NCBI GenBank assembly: GCA_001632435.1
Contig: KV423937.1
Coordinates: forward strand, 124,001-188,000
DNA length: 64,000 nt
Direction of reading: 5' to 3'
Source: Calocera cornea HHB12733
Lineage: Eukaryota > Basidiomycota > Dacrymycetes > Dacrymycetales > Dacrymycetaceae
Shown: positions 1 through 64,000 of the stretch, piece after piece
Layout of the letters: the number at the start of each line of letters is the position of its first letter
Numbering within the stretch: the stretch's first letter is position 1
Translations under genes and position numbers: made by a program
The notes under the pieces: model-generated
What the model was told of the DNA's origin: nothing
The model's input: the letters and a program-made list of their open reading frames with translations, nothing else
Databases searched by the model: none

Positions 1-521
1 GTCAATAATGGCACGTATGGCACGGGTCTCAGTTGGAGGGGCGGAGCAGTACGTGGGATCACGTCTGAACTATGTGCATTGTGCTGAGTCCTTGTCTATT
101 AGTGGGCACAGCATTATGAGGTCTGGTCCGTTCAACTTGGCCACTCAGTATGGACCAAGGTGGGTTACTTCTTCGAGATCCCTATATGTCTAAGCTGACC
201 AGTGAACAGATTGCAACATATGTTCTGGATGATGTCGATGCGGGTGACGCGTACTTTACCATCAACGCTGCCGCGCCCGAGCAGACAACGACGCCTACTT
301 ACCCAACGTTGCCCACCAATGCGCCCAACGTGCCTTGGTCCGATCCGAAGCTGCCAAAGACTACCGGCCATCCCAATTGGTTGCCATTCAAGCGTGAGGA
401 GCCTGAAGCCAGAGACGCGCCTCAGCCTGATCTGAGCTGGAAGAGTGCATTCTATATGATGCGTGGCGTGAGCGTTGATGGCTACGCTGGGCCCTTCTCC
501 AACTTTGTTCTTGCGCTCTGA
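1..521 (+). CDS. 3' end of an unrecognised gene (partial)
   Basis: The window opens inside a gene whose last three exons I place at 1-48, 103-159 and 210-521, all in phase 0. The first intron has a GTACGT donor and a CTATTAG acceptor; the second has a GTGGGT donor and ends at GAACAG. The joined tail is about 140 residues, with an aromatic-rich stretch (WAQHYEVWSV), then a Pro/Thr-rich linker and the C-terminus SNFVLAL before TGA at 519-521. I do not recognise the family. No membrane segment or catalytic motif is visible in this part. The reading frame through the last exon is long and clean, so coding status is fairly sure while the two upstream exons are inferred from splice motifs only. Confidence 0.55.
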
Positions 522-795
522 GCCGTAGTTCCTTACCAGCTTGACCAATGTTGTTGCTTAGCCTTTTTCCAATGTGATCGTTAGTTGCCAAATCCGGACG
601 CTATCGGAGCTCCTGAGAAACCATTCAGAAGCCACTGAAAAAAAGGACCACCCTTGACGAACAGCAAGCCGCTACACAAGGGAATGCGCAGGACTTCCGT
701 GAAGCAACGTCATCATTATTGTCCACAGAGAAAGGCAAGTCACGGTAACTAACCATCTAGAACCCTTATCGCCGAGCCGAACACAATGGCAGCGA

Positions 796-1545
796 CTATT
801 TGATCTTGTCAAGTGGCCTAGAAGGACAGTCTGATCAGCCTCAGATTCGGTCATAGTGTGAGAAACGCACCTGTTAAAGCCCCCCCTCCGGTTCATGTAC
901 TGCCTCCAGGTCCTCTGCTTATGAACGTCCGCACCGCCGGCGGTGTCATTTCCCCGTACCTCCTTCCCATGGGTGGTCCCAAAACCGCCAAAGCCCATCA
1001 TAGCCATCATCGCCTGCTCATTAGGGTCCGGCCCCTCTTCGACCACCTCACCTTCGTCTTCTTCCATCGCTGCTGCGGGCATGCTAGACACTGGAGCATG
1101 TTCCGAGGTTGGTTGGGCAGGGTGGGACGGAACGACTGGAGCTGCGGCTGGCGACTCTGTTCGAGAAGCTTCGGAGCGTTCAACGCTTCGCTCCCTTCCC
1201 CTTGGTCGATCGCGCTCTCTATCGTCTGGTCGAACTTTGTCGCGCCTGTCGTAGTCCCTTCCAGAATCCCTGCGATCTCTACCATCTCGTGTATCCCTCT
1301 TGTCGTAATCTGAGGAAAAGTCAACCCCCATAGTCCTTTGATGTTCTCAGATGCGCACCTCGCCTCCTGTCTCGGTCTCTGTCACCATCTCTTCTGGGAC
1401 TGCGCGACCTGCTCCTAGGTCGCCGTTCCCTGTCTCGCTCCCTGTCCCGCTCTCGATAGCGGTCTCGCTCCCTGTCCCGGTCATAGTCCCTGTCTCTTCT
1501 GTCACCGGGATCTCGGTCTCGCCGGTCTGGCAGGCGTGAGGACAT
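796..1545 (-). CDS. SNRNP27: U4/U6.U5 tri-snRNP 27 kDa protein (SNRNP27)
   Basis: Exons 1545-1359, 1309-871 and 817-796 give 215 residues. The N-terminal half is an RD/RS-type region (RRDRDPGDRRDRDYDRD, SRSRSRSPRRD), the middle is acidic (MEEDEGEVVEEG), and the C-terminus carries the family signature: MGFGGFGTTHGKEV, then RQYMNRRGGFNRPLDKIK. The last eight codons only appear when the 53-base intron 870-818 is removed, which restores the conserved FNRPLD ending and confirms the splice. An open frame continues upstream to 1587, but only from GTG, so the ATG at 1545 is taken as start. In other eukaryotes the protein is a tri-snRNP component in the nucleus that affects 5' splice-site choice. It is divergent from the neighbouring gene at 1714, with about 170 bases of shared upstream DNA. 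Confidence 0.93.
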
Positions 1546-1713
1546 GGCTGTTAAAGTGAGGATAGAGCGTGACTTGGGCGTTGTCACGATAATGGGCGTT
1601 CAACAGCCGACGAGGGTTGCGTAGCGGAGGCAAAATGTTAGGGCGTTCCTAAAATGGTAACATCACTTTTATCGTGCCTCGCCTCACCCTTCCTTGCTCA
1701 ATCTCTCACGACC

Positions 1714-2633
1714 ATGTATTCCCGAATATCTGCTAGACCGCTCTTCCCTCCTTTGCGGACTCTAATGTCAACGCAGACTGCGTCTCGCTATGTTGCGACA
1801 GCCTCGTCATCCCAGTCGTCACAGCCAGAAACCACGCCAGTGTTCAGGAGCCGGACTGTGGACAACTGGATACGATTGAACGAAGTTCCCAAGACGTCCC
1901 TTCACAACGACGTACGCAGAGCGGTGACACGCGCAGGCGTAGATCAGAGATTTGAAGGTAGGTCCTATATTTCTAGACATATTCGCGGATGATTTACGAA
2001 CACCGCAGTGTACCTCCACTACTTTCGCTTCCTGAGAGGTGGTGCCGCGTACCTCAAATTCGAAACTCCGAAAGATGCGCTGGAGGCACTGAGACATATT
2101 GGCGGGAAGAAGGTTATGATCATGGCGCAAGAGATACTCGCACTGCCCACTGCCGCACCGCCCTCAATGGTGGAGCGCCAACGAGGCATACGTGGAAGGG
2201 CAATCGCAGCCCAGAAAGGCGAGGTGGATGGGACCGGACTAGATGCTGGGACCGCCTCGAGGGGTAGGGATGTGGTTTTGTATGGCATCCCAAACAAGAT
2301 AGAGGCGGAGGACGTCTTAGCTGCTCTGAAAGGCTTCGAGCTCAACAGGAAACGAAACAAGAATGAGACCGCGGCCGGGGACGAGACGGATGGAATGGAT
2401 GAGGAAGAACGCGCGCAAGCAGTGTACAAGCTATCGCAGTATGTTGACATTCGTATCGCACAGAGGTGATGCTAATGGCTCACAGGTTCGGTCGAAGTCT
2501 GACGTCTCGCTATCTGATTCGGTTGGACAGCGCATCCGAGGCGCATCGGCTTGTACGACAGCTGCACATGACGCACTGGGATCCTACTCTCTGGGGAAAG
2601 CAATATATGTGCCGGGCACGCGTGGTGTACTAG
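1714..2633 (+). CDS. mitochondrial RRM-like RNA-binding protein
   Basis: Exons 1714-1957, 2009-2438 and 2486-2633 give 273 residues. The N-terminus (MYSRISARPLFPPLRTLMS) is Arg/Ser-rich with few acidic residues and looks like a mitochondrial presequence. Two RRM-like folds follow: one ends in GGAAYLKFETPKDALEAL, the second opens with RDVVLYGIPNKIEAEDV and finishes with SASEAHRLVRQLHMTHWDP and the C-terminus MCRARVVY. The open frame also extends upstream to an ATG at 1654, but the presequence-like start at 1714 fits better. The exact function is unknown to me; a role with mitochondrial RNA is an inference from the two features together. All introns are close to 50 bases and keep phase. Confidence 0.75.
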
Positions 2634-2758
2634 GCATCTGGTATACTCAATGATATGCACTCTGCCGTAATGCCCACGCGCTCAATCACCAGATGTGAGT
2701 CGTAAAAAATGCATTGTAAGGATACAACACGGCACACGCCATGTCCACGGTTATGAGA

Positions 2759-3571
2759 CTACTCCTCGTCCTCCCTATCTGCTCTGAACCTGGGATTAGC
2801 CCTCGGTCCCTCGGCATCAGCGTCCTCCTCTTCGTCCTCGTCCCTCTTCCGCTTGAGCGACTGTGGCTGCTCGACCGGCTGCTGCTTCCAGACCCCACCA
2901 CCCGTCGCGACGGCATTCGGCCCAGTCTCAGCATCAGCATACACCGCTTCCCTCGCCGCCTGAGCACCCCATCCACCTCGGCCAGCATCATAGTCCTGCC
3001 TGTGCTCGTCGCGTACTTGTCCACCACTTTTCCCGCGCCCGAACTGCCGTCCTTCCTGGTACCCAAGGTCTAGGTCACACCGGATTATACGCTCGTCAAG
3101 CTTCGTCCCGCTGACATAGCGCATGCTTGCTAGAGCTTCTGCGTGAGTATAGAACTCGACGAAGCAAAATCCACAGGGGGTTCTGCAAGACAGGTGAGAA
3201 AGTGGCCACACCGTCAGGAACAAACCTCACTTTTGGTTGCGATCGAGACCCATGATGATGCGCTTAAGTCCACCACCTTCTTCCGGTGTAGCACATTTAG
3301 AGAAAAGCTCGTATATCTGCTCCTCTGTCGTATAGAAAGATAGATTACCAATCTAGATAGATGTAAGATGTGTGCTCACTCGCATGCGAATTAAAGACTC
3401 ACGTATAATGTGCATGACTTTGAAAGGATGTCTGATTGTCGGGCCCGATCAACCTGGGCATGGGTCAAGATAAGGGACAAATAATAGAAATAATAATAGA
3501 GCTGCACGTACGTTGCTTTTGGAGTCCTTGTATGTAGACGGCCTGTCCAGCGGCGTGACGATGTGAGCCAT
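2759..3571 (-). CDS. CBC2: nuclear cap-binding complex small subunit (CBC20/NCBP2)
   Basis: Four exons, 3571-3512, 3453-3403, 3352-3231 and 3182-2759, give 218 residues. RNP2 is [19 protein letters not shown] and RNP1 is [14 protein letters not shown], followed by the family-specific [20 protein letters not shown] and DYDAGRGG. With CBC80 this subunit binds the m7G cap of nascent Pol II transcripts. The two first exons are small (20 and 17 codons) and phase 0. The C-terminal 60 residues hold a nuclear-localisation-like [11 protein letters not shown] stretch not found in short animal forms. The length is somewhat above the roughly 156 residues of human NCBP2, owing to this tail. Confidence 0.95.
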
Positions 3572-3825
3572 GGCGGTCGAGACGACGAAACTGGACGGTG
3601 GCGCGAAGGAGCGCTTCTCGACAGAAATCGCGGGGAGCCAGGGTTCATCTCGGCCCGTCTTTTGCCTTCAATCCCAGAATCGTAGGTTCACACGACCAGA
3701 ACCAACCTCAAACTATTGTCGATCTCTATTGATGACAATGCGTTATTGCATGATATGAGTAAACATACAGAGACTAAATGACGATGCAGTAATAGTACAA
3801 AATGCGAAATTCATGAAATGCTCTT

Positions 3826-6800
3826 TCAGCCGCGCTCATTCTCCAGCAGCTCCATCACATTCTCGCTCAGCACGGGCAACTCGACCGTATCTAACTTATC
3901 TTCCACCGACTTGCTGCTGCGACGCCGGCGCAAGGTCTCAGCACTGTCGCCAGATGCTGCCCTGTCTTTGCGCCGCCGTTCGATGTCCGCCACCCGCTGC
4001 TGAAAGCTCAGGAAGAGCACTTCCGCCTGCGCAAGGGTGGAATCCAGGTCTATGGTCCCGCTGAGATCGTTGCAGTACTTCAATATCTCATCGAACTGCA
4101 GTATTGATCAGAAATGGGCTCCTCGCATAACATAACACCGCATACCTCGACCAGATAGCGAAGGATCACGTTGCGGTGCGACTCCATCACGGCAAGCGCC
4201 ACGAAGAGTACGAACTGAGTGCTATAGTAGTCGGTCCATAGGACCTCCCATAGCCGCATCACTTCATCGAACGAGAACTCGCGCTTGAACGCTATCAGGA
4301 TCCATCTGAAGCAGAAGAAGAGATTGAGAGATTCCGTTTTCTCTGCAGGAAGGTGAGTACACTGGAAGCTGCATATATGAATAAACCTACCCAGATGGCG
4401 GTATAGCTGGGGATCCATGACTGCAATGAGCTGCTGGAGACTCAAGAGCTGCTTCTTCATCCCACTCTGGTCCCGCAAGAAATTGGGTTTCTACGAGACA
4501 CATGAGATCTCAGCGTCGTCAGATACCAACATTTACGTACCATCCGTTCCATGAACCTCACGAAGCACCAGAACGTCATAGACTCTTCGCCGTCGAAGGC
4601 GACATACAATGGTGAACACAGGTCGGACATTCCCTGAACGTAGCCTGTAAGGAGAATTCAATCAGCAACATCTCGCGGTCCTTACCAAATGTTTCCCACC
4701 CAGCTCTTTTTCATAGAAGTTATAGGTCGTCAGGATATTCATCAGGACCTGGACATGCTCGTTTGCTGGCGACTGCCCAACTGCAGAGGGAGGGCCACCG
4801 CCTTCGGACACGCTTGCCCACTCATCTGGCATGGCGAAGTAGGGATGAGTCCGATCAGTCCGACGACAGTCGACGTCGATCCGGTGGCGTTCCTGTCGTA
4901 AGGTTAGCGGTCGTCCTCCAGTTAAAAAAAGAAGTAGCTTTACCTCAATCACATCCTCACGATGCATAACCTCTTCGTTATCGTTCCAGAGAGCCTTGAT
5001 CTGATTGTATTGTACCCTAGAAGTCATGGGTATGAGCAGACTGTGCACTACAATGTCACGGAAGAACACGTACTTCTGCGTCTGATGTAAGGTCGCTCGC
5101 TCGATCGCATCAGTCGTCCAGGAATACACTCCGAGAAGGAATGGCCAAGCTCTTGGGCGCACTTCGGGCGTCAATCCCTGAAAGTACGTAAGTATACAAT
5201 CAGCCCATACGGAACCGTTCGTCTCACCCTCCGGAAGATCTCTCTTTTGGTGAATTTCCATTCAACAGTAGGCCTGCCCGTGCTGGAGAACCACGAATCC
5301 CACTCGTGCTCCTGTATGGGTGCCTTGGGATTACGCGTAGGCTTCGGCGGCGGCAGGTTGTTCGATGCCGCTAAGACTTCGAAGACGCCCAGATCTGAGG
5401 TCTCTTCCACGCCAGTGTTGTCCGTATCGGTCGCAGTCTCTTGCTGGCGCGCTTTTTCACCCGCTTCTGCGACGATCTAATAGGTAATCAATATCGCTTC
5501 CATAGAGGCCAGATGGTAGGCTTACCCTAGCCCAGCGAGCGAGATACACCCTCGCGCTCTCATACTCTCCCACACCGCCCTTCTCGACCCATCCCGACCA
5601 CTCCCCATCAGCATGCACGAAGCTCTTCACCGGATCCGGCAGATGCGGCACGATCGGCTGCGCCAACGGATGCGACAAGATGGTCTGAGCCGCGTGTCTC
5701 GCGTGTTGCGTAATGTGCGAGAAGGTATTGAGCACGCCCCGCTCAAAGTTCGAGCTTGGGCTAGAGGCCCCAGACATTCCTTCGTGGAGGATCGAGTTCC
5801 TCTGGCTGGGCGGCGCGGATTGCGATTTCCCTGACTTGGATGGCCTGCTCGGCCTCCGATGCTTCGGCACAGGGTTCATTATATCGTCCACAGCAGAGTC
5901 ATCGAATAGGACAGTCGAGTGTGCCTCCTTATCAGCCAGTGATGGGTCGATGAGGTAGAGGCCAGGTTGCAAGGAGGACTTGAGCACTGTGCTATAGCTC
6001 CTGAGACGATGGAGGAGCGCTTCGCCGCCCCAGGTCGGGGTTGGGCTGCCCTCGCGACGGTGCTCGTGCAGGGAGAGCGACTCATCGTCGTGGAAGTAGA
6101 GCTTCGGAAGCGTGGAGCCTGTGACGAGGTTGATCGTCATCGTACCGTCTAGATGGATCTTGTCAGACTACAGTCACAATAATAACTGTACGTAACACGT
6201 ACACCACGAGGCCAACGTCGGGGCGCTCATCATGACGCTGTATACCGTGGAAAGCTGCACCGAGAACGCATACAGTTCGCCTCTCGGCACCGGGGGGCCG
6301 ATCAACACGCCATCTGTGAATGTGTCAACAACTGTTCGAACCCTTCCTGTGGTAAACAGACCTTGTTCGTCGTAGTCCTCCGCTTCAGCATGGACAAACT
6401 TATCGAACTCCTCCTGCCCTTTGCGTTGCAACAGCGATTCAGGCAGCCAAGACAGTAGATATACCGGAGGAGACCCCTCCTGGATTGGATCGGTTAGAGC
6501 GATCCGGAAAGGGGTGATACTACGCACCTGCTTCACCAGCGCAATCCATCCGGGCACGTTATCTCTCGCGTACGCAGTGGGATAGACGTAGACCTTGGAG
6601 CGAGCGTACAGGAGTCGGAACTTGTTATCCTCTGTCTGCACCTGTGGCACAGCTGGAGCAGGTGGTGTCTCGAGATGCGAGTTTTCGAGCTCTCTTGTTA
6701 TTTCAACCATAGAGCCAGTCTTCGGAAGAGGAGTTGATGGTAAGAGAACAATAGGCCTCGAGAGGAACGTCCGTACTGACCGACTTGGTGGAGAGAGACG

Positions 6801-6906
6801 ACTGCGGGCGAGGAGGGGTAGCGGGACCACCTCCCATAATATGACGATCCTGGATAGGCTTGGGCAAAGGAGAGCGAGGAGGAGGTACGAATGCGAAAGG
6901 CTGCAT
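3826..6906 (-). CDS. GYP7: Rab GTPase-activating protein, TBC domain, GYP7/TBC1D15 type
   Basis: Exons 6906-6781, 6719-6203, 6148-5526, 5476-5228, 5177-4944, 4892-4700, 4644-4541, 4490-4391, 4342-4146 and 4095-3826 give 870 residues. The N-terminal lipid/Rab-binding part reads KFRLLYARSKVYVYPTAY and LYFHDDESLSLHEH, as in GYP7. The TBC domain starts at GLTPEVRPRAWPFLLGVYSW, with the arginine-finger region RHRIDVDCRRTDRTHPYF, the glutamine-finger motif YVQGMSDL, and FFCFRWILIAFKREF. It should accelerate GTP hydrolysis by a Ypt7/Rab7-like GTPase at the vacuole or late endosome. The proline-rich first exon (MQPFAFVPPPRSPLPKP) is joined in phase by a GTCAGT donor; if it is not used, the protein starts at the ATG at 6710. 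The exon 6 donor (GTGGGA) is weak but is the only one preserving ELGYVQGM. Confidence 0.92.
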
Positions 6907-7151
6907 AAGGGAACGCTATTCCGTTGCAGCGCTTTCGCCTGCCGCTGCGTGACGCAGCTCCGCAGGCGCCTCTTAGGCGCTCCGCCACCCCTATCCGCGC
7001 GCGTGAATTTCCGAGAACCCTTGTGGGAGTGCGCGTGCCGCAGACCGGGCACGCCCGTATCCTCGTGCCAAAGTCTTCGCTGCCGAAATCGCTGGAAAGG
7101 AGGCCAGACTCGCCGCACTTGACACCGACGTCCAATTACAAGGGAACCGCT
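6907..7151. promoter_or_regulatory. divergent promoter GYP7 / PDCD5
   Basis: About 245 bases separate the putative GYP7 and PDCD5 start codons. The stretch is pyrimidine-rich on the minus strand and has no convincing TATA box or gene. If GYP7 starts at 6710 instead, the shared region is 441 bases. Confidence 0.4.
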
Positions 7152-7714
7152 ATGTCTGAATCAGAGCTGTCCAGCCTTCGAAACCTGCCCGCGGGAGGAT
7201 CGGGTCCGGCTGGTCAGGGAGGAGAGGAGGACGCTGCAAAGCAGGCGCAACAGCGGCAAGCTCAGGAGGAGGCGAAACGTGGGATGATGGCCACTATACT
7301 GGATGCGGGCGCACGAGAAAGACGTACGTGACCCCCAATGCAGCGGCATGTCAGTGATTGAGCATTGACACGATACACACAGTGGCGCGAATAGCGCTAG
7401 TCAACCCATCTCTCTCTCAGAGGGTCGAGGAGTCTTTGCTTCGCATGGCACAGTCTGGGCAATTGCGATCGAAAGTGACAGAGCAGCAACTGGTACAGTT
7501 GCTAGAGAACGTATGCCTTGACATGAGCTTCGCACAACATCCCAACTAACTGGCATTGGCAGGCTGATGGTGGCCAAGCTGCAAATGCACCAAAGAAGAC
7601 GACCATCACCGTATGTAACCGCACATCGCTCCCATCTATGCATGCTCATGCAGGTCTATAAAGTATGCGCGGAGGAAGGTGGATCCCGACGATGACTTTG
7701 ATTTCGATATCTGA
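7152..7714 (+). CDS. PDCD5: PDCD5 / TFAR19-family DNA-binding protein
   Basis: Exons 7152-7323, 7383-7510, 7563-7610 and 7664-7714 give 132 residues, the usual family size. The helical core reads RIALVNPSLSQRVEESLLRM and GQLRSKVTEQQLVQLLE, and the tail is the hallmark ARRKVDPDDDFDFDI. The third intron has two possible acceptors. CAG at 7653 leads to a frame that loses the conserved tail, while AAG at 7663 keeps TTITYARRKVD, so I used 7664. PDCD5 proteins have a three-helix core; in animals they are linked to apoptosis and to chaperonin TRiC, and in fungi the role is less clear. Confidence 0.9.
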
Positions 7715-8082
7715 AGGCTTCGACCTAGGGGTGACCACCTCCACCATGTCTGTATTGCTCGGATGAGATCGCTACAATGTATTCTAGTAATCAAGTGATC
7801 TGCTCATCTCATAGATGATAGTCCCATGTTCTGGTGGTATATCCCTAGCACCGCAATCAGGCATGGGCCGTCGTGAAGGCCAAGGTGCAAGGAGAGATTG
7901 CGACGCAATGCATGCCAGTCGTCGTATTAGTCAGCCGGATGACGGGGCAACCAAGCGGAGGCAAAGCGAAGACCTGTTAGCATCCTCAACCAGTGTGTTC
8001 CCGTTCACAGCATCGTTCCACCATCCTTCCCTCCTCGTCGGGGCAGTTACCTGCACATATTCCTCGCTCCCCCACATACACG
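7715..8082. other. intergenic, PDCD5 3' side and NOT4 upstream region
   Basis: This stretch of 368 bases has only short ORFs without family resemblance. It should hold the PDCD5 terminator and the NOT4 promoter; I see no TATA box and no repeat. Confidence 0.5.
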
Positions 8083-11007
8083 ATGTCGACCCGCACTGCT
8101 GTATCAACTAATTCATCGCTGCCGCCTGCGCCCAGCGCCGCGTCGACTGCGGGCTTATACCACAAGACGAACGTCCTGTCGAGCGTGCAGGACGCGTATT
8201 GGAGTGATGACGAAGCTGTACGTCGCGCTTCCTCGCGTTGTATCCCTGCTCTTTGATGCTCATTGTCACTCAGGAGGATAACGAATGTCCGTTATGTCTG
8301 GAGGAGATGGATCTCTCCGATATGAACTTCAAGCCTTGTCCATGTGGATACCAGGTACACCGCCCGAGTTCTGATGTCGTGTGCGATCGCGATGACTGAC
8401 ATCGCTCTAACAGATATGCCGATTCTGCTGGCATCATATCAAGACAAACCTGAACGGTAAATGCCCCGCGTGTAGGCGCGATTACACCGAAGAGGCGGTC
8501 GAGTTCAAGCCTGTTGGCAAGGACGAGTGAGTTCTGTCGCGCCACTGCACGCGCGGAGACTGACATATATGCTACTTGTTCTAGCCAGAAACGCCTGGCG
8601 CAGAAGAAGCGTCAGAAAGAGAAGGAGCGCCGGGATCTGGAGGCTCTCGGCCGCCGTCATCTGACGAATGTGCGCATAGTGCAGCGCAACATGATCTATG
8701 TGACTGGCATAGGCCAGCGGTTTGCGAAGGAGGAGGTACGTCTTTCCTACGCAACTCGTAAGATGGACGTGGCTAATTTGCTTATAGCTACTTCCTACGC
8801 TTAGGTCGAGCGAATACTTCGGTCAGTATGGAAAGATCACGAAGATTCTCCTTGTGAAACGGACTCCTCCTTCGAACTCTCCGTCACGTGATGCCGTCGT
8901 GGGCCTGTATATAAATTACTACCGAAGAGAGGATGCGGCGCGTGCGATCACAGCGGTCGATGGTGCTCCGTCGCCCAGTGGTGGTGGAGAGGTTATGCGT
9001 GCGAGTTATGGCACAACGAAGTATTGCGTAAACTTTCTCCGAGGCGTGCCTTGCACGAATCAGGGCTGCTTGGACCTACACGACTGGGGAGATGAGAGGG
9101 ACTGCTTCACAAAGGAGGATCTGTCAACCCTGTCAGTAGCCTCAGGGCGTGTGCTGAAGTCAGCAGAGCTGACTGCGCTTGTATCCAGGAAGCACACGCT
9201 CAAGGAAGGCGAACACAGGCCGAGGCAGGCGAGCGCGACGACCGCACCGTCCAGGAAGTCCGAGGAAACAGAGCGTAAGACTGCCCGCGCGATTTCGAGT
9301 TTGTTTGAGCCTCATGGTCGTGCTACAGAAGCCCCCGCTTTGCCGAAGAGCGCGTCGTGGGCTCGATCTGGACAGACGATCCGCCCGGCTTCCCCACTTG
9401 CCGCTGTTGTTCCGCCGGGACTGCAATCTTCGCGGGCAAGCATCCAGCGAACAACGACGAGACCAAGGGAGGTACCAGTCCCGAGCAGACCTTCGACAAG
9501 CTCATCGGTGGCGGCGAAGCCCGTGGCTGTCGTTCTGGAAAAGAAGGTCCCGACTGGCACTATTCGTCCTGCAGCAGAAGTGACGACGTCAATGACCGCA
9601 GTCGAGACAGTACCTTTGCCAAAGCCATCCGCACCTCCGAACCTTCCTGGGCCACCGCCAGGTATACCATCTGCCCCAATTGCCAAAGCTGTCCCTTCGC
9701 AACCTTCTCGCCCACCTTCACTTGCCGCGCCACCCACAGCACCATCCCCTTCACGACCACCAGGAATCGAGACACCAGCAGCCATCGTTGCGTCGACATC
9801 GTCATACAAGATGACAAACCAAGGCAAGGCACTGCTGGATGATGTGCTCAATTTGCGCGAAACTGCCCCTGCCGAGCCACCTAGCCCATTCCCCGAGTTT
9901 GACCGTACTCTCATGCATTTGCAAAGCGGCAGTTTCAGTTTCAGCCTGGATCTCAACTCCTCCGCTGCTGCGCGCATGGCCGACAACCGGAGTACGTCAG
10001 ACTGGAGTGCACCTGCCTCGCCTGCAATGGCGAAGTTCGGTATCACGCCTATCAGTATACCGCTAGGTTCCGCAGATTTGGAACACGTCGCCAGCCCTGT
10101 TTACTCCGGCTCTTTCAATCCATTTGATCCGCCCAAGGATGAACGGCCGGGTTCGCAGGGACGGTCGGGACCGTCAAGCCGAGCTCAGTCGCCTGCTGAT
10201 GATGAAGTACGTCGAAGCTCGCGTTTCGGCTTTGCGAGGCGCCCTGGTGGCGGTCTTGGTACACCGGGCTCCAGCTACCGAGCAATACCCTCTCTTACGT
10301 CGTCACCGACCAAGTTCAGCGAGACACTAGCGACGTCATCGCCAGGCATTTCCTCTGCAGCTCTTTCTCCATTAACTCAGCATACAACTCCACAGAACTC
10401 GGCTTTGAACTGGTCATACGCAGACCACGTCCCAGCTACGCAGCCGTCGGAGTGGAGCTATGGTGGTCATGACCCTGTACAAGCGCTATCGCCACAGGCG
10501 GAGGCACGGGCTTTCAAGAGCTTGGATCTTGATTCGGACACCTATGGACGTCAAGACTCAATATCTGACAATGCGATGCTGCAGAAGATGCTGAATATTG
10601 GGGGTGGCCCATCTCTATCCCTCTCACCCCAGATAGGTGCGTGGAAGCTATCGAAATTCTTTAATGGAAAGCTAATGTGAATTGTAGATCACCAATCACA
10701 TGCCTTTCGTTCGTATGATCATCAGCACTTCCAGGACCCTGCTATCATGTCAATGCATCCGAATGCGCCATTTTCGTCGATGAGTCGCACAGCCGCTCCC
10801 CAAATGAGTGCAGGTCCTCCCCCTGGGCTTACTGGCCCAGCCTCGAACTTCCCAAACGAGCAAGCAAGTGCTTTCTCTGGCTCGCCTCGTAGTGGTCGTC
10901 TGGCCGTCGGTAGCAGCGGCTCGTCACGCACGGGCGCTGGGTCGCCAAGCTTCAATAGTGGTGGGTACTCTCATTCTTACGGCCAGGGGAGGGTGCGCAA
11001 CTCGTGA
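8083..11007 (+). CDS. NOT4: CCR4-NOT ubiquitin ligase subunit NOT4
   Basis: Exons 8083-8217, 8274-8354, 8414-8526, 8585-8735, 8788-10636 and 10688-11007 give 882 residues. The C4C4 RING begins near residue 49 (ECPLCLEEMDLSD, CGYQICRFCWHHI, GKCPACRRDY), then a basic linker helix (QKRLAQKKRQKEKERRD), an RRM (RNMIYVTGIGQRF, SSEYFGQYGKITKILL) and a C3H1-type segment (CVNFLRGVPCTNQGCLDLH). The rest is a long low-complexity Ser/Pro tail. NOT4 attaches to the CCR4-NOT deadenylase and ubiquitinates substrates during stalled or slow translation. The final exon ends GRVRNS and stop. The large ORF that follows at 11307 could be a separate gene or extra C-terminal exons of this one. Confidence 0.93.
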
Positions 11008-11306
11008 ACAACCACCATCACTGCTCGACAATTTCTCACGTCATCTTCACGATTGTTTCCGTTGCAACGTGTATCAATATCCATTATCTGTTTTCATATC
11101 CCGCTGCAATACCTCCCATCCCGTTGCCCCTCAACCTGTCCCGGTTGTCTTATGGACTTGACGGTGGCTGAGAACGGTGGATTGGCTTGACGGATGATGT
11201 GCGTGCTGTCATTTCCGCGCCCGGCGTGCTTCGAAGCATGTTACCCTCCCCTGTGCTTCGCTCGTCCGGTTCCTTGCTATCAGTAGCTAATGCGCGTTAT
11301 TCAGCT
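11008..11306 (+). other. spacer with a candidate 5' UTR intron
   Basis: The 299 bases between the NOT4 stop and the next ATG are pyrimidine-rich with stops in all frames. A good intron can be drawn from GTGCGT at 11199 to TTCAG at 11304, with branch-like GCTAAT near 11286, ending two bases before the ATG at 11307. It would lie in the 5' UTR of the next gene. Confidence 0.4.
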
Positions 11307-12875
11307 ATGTCTATCTCAGTCGCCGGTGACGTGGAAGTCGCGTCTACATCAGCCGAAGGCAACGTACTTGAAGCGGAGAGCACTCTTGAATCACAGTCCG
11401 TCTCAGTCGCTGTATCGGCTCTATCGTCTCCTGTGCCCTCCACTAGGGCTCTCGACATACCTACTACCCAAGTGCCTGAGCTGGCGCCTGTCGAAGTGCC
11501 TGCCCCGTATGACCCGCCTGAAGTCGAGGTACCCGTGCTGTCAGACACAGATTTCCCTGCCTTGCCTTCTAGTCAACCAACCACCACCTCTTCTAAAGGC
11601 CAAAGCAAGCGACCGGCAGTACCTGCGCGTTCCGTTGAGCCAAAAGCGGCCACGCCAGTCCGAAAGAACACTTCAAGCAAGAAGACCGCTGCACTGACTG
11701 GACAGCTGTCCGTTCTGGATGTCGAGTCAACGGCCCTAGTAGAACCCTCTTTCAGCCCCATAAGCGGGAAGTCAACAGGACCACCGACCAGGAAAGACAC
11801 CAGAGGAGGGATTGTTTCTACTCTGCCGGCCCCAGCCAGTGGGCAGGCCATCACCAAGTTGAATCAAGGTCGCACCGCCGCTCCAGCTAGTGGACCTGTC
11901 TCTCCCGAGCCAGTCACCATTGCTCCGTTCTTGAGTCGCAAGACACGGAAGGTCAAGGCTGCGCCGATCATCAAAGCTCCCAAAAAGCCATCGAAAGATT
12001 CCTCTCATCCTGCTGAGGAACCCGAACTTCCAGAAACAGTTCTAGAAACAGATGAAGCTGGCGAAACTAACGAAAGCATACCTCCCTCGCTTGACCTTGA
12101 TGTCACATCGGTTGAGCCAGCAACATCACTCTATTCGCAGGAGGTCCGAGGCGCACCGGCATCCCTAAGCAAAATGCTGAACGAGGTGGGACGGTACCTG
12201 GATGTTGAGGGTCTGACATTCTTCGACACTGGAACGATCAATACAAAGGGACAGTCCAACATCCGTTATGCTCCGTTGGTCCATGCTCTCTCCACCTTGT
12301 CTTCTGGCACCTCGTTTACGGGCAGCATGCCAACCAGTTCTATCGATTCGGCCGTTTCGTCGTTCCAGCAGCTTTTGGAAACGCTCACCCAGACCATTTC
12401 GGATATCCTCCACCTTCTGCCGCGAAACACATGGGACGACAGCTCGTCCTTTGACGGCGTGCTCCGGGAAATGCTGAGAGCAGAGGATCTCTTGGATGAA
12501 GTGAACGAGAACGGGGAGGTCCGTGACGATGAGGTCGCCAGCCTTACGATGGCGCTTGAGAAGCGTGCCCGCTGGATGGAGCATCAGTTGACCAAGCTGG
12601 AAGATCTGCACCGGGACATCAACTCGGCTGCAGTTCGGGCCGTGCTGTCGCTGAATGATCGCGGCTGGGACGCCACTGGATTCTTACCGCGCCAGGACGA
12701 TTCTCTGGCTCGGTTCGACGCTCTCGGTCAGGAGCAGGTTGACGGTAGGACCGTCTTCATCGGTGCAGAGGAGCTGGAAGAAGCCTTGGCGGTGGCCAAG
12801 GCGAAGGAGGCAGCTGCAGAAGCGGAGCTTAAGCAGACCATGCACCGTAACTGCGCGCAACTGTGGCTGACTTAG
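11307..12875 (+). CDS. large ORF of unknown function, Ser/Pro-rich, possible NOT4 C-terminal extension
   Basis: A single open frame of 522 residues runs from the ATG at 11307 to TAG; it is also open upstream to 11187 but only from TTG. The N-terminal 250 residues are low-complexity (Val/Ser/Pro) with one conserved-looking patch, LSDTDFPALPSS. A helical region follows: SKMLNEVGRYLDVEGLTFFD, FQQLLETLTQTISDILHLLP, LREMLRAEDLLDEVNE and an Ala/Glu/Lys coiled coil. I do not recognise a named domain. The position directly behind NOT4 on the same strand and the similar composition suggest a common gene, but no phase-correct short intron joins them: the best candidate would be about 238 bases, far longer than its neighbours. 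It is therefore kept as its own CDS. Confidence 0.6.
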   Translation: MSISVAGDVEVASTSAEGNVLEAESTLESQSVSVAVSALSSPVPSTRALDIPTTQVPELAPVEVPAPYDPPEVEVPVLSDTDFPALPSSQPTTTSSKGQSKRPAVPARSVEPKAATPVRKNTSSKKTAALTGQLSVLDVESTALVEPSFSPISGKSTGPPTRKDTRGGIVSTLPAPASGQAITKLNQGRTAAPASGPVSPEPVTIAPFLSRKTRKVKAAPIIKAPKKPSKDSSHPAEEPELPETVLETDEAGETNESIPPSLDLDVTSVEPATSLYSQEVRGAPASLSKMLNEVGRYLDVEGLTFFDTGTINTKGQSNIRYAPLVHALSTLSSGTSFTGSMPTSSIDSAVSSFQQLLETLTQTISDILHLLPRNTWDDSSSFDGVLREMLRAEDLLDEVNENGEVRDDEVASLTMALEKRARWMEHQLTKLEDLHRDINSAAVRAVLSLNDRGWDATGFLPRQDDSLARFDALGQEQVDGRTVFIGAEELEEALAVAKAKEAAAEAELKQTMHRNCAQLWLT

Positions 12876-13193
12876 TATAGTTTTATGACCCGTTCAACTG
12901 CATGATGACATTGTCTCTCGTTTGCACACACAATGACACGGCGTGAGAATTTGGGAGGCGATAAACCGGTGCGATTTGGACGAGGCTGTCGTGTCGTGCC
13001 CGTAACTCGGTGGTGCTGCGAGGGGAGATATGAATTAGGATAAACGTAGTAGTCATGATATGTATGACATGCGGGTATCAGACCCATGCAAGGAACTCCG
13101 AAGACATAACAATGACAATGAAAGGGAAGATCGTGAATACCGTACAATGTCTATGAGAAGGAAAACGAAGAAAAGAAATCAAATCATAACGCG
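12876..13193. other. convergent intergenic spacer
   Basis: This stretch of 318 bases lies between two convergent stop codons. It is relatively A/T-rich and presumably holds both 3' UTRs. No gene or repeat is visible. Confidence 0.5.
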
Positions 13194-16100
13194 CTACTCA
13201 GTCTCGCTGATCGCTTCTTGAGTGGGGACTTTCATGAATTCTTCATCGGAAAACATGCCCCTGTCACCATCCTCCGACAGCGTCTGCATACGAGAACCGG
13301 GTCTTGAGTCGTTCAAGCCATTCAATGCACTCTCGAACAAACCGGCATAGCCGGCATCGGATGAGCCGCTCGTGGTGCTCGTGATAGTCCTTAAGCGAGA
13401 CCGTCGCGACGAACGTTCCGGGCGGGGTGATATAGGCGTCGTCGGTGTGAAACCATCCTGTTTGAGCTGCGCCAGCATGTTGCTCGCCATCTCCACTGCA
13501 TCGCCGTCCGGCCCGTTTTCCACGGTAGGCGACAAGGGCGGATCGTACTGTTTCTGATCGCTCTGCTGACGACGCCGTGATTTACGGCTGATGGTATCAC
13601 CGTTCCGAAGCTTTTCCAGCAAGCTATCCAGCACGGCTGTGTCCGCAGGCTCTTCATCAATGACATCGTTCGTTCGTTTCGCTTGCCGCGCTTGCTGGGC
13701 TGCCAGTTTACGACGCTCAGAAGCATCTCTCTCTGCATCGGCGGCCTGATTTTCCGCCTTGCACTTCTGCAACTGTTGTCAGCAAGCAGTTCACACCAGG
13801 AACAAGGACTACGTACCTTGTACGACGTCACGAATGTTTTGAATATGCCGTAGAACTCGTATGAAGTCATGTTCTTCTCATCTTCTCCATAGAAGCGCAA
13901 TACGTCTAGGAGAGTAGAATCCGCCAGGCTAACCTCATCGACCAGGTCCGCTAGACGATCGCCAGCTTCGCCAACAAAGCGCCACATCTTCTTCGCGTAT
14001 CGGTCTTCAGGCGGTAAGCTATCCGGGTCGGAGAAGAACTCCTTGAGCTCTTGGCGAATACCGGTTAGGCCCTCCCGGAGTTCACCAAGCCCTTTCCTGA
14101 TATCCAAGAGGTTGACTCTGTAGGCGTCTGCGGGCTTCGACAGCTCATCAAGGAAATGTTCCATATCGTGAAAGTGACGAGACACCGTTTTCTCCAAGAA
14201 GTGAAGAAGTGTAGTGTTGTTGACCGACTTTGTGTCGACAAGCTTGTTGATGCTGCTTACACGGAACCCGTATGCGCCGCCTTTGATGCCAGTTCCGTTC
14301 ATGTAATTACCGATGAGAAGGATCAGCTGTCAAGTCGTCAGGGTCATACAAACACTCTGCAAGGGAGGGGCGTACACTCAGTAGCTCCTTAAACCTCGTG
14401 GCATTCTGCAACGCCTCTCCAGCCTCTGAAAGCTTGCTGGCCCCCTCTTCGATCAGAGCGAAGCGCTCTTCAAACCTTGCATGGTACAGCATACCCTCGA
14501 TTCTTGGTGCTAACCGTTCAATTTTGATCAACTGGACCATCAGGCGATCTGCCGGGTGAAGCTCTGAGAGTTCGGCAGGTGTTGAGTTCCGGTAGACATT
14601 CAACTTTCCGACCTGTTCTGGGGATGGTAACACCCGCTTCAACTCATCTAAGAAGGTTTCGTTGCACAAATCGTCATCGTACTGCAGGATTTTCAATGCG
14701 ATTTGCTCGGGTGCAAGTGTCTTGACGCGTTGTATCATGATTTCTGAGCATGCGCATTAGAACTCGGTCGAATCTCGTTTGCGTGAGCGACTCACCGACT
14801 GCCTTCTTCGTTTGGGTGTCGAGGACACTCTTCAGCTCGGCCCTCTTTTGCTTGGCTGTGACAGGATGAGGCTTTGCCCAGTATCTGATAGTAATGACAT
14901 ACCCATCAAATTGATCACCAGTTGCTTCGCTTTGAAGTCTTCCTCCATTTCTCTCCACACCCCATCCTCCAACAGCTTCTCAACCCACTCCCTCTCTCTT
15001 TCGGCTTCTTTCGAGGGTTCTGCACCCCACAGAGTCTTGGATACGACCTGCTGAGGCAACTTGTCCCACTGCAGCTGCTTCATTCTCGTTGAGGAGGATA
15101 TGGGGATATCCTTGCGACTGAGTGCGCCCGATAGATGGTTGATGTATGCGTTCAAACCCGAAGCACGTGATGGGTCTGGCGGAGGTGGTGGAGGGGACAT
15201 GGGAGGTGATGAATGGGATGTGCTTTCTGGCGTTTCCCTCGAGGAAGTAGCACGAGAAGCGATCGCAGCCGCCAGAGCTGATGTCATTGCCACACCAGGG
15301 GGAGGTGGGGGGGGAGGCGGAATTGGGAATCCGCGACCACCAGGTGGGGGAGGTGGCGGCGGAGGAGGCGGTGGTGGCGGAGCTGCGAACGCACCGGGCC
15401 GCATCATACCGCCAGGCGGGGGAGGCGGGGGGGGAGGAGGCGGCGGTGGCGGCGGTGGTGGTGGCGGTGGCGGTGGCGGAGGAGCGTTCACAGCTCCTTC
15501 TGTGGGATCCTCTTGCAGCGTGGGCAGTCGTTCATCGGCAGCAGCTCCATCTGTCGGACTACTTTCCTCACGGTCTGGAACTGTTTTGCCCATACTCGCC
15601 ATCTTGCTGGCAAGCTCTTCAGAGAAGGAGCTGCCACGGGGAGCAGCATTCTTGAAGCGGAGCAAGCGCGGGCTCTTGCCATCCTTGGATTCTGTGCTCG
15701 AGGCATCAAGCGAGAATGAACCAAGTGATGTCGGCTGGGTGTCCCCGGAGATTCGTGACATATCGGTTTCACTTTCCCGAATGGTCCCGAGCTCGCTATC
15801 GTCTCCATCGAAATAGGCATCGTCACCATTCCGCAGGCGACTTCTTCTCTCGATAGCAGCGACGCCAGCTCCCGGAGTGGGGGCCGACACACTGCGCTGT
15901 ACGTGAGTCTGCAAGTCGTGCAGCAGCCGTGGAGGAAGACCAGCACGTGGTGGCCGAACCGGGGTCGACTGGGATGGGCCTTCTGACCATGGTGGAAGAA
16001 GTGAAGGTGGTTCGAAGGGCGAATCCAGCCGGTCGCCGTCGGCCAGGGCACGGGCGTGTCGTTGGGCAGCAGCACGTCGAAGTGTCGCGTCCGGATCACG

Positions 16101-19009
16101 TCGCCTCGCGCTGCGCGGAGTGATGCTGGAATCCATCTGAAACAACGCATGTCAGAATCGTGTCCGGTCAGCGTTTCAGGTACACTCACCAATGACTCCT
16201 CCTCGATGGATTGCTCTTCCAGCATGGCCCGTTCCTCGTCCGCATCCATAAACTGACTTGCCCGTCCCCCACCTAAGCTAGGGTTCTTGCCATGTGTTGC
16301 CCAGCTCGGCCGCTTGCCCTTCTTCATCTGTTCTTTCCGTCTTGCCGCCCCCACCTTCTCTGGATCTGGCTCGCTGTCGCTTTCGTCCAAAGCCCCTCCA
16401 ACAGCCTTGCTGCTCCGCTTCTTCTTCCCTCTCCGCCCCTCAAGAATCTCAATTGTGTCGTCACGCTGCATCTGCGCCGCGACCCGCTCCACGAGCTCCT
16501 GTCGCCGGGCACTCTTTGCCTCCTCAAGCACGGTCTCCAAACTGCCACCCCTCGCTTCACGCAGCATACGGAACAGCTCCCGGATATCCCTCTCCAGGCT
16601 GGCCACGAGCTTCCGATGCTCCTCAGCCATGATATCCATTCGTTGTTGGAGCGCGGCGGTGAGCGCTCGGCTCTTCTCCAGCTTCTGCTCCGTATCCTTG
16701 AGGTCCGCTTTCAGTCTGCCGACGAGCCCGGCATCACCCATGTCGAGTTCCGCCTCAAGCGCTTTCCGCCTGGCCTCCTCCTCGCCCGCCTTCTTCCTCC
16801 AGAACTTCTCCCCATCCTCCGCTTGCAGCAACCTCTCCTGATCCCCGAATCTCGCGATGAGCTGTGTCACGCTCGCACCCCACCGCTCGCCGAACGGCAT
16901 CTCTCCGCCAGGCTGCCTTCCCTCCAACACGAAAGAAGCGACAAACTCGGCGAAAATCTGGAAGCACTTATCCCGATCCTCGCCATCCCGTCGCAAGAGC
17001 AGCAGGTTCTTCATGAGCATCTCGAAGTACTCTCGGCTCTTCGTCTCCCCCAGCTTGTTCATGATACCCTTGAAGATGTCCTCGGGCCGCTTCATGTCCT
17101 TCATGACGGTTCGGTCGTATTCCTCCATCACTGATCGCTCGTCGTTCTCCCAGAGATCGCTGAAGTTCTTCAGGCGATTTCGTAGCTTTGTCCAAGTGGA
17201 GGAGTTGGCACCGTTCTCCGCTGCCATCCGTTCGAAGATGGCTAGAAGACGCCGCAGGCCAGCGAGCTCCATCTGTGATCTGAGATGTATGCGCGTGTCG
17301 GCATTCGGGTGCTTGCGGATGAGCGCCTCGATGGAGATGAAGGTCATTTGCTGTATGCGTCTGAATCAGCCCTCATCTCATCCACATGAACGCCTTCTAA
17401 CTCACAGCATAGTCATTCAAGGCAGGATCCATACCCGCGCCCCTCTTGACCTCCTCGGTAGCCCCAACCATCGTGCCCATCCTTCCCCTCCCCTCAAGTG
17501 TATTCTCGACAGTCCTGAACCACTTCCCAAACCGCCCCTCCATGCCCGTACCACCCGGCTGCGCCTCCTTCGACGCCTGCAGAGGGCTGCTCTCCACATT
17601 GTCCAATGCGGGCACAACTACCTTCCACGCGTCCACGTCCTTGTACTCGGTCAGGAAGGCGAGGATCTCGGTTGCGACTTTGCGTGATGGCAAGTGGGGA
17701 GAGCATATGGAGGAGATGAGAGGCGTGAAGATGGTGCCGCCTCGTGGCAGGGCATTCTCGAGCGTGCCGGAGCGGTTGAAGAGCGTCTTGAAGCACTTGA
17801 GGATCTCGAGCTCAAGGAGGCTATCTTCAGACCGTCTGGGATAACGTTAGATGATGATTCGGAATGGCAGGTGGGGACGCACAAATTATTCTTGACATGT
17901 ATGCTGGTCAACACTTTGCACAGTGCGGGCATTCCCTGCGCCCTGACGAAAACGTCCACCCAGTCCACCGTACTCGTCCGCAGACTGACACCCAGACTCG
18001 TGAGGTCCTTCACGTTCGCTTTCCCATCGATCATCCTCTTGAGGTAGTACTCCGGCGTGTCCTTCCCATCCATCCCTCCTCCCAAGCCTCCCATGCTCGA
18101 CATTCCCGAGTTGGATGAAAACGTGTTGCTGGGCTCGATGCGGGTGGAACGGTGTCGAGCCTGCTCCCACTTCTGCCGTGCGTCGCTCATAACCAGCTGG
18201 TACTTCTGGTCGTCACTCAGCATCTCGGTGTGGGGAATGTCACGCGCCGCAGCGAGGGGCTCGAACATGACCTGCAGGGTCGTGGGCGAAGGCCGCGGGA
18301 AGTAGAAGCCGCTCGCGGACGCCGGCGGTGTCTGCGGGATGCTAATGGCAGATGGCGCACCGCGCGAGCGGCTGAAGGACATGTTGCTGTCTGAAGCTGA
18401 GTACATGCTTGGTGCAGGAACGCGGGAAGAGCGGTCGGAGGAAAGGGTGTTCAGGGTCGAGGTGGAGAAGCGTGAATTAGGGTAGCGGCCAGTTTCACGT
18501 TGCGTGGAGGCTGAGGACGGTGGGAAGCCAGGGTTGAAGTCGCTCTGCGCCGAGATGGGAGGAAGTTGAGGTGGGAGGGCCGCACCAGGCGATGATGGAG
18601 AGGGTATTGGCAGGGATGACTGAGAGCCGGAGGCGCGCGAGTATGATCGTAGCGACGACGACTCCTCGTCGACGCCGAACAGCCCTGACTCGTTGGACGC
18701 ATTATCCCTCCTCCGGTCGCGGTCCGTCGCCCTATCCTTCTGCCGGTCGCGGAAGGCGTTGATATTGAGGTCAGTGCCGTTCGCCGTCAGACCGGGATTG
18801 GTATTCGGCGCAGATATGAGCAGGCTTTGTCCATTCTGCTGTCTTGAAGGTTGCGCTCCGGCGAAGGGCGGTGGGCGGGCGAGTGTGGTCCTGTCGTACG
18901 GCAGCGCACGCAGGTCCGAGTCTGAGGTTGGGAACGAGTCTAGATCTGGCTGTTGTCGCGACGAGCGCGATGCAGCCTTGTTGCGTGATCTGTTGAAGAG
19001 GGTGTCCAT
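13194..19009 (-). CDS. BNI1: formin (diaphanous-related, Bni1/SepA type)
   Basis: Eight exons, 19009-17883, 17835-17406, 17350-16190, 16136-14903, 14855-14796, 14743-14376, 14326-13817 and 13766-13194, give 1820 residues in continuous phase. Residues from about 250 to 700 form the GBD/FH3 block (YYLKRMIDGKANVKDLTSLG, LLELEILKCFKTLFN), followed by coiled coil. FH1 at about 1120-1190 has several pure proline runs. FH2 at about 1240-1640 shows QLQWDKL, LILLIGNYMNGT and AYGFRVSSINKLVDTKS. The tail carries a DAD-like autoinhibitory motif, VLDSLLEKLRNGD, followed by basic RKSRRR. The protein should nucleate and processively elongate actin filaments at hyphal tips and septa under Rho control. The FH1 exon is strongly strand-skewed. 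The short fifth exon (60 bases) was placed from phase and the FH2 motif KRAELKSVLD. Confidence 0.95.
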
Positions 19010-19407
19010 GGCATGTCGTGGTCGTCGTCTATATCATTGCAGGGTATGATTGATAGCGCATATATAAACGTGGTTTCCGGTTGGCGTGGTTCCAAGGTGA
19101 GAGAGAGAACAGGTGTACAGAGAAGCGGGGAATGAGAAGCGGATGGAACGAGGCCCGGGCGGACGGGAGGGGGTGCAAGGGACGGGAGGGAACGCTCTGG
19201 TGCTCGCTGAATGCGATGCGACGACGCCCGTTCGACGCGAACTGCAACCGCGTCGGACCTAAGTTTCACCCGTTCCTAAATAGGAAGTTGATCCCGTCAG
19301 GTCCCTTTCACGCGCTCGCTTCCTGATGCGCCACTCCTTCGCGTGTCCTCGTGTGCGGGGCGCGCGCTTCCACGACACGCTGCCCGGCTCTCTTCACGAC
19401 GACCACC
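19010..19407. promoter_or_regulatory. divergent promoter formin / HEH1
   Basis: 398 bases separate the two start codons. No gene is visible. The DNA has TATATAAA-like sequence at about 19060-19067, close to the formin start, and a CT-rich stretch just before the HEH1 ATG. Confidence 0.4.
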
Positions 19408-21593
19408 ATGCCGCCGCGGCTATCCACCACAGAGCTCCTCACCTCCCTCGTATACCTCGAGCCAGACTTCGACCCTTCGACTCTCACAGTGCCTCAGTTG
19501 ACGGGTCTCTTACAGGCACATGACGTCGACACGCGCCCTGCGTCGAACAAGGCCGGCCTCGTCGCGCTGTTCAATTCGGAGATAGCCGAGGATAGAGAGC
19601 GGCTGCTGGCAAAGAAGAGGAGGGAGCAGGCGAAAAGTCCGAGGTCAAGTGGAATTAGGGATGGTCTGACGGGGCAGCTGGTGAACGGTGCTACCGAGGA
19701 GCAGGGCACGCCGGGAAGCTCTCGCAGAGGGAGGAAAAGCTCAGTAGGGCCTGCATCGACCTCTGTGTGTATTCGTATATTATTGCACAATGATAGTTGT
19801 ACTGACGTATACCAGACCCCTCGTCGACGTGTGTCAAGGATGACCGCCACCCCGATTGCGCTGCTGGAGCAAGCTGAGCCAGATGAAGCTAAACTCGAGC
19901 CCGAACTGGAGCCTGAACCCGCACCACTACGCGCCAAGCGAAAGAGCGTTAGTATATTCCACTCGACAAATAGAATCGTGCTGACTTCTGAACAGAGAGC
20001 GCTTGAGGAAGCCGCATTCAGCAGTGAGAACATCTTCCAGGCTGGCTCGTCGTCTCCCGAGCCCGCTCCCGAGTCATCGGCTCGCCGCAGGTCCCGCGCA
20101 GCAGTCACGAGCTCCGACACCCCTGGCGCCTCAGCCAGTGCTCATCGAGGTAGCCGACACTCCATGATCGCCGAAGGTGATCTTGTAACCGACTCTCCCA
20201 ACAACCCTTTCACGAACGCGGTGGACAGCGCTGCTGGCTACGCCCGTCGGACCTACAACGCCTTGACGAGTTCTGACCCTCCGGAGGTCGTACCGGAATC
20301 TGGTGACGCCCATCCAGAGATAGATGTTGATGACGAGGAAGCAGACGCGCTCATCCCCTACGCAGCATCACAAGAGCAACCGCTGATTCGACCTGCAACC
20401 GCCGTGCCATTAATGGCCCTCTTCCTCATTCTCATCATTCTCCTCCAATTTGCACGATCTTCTGCAAGGCTTGGATATTGCGACCGAGGCAGCAACACCA
20501 ACGCGGTATTGGATGCTCGACTGGTACAGCTCCAAGCTGGAGAAGACTGCATCAGCCAGGGCAAGATGGACTGCCCTCCGGTACCGCTCTTCCCGCCGTC
20601 TATGCAGGCGCTCCATTGCACGCCTTGCCCGGACAACGCGAGCTGCGATATCCATTTGTTGACCTGTGACGCTCCACTTATCCTCAAGCGTCACCCGCTC
20701 TCACCGCTCAGCAGCATCTTGAATGGCTTTCCAGGGCTCGGGTCAGTCGCCTTCCCGCCCACATGCGTAGAAGACGAGAGCCGGAAGAAGCTGCTCACGA
20801 ACGCGGGACGCTGGATCATCGAGCGGCTGCAACGATATCGAGGCGAGCAGGTGTGCTATGGCTACGAGCCGCGCTCCTCCATTGTTCCCGACTCGGACAA
20901 TCCCCTCGAAGGTGTCGAAGCCTGGAAGTGGGCCGGGATCAAGAAGTCAGACATCAAGCAGATGATGAGCGAGACTCGGGAAGGGAAGAGTCTGGGCGAG
21001 GAGAAGCTCGAGGAGGTGTTTGTAGGGGCGATGCGGGAGCTTGAGGAGAGGAAATATGTCTTGTCCGCGATGGATGAGGAGGGCGAGGAGTGGGTCGCGG
21101 CGTTCCGTGCCAAGATGAACAGCGGGTGCAAGGTCCGCGTCTGGGCGAGAGAGATGTGGATGTGGTCGAGGATGTACGTTCTTGGTGAGTATTGACACTT
21201 CGTGCACTTGCATCTGTGCTAATGGCTCTTTTAGCCCTTGTTGCTGTCGCTGCGAGCGCTCTGTATGTTCGTCGGAGACTTTACCTCAGCCGGCAGACAA
21301 CGGTATTGGCACACTCAATGCTCCCCACCATCCTGTCGACCTTGCAAAGCATGGACAGTCTGCCCTTGCTCAGCAGCCAGCTCCGCGACTCGATCCTGTC
21401 ATACGAGCCAAACCTGAAGCGGCGCAAGGAAATTTGGGAGAGGGTCGAGAAGATCGTGGAGATGAACGCGAATGTGCGCGTGGGTGAAGAAGAAGTCGGG
21501 GGCGAGGTGGGCAGAGGGTGGAGATGGATCGGCCCGCCAGCTATTGAAGATGCTGGCGAAGGTACGCCTGCTCGGAGGGAGCTAAAGTATTGA
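19408..21593 (+). CDS. HEH1: inner nuclear membrane protein, HeH/LEM family (Heh1/Src1/Man1-like)
   Basis: Exons 19408-19764, 19816-19947, 19996-21184 and 21235-21593 give 678 residues. The N-terminal HeH domain reads LVYLEPDFDPSTLTVPQLTG and DTRPASNKAGLVALFNSEI. A first membrane span lies near residue 300 (VPLMALFLILIILLQFA), then a lumenal region with paired cysteines (HCTPCPDNASCDIHLLTCD), a second span (LVAVAASALYV) and the Man1-Src1 C-terminal domain ending WRWIGPP. The family tethers chromatin to the nuclear envelope and works in nuclear pore surveillance. The first two introns (51 and 48 bases) are multiples of three without in-frame stops, so retention would give a longer protein. The start at 19408 is preferred over the upstream in-frame codon because HeH begins at once. 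Confidence 0.9.
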
Positions 21594-21940
21594 GTCGCGC
21601 CTTTGCGTGTTCAGGGTTGTATTCCTTCTCTCTTGTCATTATCTTGTCTTCGACACGACGCGGTACTCACGACGGCGATACCCCATCTCAGGTAATGAAT
21701 AACAATAGTTAGTGTAGCTAGGATAATAACCATAGTTTATCTGTCGCACGTCATATATTCCACACTGTTCCTCAGTGTGCCGGGACGTGACCCGGCCTAA
21801 TCACGTCCCCTGTTAGGAGCCTCCACACAAATGTCGTCTCCCATCGCCTATAAGTAGTCGCCTCGGTCCATCGGGACGGATAACGCTGGCGCGCTTCCCC
21901 TTGACGCACTACCATCCTGTTCGCACGACAAATAACCAAA
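21594..21940 (+). promoter_or_regulatory. upstream region of the AKR7 gene with two inverted repeats and a TATA box
   Basis: A perfect 7-base inverted repeat (CACACTG, 5-base loop, CAGTGTG) is at 21761-21779. A perfect 9-base one (GGGACGTGA, 10-base spacer, TCACGTCCC) is at 21782-21809, with ACGT cores typical of bZIP sites. TATAAG at 21849-21854 lies 92 bases before the ATG. The order repeat, repeat, TATA, ATG suggests an inducible promoter; this is inference. Confidence 0.5.
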
Positions 21941-23092
21941 ATGGCTGCTCGCGTACCGTTGATCTTCGTACGTCGCCCTCACACTGTGCTGCGTATGCAG
22001 TGAGTTCACCTCGCTTTGCGCAGGGTACGATGACTATCGGTGAGGCGGGGCGCATACCCGACCTCCCGACGGCGCAGAAGGTGCTGGACATGTTCTACAA
22101 GTCTGGCTACAAGGAGGTACGCTCAAGACCGTCTGATGATGCAACCGCTCGCTGACCGTCGCTCAGCTCGACACCGCCCGCATGTACGGCAGTGGCACTA
22201 CCGAGGCCTATCTGTCTAAGCTGGACCTCAAGGACTCCACACTCGATACCAAGGTGTACCCCGTCAACCCCGGTGACCATAGTCCCGCGAAGTTGCGTGC
22301 GACTTTCATGACCTCGCTCAAGACGCTTGGGCGGAGCAAGGTTCGCGTCTTGTATCTCCATGCGCCGGACAGGAGCGTCCCATGGGAAGAGACGCTGGCG
22401 GAGATGAACAACCTTTACAAGGAGGGGCTTTTGTGAGTTCTGGGTATGGCTGAACTTAGTGCATACACTGAGCGTGGACAGTGAGATCTTCGGTCTTTCG
22501 AACTATGCGGCCTGGGAGGTATCTGCCATCTGCGAGATCTGCAAGGCCAAGGGCTTCGTCATGCCAGGGATCTACCAGGCAATGTACAATGCCCTTCAGC
22601 GAGCCATCGAGCCCGAACTGGTGCCCTGCCTGCGCAAGTACAACATCCGCCTCGTCATCTACAACCCTCTCGCTGGTGGCTTGTTTTCCGGCAAGATCAC
22701 CTCCGTCGACCAGATCCCCGATGAGGGTCGCTTCAGCGGTGCCGGTGGCAAGATGTATCGCGAGCGTTACGTGAAGACCGCATACATCAACGCGCTGAAG
22801 GATATCAAGGTCGTCGGCGTACGTATCATCCCTCTGTTTGTACAATGTTCAACTATTGATCCTTCAATAGGACAAGCACGGGCTACGTCTCACTGAAATC
22901 GCCCTCCGCTGGTGCCAGCACCACTCCCTTCTCACGCCATCCGACGGTGTCATCCTGGGAGCCAGCAGCCTCGGGCAGCTTGAGATGAACCTCACCGACA
23001 GCGAGAAGGGCCCGCTGCCGGCTGACGTTCTTGAGGCGCTCGACAATGGCTGGATGCATGTTGGCCCCAGCGCCCCTTTGTATTGGCGCTGA
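21941..23092 (+). CDS. aldo-keto reductase, AKR7 (aflatoxin aldehyde reductase) type
   Basis: Exons 21941-21967, 22024-22116, 22167-22432, 22482-22818 and 22871-23092 give 314 residues. The barrel motifs are ordered: LDTARMYGSGTTEAYL with the catalytic Tyr, TKVYPVNPGDHSP, VLYLHAPDRSVPWEETL, FGLSNYAAWEVSAICE, IRLVIYNPLAGGLFSGK, and the cofactor region GVILGASSLGQLEMNL. The enzyme would reduce aldehydes or dialdehydes with NADPH in the cytosol. The very short first exon (nine codons, MAARVPLIF) leads straight into GTMTIGEAGR, as usual for the family. The upstream DNA has a TATA box and paired inverted repeats, so regulation by stress is possible. The length is slightly shorter than animal AKR7. 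Confidence 0.92.
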
Positions 23093-23450
23093 GCCACCTC
23101 ATATCTGATAGAAAGAAGTCAACTGTAGCAGTACCGAAATCACAGTGAAGAATAGCGCAATTCAACAGTTTCGAAAAGGAGTCATGTGTGCACGTGCACA
23201 TCGGCGACGGATCGTCTGGCATGCACCGAGCGCAGTCTCAAACAGGTTGTACTGCGGAAAAGGACCGTGATCCAACCAGAACAATGTTACTAACTACTGT
23301 AAACAAGCGAGGCACACCGGGATAAATAAGGTATACCTCGCAAAGGAAGTCCGCATCGTACAGCGGGGGGATATCTCGCTACCTATTACATAACCATGAA
23401 GTCGTCTCGCTCACAATAAGCCCGGTACCTTCTCTCATGAAATGCTCCTT
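23093..23450. other. convergent intergenic spacer
   Basis: This stretch of 358 bases lies between the AKR7 stop and the CENP-A stop on the other strand. It is A/T-richer than the flanks; no gene or repeat is seen. Confidence 0.5.
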
Positions 23451-24126
23451 TCAGAATCCAATATCGCCCCACTTGCCTCGTATTCTGCGAGCTAGTTGAA
23501 GGTCGCGCTGCATGAGGGTCACGCGCTTCGCGTGGATCGTGCATAGATACCTGTCCAATGCGTTCAGTATGACATCCCCCGGTCGAAGTTATCAGATACA
23601 TACGCGTCTTCGAAGAGATGTACGAGGTATGCTTCTGTGGCCTCCTGGAGGGCTCGCAGCGCAGAAGATTGCCACCGGATGTTTCTGTTGATTGTCGTCA
23701 TGTCTAGTGCGATCTCGCGGACCTGCTGTCAATTAGCGCCCCGTCGAACGGATACCCAGAACAGCATGTACGCACCAGACGAGAAAAGGGGAGCTTCTGT
23801 ACCAGGAGATCCGTAGACTTCTGATATCTCCTAATCTCTCGAAGAGCGACAGTGCCCGGGCGGTACCGTCGCTTCTTCCCTCCCTCTCCTCCTTCTGAAC
23901 GCGACGGCTCTATAAAGAGATCGAGCACGAATGAGCACAATTATACATGCTCAAATAGTCTGTGAAACGCACGCTTTCGAGGCACCTTGCCACCTGTTGT
24001 CTTTCTCGCCGTGCTCTTCCTGGCTGGAGTCGAGGGAACGCTCGAGTCCCCTCCTCTCCCCCGACCGCCTGACGGCCTGCCCGGCTTCGCGGCAGGTGTA
24101 CGTGTCGCGACGGTGCTGGCAGCCAT
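23451..24126 (-). CDS. CENP-A: centromeric histone H3 variant (CENP-A/CENH3)
   Basis: Exons 24126-23973, 23909-23776, 23722-23604 and 23550-23451 give 168 residues. The N-terminal tail is basic and unlike H3 ([19 protein letters not shown], then [13 protein letters not shown]). The fold starts at [19 protein letters not shown]. Loop 1 is longer than in canonical H3 ([14 protein letters not shown]), with the Trp found in CENP-A, and [20 protein letters not shown] follows, matching CENP-A rather than H3. The C-terminus KWGDIGF extends past the H3 end. Four exons with 45-70 base introns also differ from typical H3 genes. The protein marks centromeric nucleosomes and recruits the kinetochore. Finding the gene does not mean the window is at a centromere. 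Confidence 0.93.
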
Positions 24127-24408
24127 CTTATGCACCTCCGTATGTCCTTCAAAATGTAATAGAGCGAAGGAAGGTGGTGCAGTAAGTGGTCGGGGACGCG
24201 GTCGCGGTAATGAGGGGACCCGTGCGCGCCCTTTGTGAGCGCGTGTTGGGCCCAGTCGGTAGATGTTGATGCGCGGAGATAAACTTCCAATTTTATCTCC
24301 GACGGAGCTTCCATCGCCACTCTTGCACGGAAGCAGTTGATATAGCCCTGGTCGCGTTCACATTTCGTTCTTGCTGTGATTTCTAGTCATTCCTTGCAAA
24401 AGCCCATC

Positions 24409-25640
24409 ATGTCAAAGGCTCAAGAAGACAGGAACCAGGAGGCAACAGTCTACTTGGTGAGCACTCTCCGGCTTCTTATGATTATGTATGCTGACCTCGT
24501 CAAAAGGGTAACCTCGATGAGAGAGTCACAGACGCAATCATCTGGGAGCTCATGTTGCAGGCAGGCCCAGTCGGTACGTGCCCAGTCATGTTCCCTGGAG
24601 GCCTGCTAACGATTGTTTCAGTAAATGTTCACCTACCTAAGGATCGAATATCCATGGCACATCAAGGGTATGGGTTCTGCGAGTTCTTGACTGAGGAGGA
24701 CGCCGAATATGCATGCAAGATCATGAATCAGATCAAGCTGTGGGGGAAACCAATCCGTGTGAACAAGGTGCGTTCTCGTGTCAGTCTTCTAAAAATTCTG
24801 CTGAATTGTTGTGTCAGGCCTCCTCAGACAAGAAGCAGCTTGACGTCGGCGCCAATCTCTTTATCGGCAACCTAGACCCCAATGTCGACGAGCGGCTATT
24901 ATACGACACCTTCAGCGCGTTTGGCATCCTTACTCAGCCAGCTAAAGTACGTGTACACAACGCCTCACCATTGCATTTTCTTACTGACAGCGTGCTAGAT
25001 TGCTCGTGATCCTCAATCGAGCGAATCAAAAGGCTATGGTTTCATCTCTTACTCGGATTTCGAGTCATCTGATAGGGCTATCGAGTCGATGAACAACCAG
25101 TTCTTGATGAACAAAGCCATCACTGTACAATACGCATTCAAGAAAGATGGAAAGGGCGAGCGGCACGGGACAGAAGCAGAGCGTATGCTGGCCGCTCAAG
25201 CAAGAAAGAACAACGCGCTACCTATCGGTCTCCGCCCGCCACCTGCGCCGATGGGAGTTTTGCCAGGGGCTGCTGGACCGATGGGCTACCAAGGTCAATT
25301 CGCTGGTGTTCTCTCTGCTGGCCCTGCTCCTCCTGGACCGTACGTCATGCCGGGACAACCGATGATGCCGCCGGGCTATGGCGCCGCTCCACCACCTCCG
25401 CCAGGCGTGCCTATTTTCAACCCCGCCGCCGGTACGCCAGGCATTCCGCCGCCGCCACCAGGTTTCCAGGCCCTGCCTGGCTTTGCATCATCTGGCTTCC
25501 CGCCAGGTATGCCACCTCCACCGGGCGGCTTCCCGCAGGGTATGCAGTTCCCGCCGCCCGGTGTACCGATGATGCAGCCTGGGATGCCCGTGCCTCCGCC
25601 GCCGCCAGGATTCATGCCTCCGAACGGTGTCAGGAGTTGA
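24409..25640 (+). CDS. SF3B4: splicing factor 3b subunit 4 (SF3B4/Hsh49)
   Basis: Exons 24409-24456, 24507-24573, 24622-24767, 24818-24946 and 24999-25640 give 343 residues. Two RRMs are clear: [20 protein letters not shown] with [16 protein letters not shown], and [20 protein letters not shown] with [18 protein letters not shown]. The C-terminal 130 residues are Pro/Gly/Met-rich repeats (PPPPGVP and similar), as in human SAP49. It is a U2 snRNP SF3b component contacting pre-mRNA near the branch site. The fifth exon acceptor could be CAG at 24990 or TAG at 24998; only the latter keeps phase. The Pro-rich tail gives a Gly-rich shadow frame on the other strand that is not a gene. Confidence 0.95.
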
Positions 25641-26112
25641 GAGATTTAACGAGGTTCTACTTGTATTTCTACATGTCATTCAGGGTAATGAATGTGTTGC
25701 CGTCGATCATTGTTTCTGTTTGCATACGAGATCATCGGGCTCGTTTACGTGGTACTGGGGATGGTCGCTGATTGGACAGATCCCGACACCGCCTCGCCGC
25801 CATTTCTCGCTGGGCCAATGATCAGGCGGTGCCAGGGACTTGGCCTTTTTCATATGCTCATTCCGTGAATATCTGTGAAGTAGTCTTGCAGCGACTGAGT
25901 GACCAAAAATGCTGTAAGCCTACCTGGCCTCAATCTAGATCTTCCCCGCTTTCTGAGCATGCCCACGCGCCTTTCACCTTCCGATGACCACGCTACTGTG
26001 CGGAGGCATTTCGAAGGTCCCTAGGCAACCTTGGCCGCACAACTCCCTGAATTCAAACCATCACTGCTCCACATCCATTTTTTGTTTTGTACTCTCCTGT
26101 CTTCCGCCGAGA
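25641..26112. other. intergenic, 3' of SF3B4 and promoter of the armadillo gene
   Basis: This stretch of 472 bases has no family-like ORF. It holds 3' UTR and upstream sequence; no TATA box or repeat was recognised. Confidence 0.5.
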
Positions 26113-28733
26113 ATGAGCTCCAACGCTCCTGCGCTTAAGCTCAATACGAGCATGGAGAGTGACCCAAAGGCGCTCGCAACTTACTTGGATGAGATGAACA
26201 AGTCGGTCGCGGGGGCGCTGGACGAGGACCCCAGATGGACCAAGGTCGCGAAAGCAGCAAAGTCCTTGGCGGATACATTGCGGCACAAGACCCAGGGTGC
26301 GTTTCCATCCATAAAGTTTCGAAATTGCAATGTAATGACATGTCATAGACGATTTGCATGGGAAGTTGGGGAAGGGTAGCCTACCCAAGGCTATCGCGGG
26401 GCTGGTCAAGGGCACACCAGGTGTGAGCGGTGTGCCCAGTCGCAGTCTGCGCGTTCCAGCGCTCGTTGAGGTTCTCAGAGTGGGCGCCAATCTCACTGCC
26501 GACCATGGTGAGTCTGATGCGCTGCTCTCTATCAGCACATCCTAACTGTATTCTAGACGACAACCGCGAGGTGCTCCTGGCAACCGACTACGTCGAGAGT
26601 GTGCTCGGCCTTCTCGAATCTTACTTGCCCTGGATTCGCGTACCATCCGAGGCGGACCCCCAGTCCATGCAAGCTCAGCCACTGTTACTTGATGACATTC
26701 GCGTCATTAAGACAGCTGTTGGAGCATTACTCAACATCAGCGCTGAATTTGGTACGTGTTATGTAGGGTCCAGACTCGCGCCGCCCATTCTAACTAAATC
26801 CGCCAGATCCCGCGCGAGAGAAGCTACGCAAGCTCGGCGCACCACTGGTCATTCTTCGCATGGTAATTGGCATCTATCCGGCTGGAGGATGGGCAGCGAC
26901 GTCCGCCTCGACCTCCATACCCGACTTGAAGGAGGAATGGGTGTGGCGCTCTGGCGTGTCCAATTGGGCGTGGAGGGCTCTGGACGACTGGCGTGAACCG
27001 TCTGAAGACAGCGACGAAGAGGCAAAGTCGATCTTTGATGCGGCCAGCATCAGGTATCTTCTGTCGCCTCTTCCCTTCGTCACTGCGCCGTTCCAAGAGA
27101 AGATACCGGAAGTCTTCAAAGAAGCATCAGTACGACAGCCGTTAGTCGAAGCGGATCTTGAAGTCCTCGAGCAAGTATGCATGTCTCTCGAGAGCTTAGC
27201 TCTCGATCTACCAGAAGTTCGTACGCTTCTTGGTCGCTCAGCTGCCTCCCCGGAGATGTCCTATCTAGCCGAAATCATCCATTTTGTGGAACAAATACAA
27301 GCGCCACCATACTGGTTTGAGCACCCAGAGAAAGACAGGAAGCGCTGGGAGAAGACACTCATTTTCTGCAAGGCTGCCGCTGTAAAAGCCATCATTGCTG
27401 TTTCTGGAGAAGACGCCAACCTGGAGGTGTTGTGGGATGAGAAGAAGGAGAACGGAGGGTGGCTCGTGACGGCTATGTTGCGGTGGATCAAGAGCTATAA
27501 GCCCAGGTCGAAGATGAATGTGAACGAAGACGACGGATACGATGACATGGCAATTTGTGGCACGCTTGCCTTGGGCAACCTGGCGCGGAAAGGTGCGTCT
27601 TGCAGCACCGTTTCATCAGCTCAACTAACCGAGCTCTCAGAGGCGCACTGCTTGGCTCTTGCTGCACCACCACTATCCTTCACGCCGAACTTGATCATGT
27701 TGCTCGACCGCAAGACCGACATTAGGCTGAAGCACGGTGTCATTGGTCTGCTGAAGAACATGGCCCAGGCGCCGGGCAACCGCTCTGTGATTGGGGACGC
27801 GGGAACGCTAGAGGCTCTCGCGGCTTCCCGCATTTGGGATCAGAAATGGGACATCGCCGAAACAGTCCAGCTCTCCGCCATCGGAGTTTGCAAGCATCTT
27901 GCGCAGTCGAATGGTTGGTCGTTCTTTCTATGTCCAATGTCATTTTCTCATCAAACTCACTAGCACCCAACTCTCTGAAGCTACTCCAGGCTGGTACTGA
28001 TCATAACAGCTGCCTTGAGCAGATCCTTGGTCTTGTGAAGCGATCCGACACCATTGCTGTGAAGAGCGAAGGCACTCGTGTCCTGGTCAACGTCATCAAG
28101 TCACTATGCCAGACCAGCGACACCTCGAAGATTTCGGAGCAGGAGCGGAAGTCTGCCGTCGATCGACTGGTCAACGCGCGATCGACCACCGCTCTGGGAG
28201 AGTTGATCAGCAGGAGCCAGAAGTATCCTGTGCTTCTTAATGAGGGTATCGTCGCTATGACACTTCTGGCCACACAACCTCATGGAGGTGAGTTGCATCG
28301 TCATGCGACACGCAATGTGGGAGCTCATTATGATTATGTAGTGCCTCAAGTGCTTTCAGCATTCTTCTCGTCCAGTCCTTCCACATCTACTACCACACCG
28401 ACATCTACTACCTTCTCCCTACCGGGATCCGCCCCTACGTCTCCAACTGCCCCGGTCCTGATCCCGGACTCTCCAACAGTTGCGACACTCGTAACGATCC
28501 TGATCAACAAGGACAGCAAGTATCAGCCTGAACTGCGCGCGAATGTGTGCTCTCTGCTCGCGGCTATGGGTCGACGAATCCCTGGCGCCGCAGAGGAGGA
28601 TACAAAGAGGCAAGAAGTATTGAAGAACCAGACGAAGGAGGCTCTGACAGTCGTTGCAAACGACACCGAGGCCAGTACCAGCAAAGTGGATGTGAAGAAG
28701 ACGGCGGCGACAGCCTTGCAGACCTGGCGATAA
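26113..28733 (+). CDS. armadillo-repeat protein resembling SmgGDS (RAP1GDS1)
   Basis: Seven exons, 26113-26296, 26349-26507, 26557-26751, 26807-27592, 27641-27913, 27964-28287 and 28342-28733, give 770 residues; every intron is in phase 1. The protein is all-helical with armadillo-like units such as VEVLRVGANLTADHDDNREV, IKTAVGALLNISAEFD, ICGTLALGNLARKEAH, LKHGVIGLLKNMAQAPGNRS and VLVNVIKSLCQTS. The pattern of long armadillo solenoid with conserved NxxGN-like turns resembles SmgGDS-type exchange and chaperone proteins for prenylated small GTPases. The family call is moderate, and the solenoid call is strong. No membrane span is seen. The uniform phase 1 introns suggest duplication of repeat-encoding exons or simple conservation. 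Confidence 0.8.
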
Positions 28734-28924
28734 GAGTGTAGACTAGATTACCAGATCATATTGTTGTCTACGTAGTGCGTGTACTATATATTTGGGTCAG
28801 ACGTTGTCTTCCTTCTGCTTTGAGATGGCGTATGGAGGGAGAGCAGCAGATTCACGGACTCTTGGGTCGTAGTACTTATTATTGTGTGACTATGAGTAAT
28901 AAAACGGTAGTGAAAAGATAAACA

Positions 28925-28995
28925 TCCCAGATGGTGTAACGGCTAACATTGCTGCCTTTCACGCAGCGGCTCGGGGTTCGATTCCCCGTCTGGGA
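28925..28995 (+). tRNA. tRNA-Glu (UUC), intronless
   Basis: The 71 bases fold as a cloverleaf: acceptor TCCCAGA pairs with TCTGGGA, the D arm contains GTGTAACGGCTAAC, the anticodon stem GCTGC/GCAGC closes the loop CTTTCAC with anticodon TTC, and the T arm is GGGGTTCGATTCCCC, a good internal B box. No intron is present. It lies between the armadillo gene and RMP1. Confidence 0.95.
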
Positions 28996-29151
28996 ATGAC
29001 AAATCCCTTTTGACTTGCTTGCCTTGCAAGGAACCCATGATTTATGGCTCCGCCTCGGAAGTAAACTTTGTGTCTTTCGACAAGTCTTTCGACAAACACG
29101 GAGATTTATGTTCGTCAATCTCGCGTTTCCATCGCTGTGCAGATATTCATC

Positions 29152-30390
29152 ATGGCCGCCCTCAACCCAGACTCCCATGAACGCGGAACTTTGCCTCCGG
29201 AACTGATTTCTCTCATTGATCTGGAACTGAAAAACTTTCGGACGACTTCTCGGGCTGTCCACGCTCTGAGCTCCGTCCTGGATGCCGAGTTCAAATTGCT
29301 AGATCGGGTCTATTATAAAGGCAACTCTCAACATCGAAGCGGACTATTCTGGAAGAGGGCCGCCGAGATTAGGCGGCTTGCTAGACGGGTTCATGATATC
29401 AGGCTGGAAGGCCTGATCGACGAATTCCGAGAATCTTTCTTCGCCGACCCAAAGTGAGGAAACAAATTAACGATGCTCTCTGTTATTCTCAATGAAGTGG
29501 TTAGAAACATCAAGCGCGCTCCATGGACCAAGGTACCCGGACAGAGGCGAATACATGACACCCTCCAACGACTGTCCTCTGTCTCCCACCTGTTTGCGCA
29601 TGGCATCGACCGTTGTCACGCCGCATACAGGTCTGTCTCTATGCATGCTTCAATCCCTTTAGCTAATGTACACATCCAGCTGGTTTGTACGGCAACTTCA
29701 GAGTACAGCCTTCTTCCCGCTAGCCATGACCCTGATCGCCATCGTCGCGAGGCTGCACATCGTCTTCTGCTCTCTCAGCGAGGAGCTCTTGAAGACTTGG
29801 GAAGCCATAGACCGGCTATATCAACAGTTACCCGTAAGCCAAAGTGGCCAATCTCAAGACAACCTCCTAAGCCTCGTTCGTAGCTCAAGCTAGGAGCTAC
29901 TCAGAAAGTACCACCGAGGATTTCGAGAACGCTGCGCGCCCTGCTAGGGGCCGAAACTGCCCTTCCTCGTATACCGTCCAGCTCCAAACTGGCCGCGGTC
30001 GCAAAGGAGACAGGGGACGACCTCGGCCAGACCATATCGCGAGTTGCGCTGCCCACCCCAAAAGTGTCGATGCCGGTAGAAGCAGCTGGGTCGCAATCGT
30101 TCCCGCCTTCGGACACGTTTACGTTGCTGGAGCTGGAGGAGGACGACGTGCCCATGGATGTCGTGAGGGAGGATATGGTGGAGGATGCTTCTGAAGTTGT
30201 CAAGCAATTGGAAGAGCATCAGCTCCATTCGCCTCAGACGATGCCGTCCGGGGAACAGATCGACACCGTTCCCGAGCTGTTGCGGGCGGATGAGGCTATG
30301 CCAACCCCGCCTCCTGCAACTCCCGCCAGAAAAAAGAAGAAGAAACCGAGAGTCGGAGGGGACGAGATTGACGCTATTTTTGGGTTCTAG
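29152..30390 (+). CDS. RMP1: RNase MRP subunit RMP1 / Nepro-domain protein
   Basis: Exons 29152-29453, 29505-29630, 29680-29833 and 29905-30390 give 355 residues. The first exon holds the domain core LLDRVYYKGNSQHRSGLFWK with the QHR signature of the RMP1 family, followed by basic helices (EIRRLARRVHDIR). The later part is low-complexity and acidic, and the C-terminus is the typical basic-plus-motif ending KKKKKPRVGGDEIDAIFGF. RMP1 is a protein specific to RNase MRP, which cleaves pre-rRNA in the nucleolus. Two introns needed the second of two nearby AG acceptors (TTAG at 29504, CTCAG at 29904) to keep phase, and these choices give continuous reading. Sequence conservation of this family is low outside the core. 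Confidence 0.82.
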
Positions 30391-30493
30391 ATGCATGATG
30401 GGCCAGTTGTGTTTGCACTTGTAGATCTATCCGCAGCCATTATCCATGTACTACTAATTACACGGTTTTGTCTTGTTCCAACTACTCCGTGCT

Positions 30494-31665
30494 TCACAGC
30501 AGCAGTTTGAACGGATACCCTGCTCGGAACGTCAGTGTATGCATCCCAAAAAAAACAGATGGGAACGCACCTCCATTCTTGATGCGGAAGAAGCTGAGCA
30601 GGATGCTGAAGAGGACGAAGACGATGCCGGTCCAGAGGTAGATGCTGGCGCGCTGCCGGGTCGGGGAGGGTATCCGGGGGACGAGAAGGATGAGGGCGAG
30701 GTATGCCGAGCCGAGCAGGCCGTCTACGATGCAGTCAGCCAGTGTGTCAGAAGAACACAAGGAGGCGTGAGAGCTCACAGAGCGCCGCAACGAGGTTCGT
30801 CTCGATCCCGTACTGGTTCTGGAACCCGCCCGCGATCATATTTCTCGGCTGGGAGTAGGGCATGCCCCTGATCTGGACGAACATGTACCCCGATGTCATG
30901 ACAAGTGTGAGCACGACGGTCAGCGCTGCCCACAGCCAGCGGTTCATGATGATCTCGCCGAGGTACATCCACGCGAAGCGGCCGGCGATGCCGGTAAGGA
31001 GGAGGAAGGTCGCCCCGAAGAAGTAGGGCTGCCAGTTGAACGGCGGGCTGTAGGGGATCGGCACGGGGGTGTGGGCGGAGAGATCCTTGGCGAGGCCCTC
31101 GGCGGCGAAACCGTGGCGGTTGAAGTCGTACGAGAACTCGAGCCGCTGGGATTTGGGCCGGACGGAGGGGCCTTCCAGAGCGGGGTAGAATTGCAGGACG
31201 GGGGCGGAGTTCAGGCCGAGCTGTATTAGGGCGTCAGCATGAGAGACAAAAATGAAAGAGAGAAGGGAGCGTACCCGCTTGAAGATATCCTGCCCCTCGA
31301 GGAAGTCAAGCGTCGCGAAGAAGTGCTGATCCCTCTGCTCCGCCGGCACCTTGCTCCATGCCTTTGCTACGGACTTGAAGCTCGGGTTGAATTCCCTACA
31401 AATCGATCAGACCTCGTCTATTCTGGGTATCCCAAGTCACTCACGTGCAAGGCGAGCAGCGGAATTGCGGGCTGAGCGCAGTCAGCTGGATCGCCGCGCT
31501 CCATTCGCGGTTGGGTGCTGTGAGCGCGTTGAACAGCACGGGTGTGAGCTTGATGACGCCCCCGCCCGCGGCGGCGAGGCGCACGAGCTCGGCGTGCGAT
31601 ACCTGTGCTACGGCCGAGCCGAGACACGCCAGGAGACTGAGCAGCAGGCCTGGCAGCAGCAGCAT
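30494..31665 (-). CDS. OST3: oligosaccharyltransferase subunit OST3/OST6 (TUSC3-like)
   Basis: Exons 31665-31445, 31395-31275, 31220-30779, 30723-30571 and 30519-30494 give 320 residues. An N-terminal signal peptide (LLLPGLLLSLLACLGSAVA) leads to a thioredoxin-like lumenal domain with the redox pair CSPC (FRCSPC). Four membrane spans follow, including FFGATFLLLTGIAGRF, WLWAALTVVLTLVMTSGYM and the last one IYLWTGIVFVLFSILLSFF. The motif RGMPYSQPRNMIAGGFQNQY is typical. The protein helps N-glycosylate cysteine-containing sites in the ER by transient mixed disulfides. The last exon encodes only GYPFKLLL, matching the conserved C-terminus of the family. The length is normal. Confidence 0.95.
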
Positions 31666-31934
31666 TTTGGGATGTTGTAAGGAGTGGACTGGTGTGGGGG
31701 AGGGAGGACGTGTAGGGCCCAGCTAAATGTAGCATCGGATTCCACGTGTTCGGGCTGACCTCTGCCGCCACACGGCCACACGCGCCGGCCGCCCTTCCCC
31801 GGAAGACGGCGCATTCCGCCTCTCTTTGTTGCGCGTCGGGCGACCACACCTCGTACTACTGACCACATCCCCCATAACTCCTTGTTCATTGGACATACCC
31901 TTCATTGGCCTGTGTACATACTCGACCACCCACC

Positions 31935-34405
31935 ATGTCCCAAGGCGCGCAAGATGGCAAGTTCTTCTCGCGCGGGAAGCTCCAGGAGATCAGGGAGGAC
32001 CTGCACAAGGCGCTCAGCAAGGGCGACAAGAAGTGGGACAAGCGGAAGGCAATCCTCAAGCGCGTGCTGGCAAATATGACCATGGGGAACGATAGTACGT
32101 ATGGCTGGACTGAGAGGATGAGATGAGAGCTGATGGAAGCGCAGTGTCATCATTATGGGGTGACATAATGGAGTGCTTGAACACACCGTTGTTCGAGGTC
32201 AAGAAGAGTGGGCCCACTCATCCTCAACAGTCTATACGATGTTGACCACATATCAGTGATCTACCTGTATGTCATGAACTACGCTCGAATAAAGGCAGAG
32301 CAGATCGACCCCGCCATCCGTGCCTTATTACAGGTCCGTTTCATCGCTGTATAGTCGCAACCGCTGACTGACGCACGACCAGGACGCAAACGACCGCAAC
32401 CCCCTCCTCCGAGCCCTCGCAATCCGCACCCTCGCCTACATCCCCCTTCCCGTAGCCATGGAGTCCCTGTGCGACCCCCTCCGGCACTCCCTAAAGGAGT
32501 CCGACCCCTACGTGCGCAAAACGGCGGCCATCTGTGTGGCCAAGATGTATATGTTCGACCCGCGGATGTGCGAGCGCGAGGGGCTCATCAACAGCCTAAG
32601 AGCGCAGATGATGGACGAGAACGTTACCGTCGTCGCTAATGCTATGGCGGCGCTGAGCGAGATCCAGGAGAGGGGGGACTTGCAGCTCATCAAGCTGAAT
32701 GCGTCGACCGCGCTCAAGCTGACTGTGGCACTAAATGAGAGCTCTGAGTGCGTCCTCCACGAGGCTGTCCAGGCATATCATTGATGTGGTTCTGCAGGTG
32801 GGGCCAGGTGTACATACTCGAAGCGCTGATGAACTACGTCCCCCAAAGACCGGACGATGCGCTGGCACTGGGGAAGAAGCTCTCGATCCGGCTTCAGAAC
32901 ACCAACTCCGCGATCGTGCTCACAACCATCAAGGTTCTCCTGTACCTCATGAACTACATGAACGACAAGGAGGAGATCGAGGAGCTGTGCCACAAGATGG
33001 GCCCGCCGCTCGTCACGCTCCTGTCCTCGGGCCCAGAGGTGCAGTACGTCGCGCTGCGCAACATCCTGCTCATCATCCAGCGCCGCCCGTCCATCCTGCG
33101 GAACGACGTGCGCGTCTTCTTCACAAAGTACAACGACCCCATCTACGTCAAGCTCGCCAAGCTCGAGATCATGTACCGTCTGGCCACGGAGAAGAACTAT
33201 AAGGAGGTGCTCGTCGAGCTCGGCCAGTCCGCCTCGGAGGCCGACGTCGACTTTGCACGCAAGGCAGTGCGTTCCATCGGTCGCCTTGCTATCAAGGTGC
33301 CCAACTCGTCCGATCGGTGCATCGGCCTCCTGCTCGAGCTCATCAAGAGCGACGCGAGTTACGTCGTGCAGGAGGCAACCGTTGTGATCAAGGATATCTT
33401 CCGGCGGTATCCGAGTGAGTACGAGAGTGTGATCCCCCAGCTTTGTGAGAAGCTGGATCTGATCACGGAGGACCCGGAGAGCAAGGCTGCGATCATTTGG
33501 ATCCTGGGGCAGTATGCGGATAGGATCGATAACTCGCATGAACTGCTGGATGACCTGGCATATACGTTCTTGGAAGAGACAAAGGAGGTAACCATCATCA
33601 TTCCTGAGCGCAGGGGATATGCTGAGTAGGGATGACAGGTCCAATTCGCGCTCCTCACAGCTGTGGTGAAGCTCTTCATCCGCAAACCGCAAGACGCGCA
33701 GGGGCTCGTCGCAAAAGTCCTCCAATGGGCCACCGAGGAGGTGGACAACCCGGATCTGCGAGATCGAGGGTACATGTACTGGCGCCTCCTGTCCTCTCAC
33801 GCCTCGGCAGCGAAGGACGTCGTGCTGGTGGAGATGCCGCCGATATCGACGGATACGGACCGGATGGAGCGGGGAGCGCTCGACCAGCTGCTGCTGCATA
33901 CCGCCTCTCTGGGGTCGATATACCACAAGAACCCAGAGGTGCGCCTGTCCTCTTCTCTGAGATGCTCCATTGCTGACACTCGGCACAGGGCTTCATCCGC
34001 ACAGCACGACCAAAATACCTCGCCGACAGCCCAGCGCTCAACACGACCTCGCGCCTCGTGCTCGTCCGCCCGCCCGACCTGGACGCGCCGAGCCCGCACA
34101 CGCCCGCGCCGGCCAACATCCTCCCCACGACGCCGAGCGGGCTGCGGGAGCTGGCGGGCTCGCCCCTGCTGGGCGATATCGGGGAGGACGAGGGGATGGG
34201 CGGGGGCGTGTCTATGGGGCAGCTGATTGACGAGGGGGAGGGCGAGGGAGAGGGGGAGGACGACCCCTCCGCGGGGATTACGGGGAACGGGAATGCTGCG
34301 GGGAGGGCGGGGGCGGACTACGACCCGTACGCCGATCTGGGGTCGATGCTGGGCGACGGGGAGGAGGCGGCGCAGCGGAGGCAGGAGAGCCAGCCGTTCT
34401 TCTGA
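31935..34405 (+). CDS. APL2: AP-1 complex large subunit beta (Apl2-like), without ear domain
   Basis: Exons 31935-32094, 32145-32207, 32257-32333, 32383-32747, 32798-33587, 33639-33938 and 33989-34405 give 723 residues. The adaptin trunk is nearly textbook: KRKAILKRVLANMTMGNDMS, YVMNYARIKAEQ, ESDPYVRKTAAICVAKMYMF, QVYILEALMNYVPQ, RNILLIIQRRPSIL, KLAKLEIMYRLATEKNY, SIGRLAIKVPNSSDRCI and IIWILGQYADRIDNSHELLD. It binds clathrin adaptor partners at the trans-Golgi and endosomes. After residue 600 there is only a disordered hinge (Gly/Glu-rich) ending in QPFF; no folded appendage domain is coded. The length fits yeast Apl2 better than the AP-2 or animal forms. The 3' end lies 243 bases from the convergent OTU gene. 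Confidence 0.95.
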
Positions 34406-34648
34406 GTCTTGCTTCTTCAGCCGGGCGGGCCTCGGGAAAGGAAGGCCCGGGGAGGAGCATGCGTCCGGACTGATTATTGTACTAAGCATACATCTTGTGG
34501 ATATACCCATGCGGCCGCGTCCGGCCGGTGTACTTCTACATAATGGCATGGGGGGGGTTCGTTATGCGAGACTGAGCTGCGTTACGTGCGAGATCGAGGG
34601 GCGGTGGGAAAGTACGCGAAGGCATCCGAAGGCGAGCCGGCAGGGGCG

Positions 34649-35788
34649 CTACGGGGCCGGCACTTGGTTGTGATCGTGTGGATGGAGATGGTCGTGCACG
34701 TCCTTGTGGTTGTACAGCAGATGCGGGATGATGGTGTGCCTCTCCATCGGCCTGAGCGAATTATAGTGCTGCCCCTCACGCGTCAGCACCTCACCCGTGC
34801 CCCATGAATCGTGTGATGCGCACCTCGCCCAGGCCGTACATCCTCCGATGGTAGCTGATATGCGCCACGGGCCACTGGCCATGCCCATGCCCATGCGGGT
34901 CGTCGCTCGGGCGTGTCTTGACGACGCTGGGCGTGCCCCCCTGCACGACGTCGATCTCGACCCCGTACGCCTTTGCGAGGGCGAGGAGCTCCGGCTGCCC
35001 ACCCCACTGCGCGGTGCTGTCGATGTTCCCACAGTACCGCTCAAACTGCTGGGCCGTCATCAGCCCGTCGTCCGTCGCGCCCTGCCCGTCCTCGCCCTCC
35101 ACACTGGGCAGGAAGGGCAGGAAGTCGTCCGGGTGCGCGCGCATGTACTGCGCAGCCGCGTGCCGCGTCGTCTCCGGCCTGGCCTCCGCAGCGGGGAGGA
35201 GGCCGAGGAGGTGCAGCTGGTCCGCGACGGCGGTGAACATGCAGTTCCCGTCCGGGGGGCACTCCCACAGCTCGAGGTGCGCCCGGAAGCACACGGCGCG
35301 GATGGCAGTCTCCTCGGCGCGCGCCTCGTGCTCGAGCCGCGCGTCGGCGCCGGCGTCCACGGGCGCGTACGAGGCCGCGAGCGCCTCGGCCTTGCGTGCC
35401 TGTGGGGTGGGGATGGTCAGCCTGCGCGCGACCCGAGGGACGCAAGTAGCAGGTATGGGGAGGGAGAGGGAGAGGGACCCACCTGCCGCGCCTTGAACTT
35501 GTCCTTGCTGCTGAGCTTGCGCCCCCCCGCGCCCTTGGCGTCCACCTCGGCCTGCTGGCTCGCTGCGACCTCGCCGAGCACCTGAGCGCCTTCAGCCTGC
35601 GCGCTCCCGTCCTTCGCTTCCATCTGTGCCATCAGCTCGTCCAGCAGGTCCTCGCCGCCCGAGGCGCCCGCGCTGTCCGTCCCTGTGCTCTCGGCCAACG
35701 GCGGGGCATGGCCGTTCGCGAGCGGCGGGGAGGTGGTGGGCGGAGAGAACATTTTGGTGATCTTCTTGCGGTTCTTTCCCCCTGCCAT
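34649..35788 (-). CDS. OTU-family deubiquitinase (OTUD6-like)
   Basis: Exons 35788-35483, 35399-34824 and 34768-34649 give 333 residues. A disordered N-terminus with a basic start (MAGGKNRKKITKMF) and coiled helix leads to the OTU core: ECPPDGNCMFTAVADQLHLL contains the catalytic Asp and Cys, and HYNSLRP near the C-terminus gives the catalytic His. ELLALAKAYGVEIDVV and WPVAHISYHRR complete the fold. OTUD6 proteins remove ubiquitin and are linked to translation. The His-rich C-terminus (HDHLHPHDHNQ) is unusual and of unknown use. Large shadow frames exist on the plus strand because of the very high G+C third positions. Confidence 0.92.
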
Positions 35789-36533
35789 GTGTCTATATCA
35801 AGCAGAACGAAGGGAAGATGACAAGATGCTGAAAGAGATGAGCGAGAGGGTGATCACGCGTGCGTGGTGGTCGGGAGGAGAGTGCGGTGACAAAGTCAGC
35901 GTAGGGGTCCCGCCTCGGCTACGTCACGCCGCGGGCGCCTGGGCGCCTCCCAGAAGCGAAGCGCGCGCCAGAAACCCGCCCCGCACCGCCGGTTCTGCCG
36001 CACATGCCCAGCAGCCGCACAATCACCCGGCCTGTTTCTCTCCAGCCGTTCGTCTCTGTGCATTGCAGCCCCGTCGGCCGATGTGCGCAATTCCGTGCCG
36101 ATGCGCGCGCCGAGCTGCCTTTTCCGGAGGTGCGGCCAGTCACCTGCCTGCACCGGTCTCTCAAGGGCAGTGCAACGCTCCGGCATCCCCTCCAGGGTTC
36201 GACCAACACCGAAGCGCGTGCCGTGTCCGTCAGTTCGTGGCGACGGCCGCGGTGGGCACTGCGCCTGCACACGACCGATCGCCACCCTCCTTAGTAGGCC
36301 ATGGCCTTGCCAAACGTTGCTCCATTTCCCGCCGGATTTCGGCCTGCCCGGAATAGCCATGGATCAACGCATTGCCACCTGTTGACCCACTCGCCCGCGC
36401 AAGGCATATAAGGCGCCCGCCGTGGAGCGTCTCTTTCTGCCAACGACCTGCTTCTGCTTTCTGACTGCCCACCACCACCACCACCACCCCGTACCCACCC
36501 CGCTCGTATTCGCCCTTCACCCACGAGACAGCA
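35789..36533. promoter_or_regulatory. divergent upstream region OTU gene / SPFH gene
   Basis: 745 bases without a supported gene. TATAAG at 36407-36412 stands about 122 bases before the SPFH ATG. A CCA/CCACC-rich microsatellite runs at about 36467-36490 in the putative 5' UTR. The stretch between 35890 and 36300 is very G+C-rich and holds overlapping ORFs on both strands with no similarity that I recognise. Confidence 0.45.
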
Positions 36534-38527
36534 ATGGACGCCCGCTCAGAGTTTGACGGCACCACCGTGATGGGCGCGAACGACGACCTGCGCCTCTCGG
36601 GCGAGAAGGGCTTCTCCTCCTCCCCCTCCGGGAACAGCAAGGGCAAGATCCCCACTCCCGAGGCCGACGCCGCGGCGCCGCCCGCCCTCGTGCCCTTCGT
36701 GAACACGATCGAGTACCTCGACCAGGTGCGTCCTCCCTCCCGATCTGTGCAGCCAGCCGTACATTGACCAGGCTCGCAGCACCGTCCCTTCTTCGTGCGG
36801 TGCCACGAGGACGGGCTGATCCCCGCTCTCGAGAAGCTCAACGCGCAAATCATCGCCGCCGGGCACCCTCCTCTCCTGAGCAAGATGTCGCCTATGGACT
36901 TCGGGCGCGAGATCTCCCCCGGGCAAATCGGGCTTATCAACCGCGCGGGCTGGCCGGAGCTGCTCACCAGGCCCGGGAAGTACGCCGGCTTCCCCTTCCG
37001 CAACTGGTGGGCGAGGCGCTTCGAGGGCCGCCAGGGCGTGTCGGACGCGGTGATCCAGTTCCAGGGCCTGACGTGCGTCCAGGTGTCGCAGAACCAGGCT
37101 GCGGTCGTCTCGGACCCGCAGAACCAGATCTTCGTTATTAGGTCTGGCGGGTTCGTCGCACTCGCCCTGCAGGGGAGCTATGACGTGCTCGCGGTCGTGG
37201 ACCAGACCCATCTCCAGACGGCGATCAAGGACAACATGACGGGGCAGGTGCTGGGGCACATGCAGGAGGTGCACATGTCCAGCGCCCTGGGCAGGGGCGA
37301 CAAGGCCAAGCACCAGGACTACGTCGTCGCCACCTTGTACGCGCGTTTTCCAGCCCTGGTGAAGGTGGTACTGACCCCTTGGGCAGCCTCAACATCCCCG
37401 CGAACAACTGCGCCATCCTCCAGCGCGGGGACGAGCTGCAGCAGATCCCCGCCGGGCAGCACGTGATCACCAACCCCAACGTTCGCCCTCTCCTTTTCTC
37501 CCTCCTTTCTGACGCGCACTGACCCCCCGCACGCAGGTGACCTACCGCGCCCTCTTCACCCGCGGCGAGTGCCAGATCGAGATGCCCGCCAAGGACATCA
37601 TGACGAAGGACCAGGTGCCGGTGTCGCTCACCATCTACCTCAAGTGGCAGCTCGAGGAGCCGCTCAAGCTCACCGGGCACGGCTATGTCAGCCCGTACGA
37701 CGCGCTGCGGGACAAGAGCCAGTCGATCCTCACCCAGATCGTCGCGCATCGTACGTACACCCACACGCCCTGGCCCGCGGGCGAAGTACTGATGTGGCTT
37801 CGCGTGCAGTCGAATACGCATCCATGGTCAAGTCCCGCACGCTCGGCCCGGAGATGGAGGAGCACCCGGGCGACTCGACGGCCTTCCTCGACTCGCTCCG
37901 CGCGCGCGCGATGGACGACTTGCACCTCGCCGCACTCGAGTACGGCATCGTGCTCAAGGACCTGGCCGTCATCGACCGCAAGTTCAAGGGCGAGATCGCC
38001 GCCACCATGGACCACCTCACGCGGAGGGCGCTCGAGGCGCAGGTTGAGGCTGGTGAGTCGCCCTTACTCCCGTACGTTGGAGGACGCGTGCTGACGCTGC
38101 GCCAGCCAACGTGGACAGGGAGAACTCGAACCGCGTCAAGAAGCAGGAGGGTGAGCTGCAGGTCGCCCAGGTGCAGGCTAGGCAGCGGCAGACCATCGCC
38201 GACGGCGACGCCTACACCGTCGTCGCCAAGGCCAAGGCCGACGCCCAGGCGTCCGCCATCGCCGCCGAGGCCAAGGCGCAGTCGATCCGTATCCAGGCCG
38301 CGGCAGAGGCGGACGCGATCAAGATGAAGGCGAGGGCGGTGGCGGAGATCGAGGACGCGTTCGCGAGGGAGGTCGAGCTCAAGCGGCTCGAGATCCAGCG
38401 CGTCGCTGCGTTCGGAAACAAGGCCGTCTTCGTGCCTGCTTCGGAACCGGGCATGGGCAGCAATATGAGCAACGCCATGACTATGGGCATGGCTGCGGGC
38501 ATGGGCAGGGATATCAGGCCCTCATAG
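36534..38527 (+). CDS. SPFH / band-7 domain protein
   Basis: Exons 36534-36725, 36780-37336, 37387-37480, 37537-37750, 37810-38052 and 38106-38527 give 573 residues. The first 230 residues contain no clear signal peptide. The band-7 core follows: LNIPANNCAILQRGDELQQ, TRGECQIEMPAKDIMTKDQV, PVSLTIYLKWQLEEPLKL and YDALRDKSQSILTQIVAH. The C-terminal third is an Ala/Lys/Glu-rich helix (KAKADAQASAIAAEAKAQSI) typical of stomatins and flotillins, ending in a Met/Gly-rich tail. Proteins of this superfamily scaffold membrane microdomains. The exact subfamily is uncertain. The donors GTACGC (37337) and GTTCGC (37481) are the weakest in the gene but keep phase. Confidence 0.85.
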
Positions 38528-38721
38528 AACTGACTGTAAAGCGTCTTCTGTGATCTTACTAGATACCCCAATACCCGCGTTACTATATGTACACGCGCGC
38601 GTCGACTCGGTCTCAATTGTACAGCATGGTATGATAATGATGATACAGGATGTGTAATAGGCGCACAAGGGTATCAAGCACAGAAACACTGCGATGAGCA
38701 TACACTAGCCCCGGACCCACC

Positions 38722-40554
38722 TCACGGATCACCCCGTCGCCGCTTCGTGGACTGATCCTTGGTCATATACACGCAACTGAAGTCAGACACGAGTATGGCC
38801 ATCTTCTGAGCGAGCTCGTGGTCCACCTTCGGACATCCATCGATGATCATAGACTTGATAGGCAGGATCTTCGTCTGCACCGGCTTCGCTTCTCCGATAT
38901 CGATGTCGATCGGTTCGGTGTCAGGAGGAGGCAGGTGCGAGCGGACGAGGCGGAGAAGTGGGCTGCCAGTGATGCGCGGACTGTGCGAAAAGTTGACGTG
39001 CTGCAGCTGCGGCCAAAGCGGCTTCTCGGCGAGATCCTCGATGAGCGCATTGCTGAGCTCTGCGCTGCGCACGATCTGGAGCTTGTTGAGGTTCGTAAAT
39101 CGGGGGAGGGCCTCGCGCAGCCCGCGCTCGGGCAGGCCACATGCGGAGAGGGAGATTTCGGTGAGCGCAGAATCGTTCATCTTCAGCGTTGAGAGGAGCT
39201 CGGCGGCGTTCGTCCGACTGCAGTTGTCCATGCGTAGGGCCTGTAACGAGGGGACTTCCATATTCTCCGCGAAGGAGAGCCAGTTACCAGGGCCCAGGAG
39301 CTCCATGCTCTCCAGGTTGGGGAGGACTAACGCCTCGTCCGGATCTCCAGAGACGTCCGTCCCGGACGAGGGGATTGGGCTCTTAAGTGACAGTGTCCGC
39401 AGGTTGGGCAGATCGGAGATGAGTCGGCGATACATGGCTGCTGGTGCTGCAGCTGGCCATATGGACTTGAGCACAAGTACCTCTAGCGTCCGACTTGCGA
39501 GTTCGGTCGGGACGCGAACATAACCTCCCAGCTCGAGGCACCGCAGAGATGTGAATGCTGGGAGGCTGAAGCTGCTGCTGCCCTGTGGGTTCTTGAGCGA
39601 TACGTGAAGACTCAGCTCTTGCAGCTTGTCGACCGCTGGTGCGGGCAAGTTGCCGAATATCGTATCCCGGAGAGTTTGAGGAATGTTTAAGTCCAGACGA
39701 ATGGGATTGCCGTGCCCAACAATTCGAATCAGATCGGTGAACCACTCCTGTCGGTCCGCCGCAAGCGAAAAGTCGTTGCGTATTCGAAGGTCAGTGCATC
39801 GAGAATGCGATCGCTTCAGCCAGGTGGCAGCCTTCAATTCGGGTTTATGTCGTGTGAGGATGAGAGTCGACCATAGCCTTGAAATCGACAGCGCGGTCTC
39901 CCGCCAGCGGTGACATACGTGCGACGCGATGACTGGTGCAGCGATATCCTCCTCCATCCACTCTGCGAAAACAATGCTGAGGAGCTCGTACGGTAGCTTC
40001 TGCATGTGACACATCAGCGATGTTAGGGCAGTATCCCGGGCTTCCATTGCAGCGATAGCTTCAGCTCGAATCGCCGCTAGCTCGACACGTCGTCGTTTCT
40101 CGAATGTTGGTAGTCGTTCCTCGGCCATATTGCATGCGTCTATAGAGCGCTCCATCTTTCCGAGTCGTAGGAAGAGGCGGGCAGCTCGGATGTAGCCCTT
40201 TAAAAGCCTCGTGAGACAGGGGCGTCCCTAGGCGATGGAGCAGTCTTGCGGATATTGCGCACCTTGGGCTGCTCAGGAGAAAGCTCGACGACCTTCCTCG
40301 CATCTTTCAGTGCCTCCTTGTGCATTCCCAGCCTCTCGAGGGTCGCCGCACGCGCATCGAATAGTTGATGAGACCTTGGCTCGCGTTCGATGCACTGATT
40401 GTGGATGAGACAGCATCAGCGGGGCCAAAGATGAGTGAACCTTCCCACGTACCGCAGTGAAGCCAGCCAGCGCATCGTCCAGCTTTCCCGCCTTGAACAG
40501 AGACAGTGCAGAGGTGAATGCCTCCTGTACGTGCACAGGAGGCATGGCAGGCAT
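38722..40554 (-). CDS. TPR / F-box / LRR protein (Pof3/Dia2-like architecture)
   Basis: Exons 40554-40453, 40394-40263 and 40197-38722 give 569 residues. The N-terminus is a three-TPR block: FTSALSLFKAGKLDDALAGF, RSHQLFDARAATLERLGMHK and GYIRAARLFLRLGKMERSID. Then comes an F-box (MQKLPYELLSIVFAEWM, ASHVCHRWRETAL, SRLWSTLIL) and about nine leucine-rich repeats, such as LPNLRTLSLKS, LPNLESMELLGPGN and FTNLNKLQIVRSAELS. The two upstream exons encode the TPRs and are easy to miss since the last exon alone is an open frame of 477 residues. TPR-F-box-LRR order is that of fission yeast Pof3 and budding yeast Dia2, SCF ligase subunits acting in replication and genome stability. Orthology is inferred from architecture only. 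Confidence 0.85.
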
Positions 40555-40682
40555 CGTGATGCGTCTTCTCCTGAGAGGTGACGCGCAATGACCGACGCGA
40601 CGTCCATCCCCAGGTCGGAGCACGTGTCTGGGTCAGGTCACGTGAAAGGCACGCCGCAAATCGACAAAAAAAATTCATGCTT

Positions 40683-40762
40683 AGCAGGAACTAGTCTTGA
40701 TCTAGTGACCTCAGGGTTTCAAGAAATATGAGCCCTGCGCGCTTCCGCTGCGCCACCCTGCT
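40683..40762 (-). tRNA. tRNA-Met (CAU, elongator type) with a short intron
   Basis: On the minus strand, acceptor AGCAGGG pairs with TCCTGCT with one G.T pair. The D stem is GCGC/GCGC and the anticodon stem is CAGGG/CCCTG around CTCATA, with anticodon CAT. After position 37 there are about nine extra bases (TTTCTTGAA) before A38, the standard place for a nuclear tRNA intron. The T arm is ACTAG/CTAGT. The gene ends about 200 bases from the PAN2 stop. Confidence 0.88.
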
Positions 40763-40965
40763 GCATTCTACCCTTTCACCGCTACCAAGTTATATGACCA
40801 TTACAATCTGGCTGATAACCGAGACAGTCTCCGGAATCCTGTCAAACAATCCGTAATACCCGGCCGTACGTAAAATAATTCATTCCAGCTGGCGCCCATA
40901 AACCATACATAGCATGCGAAAAGCGGACTAGACTACACGTGCGCCTTGGTTGTTGTACATTGCTG

Positions 40966-43900
40966 CTACTGTTCGCTTGGTTGCTTACTCCTGGGCGTCC
41001 GATTGTTGGGCGACAAGACCGTACGCGTTCCATAAGGATGAGAAGAGAACCGCGGCGGCGGCGGTGGGGTGCGAGGGGGTGGGGTGCGGTCCCGCTCCCC
41101 TATCAGCACCTTATGTGTTCCGTAGGCGGTCGATGAGCGGAATCGAGGCGGTGTGGGAAAAGCACCGCCCTTGTGTGACAAGGACGAGTTGGGACTCGCG
41201 GTTTGGTTGCGGGGGATTTGGGGAGAGCTCTGCCGTGTGGGATTGGCAGAAATCACCTCGGGCATACCTCCGGCTGCTGTGATAGTAGGGGCTGAGGACT
41301 GAGGGACAGGTGCTGCGACCTCCTCCGGTACTTTGAAGTTCTGATCGCGCGTCAGCTGACGAGGCTATTCCAAAAGGCAGAAAGTATCACGCACGAGTTC
41401 TCTCCCCTCCGATGCCAGCCGATCCAGGAGCTCATCAAACTTGCCTTCCGCTTCCAGTAACATGTACGCCTTGTACAGCATCAATGCAGTGCGAGCATCC
41501 TCGATGGAGTCGTGATTTCCGGTTTGGATATTGCCTTTCAGGAGGAACCATGCTAGGAAACGGAGGCTGATCTTGCGAGACTTGTTCCTCAAATGGTATA
41601 GGGATACCGTGTCAATGACTTGATCTGGGGGAACAAAGATGTCTGCCGGATGTTAAGAACGTCCGATCAGATCCTGGCTGTACAACTTACTGATGATCCG
41701 CCAATCCTGCGCAAGACCATGTCCCACGAATATACAACCAAGGTCAACAAGTAATCTGATCTTCTGGTACACAGTCTTCAACGGAACAACGGTGTGCTTA
41801 GACACGGCAGGGTCCAAGTCACCAGCTGAAACGCATAGCATCAGACCACGTCATCAGAAGACAGACAGATGCACGCACGCTCAATGCCGGAGAACTGGGT
41901 AACGTAGTCGTAAATGGGCTCAAGAATTTGGACATAATCGTCGATGAACGGTACGCCTTCCTTCGGACCGTCACCTCGAACCACTGACACGCGTGCCAGG
42001 GAGAATCGGTTGGGTCGCAGAACCTTTCGGAACTGATCTGATCGCGCCTCCACTTCCTCCTATCGTTGCAACCAGATTAGGACTAACATTTGCTGTGTTG
42101 CGGCATCATACCTTTTGCATCTGAACGAACTCTGTGTCAATCGCGACCAACGTACCAGGGGTCGGGATCTCGTTCCAGCCAAGAATGTCATGCATGATCT
42201 TGGTTGGATCGCGATGCCTCCACACAAAATCAGTATCGCAGTGACCCCGATAAGCGATATGCATACCACGACAGACAAATGTCCTCAGTGAGAATGGTAG
42301 AATCCACTTTCATGGGGAGAACGCTGAGATCAATGACGGCATCCTTGTCCGTTCGCTCAAACCACAAGATGGTCGGGACCTTCCATGTTCCCGGGAAGCT
42401 CAGAGCGTCGCGCTCCGGTATATTCTGCACAGAGAAATCGTTGAAGATGTACCAAGGACTGTCGGTGGGCTCTCTGGCTTGGTTGTCGGGCACTAAGGAT
42501 GTTGCACGTCAGTCTTCGACTCGTGATCTTCTGTCCAAACTGGTACCTTTGATGAGAGCCACTAAATGGGAAGTTCCCTTGTCGGTCTTGACTTGACAAA
42601 TCAAACCCTGTAACAAAAGATAAGACGGAGTGCGTGACAGTGGGCTCCGACATACTCGGAGCTCGTATTCCACCTCGACATCGACCGCCTCGCTTCCCTC
42701 ATCTACAATGCTCTCCACCTTGGCAGTGACCTTGCTCTTCAAGAATCTCTCGCCCTTGCGTCCATCTGCCCAATAGCTGGCGTTGTCCGGCGACTGTGCA
42801 GCCGCATTGATGGCCAGTGTTGGTGGCAGACTGCGCCCGTGCAGTACACGCCTGGACCCGCTGATTGTGACATTTCGGCAACTTGGACAAGTACCCTTGT
42901 ACGTCATATTGCGGGTGAGAGATGATGAAAGAATTGACTGGAAATCATTCGCTGGGGATGGTTCGTTTGACAGACCCTGAACGAATGTCAGCCCCGGCTC
43001 AGTTAATATTTGCACGCCTTACCTTCCGCGGGTAGACGAGATCCACGACGTGAGAAATGCCCTCTTTCGTGCTCGTCGCCCTGCATTGAAGACATGTGAC
43101 TACGGTGGTTGTGTTCAGCCCAGTCAATTGGGTGACAGGGGAAGATGTCAAAGGATGCCCGCGCAGGTCCTCGCACAGTGCCGGGTTCTTGCCTGGTTTC
43201 CTGTCTGATTCGGTCGTCATTTGATCGAGAAGGAAGCGCTGGAAAGTCTGAATGAGAGTGCCGTAATCCGTCGTATTGTCCTGATAGTCCGACTCGACCA
43301 GACCCAGCGCATTGGCTAGACACGGTCAATAAAGCTTAAGGAGGATTGAATGTGACCTACCTTGCGGGAACGAACTGAGCGCCTTGCAGAAGTTGCCCGA
43401 ATGACAGTTTACACCTTCTGCATCGTCCAGATTCTTGCATGCAAAGCCGACCTCACAAAGTAGACACTGCTCCCTAGGACAGGGCGATGCAATGTGGGAC
43501 TGAGCAACTTTGCGGATGGGTTCGGTAAAGAACAGCATCTGCAGCAAAGCGTTGGTATAGCAATTCAGAATATGGGTTTCCAATCCACTGTATGGCGTTC
43601 GGTTGTACCGACTGTACTGGATTAGCCCGTACCACACTCTACAAACATGGAGACGTACTCGAAGTCGAAGTCCTCGACACCGAAATGTGAGTATTCGATG
43701 TCTACCTTGCGGTAGTGCTTGGGGATCTGGTCATCTTGCCCATCTGTAATGGGCGACGATGCCTGGCCGGAATATGTCAGCAATTGACGCGCAGTCTCGG
43801 CGTTAAACACGTGCCTCAATAGCTCCTCGTTTCGCTCGTTCGCTCTTGAACTTCCCTTGCTTGGTCTCTTCCTTCTTCGCCACCACATTTCGCCGGCCCT

Positions 43901-45287
43901 TCAGCTCGCGAGGTAAGGATGCCCAACCAACGAAATCGACGACCTTCATCGACGACAATACTTGAGCAGGAATCTTTGGAGGCGGATAAAGTAGTTCGAC
44001 CCCTGGGGCGAATGTGGTTGTTAATCTTGACAAAAGTGGGGTGTTCCAATAGGGCATTCCAATCATATTAAGTGGTCTGTTTCATCATCAGCATGCGCTA
44101 CCAAGCTACCGAGCATATAGACGCACGTGTCATCTTCCCAATGGATCTCAGGAAGCGGCTCAGGAATGTCAGGGACCTCGCCAGGCATGCCATTGTGGCC
44201 ATTGAAAGGTACACGCTCATCCTCCGCGGTCGATGTGATCAAGTGCACGAGACCCTCGGCATCTCCAAAACCCAAGTACGTGCCGTTGGCGGAGATCGCA
44301 CTCGTCGTCAAATACGACGCAATATCAAGCTGTTTGATGTTCAGAAATGAACTCAACAGGAGTGCATGCTTCGAACCTGATGGAACTCTCCATTGTCATT
44401 CTGGTTACTGATATCAATGCTGTGGACAAGGCCCGTCCCTGATGCCATGAATATCATGGTGGAACGGTTAGGATGAACATTGATGAATGCCGGGGATGTG
44501 AAGGGGATGGGCGATAACGGTCGAAGGTTTCGCAGGTCGTACAGCTTCACCATGGGCTCTGGAAATGCTCTGCCTTGTCTATCCTATGATCAGTTCGCTG
44601 AGGGCGCATACAACGCACGCACGCACCTCATGCTGAGCCCGACGGAGAACGTGAAGTTTCCGCTTGTCTCCAGACATTGAACAGCACCATTGTGAGCCTT
44701 GACCTCTGCCGTGCTGTGCACGATACCCCGAGCTTGACGTAGGTCATAGGTACGCAAGAAGCCATCCGTAGCACCTGTAATCAAGATACCTGTAGAAGAA
44801 GTCCGCATCTGGGTTATCGGCGCCGTTGTGGGGATCTGGCGAGATATGACTTCGACAGGCAGGGACAGCTCCTGAATCGCGCTCGCCGTCGCAAGTAGGA
44901 GTCCCGTTGATGCTGTCGGGTGACTCGTGAACGTGGACAAGGGCAGCATAGACCTTGATCAATCTCTTAGTACTCCTCTGAGTGGTCTAGAGGAACAACG
45001 TACCTATAGTACCACCGGCTCGCGCCGCCACGCGTTCTACCGCCCACTCCGGCGCTGCACAGGCTCCGAATCTCCTTGTCCGTGACGATGATTCTTTGGA
45101 TGCCCGGGGGTGGAGTTGGATTGCCCGTCAGAGGATAACGAACCTCGGAGGGTTCTAGGCCATTGTAGCACGAAACGATTCCGGAATTGGAGCCCGACCA
45201 TAACGTGTCCGAGAATGGGTCGAAAGCGAGGGCCGACACGGGCTCCGGTGAGAGGCTCAACGGTGGGATTGTGTGATAGGTCGACAT
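40966..45287 (-). CDS. PAN2: PAN2, catalytic subunit of the PAN2-PAN3 poly(A) nuclease
   Basis: Sixteen exons give 1190 residues: 45287-45004, 44953-44627, 44578-44377, 44329-44127, 44076-43811, 43743-43655, 43616-43361, 43315-43023, 42976-42656, 42607-42547, 42492-42267, 42217-42112, 42059-41879, 41825-41691, 41642-41395 and 41340-40966. A WD40 N-terminus (LAFDPFSDTLWSGSNSGIVS, EVKAHNGAVQCLE) leads to the UCH-like pseudoprotease (SGLETHILNCYTNALLQML). The RNase T-type exonuclease follows, with DEDDh residues in LVAIDTEFVQMQK, CIFVGHGLAQDWRIIN and HDSIEDARTALM. It trims poly(A) tails in the cytoplasm with PAN3. The last exon adds a Pro-rich tail of 124 residues. The exon 5/6 junction is the weakest: the acceptor at 43744 was chosen for phase. 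Confidence 0.93.
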
Positions 45288-45490
45288 CCTGCCGGTTCCT
45301 CGCAGTAGCCGACTATATCAAGCACCGATGAGAGCTATGCAAAGCGATTGGACAATCCGAGTCGTTAGGACGCCATCACTGCGTCTGAGAACGTAGGTGA
45401 AGTCGATCGATGTGGTCGTCGATGAGGTGGCGATCGACCTTGAGACGTCCCTCACCGTCTACGCGCGTCGCGGTCGACCACGATACCGGT

Positions 45491-47752
45491 ATGCTTCGCG
45501 TCGTTGTTATTGGCGCTGGGCCAGCTGGACTTGTCACTTGCAAGCATCTTCTCGAGGCTCGAAGCGATGAATTCCCGTTCGACCCGATTGTTCTGGAACA
45601 GGAGGATGAGCTGGGAGGGACTTTCAAGTGCGTCGGTCGTTTACGGCATCGTAACTTGCAGCCGCTAACATCAACCAACTCTCCACAGGTATCGGTCCTA
45701 TGAAGCTAGTATAAAATAACTCTCCTACGATCTGCATCTAACGTTGTGTCTGTTCAGAATGCCAATCTGGTCTCCTCCAAACAGCTCACTTGTTTCTCGG
45801 ACTGGCGTCTTCCCCTCGGTCACCATGATCACCTTACACTGGAAGAATACGTCGATTATTTGAGGGCCTATGCTGAACATTTCAACGTGCTGGAGCATAT
45901 ACGTACTGGGTGCCGAGTGACGCATATTTCTCGCGGTCTGGATGGCAAGGGCCACCGCGTCGACTACGTTACTAAGTCTCCCGACGGCACTTGGGGCACC
46001 GAGATCCAGAGCATCGCCGCCGACTATCTGGCTATTTGCACTGGGTTGCATGTCATACCTTCAATCCCCTCCATCCCAGGGATCGAGCACGTCCTGGCTC
46101 AGAACGTCTCCTATAGGGAGAAGGAACTCAAGCCGGTGGCATTCCACTCCAGCGATTACAAGAAGCGATCGCAACTCGAGGGAAGGCGCGTGATGATCCT
46201 TGGCTGTGGAGAGACGGGCATGGATCTGGCGTATGAGGTACGTACATTCCACCTTCATGGAGTACGACCCCCTTATGACTGTCCTAGGCAGCAAAAGCTC
46301 AAGCAAAACAAGTTGTGCTTTGTCACAGGGATGGCTTTCTTTCCTTCCCCAAGGTCATCGTAAGTCCTTGCGGTGATGCCCATTATGAAGTAAACTCATA
46401 TCTGATTCATAGAACGACTTCAGCGTAAGACAGCGGTCCTCTTCTTCGCTTCGCAGCTAACAGCCAGCCCAGCTTTTTGGTATGACATTCAAGGGCAACC
46501 TACCGATCGATGGGCTCATCACGAACCTCTTTGAGACGGCATATGTTCATCCGTGGATAGCCGCGAAACGAATCCGCTGGCAGTGAGTTTTGGTCAGGAA
46601 TTGGGTTGCGCAATTGGGGCTCATGCCCGGTCAGCGTCAGCGACTTCGTTATCAAGCGGGTCTTGTGGCTTCTCACGGGTACCCAAGCCGGTTGCAACCA
46701 GTGGGCTGGAGAGCTTCCCCCTGAACGCCTTGGACGTGCCTATGTCTTCTTGAACAAGGCAAGTCGTCCGCATATCTGAAGCAGTACTTACCCTTACGCT
46801 ATGCCCAGTCGCACAAAGCCATGCCATACATCAATCGGCCTTTCCGGCATCGGTCGCCTCTTTTGCAGCTCATCTCGCACTACGAAGAAGACCCTGCGGA
46901 TATGCCGCCCAACACAGACTTTGCCGTCGATTTAGCACCCTTCCCGTCTCTTTTCCTGCCCTCCGGCAAGGCAGTCTTCCCGGTTAACTGGCGGAAAGAG
47001 TCGAAGCGCATACAGAACATCGAAGTCAGGCCAGACATGGTCATCTACGCCACAGGATATACACAGAAGTTTGACTGGTTCGAACCTGGTCAAGGATATG
47101 CGGGCGTCGGCGAGCAGAATGTGCGCGACGTCTTCAAATCTGGCGACGAGACCGTGGCGTACATAGGATTCGTTCGGCCGGGTGTTGGTATGGAAATACA
47201 TTCCGGTGGAGAATAGTAGCTGACCTCATTGCAGGAGCCATTCCTCCGATCGCCGAGATGCAAGCCATGTTCTGGATTGCAATTCTAACCGGCAAGGCGA
47301 AGGTTCCCACCACTCCGGAACATTACCACTTGCTGCAGTCAAAGACCGCTCGCATCAGATACGGCGTTGATCACGGAGCTGTAAGTCTGTCTACCTGAAC
47401 TCGGTGCAATATGCTCATCGTGACCTAGTACATGAGCCAGCTTGCTCGGGATATTGGCGCCGCGCCTGACATCTTCGAACTGTATCGCGTGCACGGCTGG
47501 CACGTCACTTGGTCATACATTTTCGGCGCAGCCTTTGTTACCTACTATCGGCTTCTCGGACCGTTCCCTTCACCGAAGGCTCCAGAGATTGCAAAGACTG
47601 AGTTGTGGGAGGCGATCCTTCGCAGAGGTATAGGGGGCAACCTCTTCATGGGCCTCATCCCGATGGTCTTCTACGGCTTCGTTTCAGGCATTGCTTGGTC
47701 TATCGAATCTGTATGGCGGTTAGCGCATTTCCAGGCACCTAGATTTTCTTGA
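45491..47752 (+). CDS. flavin-containing monooxygenase (FMO) with GC-AG introns
   Basis: Ten exons, 45491-45627, 45689-45704, 45758-46237, 46288-46359, 46413-46424, 46473-46582, 46635-46758, 46809-47187, 47235-47380 and 47429-47752, give 599 residues. The FAD site is VVVIGAGPAGLVTCKHL, the NADPH site VMILGCGETGMDLAYE, and the FMO motifs YRSYENANLVSSKQL, DMVIYATGYTQKFDWF and GFVRPGVGAIPPIAEMQ are clear. The C-terminus has a hydrophobic segment (LFMGLIPMVFYGFVSG) that may anchor it to the ER. Exons 2 and 5 are only 16 and 12 bases. Introns after 45704 and 46758 start with GC (GCTAGT and GCAAGT). The enzyme would oxygenate N- or S-containing small molecules using NADPH. The ATG at 45491 is used because the upstream open frame begins only with GTG. 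Confidence 0.9.
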
Positions 47753-48056
47753 TTGTCATGATCAAGGGGCTGTAACAATAGCCATTGAATGCGTAGAACT
47801 GGCATTTATCTATGTACTCCAGATGCTGTAGCCTCTTTGAATGGCGGCACCAGAAGCGTTACATCGGCATCACGGCGCATCGCGCGAGGTGCCGAAGCTG
47901 GAACGGGACCAATCGCGTGGCAGTCGGGCTTCCGGCCGTACACCGTCCCTTACGCCTCTTAACCTCCCCTCCCATCATCTAGCATACACGCCATCACTGT
48001 CGTTGTCAGCACTCGGCTGGCCATAGTGCCTACTAAGTACCGGTAGAGAAGACGCA
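47753..48056. other. intergenic, FMO 3' side and SEC2 upstream
   Basis: This stretch of 304 bases has no gene, TATA box or repeat that I could recognise. Confidence 0.45.
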
Positions 48057-50895
48057 ATGGCTGCTGAAGTAGAGCATCCCGAAGCGGCAAACGCCGAGGG
48101 TGTCGATACAAGGCGTGAAGACATCCCTGGGGGCTTTGACGAGGCCGTAGAGGAAGAAGCACCTCCTGCTGCAACCAACGGTACAGAGAAGCCAGCTACG
48201 GAAAAGCTTCCGACCGAGGACTCAAATCCCTTGAAGGCAGCCAACGAGTCCAAGCTGGAAGAGGCTGCCGAGGAACCCACCGCCATCGATCGTGCCATTC
48301 AGGTTGACGAAGCAACGCTCGCGTCGACTGCGCCCAAGGAGCTAGGTGACCCGGACGAGCCCCATCTCTTAGTCATCGAATCTTTACGGGCGCAGACGGC
48401 CGACTTGATCGCGCAAGTCACTCAACTCAATGCCAAGCTTGTGAAGTCGTACGACCGGTTCGCTGACCTAGAAGATGATGTACACGTCTCAAACCAGAAC
48501 CTTCGCGCGGCGAAGCTCAAAGTCACCGCGCTTGAGCTGGAGCGATCCGAGCACCTTTCCGCTCTCAACACCGGCCTGCTCGTCGAGCGAGAGAACGTTA
48601 CTCAGGAACTCAAGAGTATGATGGAGCGCGTGTCAGAGGAGGCCGCTCAACGTGGGCAGGCGGAGAGCGCGAAGCAAGCAATCGAGAAAGATCTTGACGA
48701 TCTCAGCGCGGTGCTGTTTTCACAAGCGAATTCGATGGTTGCCGAGGCTCGCCTCGATCGTGCGCGCAGTGCTCGACGGGCGGCAGAGTGCGAGGAGGCA
48801 TTGAAGGGTGCGGAGGAAGCAATGGCTATGGTTCAGAAGCAGATGCAGGATCTGAAAGAAGAAAAGGAGAAGAGTGACCGAGAGGTGGAGAGGATGCAAG
48901 AGCTCATGGGGAAGGGCAAGTACGTCGAGAAGGATAAGGAGATGGTCATCCTCCCGTTGCGGTTGATGAGCTCCCACTTGCCATACAAGGAGTTCATCGA
49001 TTTTATCACCCATCTTCGTGGCGTTCGACCTACGACGCAATCACCACCACCTATACACACCCTTCTAACCTTGCCTTTCTTGGCTCGCCTCATTACCGAA
49101 GACACGTGAGTGATCATCCTGCCCAGTGAGTGCAGTACTGACCTTCCGCAGCGATTCCACTGTTCGCTTCGATCTCGCCCCATCCCTGAACTGGCTCACG
49201 AGGCGGTCATTCACGACCGCCATCCAGCAAGGTCTTCTTCTCATTGAACCTCTGCACACCTCGTCTCTTCAAGCCGAATCTGCATCTATTTTGACCTTCT
49301 CTTCGTCTTCGGAAGTCCTGTGCGGTCTCTGTGGTTGCCCAGTCTTTGGCCATACTCGAACACTCGGAGCAAGCAGCAGCCTGCCGGCACCTGTGCCTAG
49401 ACTCGCACAACCCAACACCAACACAACCTCTTCTTGGAGTACTTCGCGTTTCCTGAAGTCCAATCCGCTCGCGGCGCTCAACAACACGCGATCCGGGTCC
49501 GTCCCTAACGGCACCTCGCTCACCACCCCTCCTCCCACTCCTCTCCCGGAAGCGATTATCCACGTTTTCCGCCTCTCGACACCTCCATCGCAGAAGCCTG
49601 CAAGCCCATACCCGCTGTGCCAGTCTGGCTGGTGCCTCACTCGCTTGCGGACGACATGCGAGCTCTGGGGCTTTGTCCGCCGCGGCATCATCGATCATGT
49701 CTGGGAGGACGACATCCCTTCCAACACCACGCCACCTCCAGCTGTCCCACCACGAAAGCGCATGACGAGCAGGATGGGCTTCTGGGGAATGGGAAGCACG
49801 GAAAGCGTGACGACGGCATCAGTAGTGCCATCAGTATCGGCACCTGGGACTACAGGTAATGTGAAGCCGCCTTTGCCGCCCCGCAGGCACTCAGAGCAGC
49901 CGTCGGCCGCTCCGGCTACACCTCCCAGGCGACGCGTGCCGCCACCGCCCAAGTTTGATGCCATCGAAACGCCTCCGACGCCTAGCCCAACGGCCAACGG
50001 GGATGCTGAGAAGGCAACTCCTGAGGTTGTCGAGTCAGAGGAGGCGCCCGGGGACCGGGAGGACAGCGAGACTGCAGAGACGCAGGATGTGAAGGAGGTC
50101 ATTGCCGAGGGTGAGGATATCGTGGTCACTCTCGACCCGCCAGCGGAGTCGGAGGAAAGGTCTGCCGATGAGCAGAAGCCGGAAGACGAGACTGTCGGGC
50201 CCAAAGCTGAAGACGACGCTGCTGAAAAGCCCGCTGTCAATGGCGTCCATCCCGGCACGCCTCCTCGTGCTGTCGATGCGGAGAGCCCGACGACGCCGAT
50301 GTCCGCTCCCCCGCCTATACCGCGCCGGGCGGCTGCTCGCAGTCGCGGCACTCCCACTACACCGACAGGGGCGACCCCAGGCGGATCGCCGACGAGGTTG
50401 GCATCTCCGCTCCCTCCCTCGTCACCCGATCAGACGGCCGTTGCGGGCTCCGCGATAGAAATTACCCCTCCCCGCGTGACATCCGACGCGGAGAACGACG
50501 ATTTCCTCTCTGCGCCTTCGTCGCCCAAGTCAAAGCCTACTTCGCCTACAGAGCGGGATATTCCACCCCTTGATATCGCTGCGCCCGAGCCTGAGGAGAA
50601 GGAGGTGACTCGCACCACAAACGGCGTGGTGGAGCATATACCCGAGATCTCCAGCGTCCCGCACTTTGTTGAGGAGAAGGCGCGCGTCCCCCCGCCCATG
50701 CCTCCCAGGCGCGCCATCCCGCCGAAGATGGCCGACATCCCGCCGCCCGCCTCGCCCATCCTCCCCGAGGAAGTCGGGTTCACGAACGATGCTGTGTGGG
50801 AAGAGAAGGCGTGGCGCGAGCTTGTGCGGCTGAGGGAGGACATGTTCCTCGCTCGTGTTGGGGCGGTCAGGGCAGACCCGGCGGCGTTCGCGTAG
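48057..50895 (+). CDS. SEC2: Rab guanine nucleotide exchange factor SEC2 (Rabin-like)
   Basis: Exons 48057-49105 and 49152-50895 give 930 residues. Residues from about 100 to 300 are one long heptad coiled coil: LLVIESLRAQTADLIAQVTQ, LNAKLVKSYDRFADLEDDV and ELKSMMERVSEEAAQRGQAE, followed by KAIEKDLDDLSAVLFSQANS-like Sec2 motif (LDDLSAVLFSQANSMVAEAR), the exchange region for Sec4/Rab8. A cysteine-bearing region follows the intron (EVLCGLCGCPVFGH, RLRTTCELWGFVRRGIIDHV), and the last 400 residues are Pro/Thr-rich with SH3-type PPLPPRR motifs. It should activate the exocytic Rab on secretory vesicles at the hyphal tip. The acidic first 90 residues are not conserved. Confidence 0.9.
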
Positions 50896-51227
50896 CGAGT
50901 CGCGGGCGGGTTGGGCGCGGTGGCTGTTTTTGTTTAGCTGTATCGGGCTGGGGCGGGCCTCGCTGTACCTCGTATCATATATATCCTTCATACATTTCAT
51001 TCCATGTGGCTTCATTGACCGTGTGGGAGAGCTGAACAGACCATGATTTCTATCAAAGTGGTTGATGAGTAAGCACGCTGACATCATCATCTGAGCTGCC
51101 GACATTTCCCGTTCAGGTCGTTTCCTGCGTACACCCTCCTTGCCTACCCTCCTCTCGCCTCGCATCCAGTGAGCTCTTCTCCAACCGCAGGACTTGAGCA
51201 TACATTGACCTCGCGCTGGTAGACAAA
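50896..51227. other. intergenic, SEC2 3' side and COX17 upstream
   Basis: This stretch of 332 bases contains a TATATATCC-like stretch at about 50978-50986, more likely a 3' signal of SEC2 than a promoter. No gene is seen. Confidence 0.4.
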
Positions 51228-51504
51228 ATGTCGTCTATGAGAGTGGCCAACCCTACGAAGGGCGAGACTTCCGCCAAGCTGACAAACCCGCTCAACCCCG
51301 AAGGGCTCAAGCCGTACGTGTCTCCCGTCTCCCTCCCGTCCACGCCGTCCTCACAGAGCGTGTAGATGCTGCGCCTGCCCCGAGACCAAGTCGGCGCGAG
51401 ACGAGTGCTTCCTGCGGACGGACTCTGGTGAGGCGAGCGAGGCGTGCAAGAACCTCGTGCAGGCGCATATCGCGTGCATGAGGGGGTACGGGTTCAACAT
51501 CTGA
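51228..51504 (+). CDS. COX17: mitochondrial copper chaperone COX17
   Basis: Exons 51228-51313 and 51366-51504 give 74 residues, the normal length. The copper-binding [18 protein letters not shown] is followed by the second half of the twin CX9C arrangement, [19 protein letters not shown]. The intron splits the codon before the CC pair, which becomes visible only after splicing. COX17 carries copper in the intermembrane space to Sco1 and Cox11 for cytochrome oxidase assembly. The gene was partly hidden since each exon is short. Confidence 0.95.
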
Positions 51505-51666
51505 GCGCCAGAATACTCCGGTTGCGCATATAGCCGGGGTGGGAGAGAAGCGACCATCTTAGAGAGGGACGGTCGTTAGGGAGAGGAGGTAATGTACTAT
51601 AGCGCATCGCTGCTCAATCAAATCCGCATTCATTACATTGCGTAAAGTACAGTGCTTGTAAGACTA

Positions 51667-52790
51667 TCAGGACATCCCTCCCGCCCCACCGCTCGCAAGC
51701 CGCTGCACCTCCTCCCTCCTTCCCTTCAGCAGCCGCAACAGCGTCCTAAGTCCAAAGAGCAGGCCCTCGTCCGGCCCCTGCCCGGGCACGCACCGCGTGT
51801 GCGCAAAATCGATCAGCCTGACGATCCAGGGCAGGTTGGGCGTCTCCTCAGGTTCGCTCTCCTCCTCATCCTCCTCCATCTCCTCATCTTCCTCGTCGGC
51901 ATTGGTGGCAGCATCAGTAGCCTCGGCATCAGCGCGGGCTTTCAACTCTTCCTGCTTCCTCAGCGCCTCTCTCAGCGCGCGCTCCTCCCCCTCATACACC
52001 AGCAACACGCTCCCCCCCACTACGCGCACCTCAGTCGCGGCAAGCACCTCTGTCAGCTCTTCCACGTCGTCCTCCACCCCCTGGAGGACAGACACGAGCA
52101 GGTCTGGCGGAAGGCCGGGGTCGGAGGGGCTGAGGGCAAGGGGGAAGAAGGCGCTGATGCCCTGGGGGAGCTGGGCGGCAGTGAGGGAGTATCCGTAGGA
52201 CTTGGGGTAGGTTGTGTATCTGTTTGTTAGGCGGTTGTACACCTGCGCAGGACATCAGTCTCCCTCCCTTCGATAGCATATGAGCCATTCAGACTTACAT
52301 GAAACCCCGTCAGCCTGATCCCGGTCTCGGCACTCGTCGTCTCCCTCGCCCTCAGCTCCATCCTCGCCCTCTTATCCTCACTCGCGTCCTCATCCCACAA
52401 CACCTTCCCCATCTTCACATCGCAAACATTCCCCTTCAGAAAATACTGCACTACATTCTCCAGCACCACGCTCTCCGCGCCTGTCTCCCCCACGCTTGGG
52501 GCGGGCACGAGCTCCCCACCGGGCAGCATCTGCCCCTCCAGCCGCAGGGTGCCATAGAACTGCGGGACCCATTCCCGCAGCTGGGCCAGCGCGGGCTCGG
52601 AGGCGAGTGCAGAGTAAAAGACGCTCTCCCCGGGAAGGGCGGACTTGATCACGAATGACCCGTCCGCGCTCGTTTCTACGGCCCCCGGGTGGCCGCCCAC
52701 TTGCAAGGGGACGGAGGATGGGCCGGCGGCAGGTTCCCTTGTCCCGGGGTGGATGGAAACGATGCCGATGCTGCCATTCTGGGCCGCCAT
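51667..52790 (-). CDS. ARG82: inositol polyphosphate multikinase (Arg82/IPMK)
   Basis: Exons 52790-52299 and 52242-51667 give 355 residues. Family motifs appear in order: GHPGAVETSADGSFVIK at the N-terminus, VPQFYGTLRLEG, the inositol-binding NVCDVKMGKVLWDEDAS (equivalent of PxxxDxKxG), TGIRLTGFHVYN, and the metal-binding LPWIVRLIDFAHTRC near the end. An acidic insert (DEEDEEMEEDEEE) precedes the last motif, as in yeast Arg82. The enzyme phosphorylates IP3 to IP4 and IP5 in the nucleus and can act in transcription control. The ATG at 52790 is the first in a frame that is open further upstream; upstream residues are not conserved. Confidence 0.93.
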
Positions 52791-53353
52791 TTCAATGCCC
52801 AAAGAAGATACAGGGGATATAATCACGCTTGTCCCGGGCCTCCGAGCGGCGTGAAAGGGAGAATGGACAGAGGGTATCGAGCAAAGCAGCCCTACCGCTT
52901 GCGGGCACACTTACAAAACTTGCAGGCATGCGCTTCAGGGTCCGGTGCTTCATGTGACGATGTTCGACCATCACCACCAGGGAAAAAGGCAAGAAGAACG
53001 CAATAGACATCGGCGTATCGAAGCTTCTCTGTTGTTCTGAGCGGCAATCAGCTTGATTTCTAACAATCCGGGCGGCCAATGCTTCTAGATGTATCACTCA
53101 ACGGCCAGAATGGCAGCTGCTCGGTCGGGTTCGGTGCTTCTTCCTGAGTCTCGGAGCAAGTGCCGCCGTTCGCCTGTCCTGATTGGCCAACTCAGAAGTC
53201 TCTTTCTCTTGAAAATAGTCGCTTCTATCTGCTGCCTCGCAGGGGCGATACACTCAGGCGGTGTTGAGCTTTTCGGATGGCACAATGGTGATGACGCAAT
53301 TGCGGGCTGCGTCATCGGGCTGCCAGATGCCGCCCTCTGTAACCAGCGAGAGG
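52791..53353. other. intergenic, no gene seen
   Basis: 563 bases between the IPMK start and the TATA box of the repeat array. Short ORFs on both strands show no family resemblance. It presumably contains the IPMK promoter. Confidence 0.4.
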
Positions 53354-53361
53354 TATAAATA
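53354..53361 (+). promoter_or_regulatory. TATA box upstream of the hairpin repeat array
   Basis: TATAAATA lies 132 bases before the first repeat unit and is followed by a pyrimidine-rich stretch, as in strong fungal Pol II promoters. No coding gene lies downstream for 2 kb on this strand, so the probable product is the repeat-array transcript. Confidence 0.5.
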
Positions 53362-53492
53362 CGAGGGCATTCCGACTTATTCTAGCTCACCACGCTCTCC
53401 CAGTTTCCCCTCCCACTCCCCTCCAGCGGGCCGACGAATCCTCCTCCAACGCTGCTCCTTTCTGTCAACGCGTCTCTCTTGGGTTGTAGGTT

Positions 53493-55092
53493 GGTCCAGC
53501 ATTCCCACCTTCGCGCTACGGTCTGGTCATGCTCTTGAGCCGGGCGCTCACTGTGCCGCTCTGCATGGCCTCAGGGTGTAGGGTCAATGTGTGAAGGCGA
53601 CACTTATCCTTTTGACTCAGGCTTCCCCTGTGGCGAGCGCTTGACTTTCATCATCTTTCAGTATACTCGACATCGCTTACTGTCGACATGGCTCTACTGC
53701 CTCTGACGGATGGTCCAGCATTCACGCCTTCGCGCTACAGTCTGGCCATGTCATGGTTACCGAACTCTTCTTCGTGGGTCCTGCATGGCCTCAGGGTGTA
53801 GGGTCAATGTGTGAAGGCGACACTTATCCGATCGACACAGGCATTCCTTGGGCTAGCGCTTGACTTCCATCAAATACCATCGGCAGCAAGACGTGCACTG
53901 GTTCCCGGCAGTCCCCTTCGGCACTCACCATCGACTACTGTCTACACCGCTTCACTCCCTCCGATTGATGGTCCAGCATTCATGCCTTCGCGCTACAGTC
54001 TGGTCATGACACAAACCTCATAGTCAGCTTCGCTGGTTTTGCATGACCTCAGGGTGTAGGGTCAATGTGTGAAGGCGATACTTATCCCTCGGCTCGGAAG
54101 ATTCTACGAATTTCAGTATTGATCTCGTCCGCACTCCCTCCACTCTGTCCTCAACACTGCTTGCCTGGCACAGAGCTTCTCATTGCTGCAGGACGGTCCA
54201 GCATTCCCACCTTCGCGCTACAGTCTGACCATGCTCAGGAACCTCGCATCATTCTTCGCTGCGGGTTCCTGGATGGTCTCAGGGTGTAGGGTCAATGTGT
54301 GAAGGCGACACTCGTCCTGTCGACTTGGATTCTCTCCTTGAACATCAATGACAGCTCGCCACGACTCGCTTCTCTACGTCCCCGCGCGACGAGGGTCTCT
54401 TGTACTCTCTCCCTTTCCTCGATGTGCACCCTCCCCGTCAACATGGCCCACTGGCTTCTCTCTGAAGGGACGGCATCGCATTCACACCTTCGTGCTGCAG
54501 TGTGACTATTCGAGTTATCATCTAGGATACGGCGTTTTTCTGGTTCCGTGTCTAGAATACGGTCAGGGCCGGATTAATCTAAAATACGGTCTCCCGAACG
54601 CGGAGATAGCTCCTCAATTGCCTCTATTTGAGTCTAACAAAGATAAAACTGCACTGTTCCACTTTTGTAGCATTGTGTCAGAGCTCAAGGAAATTGATTG
54701 TATTCAAAAGTGACTCGAAAGCCCTTAAAATACATATTCTTTGTGAATCCGCCCTACAGTTTGTTCATTTTCCCATTTAAAGCTCACTTTTCTCCAGATT
54801 GAAGCTCAGACAACGCATATTAAGAGTCTGTTTGCCGATTTTCCTCTTTAATAGCATTATTTTGTAACTGCAGTGATGAAAATAGAGGTGATTGAAGTGC
54901 ACATCTCCGCGTTCGGAAGACCGTATTTTAGATTAATCCGGCCCTGACCGTATTCTAGACACGGAACCAGAAAAACGCCGTATCCTAGATGATAACTCGT
55001 GACGATTCTCATGGGCCCTGTGATGTTCTTCGTTGCGGGGTTTCTGGATGGTCTCCCGGTGTAGAATCAATGTGTGAAGATGACTCTCATCC
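53493..55092 (+). repeat. array of five diverged ~118-base hairpin units
   Basis: Units are at 53493-53609, 53712-53829, 53970-54087, 54195-54317 and 54473-54511 plus 54999-55092 (split). Each begins GGTCCAGCATTC (diverged in unit 5), continues CCTTCGCGCTAC, and ends with TCAGGGTGTAGGGTCAATG and TGAAGGCGA. Within a unit CCTTC pairs with GAAGG, CTAC with GTAG, and a 6-7 base inner helix closes a variable loop, giving one nested hairpin. Spacers of 100-140 bases are partly similar between units 1 and 2. All frames are interrupted by the same TAG in the conserved block, so protein coding is unlikely. I do not recognise the family; it could be a non-coding RNA cluster. Confidence 0.8.
54512..54998. 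mobile_element. non-autonomous Mutator-like MITE with 96-base terminal inverted repeats
   Basis: The first 96 bases (54512-54607, beginning GAGTTATCATCTAGGATACG) are the reverse complement of the last 96 (54903-54998) with one mismatch. Flanking 10-base sequences GTGACTATTC (54502-54511) and GTGACGATTC (54999-55008) differ at one base and look like a target-site duplication. The 295-base interior is A/T-rich and has no transposase ORF. Long terminal repeats with a 9-11 base duplication are typical of Mutator-like elements. The insertion interrupts the fifth repeat unit. Confidence 0.9.
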
Positions 55093-55412
55093 TCACTGCA
55101 CTTCTCTGTGATGATGAACCGCTGTATTTCCTCTGGCTCTTTGTTTCGACTTTCTTAGACTGGCCTGCGGCATGTCGTCCGTTAATCCGCTCTGTGGGCG
55201 CGACGCTGTGCATACTCCATATACAACTGGTATCCATTCATTGTTCAACTTAAATGCGTCTGAGCAATCCGACGACTGCAAACTTCACTAAGCTCGGTAA
55301 TAAAGCCTCTCTGAACCAAGCGCATGCACTTCACTCGCGAGTTCCACTTGTGTAATTCCCTTCGTAATAGCTCGCACTGCTGCATTTCTCTACTAGAGAG
55401 CTTCGCCGACCT
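55093..55412. other. intergenic, 3' of the array and of the O-methyltransferase
   Basis: This stretch of 320 bases has no supported gene; one short ORF on the minus strand (55093-55281) shows no similarity that I recognise. Confidence 0.4.
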
Positions 55413-56273
55413 TCAGATACCCTTTCGGACAGATATGTACATGAAGCCATCATAACCCTTCTCGCCAGCTTAATGGGTAAGTAAGAAAACGCAAATACAA
55501 TGTAAGTCGGCTGGGGAAACACTCACCAGTACCAATGGTCGTCGCCTCGACGCCTGGGTCATTCTTGACCATCTCAAGGAGCTTCCTGATTCCCAGAATG
55601 TCGGGGCTGTTCACATCAGGGTCGGCGACCCTGCCGTTGCGGACCACGTTGTCGACGATGATCACGCCTCCCGTGCGGACAAGCTTGCGTGCAATCTGGA
55701 AATACGGCCCGTTGTTCTCTTTGTCCGCGTCGATGAACACGAGGTCGACTGGCGGCGTGGGGGACAGCTTGGGCATCGTCTCTAGTGCAGGGCCGAGCAG
55801 TACCTTGGCTTTGGAGGATAGGCCGGCATGAGCGAGGTTCTCTTCGGATACCTGGTCATGGTCAGTCATGGTCACTAGCACAGAAGAACAAGCTACCTTG
55901 GCGTGCTTTGGGCTCACTTCGAGGCTGGTGAGCTCACCGCCGTCAGGGAGCGCTCTGGCCATCCATATGGATGAATAACTGCGCAATGTCAATAACAGTG
56001 AGGGAGTTTCAGACACAAAATGACGCACGCTCCGAGTGTGCCAACCTCCACGATACGTTTCGCGTTGAGCCCCTTCGCGACCAGGTTGAGAAACGCTCCC
56101 TCGGCGGCAGAGACACTGATGGCTGGTATCCCATGGGCGGCCGTATTCTTCAGGGCGAAGTCGAGGGCCTCGTCATGAGGAAGGAGGAACGAATTGTGGT
56201 AACGGTCTGATCTCGTCCAGTCAGCCTGCCCTGTCGCCGGACGGGAGAAGCGTGGGCTGTGCGGGGTGGCCAT
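55413..56273 (-). CDS. SAM-dependent O-methyltransferase, caffeoyl-CoA OMT type (copy 1)
   Basis: Exons 56273-56029, 55978-55897, 55851-55527 and 55468-55413 give 235 residues. SAM-binding motif I is RIVEVGTLGAYSSIWMA, motif II GGELTSLEVSPKHAK, then VDLVFIDADKENNGPYFQ with the metal-binding DAD, and GGVIIVDNVVRNGRVADP with the catalytic DN. The last exon supplies AGEKGYDGFMYISVRKGI. This is a class I, cation-dependent enzyme for catechol-like phenols or related acceptors. It is divergently paired with a paralogue at 57243 that has the same intron positions and phases. TATATAT at 56347-56353 may be its promoter element. Codon third positions are less G+C-rich than in the paralogue. Confidence 0.93.
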
Positions 56274-57242
56274 GGCCGTGTAGTAGAACTTCGAAGTAAT
56301 GCGGAGCAGTCTACGAAGTTAACTGGAGGGGATGGGATGCGGTGATCAATATATACAGCATTCCAGCGACGCGATGTCGCCATCAGCAAATTCCCGCATC
56401 CGCCCAGGAGAGTGACGCTCCCGATCTGGTACAGTCTGTGTTATTGTGAGATCAGTGATCCATTAGATGGCGCTGTCGACAGCGCATCGTCTAGAAGGAG
56501 GCCCAGGCGGTAGTCCAGGTATATAAGGAAGAAGTTCCGACTCCAATGAAGCGAGCACGTGCAACAGGCTCACGGACCTTCTGGGCCGCGGCAAGTGTTC
56601 ATGTTGCAGAAGGGCCGTTCAGTGGCCACGGTAGTCGTGTGCAGGGCAAATGTCTTCAGTGTCATACGGCCGTGCATGAAAGTAAGCTGTCGAAGCGATA
56701 TATGATCGACTCACTGCGCCAGACGCCATGGCCCATGTCAAGGACTCCGGGCTCGGAGAACGGCCGATGCAGAGCGATATATATGTCCAGGGCCGAGTTA
56801 CCGAGATAACGGCGTTCGACCCTGAATTGCATGTTCCGGAGAGCGTCACGCGCAGTAGAGGAAGGCGCCAACGCAGCGGATATTCGACTCATCCGACAAC
56901 TGGAGAAAATGGAGAGCGGCGTCCACCGCGCCGCTGTTGGCGCCATGCGCCTCAACGCCTTCGTGATTGATGCGCAGTCACCGGCTTTATCTAATCTGTG
57001 CCGCATCCCACGTCCATCTCCGACAGCGGGCGATTAATGCTGCACTGCCGATGAACAGTGACTAGGAGGTCTCCGCGAGGGCCTCCGCACGGACCCCCGC
57101 TCGGAGCTCCAGACCAGGAGCTGATGATGCGATGTTGTGCCTCTGCACGCTATAAATACGGGCCTGTGGAGGCAGAGTAGACCGACGTCCATCCTCTCAG
57201 CAGCATCCCCGCTTCCCAGATCCACCGCCCACAACAACAGCA
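56274..57242. promoter_or_regulatory. divergent promoter region between two O-methyltransferase paralogues
   Basis: 969 bases without a supported gene. Landmarks: TATATAT at 56347-56353 (for the left gene), a perfect 16-base palindrome GCGCTGTCGACAGCGC at 56470-56485, TATATAAG at 56520-56527 of unknown use, and TATAAATA at 57151-57158, which is 85 bases before the right gene's ATG. Short ORFs at 56546-57037 show no similarity. Confidence 0.55.
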
Positions 57243-58108
57243 ATGGCCACGCGACACATCCCGCGCTTCAACAAGCCGCCCGCAACGACGCAGGAGGACT
57301 GGTCCAAGTCCGACCAGTACCACAACTCGTTCCTCCTGCCCGACGACGAGGCGCTCGAGTTTGCGCTCAAGAACACGGAGGACAATGGGATCCCCGCGAT
57401 CAGCGTGAGCGCCGCGCAGGGCGCGTTCCTCAACCTGCAGGTGAAGGTTCTGGGGGCGAAGCGCATCCTCGAGGTCGGTACGCTCGGAGCGTACGTCCTC
57501 ACCCCTTGCAGCACAAGGACTCTCGCTGACCGCTCTGCAGTTACTCCACTATCTGGATGGCCAAAGCCCTGCCCGAAGGGGGTGAGCTGATCAGCCTCGA
57601 GGTGAACCCGAAGCACGCCAAGGTCCGCCCCTGACACCCATCCTTCATCTTCCCGTCGGCTAACCCACCGCAGATCTCCTCAGACAACATCGCGCACGCC
57701 GGCCTGTCGAGCAAGGCGAGCGTCCTGCTGGGCCCCGCGCTCGAGACGCTGCCGACGCTCTCGCCCAGCCCGCCGTTCGACCTCGTCTTCATCGACGCGG
57801 ACAAGGACAACAACGGGCCGTATTTCCAGCTGGCGCGCAAGCTCGTGCGCACGGGCGGCGTCATCATCGTCGACAACGTCGTGAGGAACGGGCGCGTCGC
57901 GAACCCGGAGGTGAACACGGGGGATATCCTGGGCGTGCGGAAGCTGCTCCAGATCGTCAAGGAGGACAAGGGCGTGGACGCGACGACGATCGCGACTGGT
58001 ACGCCCTGCTTCCTATCTTGGCGTGCGGTCCGGGTGCTGACCCTGCGTGCAGTCGGAGACAAGGGCTACGACGGCTTCATGTACATCTTTGTCCGCGAGG
58101 GCATCTGA
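57243..58108 (+). CDS. SAM-dependent O-methyltransferase, caffeoyl-CoA OMT type (copy 2)
   Basis: Exons 57243-57490, 57541-57622, 57674-57998 and 58053-58108 give 236 residues. The motifs equal those of the copy at 55413-56273: RILEVGTLGAYSTIWMAKAL, GGELISLEVNPKHAK, FDLVFIDADKDNNGPYFQ, GGVIIVDNVVRNGRVANP and the end GDKGYDGFMYIFVREGI. Exon lengths are 248, 82, 325 and 56 against 245, 82, 325 and 56, so the pair arose by duplication with inversion. A TATA box at 57151-57158 suggests strong or regulated expression. Codon third positions are much richer in G and C than in the other copy. The substrate cannot be told from sequence. Confidence 0.95.
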
Positions 58109-58447
58109 GCGCCGGCCCCAAGACGGCCGGCAGGGCATCGGTTGGCATCGGTATGAAAGAGTTGTCGGATAACGAGATGTTGTAAAATGGGCCACAAGGG
58201 CAAGGACCGGTATCGGGAAAGTCATGAATGAAGCGCAGAGGAGACTGTAATGTACTCTGGGCGCCGGGATGGCGTCGTGAGAGCTGCTGTTTGGAATGAC
58301 ATGTATTGCATTATTGTACACCGTGCACAGGCTCGAGCGGAGCCGAGCCGCACAAGGAACATGCACGCGCCGAGACTACGGGAGCGGGGCGGCAGGGAGA
58401 GCCGGATAGATAGATAGTGGTGGAAGAGAGAGAAAGAGAGAAGGTGG
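58109..58447. other. convergent intergenic spacer
   Basis: This stretch of 339 bases lies between two stop codons and includes a GATA/GAGA-like simple stretch at about 58400-58445. No gene was seen. Confidence 0.5.
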
Positions 58448-59808
58448 CTAGAAGTACAGCCTGAGCGCCTGGTTCGCGTTGCTCTCCATGGGGCAGTACG
58501 GGCACTTTACGCGCTGTGCGCCCTTCTGCAGGCGCGTGATGGCCTCCTTGGAGATTACGTGGCCGCAGGAGAGCAGCATTGGCGGGTTCTCGTCGTTTGT
58601 CGGCTCGCGGACGACGGGGCAGCACACGACCGTGTGGTACCGGTGGCGGAGGGGCACGGGGAGCTCGACCTGTGCAGCAATGCCAAAGACAAACACCACG
58701 ATGGAGGGTCAGCATACACTTCGCGGCAGCAGCGGGGAGAAAGTGAGGGGACGCACGGGAAGCTCGTTGACGCTGCTCCACTCATTGCGCGCCTTGGCCA
58801 TCTTGCGCCGATTCGTCTCCAGCACGCTGAGCGCCGGCCCGCCGCCGATATCCGCGACCACCTCGAGCGGGGGCTCGTTCGGCAGGCCCATGCGCGCGCA
58901 CCATTCTCTCGTGAACAGCGGGGCGAGGTCCGCCGCGCCCGTCGTTGCGTCCCGCGCTAGGTCGGCGTACGGGCTGGCTTGGAGGGTGGAGAGCGGGAGG
59001 TAGGAGACGGCGGCGAGGAGGGGCTGGATGTCGGCCTGCTGCGCTGGGTAGAGCGGGGTCAGGTGGGCGCGGGCGTACTCGAGCGCCGAGCGCGCGTCGG
59101 CGGGGGTGGAGCAGGCGAACAGGAGCCGGAGGTACTGCTGCCTGTGCAGGCGGAAGGGGAGGGTGCTCCCGCGCGCGTGCAGCCAGTCGGCGTTCTCCCC
59201 CGCCCATTGGAGGGCGGGCTGGACGTCGCCCGCTTCGAGGGAGGCGAGGATGGAGTGCAGGGAGCGGAAGTGCTCGCCCGTCGCTGGGGGGAGGACGAGG
59301 CCGGACTCTGTGAGGAGGACGGTGGAGAGGGGGTAGGAGCCCGTGCGTGTGAGGTGCGAGGCGACGCTGCGGTCCAGGGCGGTGCGGGCGCTTGGGGAGG
59401 TGAAGAGGGTGGGCATGGAGGGGAGGCCGTTGGCGAATGTCTGCAATCAGTGAGATTAGTCCTCGTGGCTGGGGATTGCAGTGACCGAGCGCGGGGAGAA
59501 CGGACCTTATCGAGGGCCCTGCCAAACTCTGTGAACGCCCTCGCGCCCTCCTTCTGCCTGTCCTCGACTGCCCTGCGGGTCTCCTCGACGTCGCTCACGA
59601 CGGCCCTTGTGACCTCCTGGGGCTGCCCGCCGGCGGCGAGGGCGGCTTTTGCGTGGTCGAGCTGTTTGAGGAGGGCGTCGAGTGCGTGTGGGAGGGAGGG
59701 CGGTGTGGGCTTGCGCTTGCCGGGGGAGGATGGGGTGGATGGGGTGGGCGCGGCGGTGAATGACGTCGCTGCCTCGAGCCCGGCGAGCTCCCTCAGCAGC
59801 TCCTCCAT
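58448..59808 (-). CDS. GID2: GID/CTLH ubiquitin ligase RING subunit (GID2/RMND5)
   Basis: Exons 59808-59506, 59440-58757 and 58669-58448 give 402 residues. LisH/CTLH-type helices are visible (EHFRSLHSILASLEAGDVQP with ALQWAGENADWLHARGSTLP, then LRLLFACSTPADARSALEY), followed by a degenerate RING: CCPVVREPTNDENPPMLLSC, GHVISKEAI and VKCPYCPMES. RMND5-type RINGs lack part of the zinc ligands, as here. In yeast the GID complex degrades gluconeogenic enzymes on return to glucose. The gene is divergent from NSA1 with only 187 bases between start codons. Confidence 0.93.
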
Positions 59809-59995
59809 CCTCCCTGCTGGCGGTCGAGTGCACAGACCGGGCAGACCGGGCAGAGCGCGCCCGCGTGGCCAGCGACCCCCGATCCGCCACCCCGCCCGGA
59901 GCCGAGCGCGTCATCGCCGATCAGCCTGAGGGTCCTGCACGTCACTTCCCGCCCGCAAAAAAACTCGGTGTCACCCCCGCCTGCGACAAACTCAA

Positions 59996-61608
59996 ATGGC
60001 GAGCACACGCACACGCACACTCCGGTTCTGGACAGGGGACGAGCAGGGCCGGCTGAAATCTCTTACATGCGCGCAGGAGGGCGGCAACTGGTCCGTCAAC
60101 GCGACCACCGTCCCCGCTGCAGGGAGCTCAAACGCCGTCCAGAAGCTCTCTCTGCTCAGGCGGGAAGAGGGCGACGATCTCGTGCGCATCTTCTTCTATG
60201 ATCCTGATACGGCTGCTGATGGTAGGGTGATAGTTGGCCGTTGCACGCGCCGACGGAACTCTCTCCCTGCTCCGCACCTCATACTCCCCCGCGGGCGAGG
60301 CGAGTGCCGCCGCGCTCCTGGACACGACAGAGCCGCGGTTCCGCCCCAGCGCACAGTTCGTCGGGCTCTCCGTGCGGGAATCGTCAGTCCTTCCCCTTTT
60401 GCTTGCCAACGAGTGGTCGCACTGATATATGCGACGGTGCAGTGGGGTATACAGCTGCACCTCCTCCGGCCACCTGCGCCGCACCCCGCTCCCCGCCTCT
60501 TCCTCCAGCTCAGCGCCAGAAAGCTCTGGACCAGAGCAAGACCCAGAAGCGCAGCTCGCCGCCCTCCCGCAGCGCCTGCGCGCCATGCAGCTGTCCCCCT
60601 CCGGCCGCACCCTCGCCTACGGGGGGGACGAAGTGAGCGCCTCTGTGTGGAGCGTCGAGCGGGCTTTTGCCCGCAAGTCCGGCGCAGAGGCGCCTGACGG
60701 AGCGGGAGCGGGAGCGGGGGAGGGGAAGAAGCGGAAGAAGAGCAAGGAGCTGTTCGCTGGGGAGCTCTGGCGCGCCAGGAACGTGCGTCATTTCTCACTC
60801 ACCTGTCTTTCCCAGCCTCTCTGCTCTCCTCTCCTTCCCAGTACCCAAGCACTCACACAAGTACGGTATGCAGGAACCGAACGACGCCCTAGACCTGCGC
60901 GTGCCCGTGCAGATCACCGCGCTCGCGCACCTCGCCCCGTCCGACACGCAGCTCGTGACGGGGTCCGAGGACGGCTCGCTCCGGCTGTACGACACGCGCG
61001 CGGGGCGCAAGCCGCAGGGGCATTGGAGGGCGCCGTTCAAGCGCCCCGTGAGGGTGGTCGAGCCCGGTGGGGAGCAGTGAGCGATTCCTTCTCTCCTTTC
61101 GGCAGTGGAAGGCGGGGCTGATGCGAGGCGCAGTCAGCTGTTCGCCGCCGACGCGGCTGGCACTCTGGCATCCGTCGACACGAGGACAGGGCGGTGCATG
61201 TACACGTACCGCGGGCTCACGAGCGCGCTCACCGCGCTCGCACCCGTGCCGACGTCCGGACAGCCGCTGCTCGCAGCAGTAGGCCGGGACCGCACATTCC
61301 GCCTGTCCTCCGCACCCCCGCCGCCGGGGGACGCGAAGGCGAATGCGGGGCAGCGCGGGGAGGAGCTGGTCAGGCTGTGGATGCCTAGCGTGCCTTTGGC
61401 GCTGGTGTTTGCTGGGTTTGGGGAGGCGGGGGCAGGGGCGGTGGGCGGGCCTGGGCCTGCGGGCAGGGATGGGGATGGGAAGGGGGGTGGAGATGGTGAG
61501 GGGGACGGGGAGGTGTGGGAGGGCATGCAGGAGGTCGGGAGCGACGACGACGACGACGGCGGTGATGATGGTGAGCCAGAGGAGAGGAAGAAGCGGCGGA
61601 GGGTGTGA
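59996..61608 (+). CDS. NSA1: ribosome biogenesis WD-repeat protein NSA1 (WDR74-like)
   Basis: Exons 59996-60181, 60234-60382, 60443-60782, 60874-61076 and 61128-61608 give 452 residues. Beta-propeller strands include TLRFWTGDEQGRLKSL, LAVARADGTLSLLRTSY, LDLRVPVQITALAHL, QLVTGSEDGSLRLYDTRAG and TLASVDTRTGRCMYTYRGL. The signature ELWRARNEPNDALDLRVPV matches the WDR74/NSA1 family motif before the second half of the propeller. The C-terminus is acidic then basic (GEPEERKKRRRV). It acts in 60S pre-ribosome maturation in the nucleolus. Introns 1 and 4 (both 51-52 bases) had to be chosen by phase: GTGCGC at 60182 and the late GCGAG acceptor at 61127. Confidence 0.88.
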
Positions 61609-62714
61609 GTGGCTTCTTACTGTCTGCGTTAGTGGGTCTGGATGGTCGGCAGGTGCTTATGCGCCTCTGCTCTTGCCTCCTGCCCTTGCAGATACTTCGC
61701 TTAGGGCATGCCTGCCGCTCATGGCCTCTCCCTCCTCAGTCTTAGTGCAGTGTCAACACCCCCTTGTAGACACACCGCACCCCACCGCAAACTACTGTGG
61801 GATTAAGCCCCCTGGTAGTTTGCCGTGGGGTTCAGATGTTGCTAGGAATGGAAGGGAAGAGGGACATGCCTGCAGCATGTTGAGGTTTGGCTGGAGCAAT
61901 GAGAGAAAGGGGGGTCAGCATGCTGCCATGACAGTAGCAGAGCTGCAGGACAGGGAGGGTTGATGATCAAGGGTGGGAAGAGTGGAAGTGGCTACATAAG
62001 AGGCAGATGCTAGCCAGTATGATAGCAGTATGGATAGCCAAATATGGACCAGCAACAGCAGTGGGATGAACAGAATCACACGGAGCGGCAGTGGGAGGAG
62101 GAAGAGCAGCAGGCCAACTTGATCATGATCACGTGGTACTGCGGACCCAGGCTGGCAGCCTGGCAGCGCGGACATCGGCAACCCAATCCATCCGGGCCGC
62201 ACCCCATTTAGGCCACCTCCGGCCCAGACTGTCGGAGGGGTTTCAGGCTGAGCCTGTGAGATTGCGAACGCGACCGACCGTAAGCGCTCGGTCGAACGGC
62301 GAATGACGCTGTCGGGGGAGCCGCTCCTCCCCGCGGCCACTCTCCCCGGCTGAGGGCAGGCTAGGCGATCTAATACAGTCCGCCCACTGTGCTCTCCGCG
62401 CTCGAGCTGGTCGGCGTTCCCATTTCTGTCACACGCGGGGCGGCCCGCCCCAGCCTTCCTCGGCCATCCCCCCGCATTAGGAACGCCCCGCTCGCCGGTC
62501 CTGCACCCCGGGCTGGAAAGCTTCTCGCACCCGCCGCCCTCCACCGGGCGGGGTGGTCTGCATGCGGCCGGTCGGGAGGCTACATATACATCGTTCTGGG
62601 CGATCGGGCCGCCGTTTGATTGAGACCTGGGTTCGCTACTGCTCAGTGCTCGCTGCTCGCTGTCCATCTCACGCTGCTTGTCTACCTCCCTCTACACATA
62701 GTCCTCTAGCAAAG
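61609..62714. other. intergenic, NSA1 3' side to dioxygenase promoter
   Basis: 1106 bases without a supported gene. An imperfect inverted repeat (16-base arms, one mismatch) lies at 61780-61830. The DNA around 61900-62100 is A/G-rich, and 62200-62600 is G+C-rich. A TACATATACA stretch at 62580-62589 is about 125 bases upstream of the next ATG and may be a TATA-like element. Confidence 0.5.
61780..61830. repeat. inverted repeat, hairpin with 16-base arms
   Basis: CCCCACCGCAAACTAC at 61780-61795 pairs with GTAGTTTGCCGTGGGG at 61815-61830, with one mismatch and a 19-base loop. No target duplication is obvious. It could be a relic of a small element or a 3' processing signal of NSA1. Confidence 0.7.
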
Positions 62715-64000
62715 ATGGCACCAAAGGAGTTCAAAGTCCTCACGCGTACGTCCTCTCCGCGCATATACGCACCCCGGGGAGACGAGATAGGGAGAGGTTG
62801 TCCAGTAGCTGACGCGCCGAGCAGCGGAGATGCGCGACTTCTTCATGGAGAACGGGTACGTCGTCGTCCCCCAAGCCTTGCTTCCCGATTACGCGGAGGA
62901 GTTTACCAAGGACGGTACGCCCCTCCGTCCCACATCCTAATGCGCGATGTTGCAAGTACTGACGTACTGGGCGCAGTGTGGACCCGCCTCGGGTACGACC
63001 CCAACGACGAGTCGACCTGGGCCAAGGACCGCATCCACATGGCCTGGCATCACGCCGTCGAGGCGAGGAAGATGGCGCCCAAGGCGTGGGACGCGATCTG
63101 TGACCTGCTCGGCGGGGAGGAGAGGATCACGGAGACCAGCGCGAAGTGGAGGGACAAGTGAGCTGGTTGATGTGCTTTGCCTGTCGCGGGTGGGCGGCTG
63201 ACGAAGGGGGCAGTATTATCTTGAACCTTGGGGCGGAGGAGTGGAGGGAGAGGTTCCTGCAGCCCAAGGAGCTCGACAACTGGCACATGTGCGTTTCCCC
63301 TTCCTCCCTCTCCCACCTGCAGAACGCTTACCCCGCGCGTTGGCAGTGACGGCGACTTCTTCCGGCACTACCTGGACTCGCCCGAGCAAGCGCTGCTCGT
63401 CATTCCGCTCTTCTCCGACGTGCTCCCCAACGGGGGCGCGACGTACATCTCCCCCGACGGGCTGGACCTGGCCGTGCGCTGGCTGGCCGCGCACCCTGAG
63501 GGAACCTGGCCCGCCTCGGGTGGGGGGATGCGGTTTGCCGACCTGGTGCCGCAGTGCGAGCGGTTTGTGGAGCTGACGGGGAAGAAGGGGGACGTGGTGC
63601 TGCTGCACCCGCTCATGCTGCACAGTGCGAGCAAGAACCATATCCGCCGGCCGAGGCTCATCACCAACCCGCCTGTGAGCGTGCGGGAGCCGTTCAGGTT
63701 CGACCGTGCAGATCCGGACGAGTTCTCCCTCGTTGAGCTCAAGACGCTCAAGGCCCTCGGGAAGGACAGGTTCGAGTTCAAGATCACGGGGGAGAGGGAG
63801 CACTGTAAGGCACCGAGGCTGCCGATGCAGCAGCAGCTGTTGGAGGAGGAGCTGGAACGGCTGGTTGAGGAGGCGAAGAAGAAAGGCGCGAAGCCAAATA
63901 CGGTGCACCTGGGCCCGGAGGGGGAGGGGGAGAGGACGCACTTGGTGCCGTGTGGGAACCAGGCGCTCGAGACGCCCAGCAATCTGGCGAGGCTTGTTTC
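62715..64000 (+). CDS. phytanoyl-CoA dioxygenase-family protein (PhyH), 3' truncated by the window
   Basis: Exons 62715-62745, 62822-62914, 62977-63157, 63214-63288 and 63347-64000 are joined in phase; no stop occurs before the window ends, so the gene is partial. The product begins MAPKEFKVLTPAEMRDFF, then NGYVVVPQALLPDY, typical of PhyH proteins. The iron-binding HxD is in LDNWHIDGDFFRHYLDSPEQ and the second histidine may be in VVLLHPLMLHSASKNH, followed by RRPRLITNPP for 2-oxoglutarate. The enzyme would be an Fe(II)/2-oxoglutarate oxygenase of unknown substrate. The C-terminal part is long (KLAED-like helices, LEEELERLVEEAKKKGAK) and extends beyond the usual domain. The acceptor at 62821 was chosen because it gives TPAEM. 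Confidence 0.88.

Follow-up and report, generated by a model that had tools for sequence, protein, structure and literature searches.

An array of five copies of a unit of approximately 120 bases, starting at positions 53493, 53712, 53970, 54195 and 54472, lies on the + strand of the window (the whole 64-kb stretch of DNA that was analysed), where a repeat finder recovers the units without using the coordinates of an earlier note on this DNA. The array is intergenic according to open reading frame and Pfam calls. Its neighbour on one side is an inositol polyphosphate kinase (IPK) gene (- strand; Pfam IPK frames at 51.67-52.79 kb), whose best protein match, at 54% identity, comes from Wolfiporia cocos; the neighbour on the other side encodes an O-methyltransferase (- strand; Pfam Methyltransf_3, frames within 55.45-56.3 kb). 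A second O-methyltransferase gene of the Methyltransf_3 type follows in the other orientation; the two together occupy 55450-58108, have translations that look alike by eye and are probably a duplicated pair. The + strand sequence TATAAATA at 53354..53361, 131 bases upstream of unit 1, is a TATA box and the probable promoter of the array, with transcription expected to start near 53385. There are two matches to this sequence in the window versus 0.16 expected; the other is at 57151, at the upstream edge of the + strand O-methyltransferase frame, and gives the second O-methyltransferase gene a TATAAATA of its own. Hairpin units 1 (53493..53609, with arms at 53493-53531 and 53562-53609), 2 (53712..53829), 3 (53970..54087) and 4 (54195..54317) are each supported by the repeat finder, folding, the stem alignment and covariance model R1, and unit 4 possesses the 8-base apical stem that the earlier note had described.

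The earlier note had counted five related units, of which the four at 53493-54317 are intact but the fifth is split by a MITE (54511..54999). Unit 5 consists of a 5' arm (54472..54510, + strand) that terminates in the target duplication TGACTATT, and an apical part plus 3' arm (55008..55092, + strand) assigned by folding and stem alignment, with a hit of model R1 at 54976-55092 (48.3 bits). The MITE, identified by its inverted repeat and its copies in the genome, is 489 bp long with 97-bp terminal inverted repeats that are 99% complementary, and is flanked by 8-base duplications with one mismatch, TGACTATT (54503-54510) and TGACGATT (55000-55007), across which unit 5 was read as an empty site; we take it to be hAT-like from the length of the duplication. 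Copies are found elsewhere on C76 (100% identity) and C102 (99%), with diverged copies on C146, C6 and C3 and shorter pieces on C49, C36 and C80. Because copies of up to 100% identity are present elsewhere in the genome, the insertion into unit 5 is probably recent, and the majority of substitutions in unit 5 are probably older.

On the + strand, units 1-4 each have as their minimum-energy fold a single long hairpin interrupted at intervals by 1x1 mismatches, and unit 5 adopts the same fold once the MITE is excluded. Three nested helices with a base of CCTTC/GAAGG and CTAC/GTAG had been proposed previously, but this base is 1.6 to 7.1 kcal/mol less stable in all five units, and the mismatched single hairpin replaces it as the main structure. 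The loop is 30-37 nt long. Mismatches C.C, C.U, A.G and one G.G are retained in all five units, as are two G.T pairs, and a second G.G mismatch becomes G.A in unit 5. Units 1-4 fold at -39.0 to -50.8 kcal/mol as + strand RNA, compared with -30.8 to -46.0 kcal/mol for the - strand. With unit ends chosen in this analysis, the dinucleotide shuffles that fold at least as well as units 1-4 number 7, 3, 6 and 2 out of 200 on the + strand (z of -1.76, -2.85, -2.04 and -2.75) and 116, 15, 58 and 0 out of 200 on the - strand (z of 0.22, -1.48, -0.45 and -2.95), such that unit 4 taken alone does not favour the + strand. The single hairpins are thus only modestly above shuffles, and the case for a structured RNA rests on comparison between units. 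The isolated apical parts are stable relative to single-base shuffles in units 1, 4 and 5 (p of 0.044, 0.004 and 0.004) but not in units 2 and 3 (p of 0.74 and 0.18). With flanks of about 60 bases included at either end, units 2-4 have mean stem pair probabilities of 0.86-0.95 and unit 1 has 0.63; in a 1.1-kb context, units 2 and 4 have 0.90 and 0.86, but units 1 and 3 have 0.42 and 0.35 and partly adopt other folds.

A 31-pair stem was defined from unit 2 and applied to all five units, and 148 of its 155 cells (95.5%) are paired. Of the seven broken cells, four are in unit 5 (three at the base of the stem and one in its inner part), two are at position 13, in units 1 and 4, and one is at position 39 in unit 4. 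Five pairs are doubly changed (C-G to U-A, C-G to G-C, G-C to A-U, C-G to U-A and G-C to U-G); the first, second and last of these changes are found only in unit 5, which, read across the empty site, contributes two double compensatory pairs beyond those listed in the earlier note. The inner-helix sequences that the note had placed in units 1 to 4 are present there in the window, and stem alignment and covariation scoring agree with it that one pair changes from G-C to A-T and another among T.G, C-G and T-A. In a null model that places the same number and kind of changes randomly, counting changes common to several units as one event, the mean number of doubly changed pairs is 0.88 for the 31 pairs (P = 0.00015 for the five observed) and 0.54 for the 26 pairs above the base (five reached in 0 of 20,000 simulations), and the paired-cell count has P of 0.00185 and 0.00015, respectively; with a stem taken from one unit and covariation assessed among five paralogous units of one array, these statistics are supportive rather than exact. 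Shuffling of the 3' letters among units reaches the covariation score in 1 of 500 trials and the number of doubly changed pairs in 5 of 500; for further pair types, the observed number is reached in 88 of 500 trials and lacks significance. With the register slid, 32-56% of cells pair, versus 95.5% in the true register. The 16-pair structure of the earlier note is also well paired (97.5% of 80 cells), with three doubly changed pairs, a number reached in 49 of 500 shuffles; pair counts alone leave that fold possible, but all three of its doubly changed pairs fall in the inner helix that is common to both folds.

Compared with column shuffles, of which none of 300 is as good on either strand, the consensus fold reaches a z of -6.1 (+ strand) and -2.7 (- strand). 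The stem contains 20 G.U cells versus 2 A.C cells, and 148 versus 130 paired cells, and the predominance of G.U implies that the pairing suits an RNA of the + strand; this strand preference is weakened by the - strand z of unit 4 and by the - strand consensus, which beats 300 of 300 shuffles. With the covariation of the 31-pair stem, the shuffles and the consensus fold z taken together, a structured RNA under selection, as the earlier note had suggested, is still the best reading.

Conservation is concentrated in the arms, which are 75-100% identical between units (z of 5.4-26.5), and alignments of the loops and of the 100-base flanks mostly score like shuffles; five of 30 such comparisons exceed a z of 3, namely the loops of units 3 and 4 and of units 4 and 5, the upstream flanks of units 2 and 3 and of units 2 and 5, and the downstream flanks of units 1 and 2. 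Over a stretch of 31 nt, the 3' arm does not vary among units 1-4, and the 5' arm facing it varies at four stem positions; three of these change only to bases that still pair, and the fourth, position 13, is mismatched (C.U) in units 1 and 4. Windows of 22 nt in the 5' arm contain three to six unpaired positions. The conserved sequence exceeds a 22-mer and reaches flanks that are mostly unpaired (GGTCCA..., ...CTTATCC), and the blocks unchanged in all five units include CCTTCG and TCAATGTGTGAAG. The earlier note's statement that the units have no open frame holds in the sense that no reading frame common to them was found, but units 2 and 5 each contain one stop-free frame. The variable sites have no codon periodicity (6/4/5 and 5/3/5), and a protein search with the 72-aa stop-free translation across unit 2 found no relative. 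With conserved arms, near-random loops and flanks and no codon periodicity, purifying selection on the hairpin is the simplest account. A coding repeat was rejected for lack of a common frame and of codon-position bias, and introns were rejected because no GT common to the unit starts is visible by eye.

DNA queries of the 32.1-Mb genome with units 1 and 4 found no units elsewhere, in a search that scores the best candidates only and could miss strongly diverged copies, and a dispersed element (MITE or SINE) was rejected on this single-locus result. Three 21-22-mers from the arms match the genome with up to three mismatches only at the array, with nothing in the reverse complement. Within the window, model R1 finds units 1-4 at 127-141 bits and unit 5 at 48 bits (54976-55092), and otherwise only two weak opposite-strand matches to units 2 and 4 (E of 0.0001 and 0.016). 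No Rfam family matches the array at the gathering threshold, in agreement with the earlier note, which knew of no named family of this form; the sole match near the array up to E = 10 is sR38 on the - strand of a spacer, which was rejected as chance (E = 7.7, opposite strand). In the whole window a single Rfam match reaches the gathering threshold, a tRNA-Glu (TTC) at 28925-28996 that ARAGORN also finds; ARAGORN further predicts a tRNA-like gene at 40682-40762 on the - strand, whose anticodon is an odd one of four bases (cata) and for which no Rfam match attains its threshold. Units of a tRNA-like or Pol III type were rejected, as ARAGORN has no hit in the array and, by eye, unit 1 is the only one with a TTTT immediately after it. 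Viral and prokaryote collections contained no match to one 21-base pattern. When a looser pattern (14 fixed bases) was used, viral contigs yielded at least 120 stretches, 80 of which were searched with model R1 as a specificity control and gave one match (E = 6.8).

Comparison of the units gives strong evidence that the hairpin is a selected RNA and points to an undescribed non-coding RNA gene; the evidence for a small-RNA mechanism is circumstantial. The reading that we tentatively place in front, though it falls short of probable, is a tandem cluster of microRNA-like (milRNA) precursors processed by Dicer, with the 3' arm as guide; the array may work like a milRNA locus and is not classed as one. 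A stand-alone non-coding RNA gene would be transcribed on the + strand, probably from the TATA box at 53354, into an RNA that holds four intact hairpins and one broken hairpin. Dicer would cut each hairpin into a duplex of approximately 22 nt, of which the invariant 3' arm, UCAGGGUGUAGGGUCAAUGUGUGAAGG, would presumably be the one loaded into Argonaute as guide, and the tandem copies would yield the identical small RNA several times, which would act on putative targets. An invariant 3' arm facing a changing 5' arm is the pattern that a guide/passenger duplex leaves, although four versus zero changes are a small sample. The genome encodes a Dicer (Dicer_dimer and RNase III domains in one frame, with a second RNase III domain adjoining) and Piwi domains of Argonaute, the two components expected of a milRNA producer. 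The arms are paired and covarying, the loops are mostly unalignable, and the array is intergenic without an Rfam hit, all of which is consistent with milRNA precursors. The energies of units 1-4 (-39.0 to -50.8 kcal/mol) are below the -20 kcal/mol used for milRNA hairpins, but their shuffle counts of 7, 3, 6 and 2 per 200 do not reach a randfold-type p < 0.01 for each hairpin, which is a filter of one fungal milRNA study rather than a definition (PMC6145500). The tier rules given for fungal loci in section 22 of PMC9757828 are an intergenic position, no Rfam match and no overlap with a transposable element or coding sequence; units 1-4 conform to them as judged from open reading frame, Pfam, Rfam and genome searches, and unit 5 contains the MITE. 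Against the milRNA reading, the arm 21-22-mers have no near-perfect target in the genome; the loops of 30-37 nt exceed the inter-duplex length of under 20 nt in well-supported fungal loci (PMC9757828, section 11); the conserved, mostly unpaired flanks would be left unexplained by use as a milRNA alone; and units 1 and 3 refold in the 1.1-kb context.

The absence of a near-perfect target fits a second reading, in which the array specifies a long non-coding RNA whose hairpins work intact, either as docking sites for a double-strand-binding protein or as a scaffold, the tandem copies supplying several binding sites per molecule. Conservation of the whole stem, 1x1 mismatches and flanks included, points to recognition of the whole hairpin, but the invariance of one arm over 31 nt in units 1-4 as the other varies exceeds what pairing needs, and this possibility, though a serious one, is on the doubtful side. 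It is very unlikely that the units are single-hairpin guide RNAs of an H/ACA-related family in which the invariant inner region forms the pocket. Units 1, 2 and 4 have an ACA triplet 15 nt below the upper helix of the pocketed stem, where the spacing rule of H/ACA RNAs is 14-16 nt, and two invariant blocks (CCTTCG and TCAATGTGTGAAG) lie within or beside the pocket. The invariant CAATGTG may match 5.8S rRNA over 7 nt, probably by chance. However, the triplet is ATA in unit 3 and ACT in unit 5, leaving ACA in three of five units, the pocket is better accounted for as paired, and the two hairpins, H box and ACA box of an H/ACA snoRNA are not found together, there being no H box by eye and no second conserved hairpin. 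Single-hairpin candidates have been described in fungi (PMC8216456, section 17).

Origins that require no functional RNA fare no better. The matched changes could have been made at the DNA level by quasi-palindrome template switching or by gene conversion among copies, processes that act on imperfect inverted repeats and tandem copies such as these. Template switching would tend to erase mismatches and G.T pairs, yet C.C, C.U, A.G and two G.T are kept in all five units; gene conversion should have evened out the loops and spacers as well, but most of these show no more similarity than shuffled sequence; and the pairing favours one strand. A DNA-level origin is highly improbable. The MITE in unit 5 might suggest a coding relic, or the decayed remains of a transposable element duplicated in tandem, but the units occupy a single locus in the genome searches, with no codon periodicity or common frame and no relative of the 72-aa translation of unit 2, and this explanation is scarcely credible.

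It is possible, with a likelihood close to but below an even balance, that the array represents a new basidiomycete structured-RNA family, either the first covarying tandem milRNA-type cluster of fungi or a wholly new hairpin-array non-coding RNA. The open-access literature yielded no paper on a "milRNA cluster" and, judged from titles and the beginnings of abstracts, no tandem fungal hairpin RNA. The existence of true, selected fungal microRNA genes is unsettled, and covarying paralogous arms offer evidence of selection from a single genome together with a concrete locus. Animal polycistronic microRNA clusters and plant tandem MIR clusters consist of related tandem hairpins with conserved arms and free loops, and the array resembles them in each of these respects, although they are not known to be homologous.

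Fungal mi/milRNA loci (PMC9757828, 41 species; Coprinopsis cinerea, PMC6145500; Ganoderma sinense, PMC4457147) are, as described in these reports, like the array in being intergenic hairpins with energies below -20 kcal/mol and duplex-like arms in genomes with Dicer and Argonaute; the array differs in its five paralogous covarying hairpins and conserved flanks and in being known from sequence alone. The words "tandem" and "cluster" are absent from the main text of the 41-species re-analysis, which states that less than half of 1727 reported fungal loci passed basic standards and that 25 were conserved across multiple species (PMC9757828). The array is also like conserved intergenic structures 1, 3 and 4 of ascomycete genomes (PMC8216456, section 17), which are stand-alone single hairpins found by covariation; they are described there as having an H box and a possible guide region, with most genomes carrying one copy per RNA. 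As presented in that paper, the covariation screen covered ascomycetes only and left out the phylum of the array. If the array makes no small RNA, it would add a new structured long non-coding RNA to that phylum.
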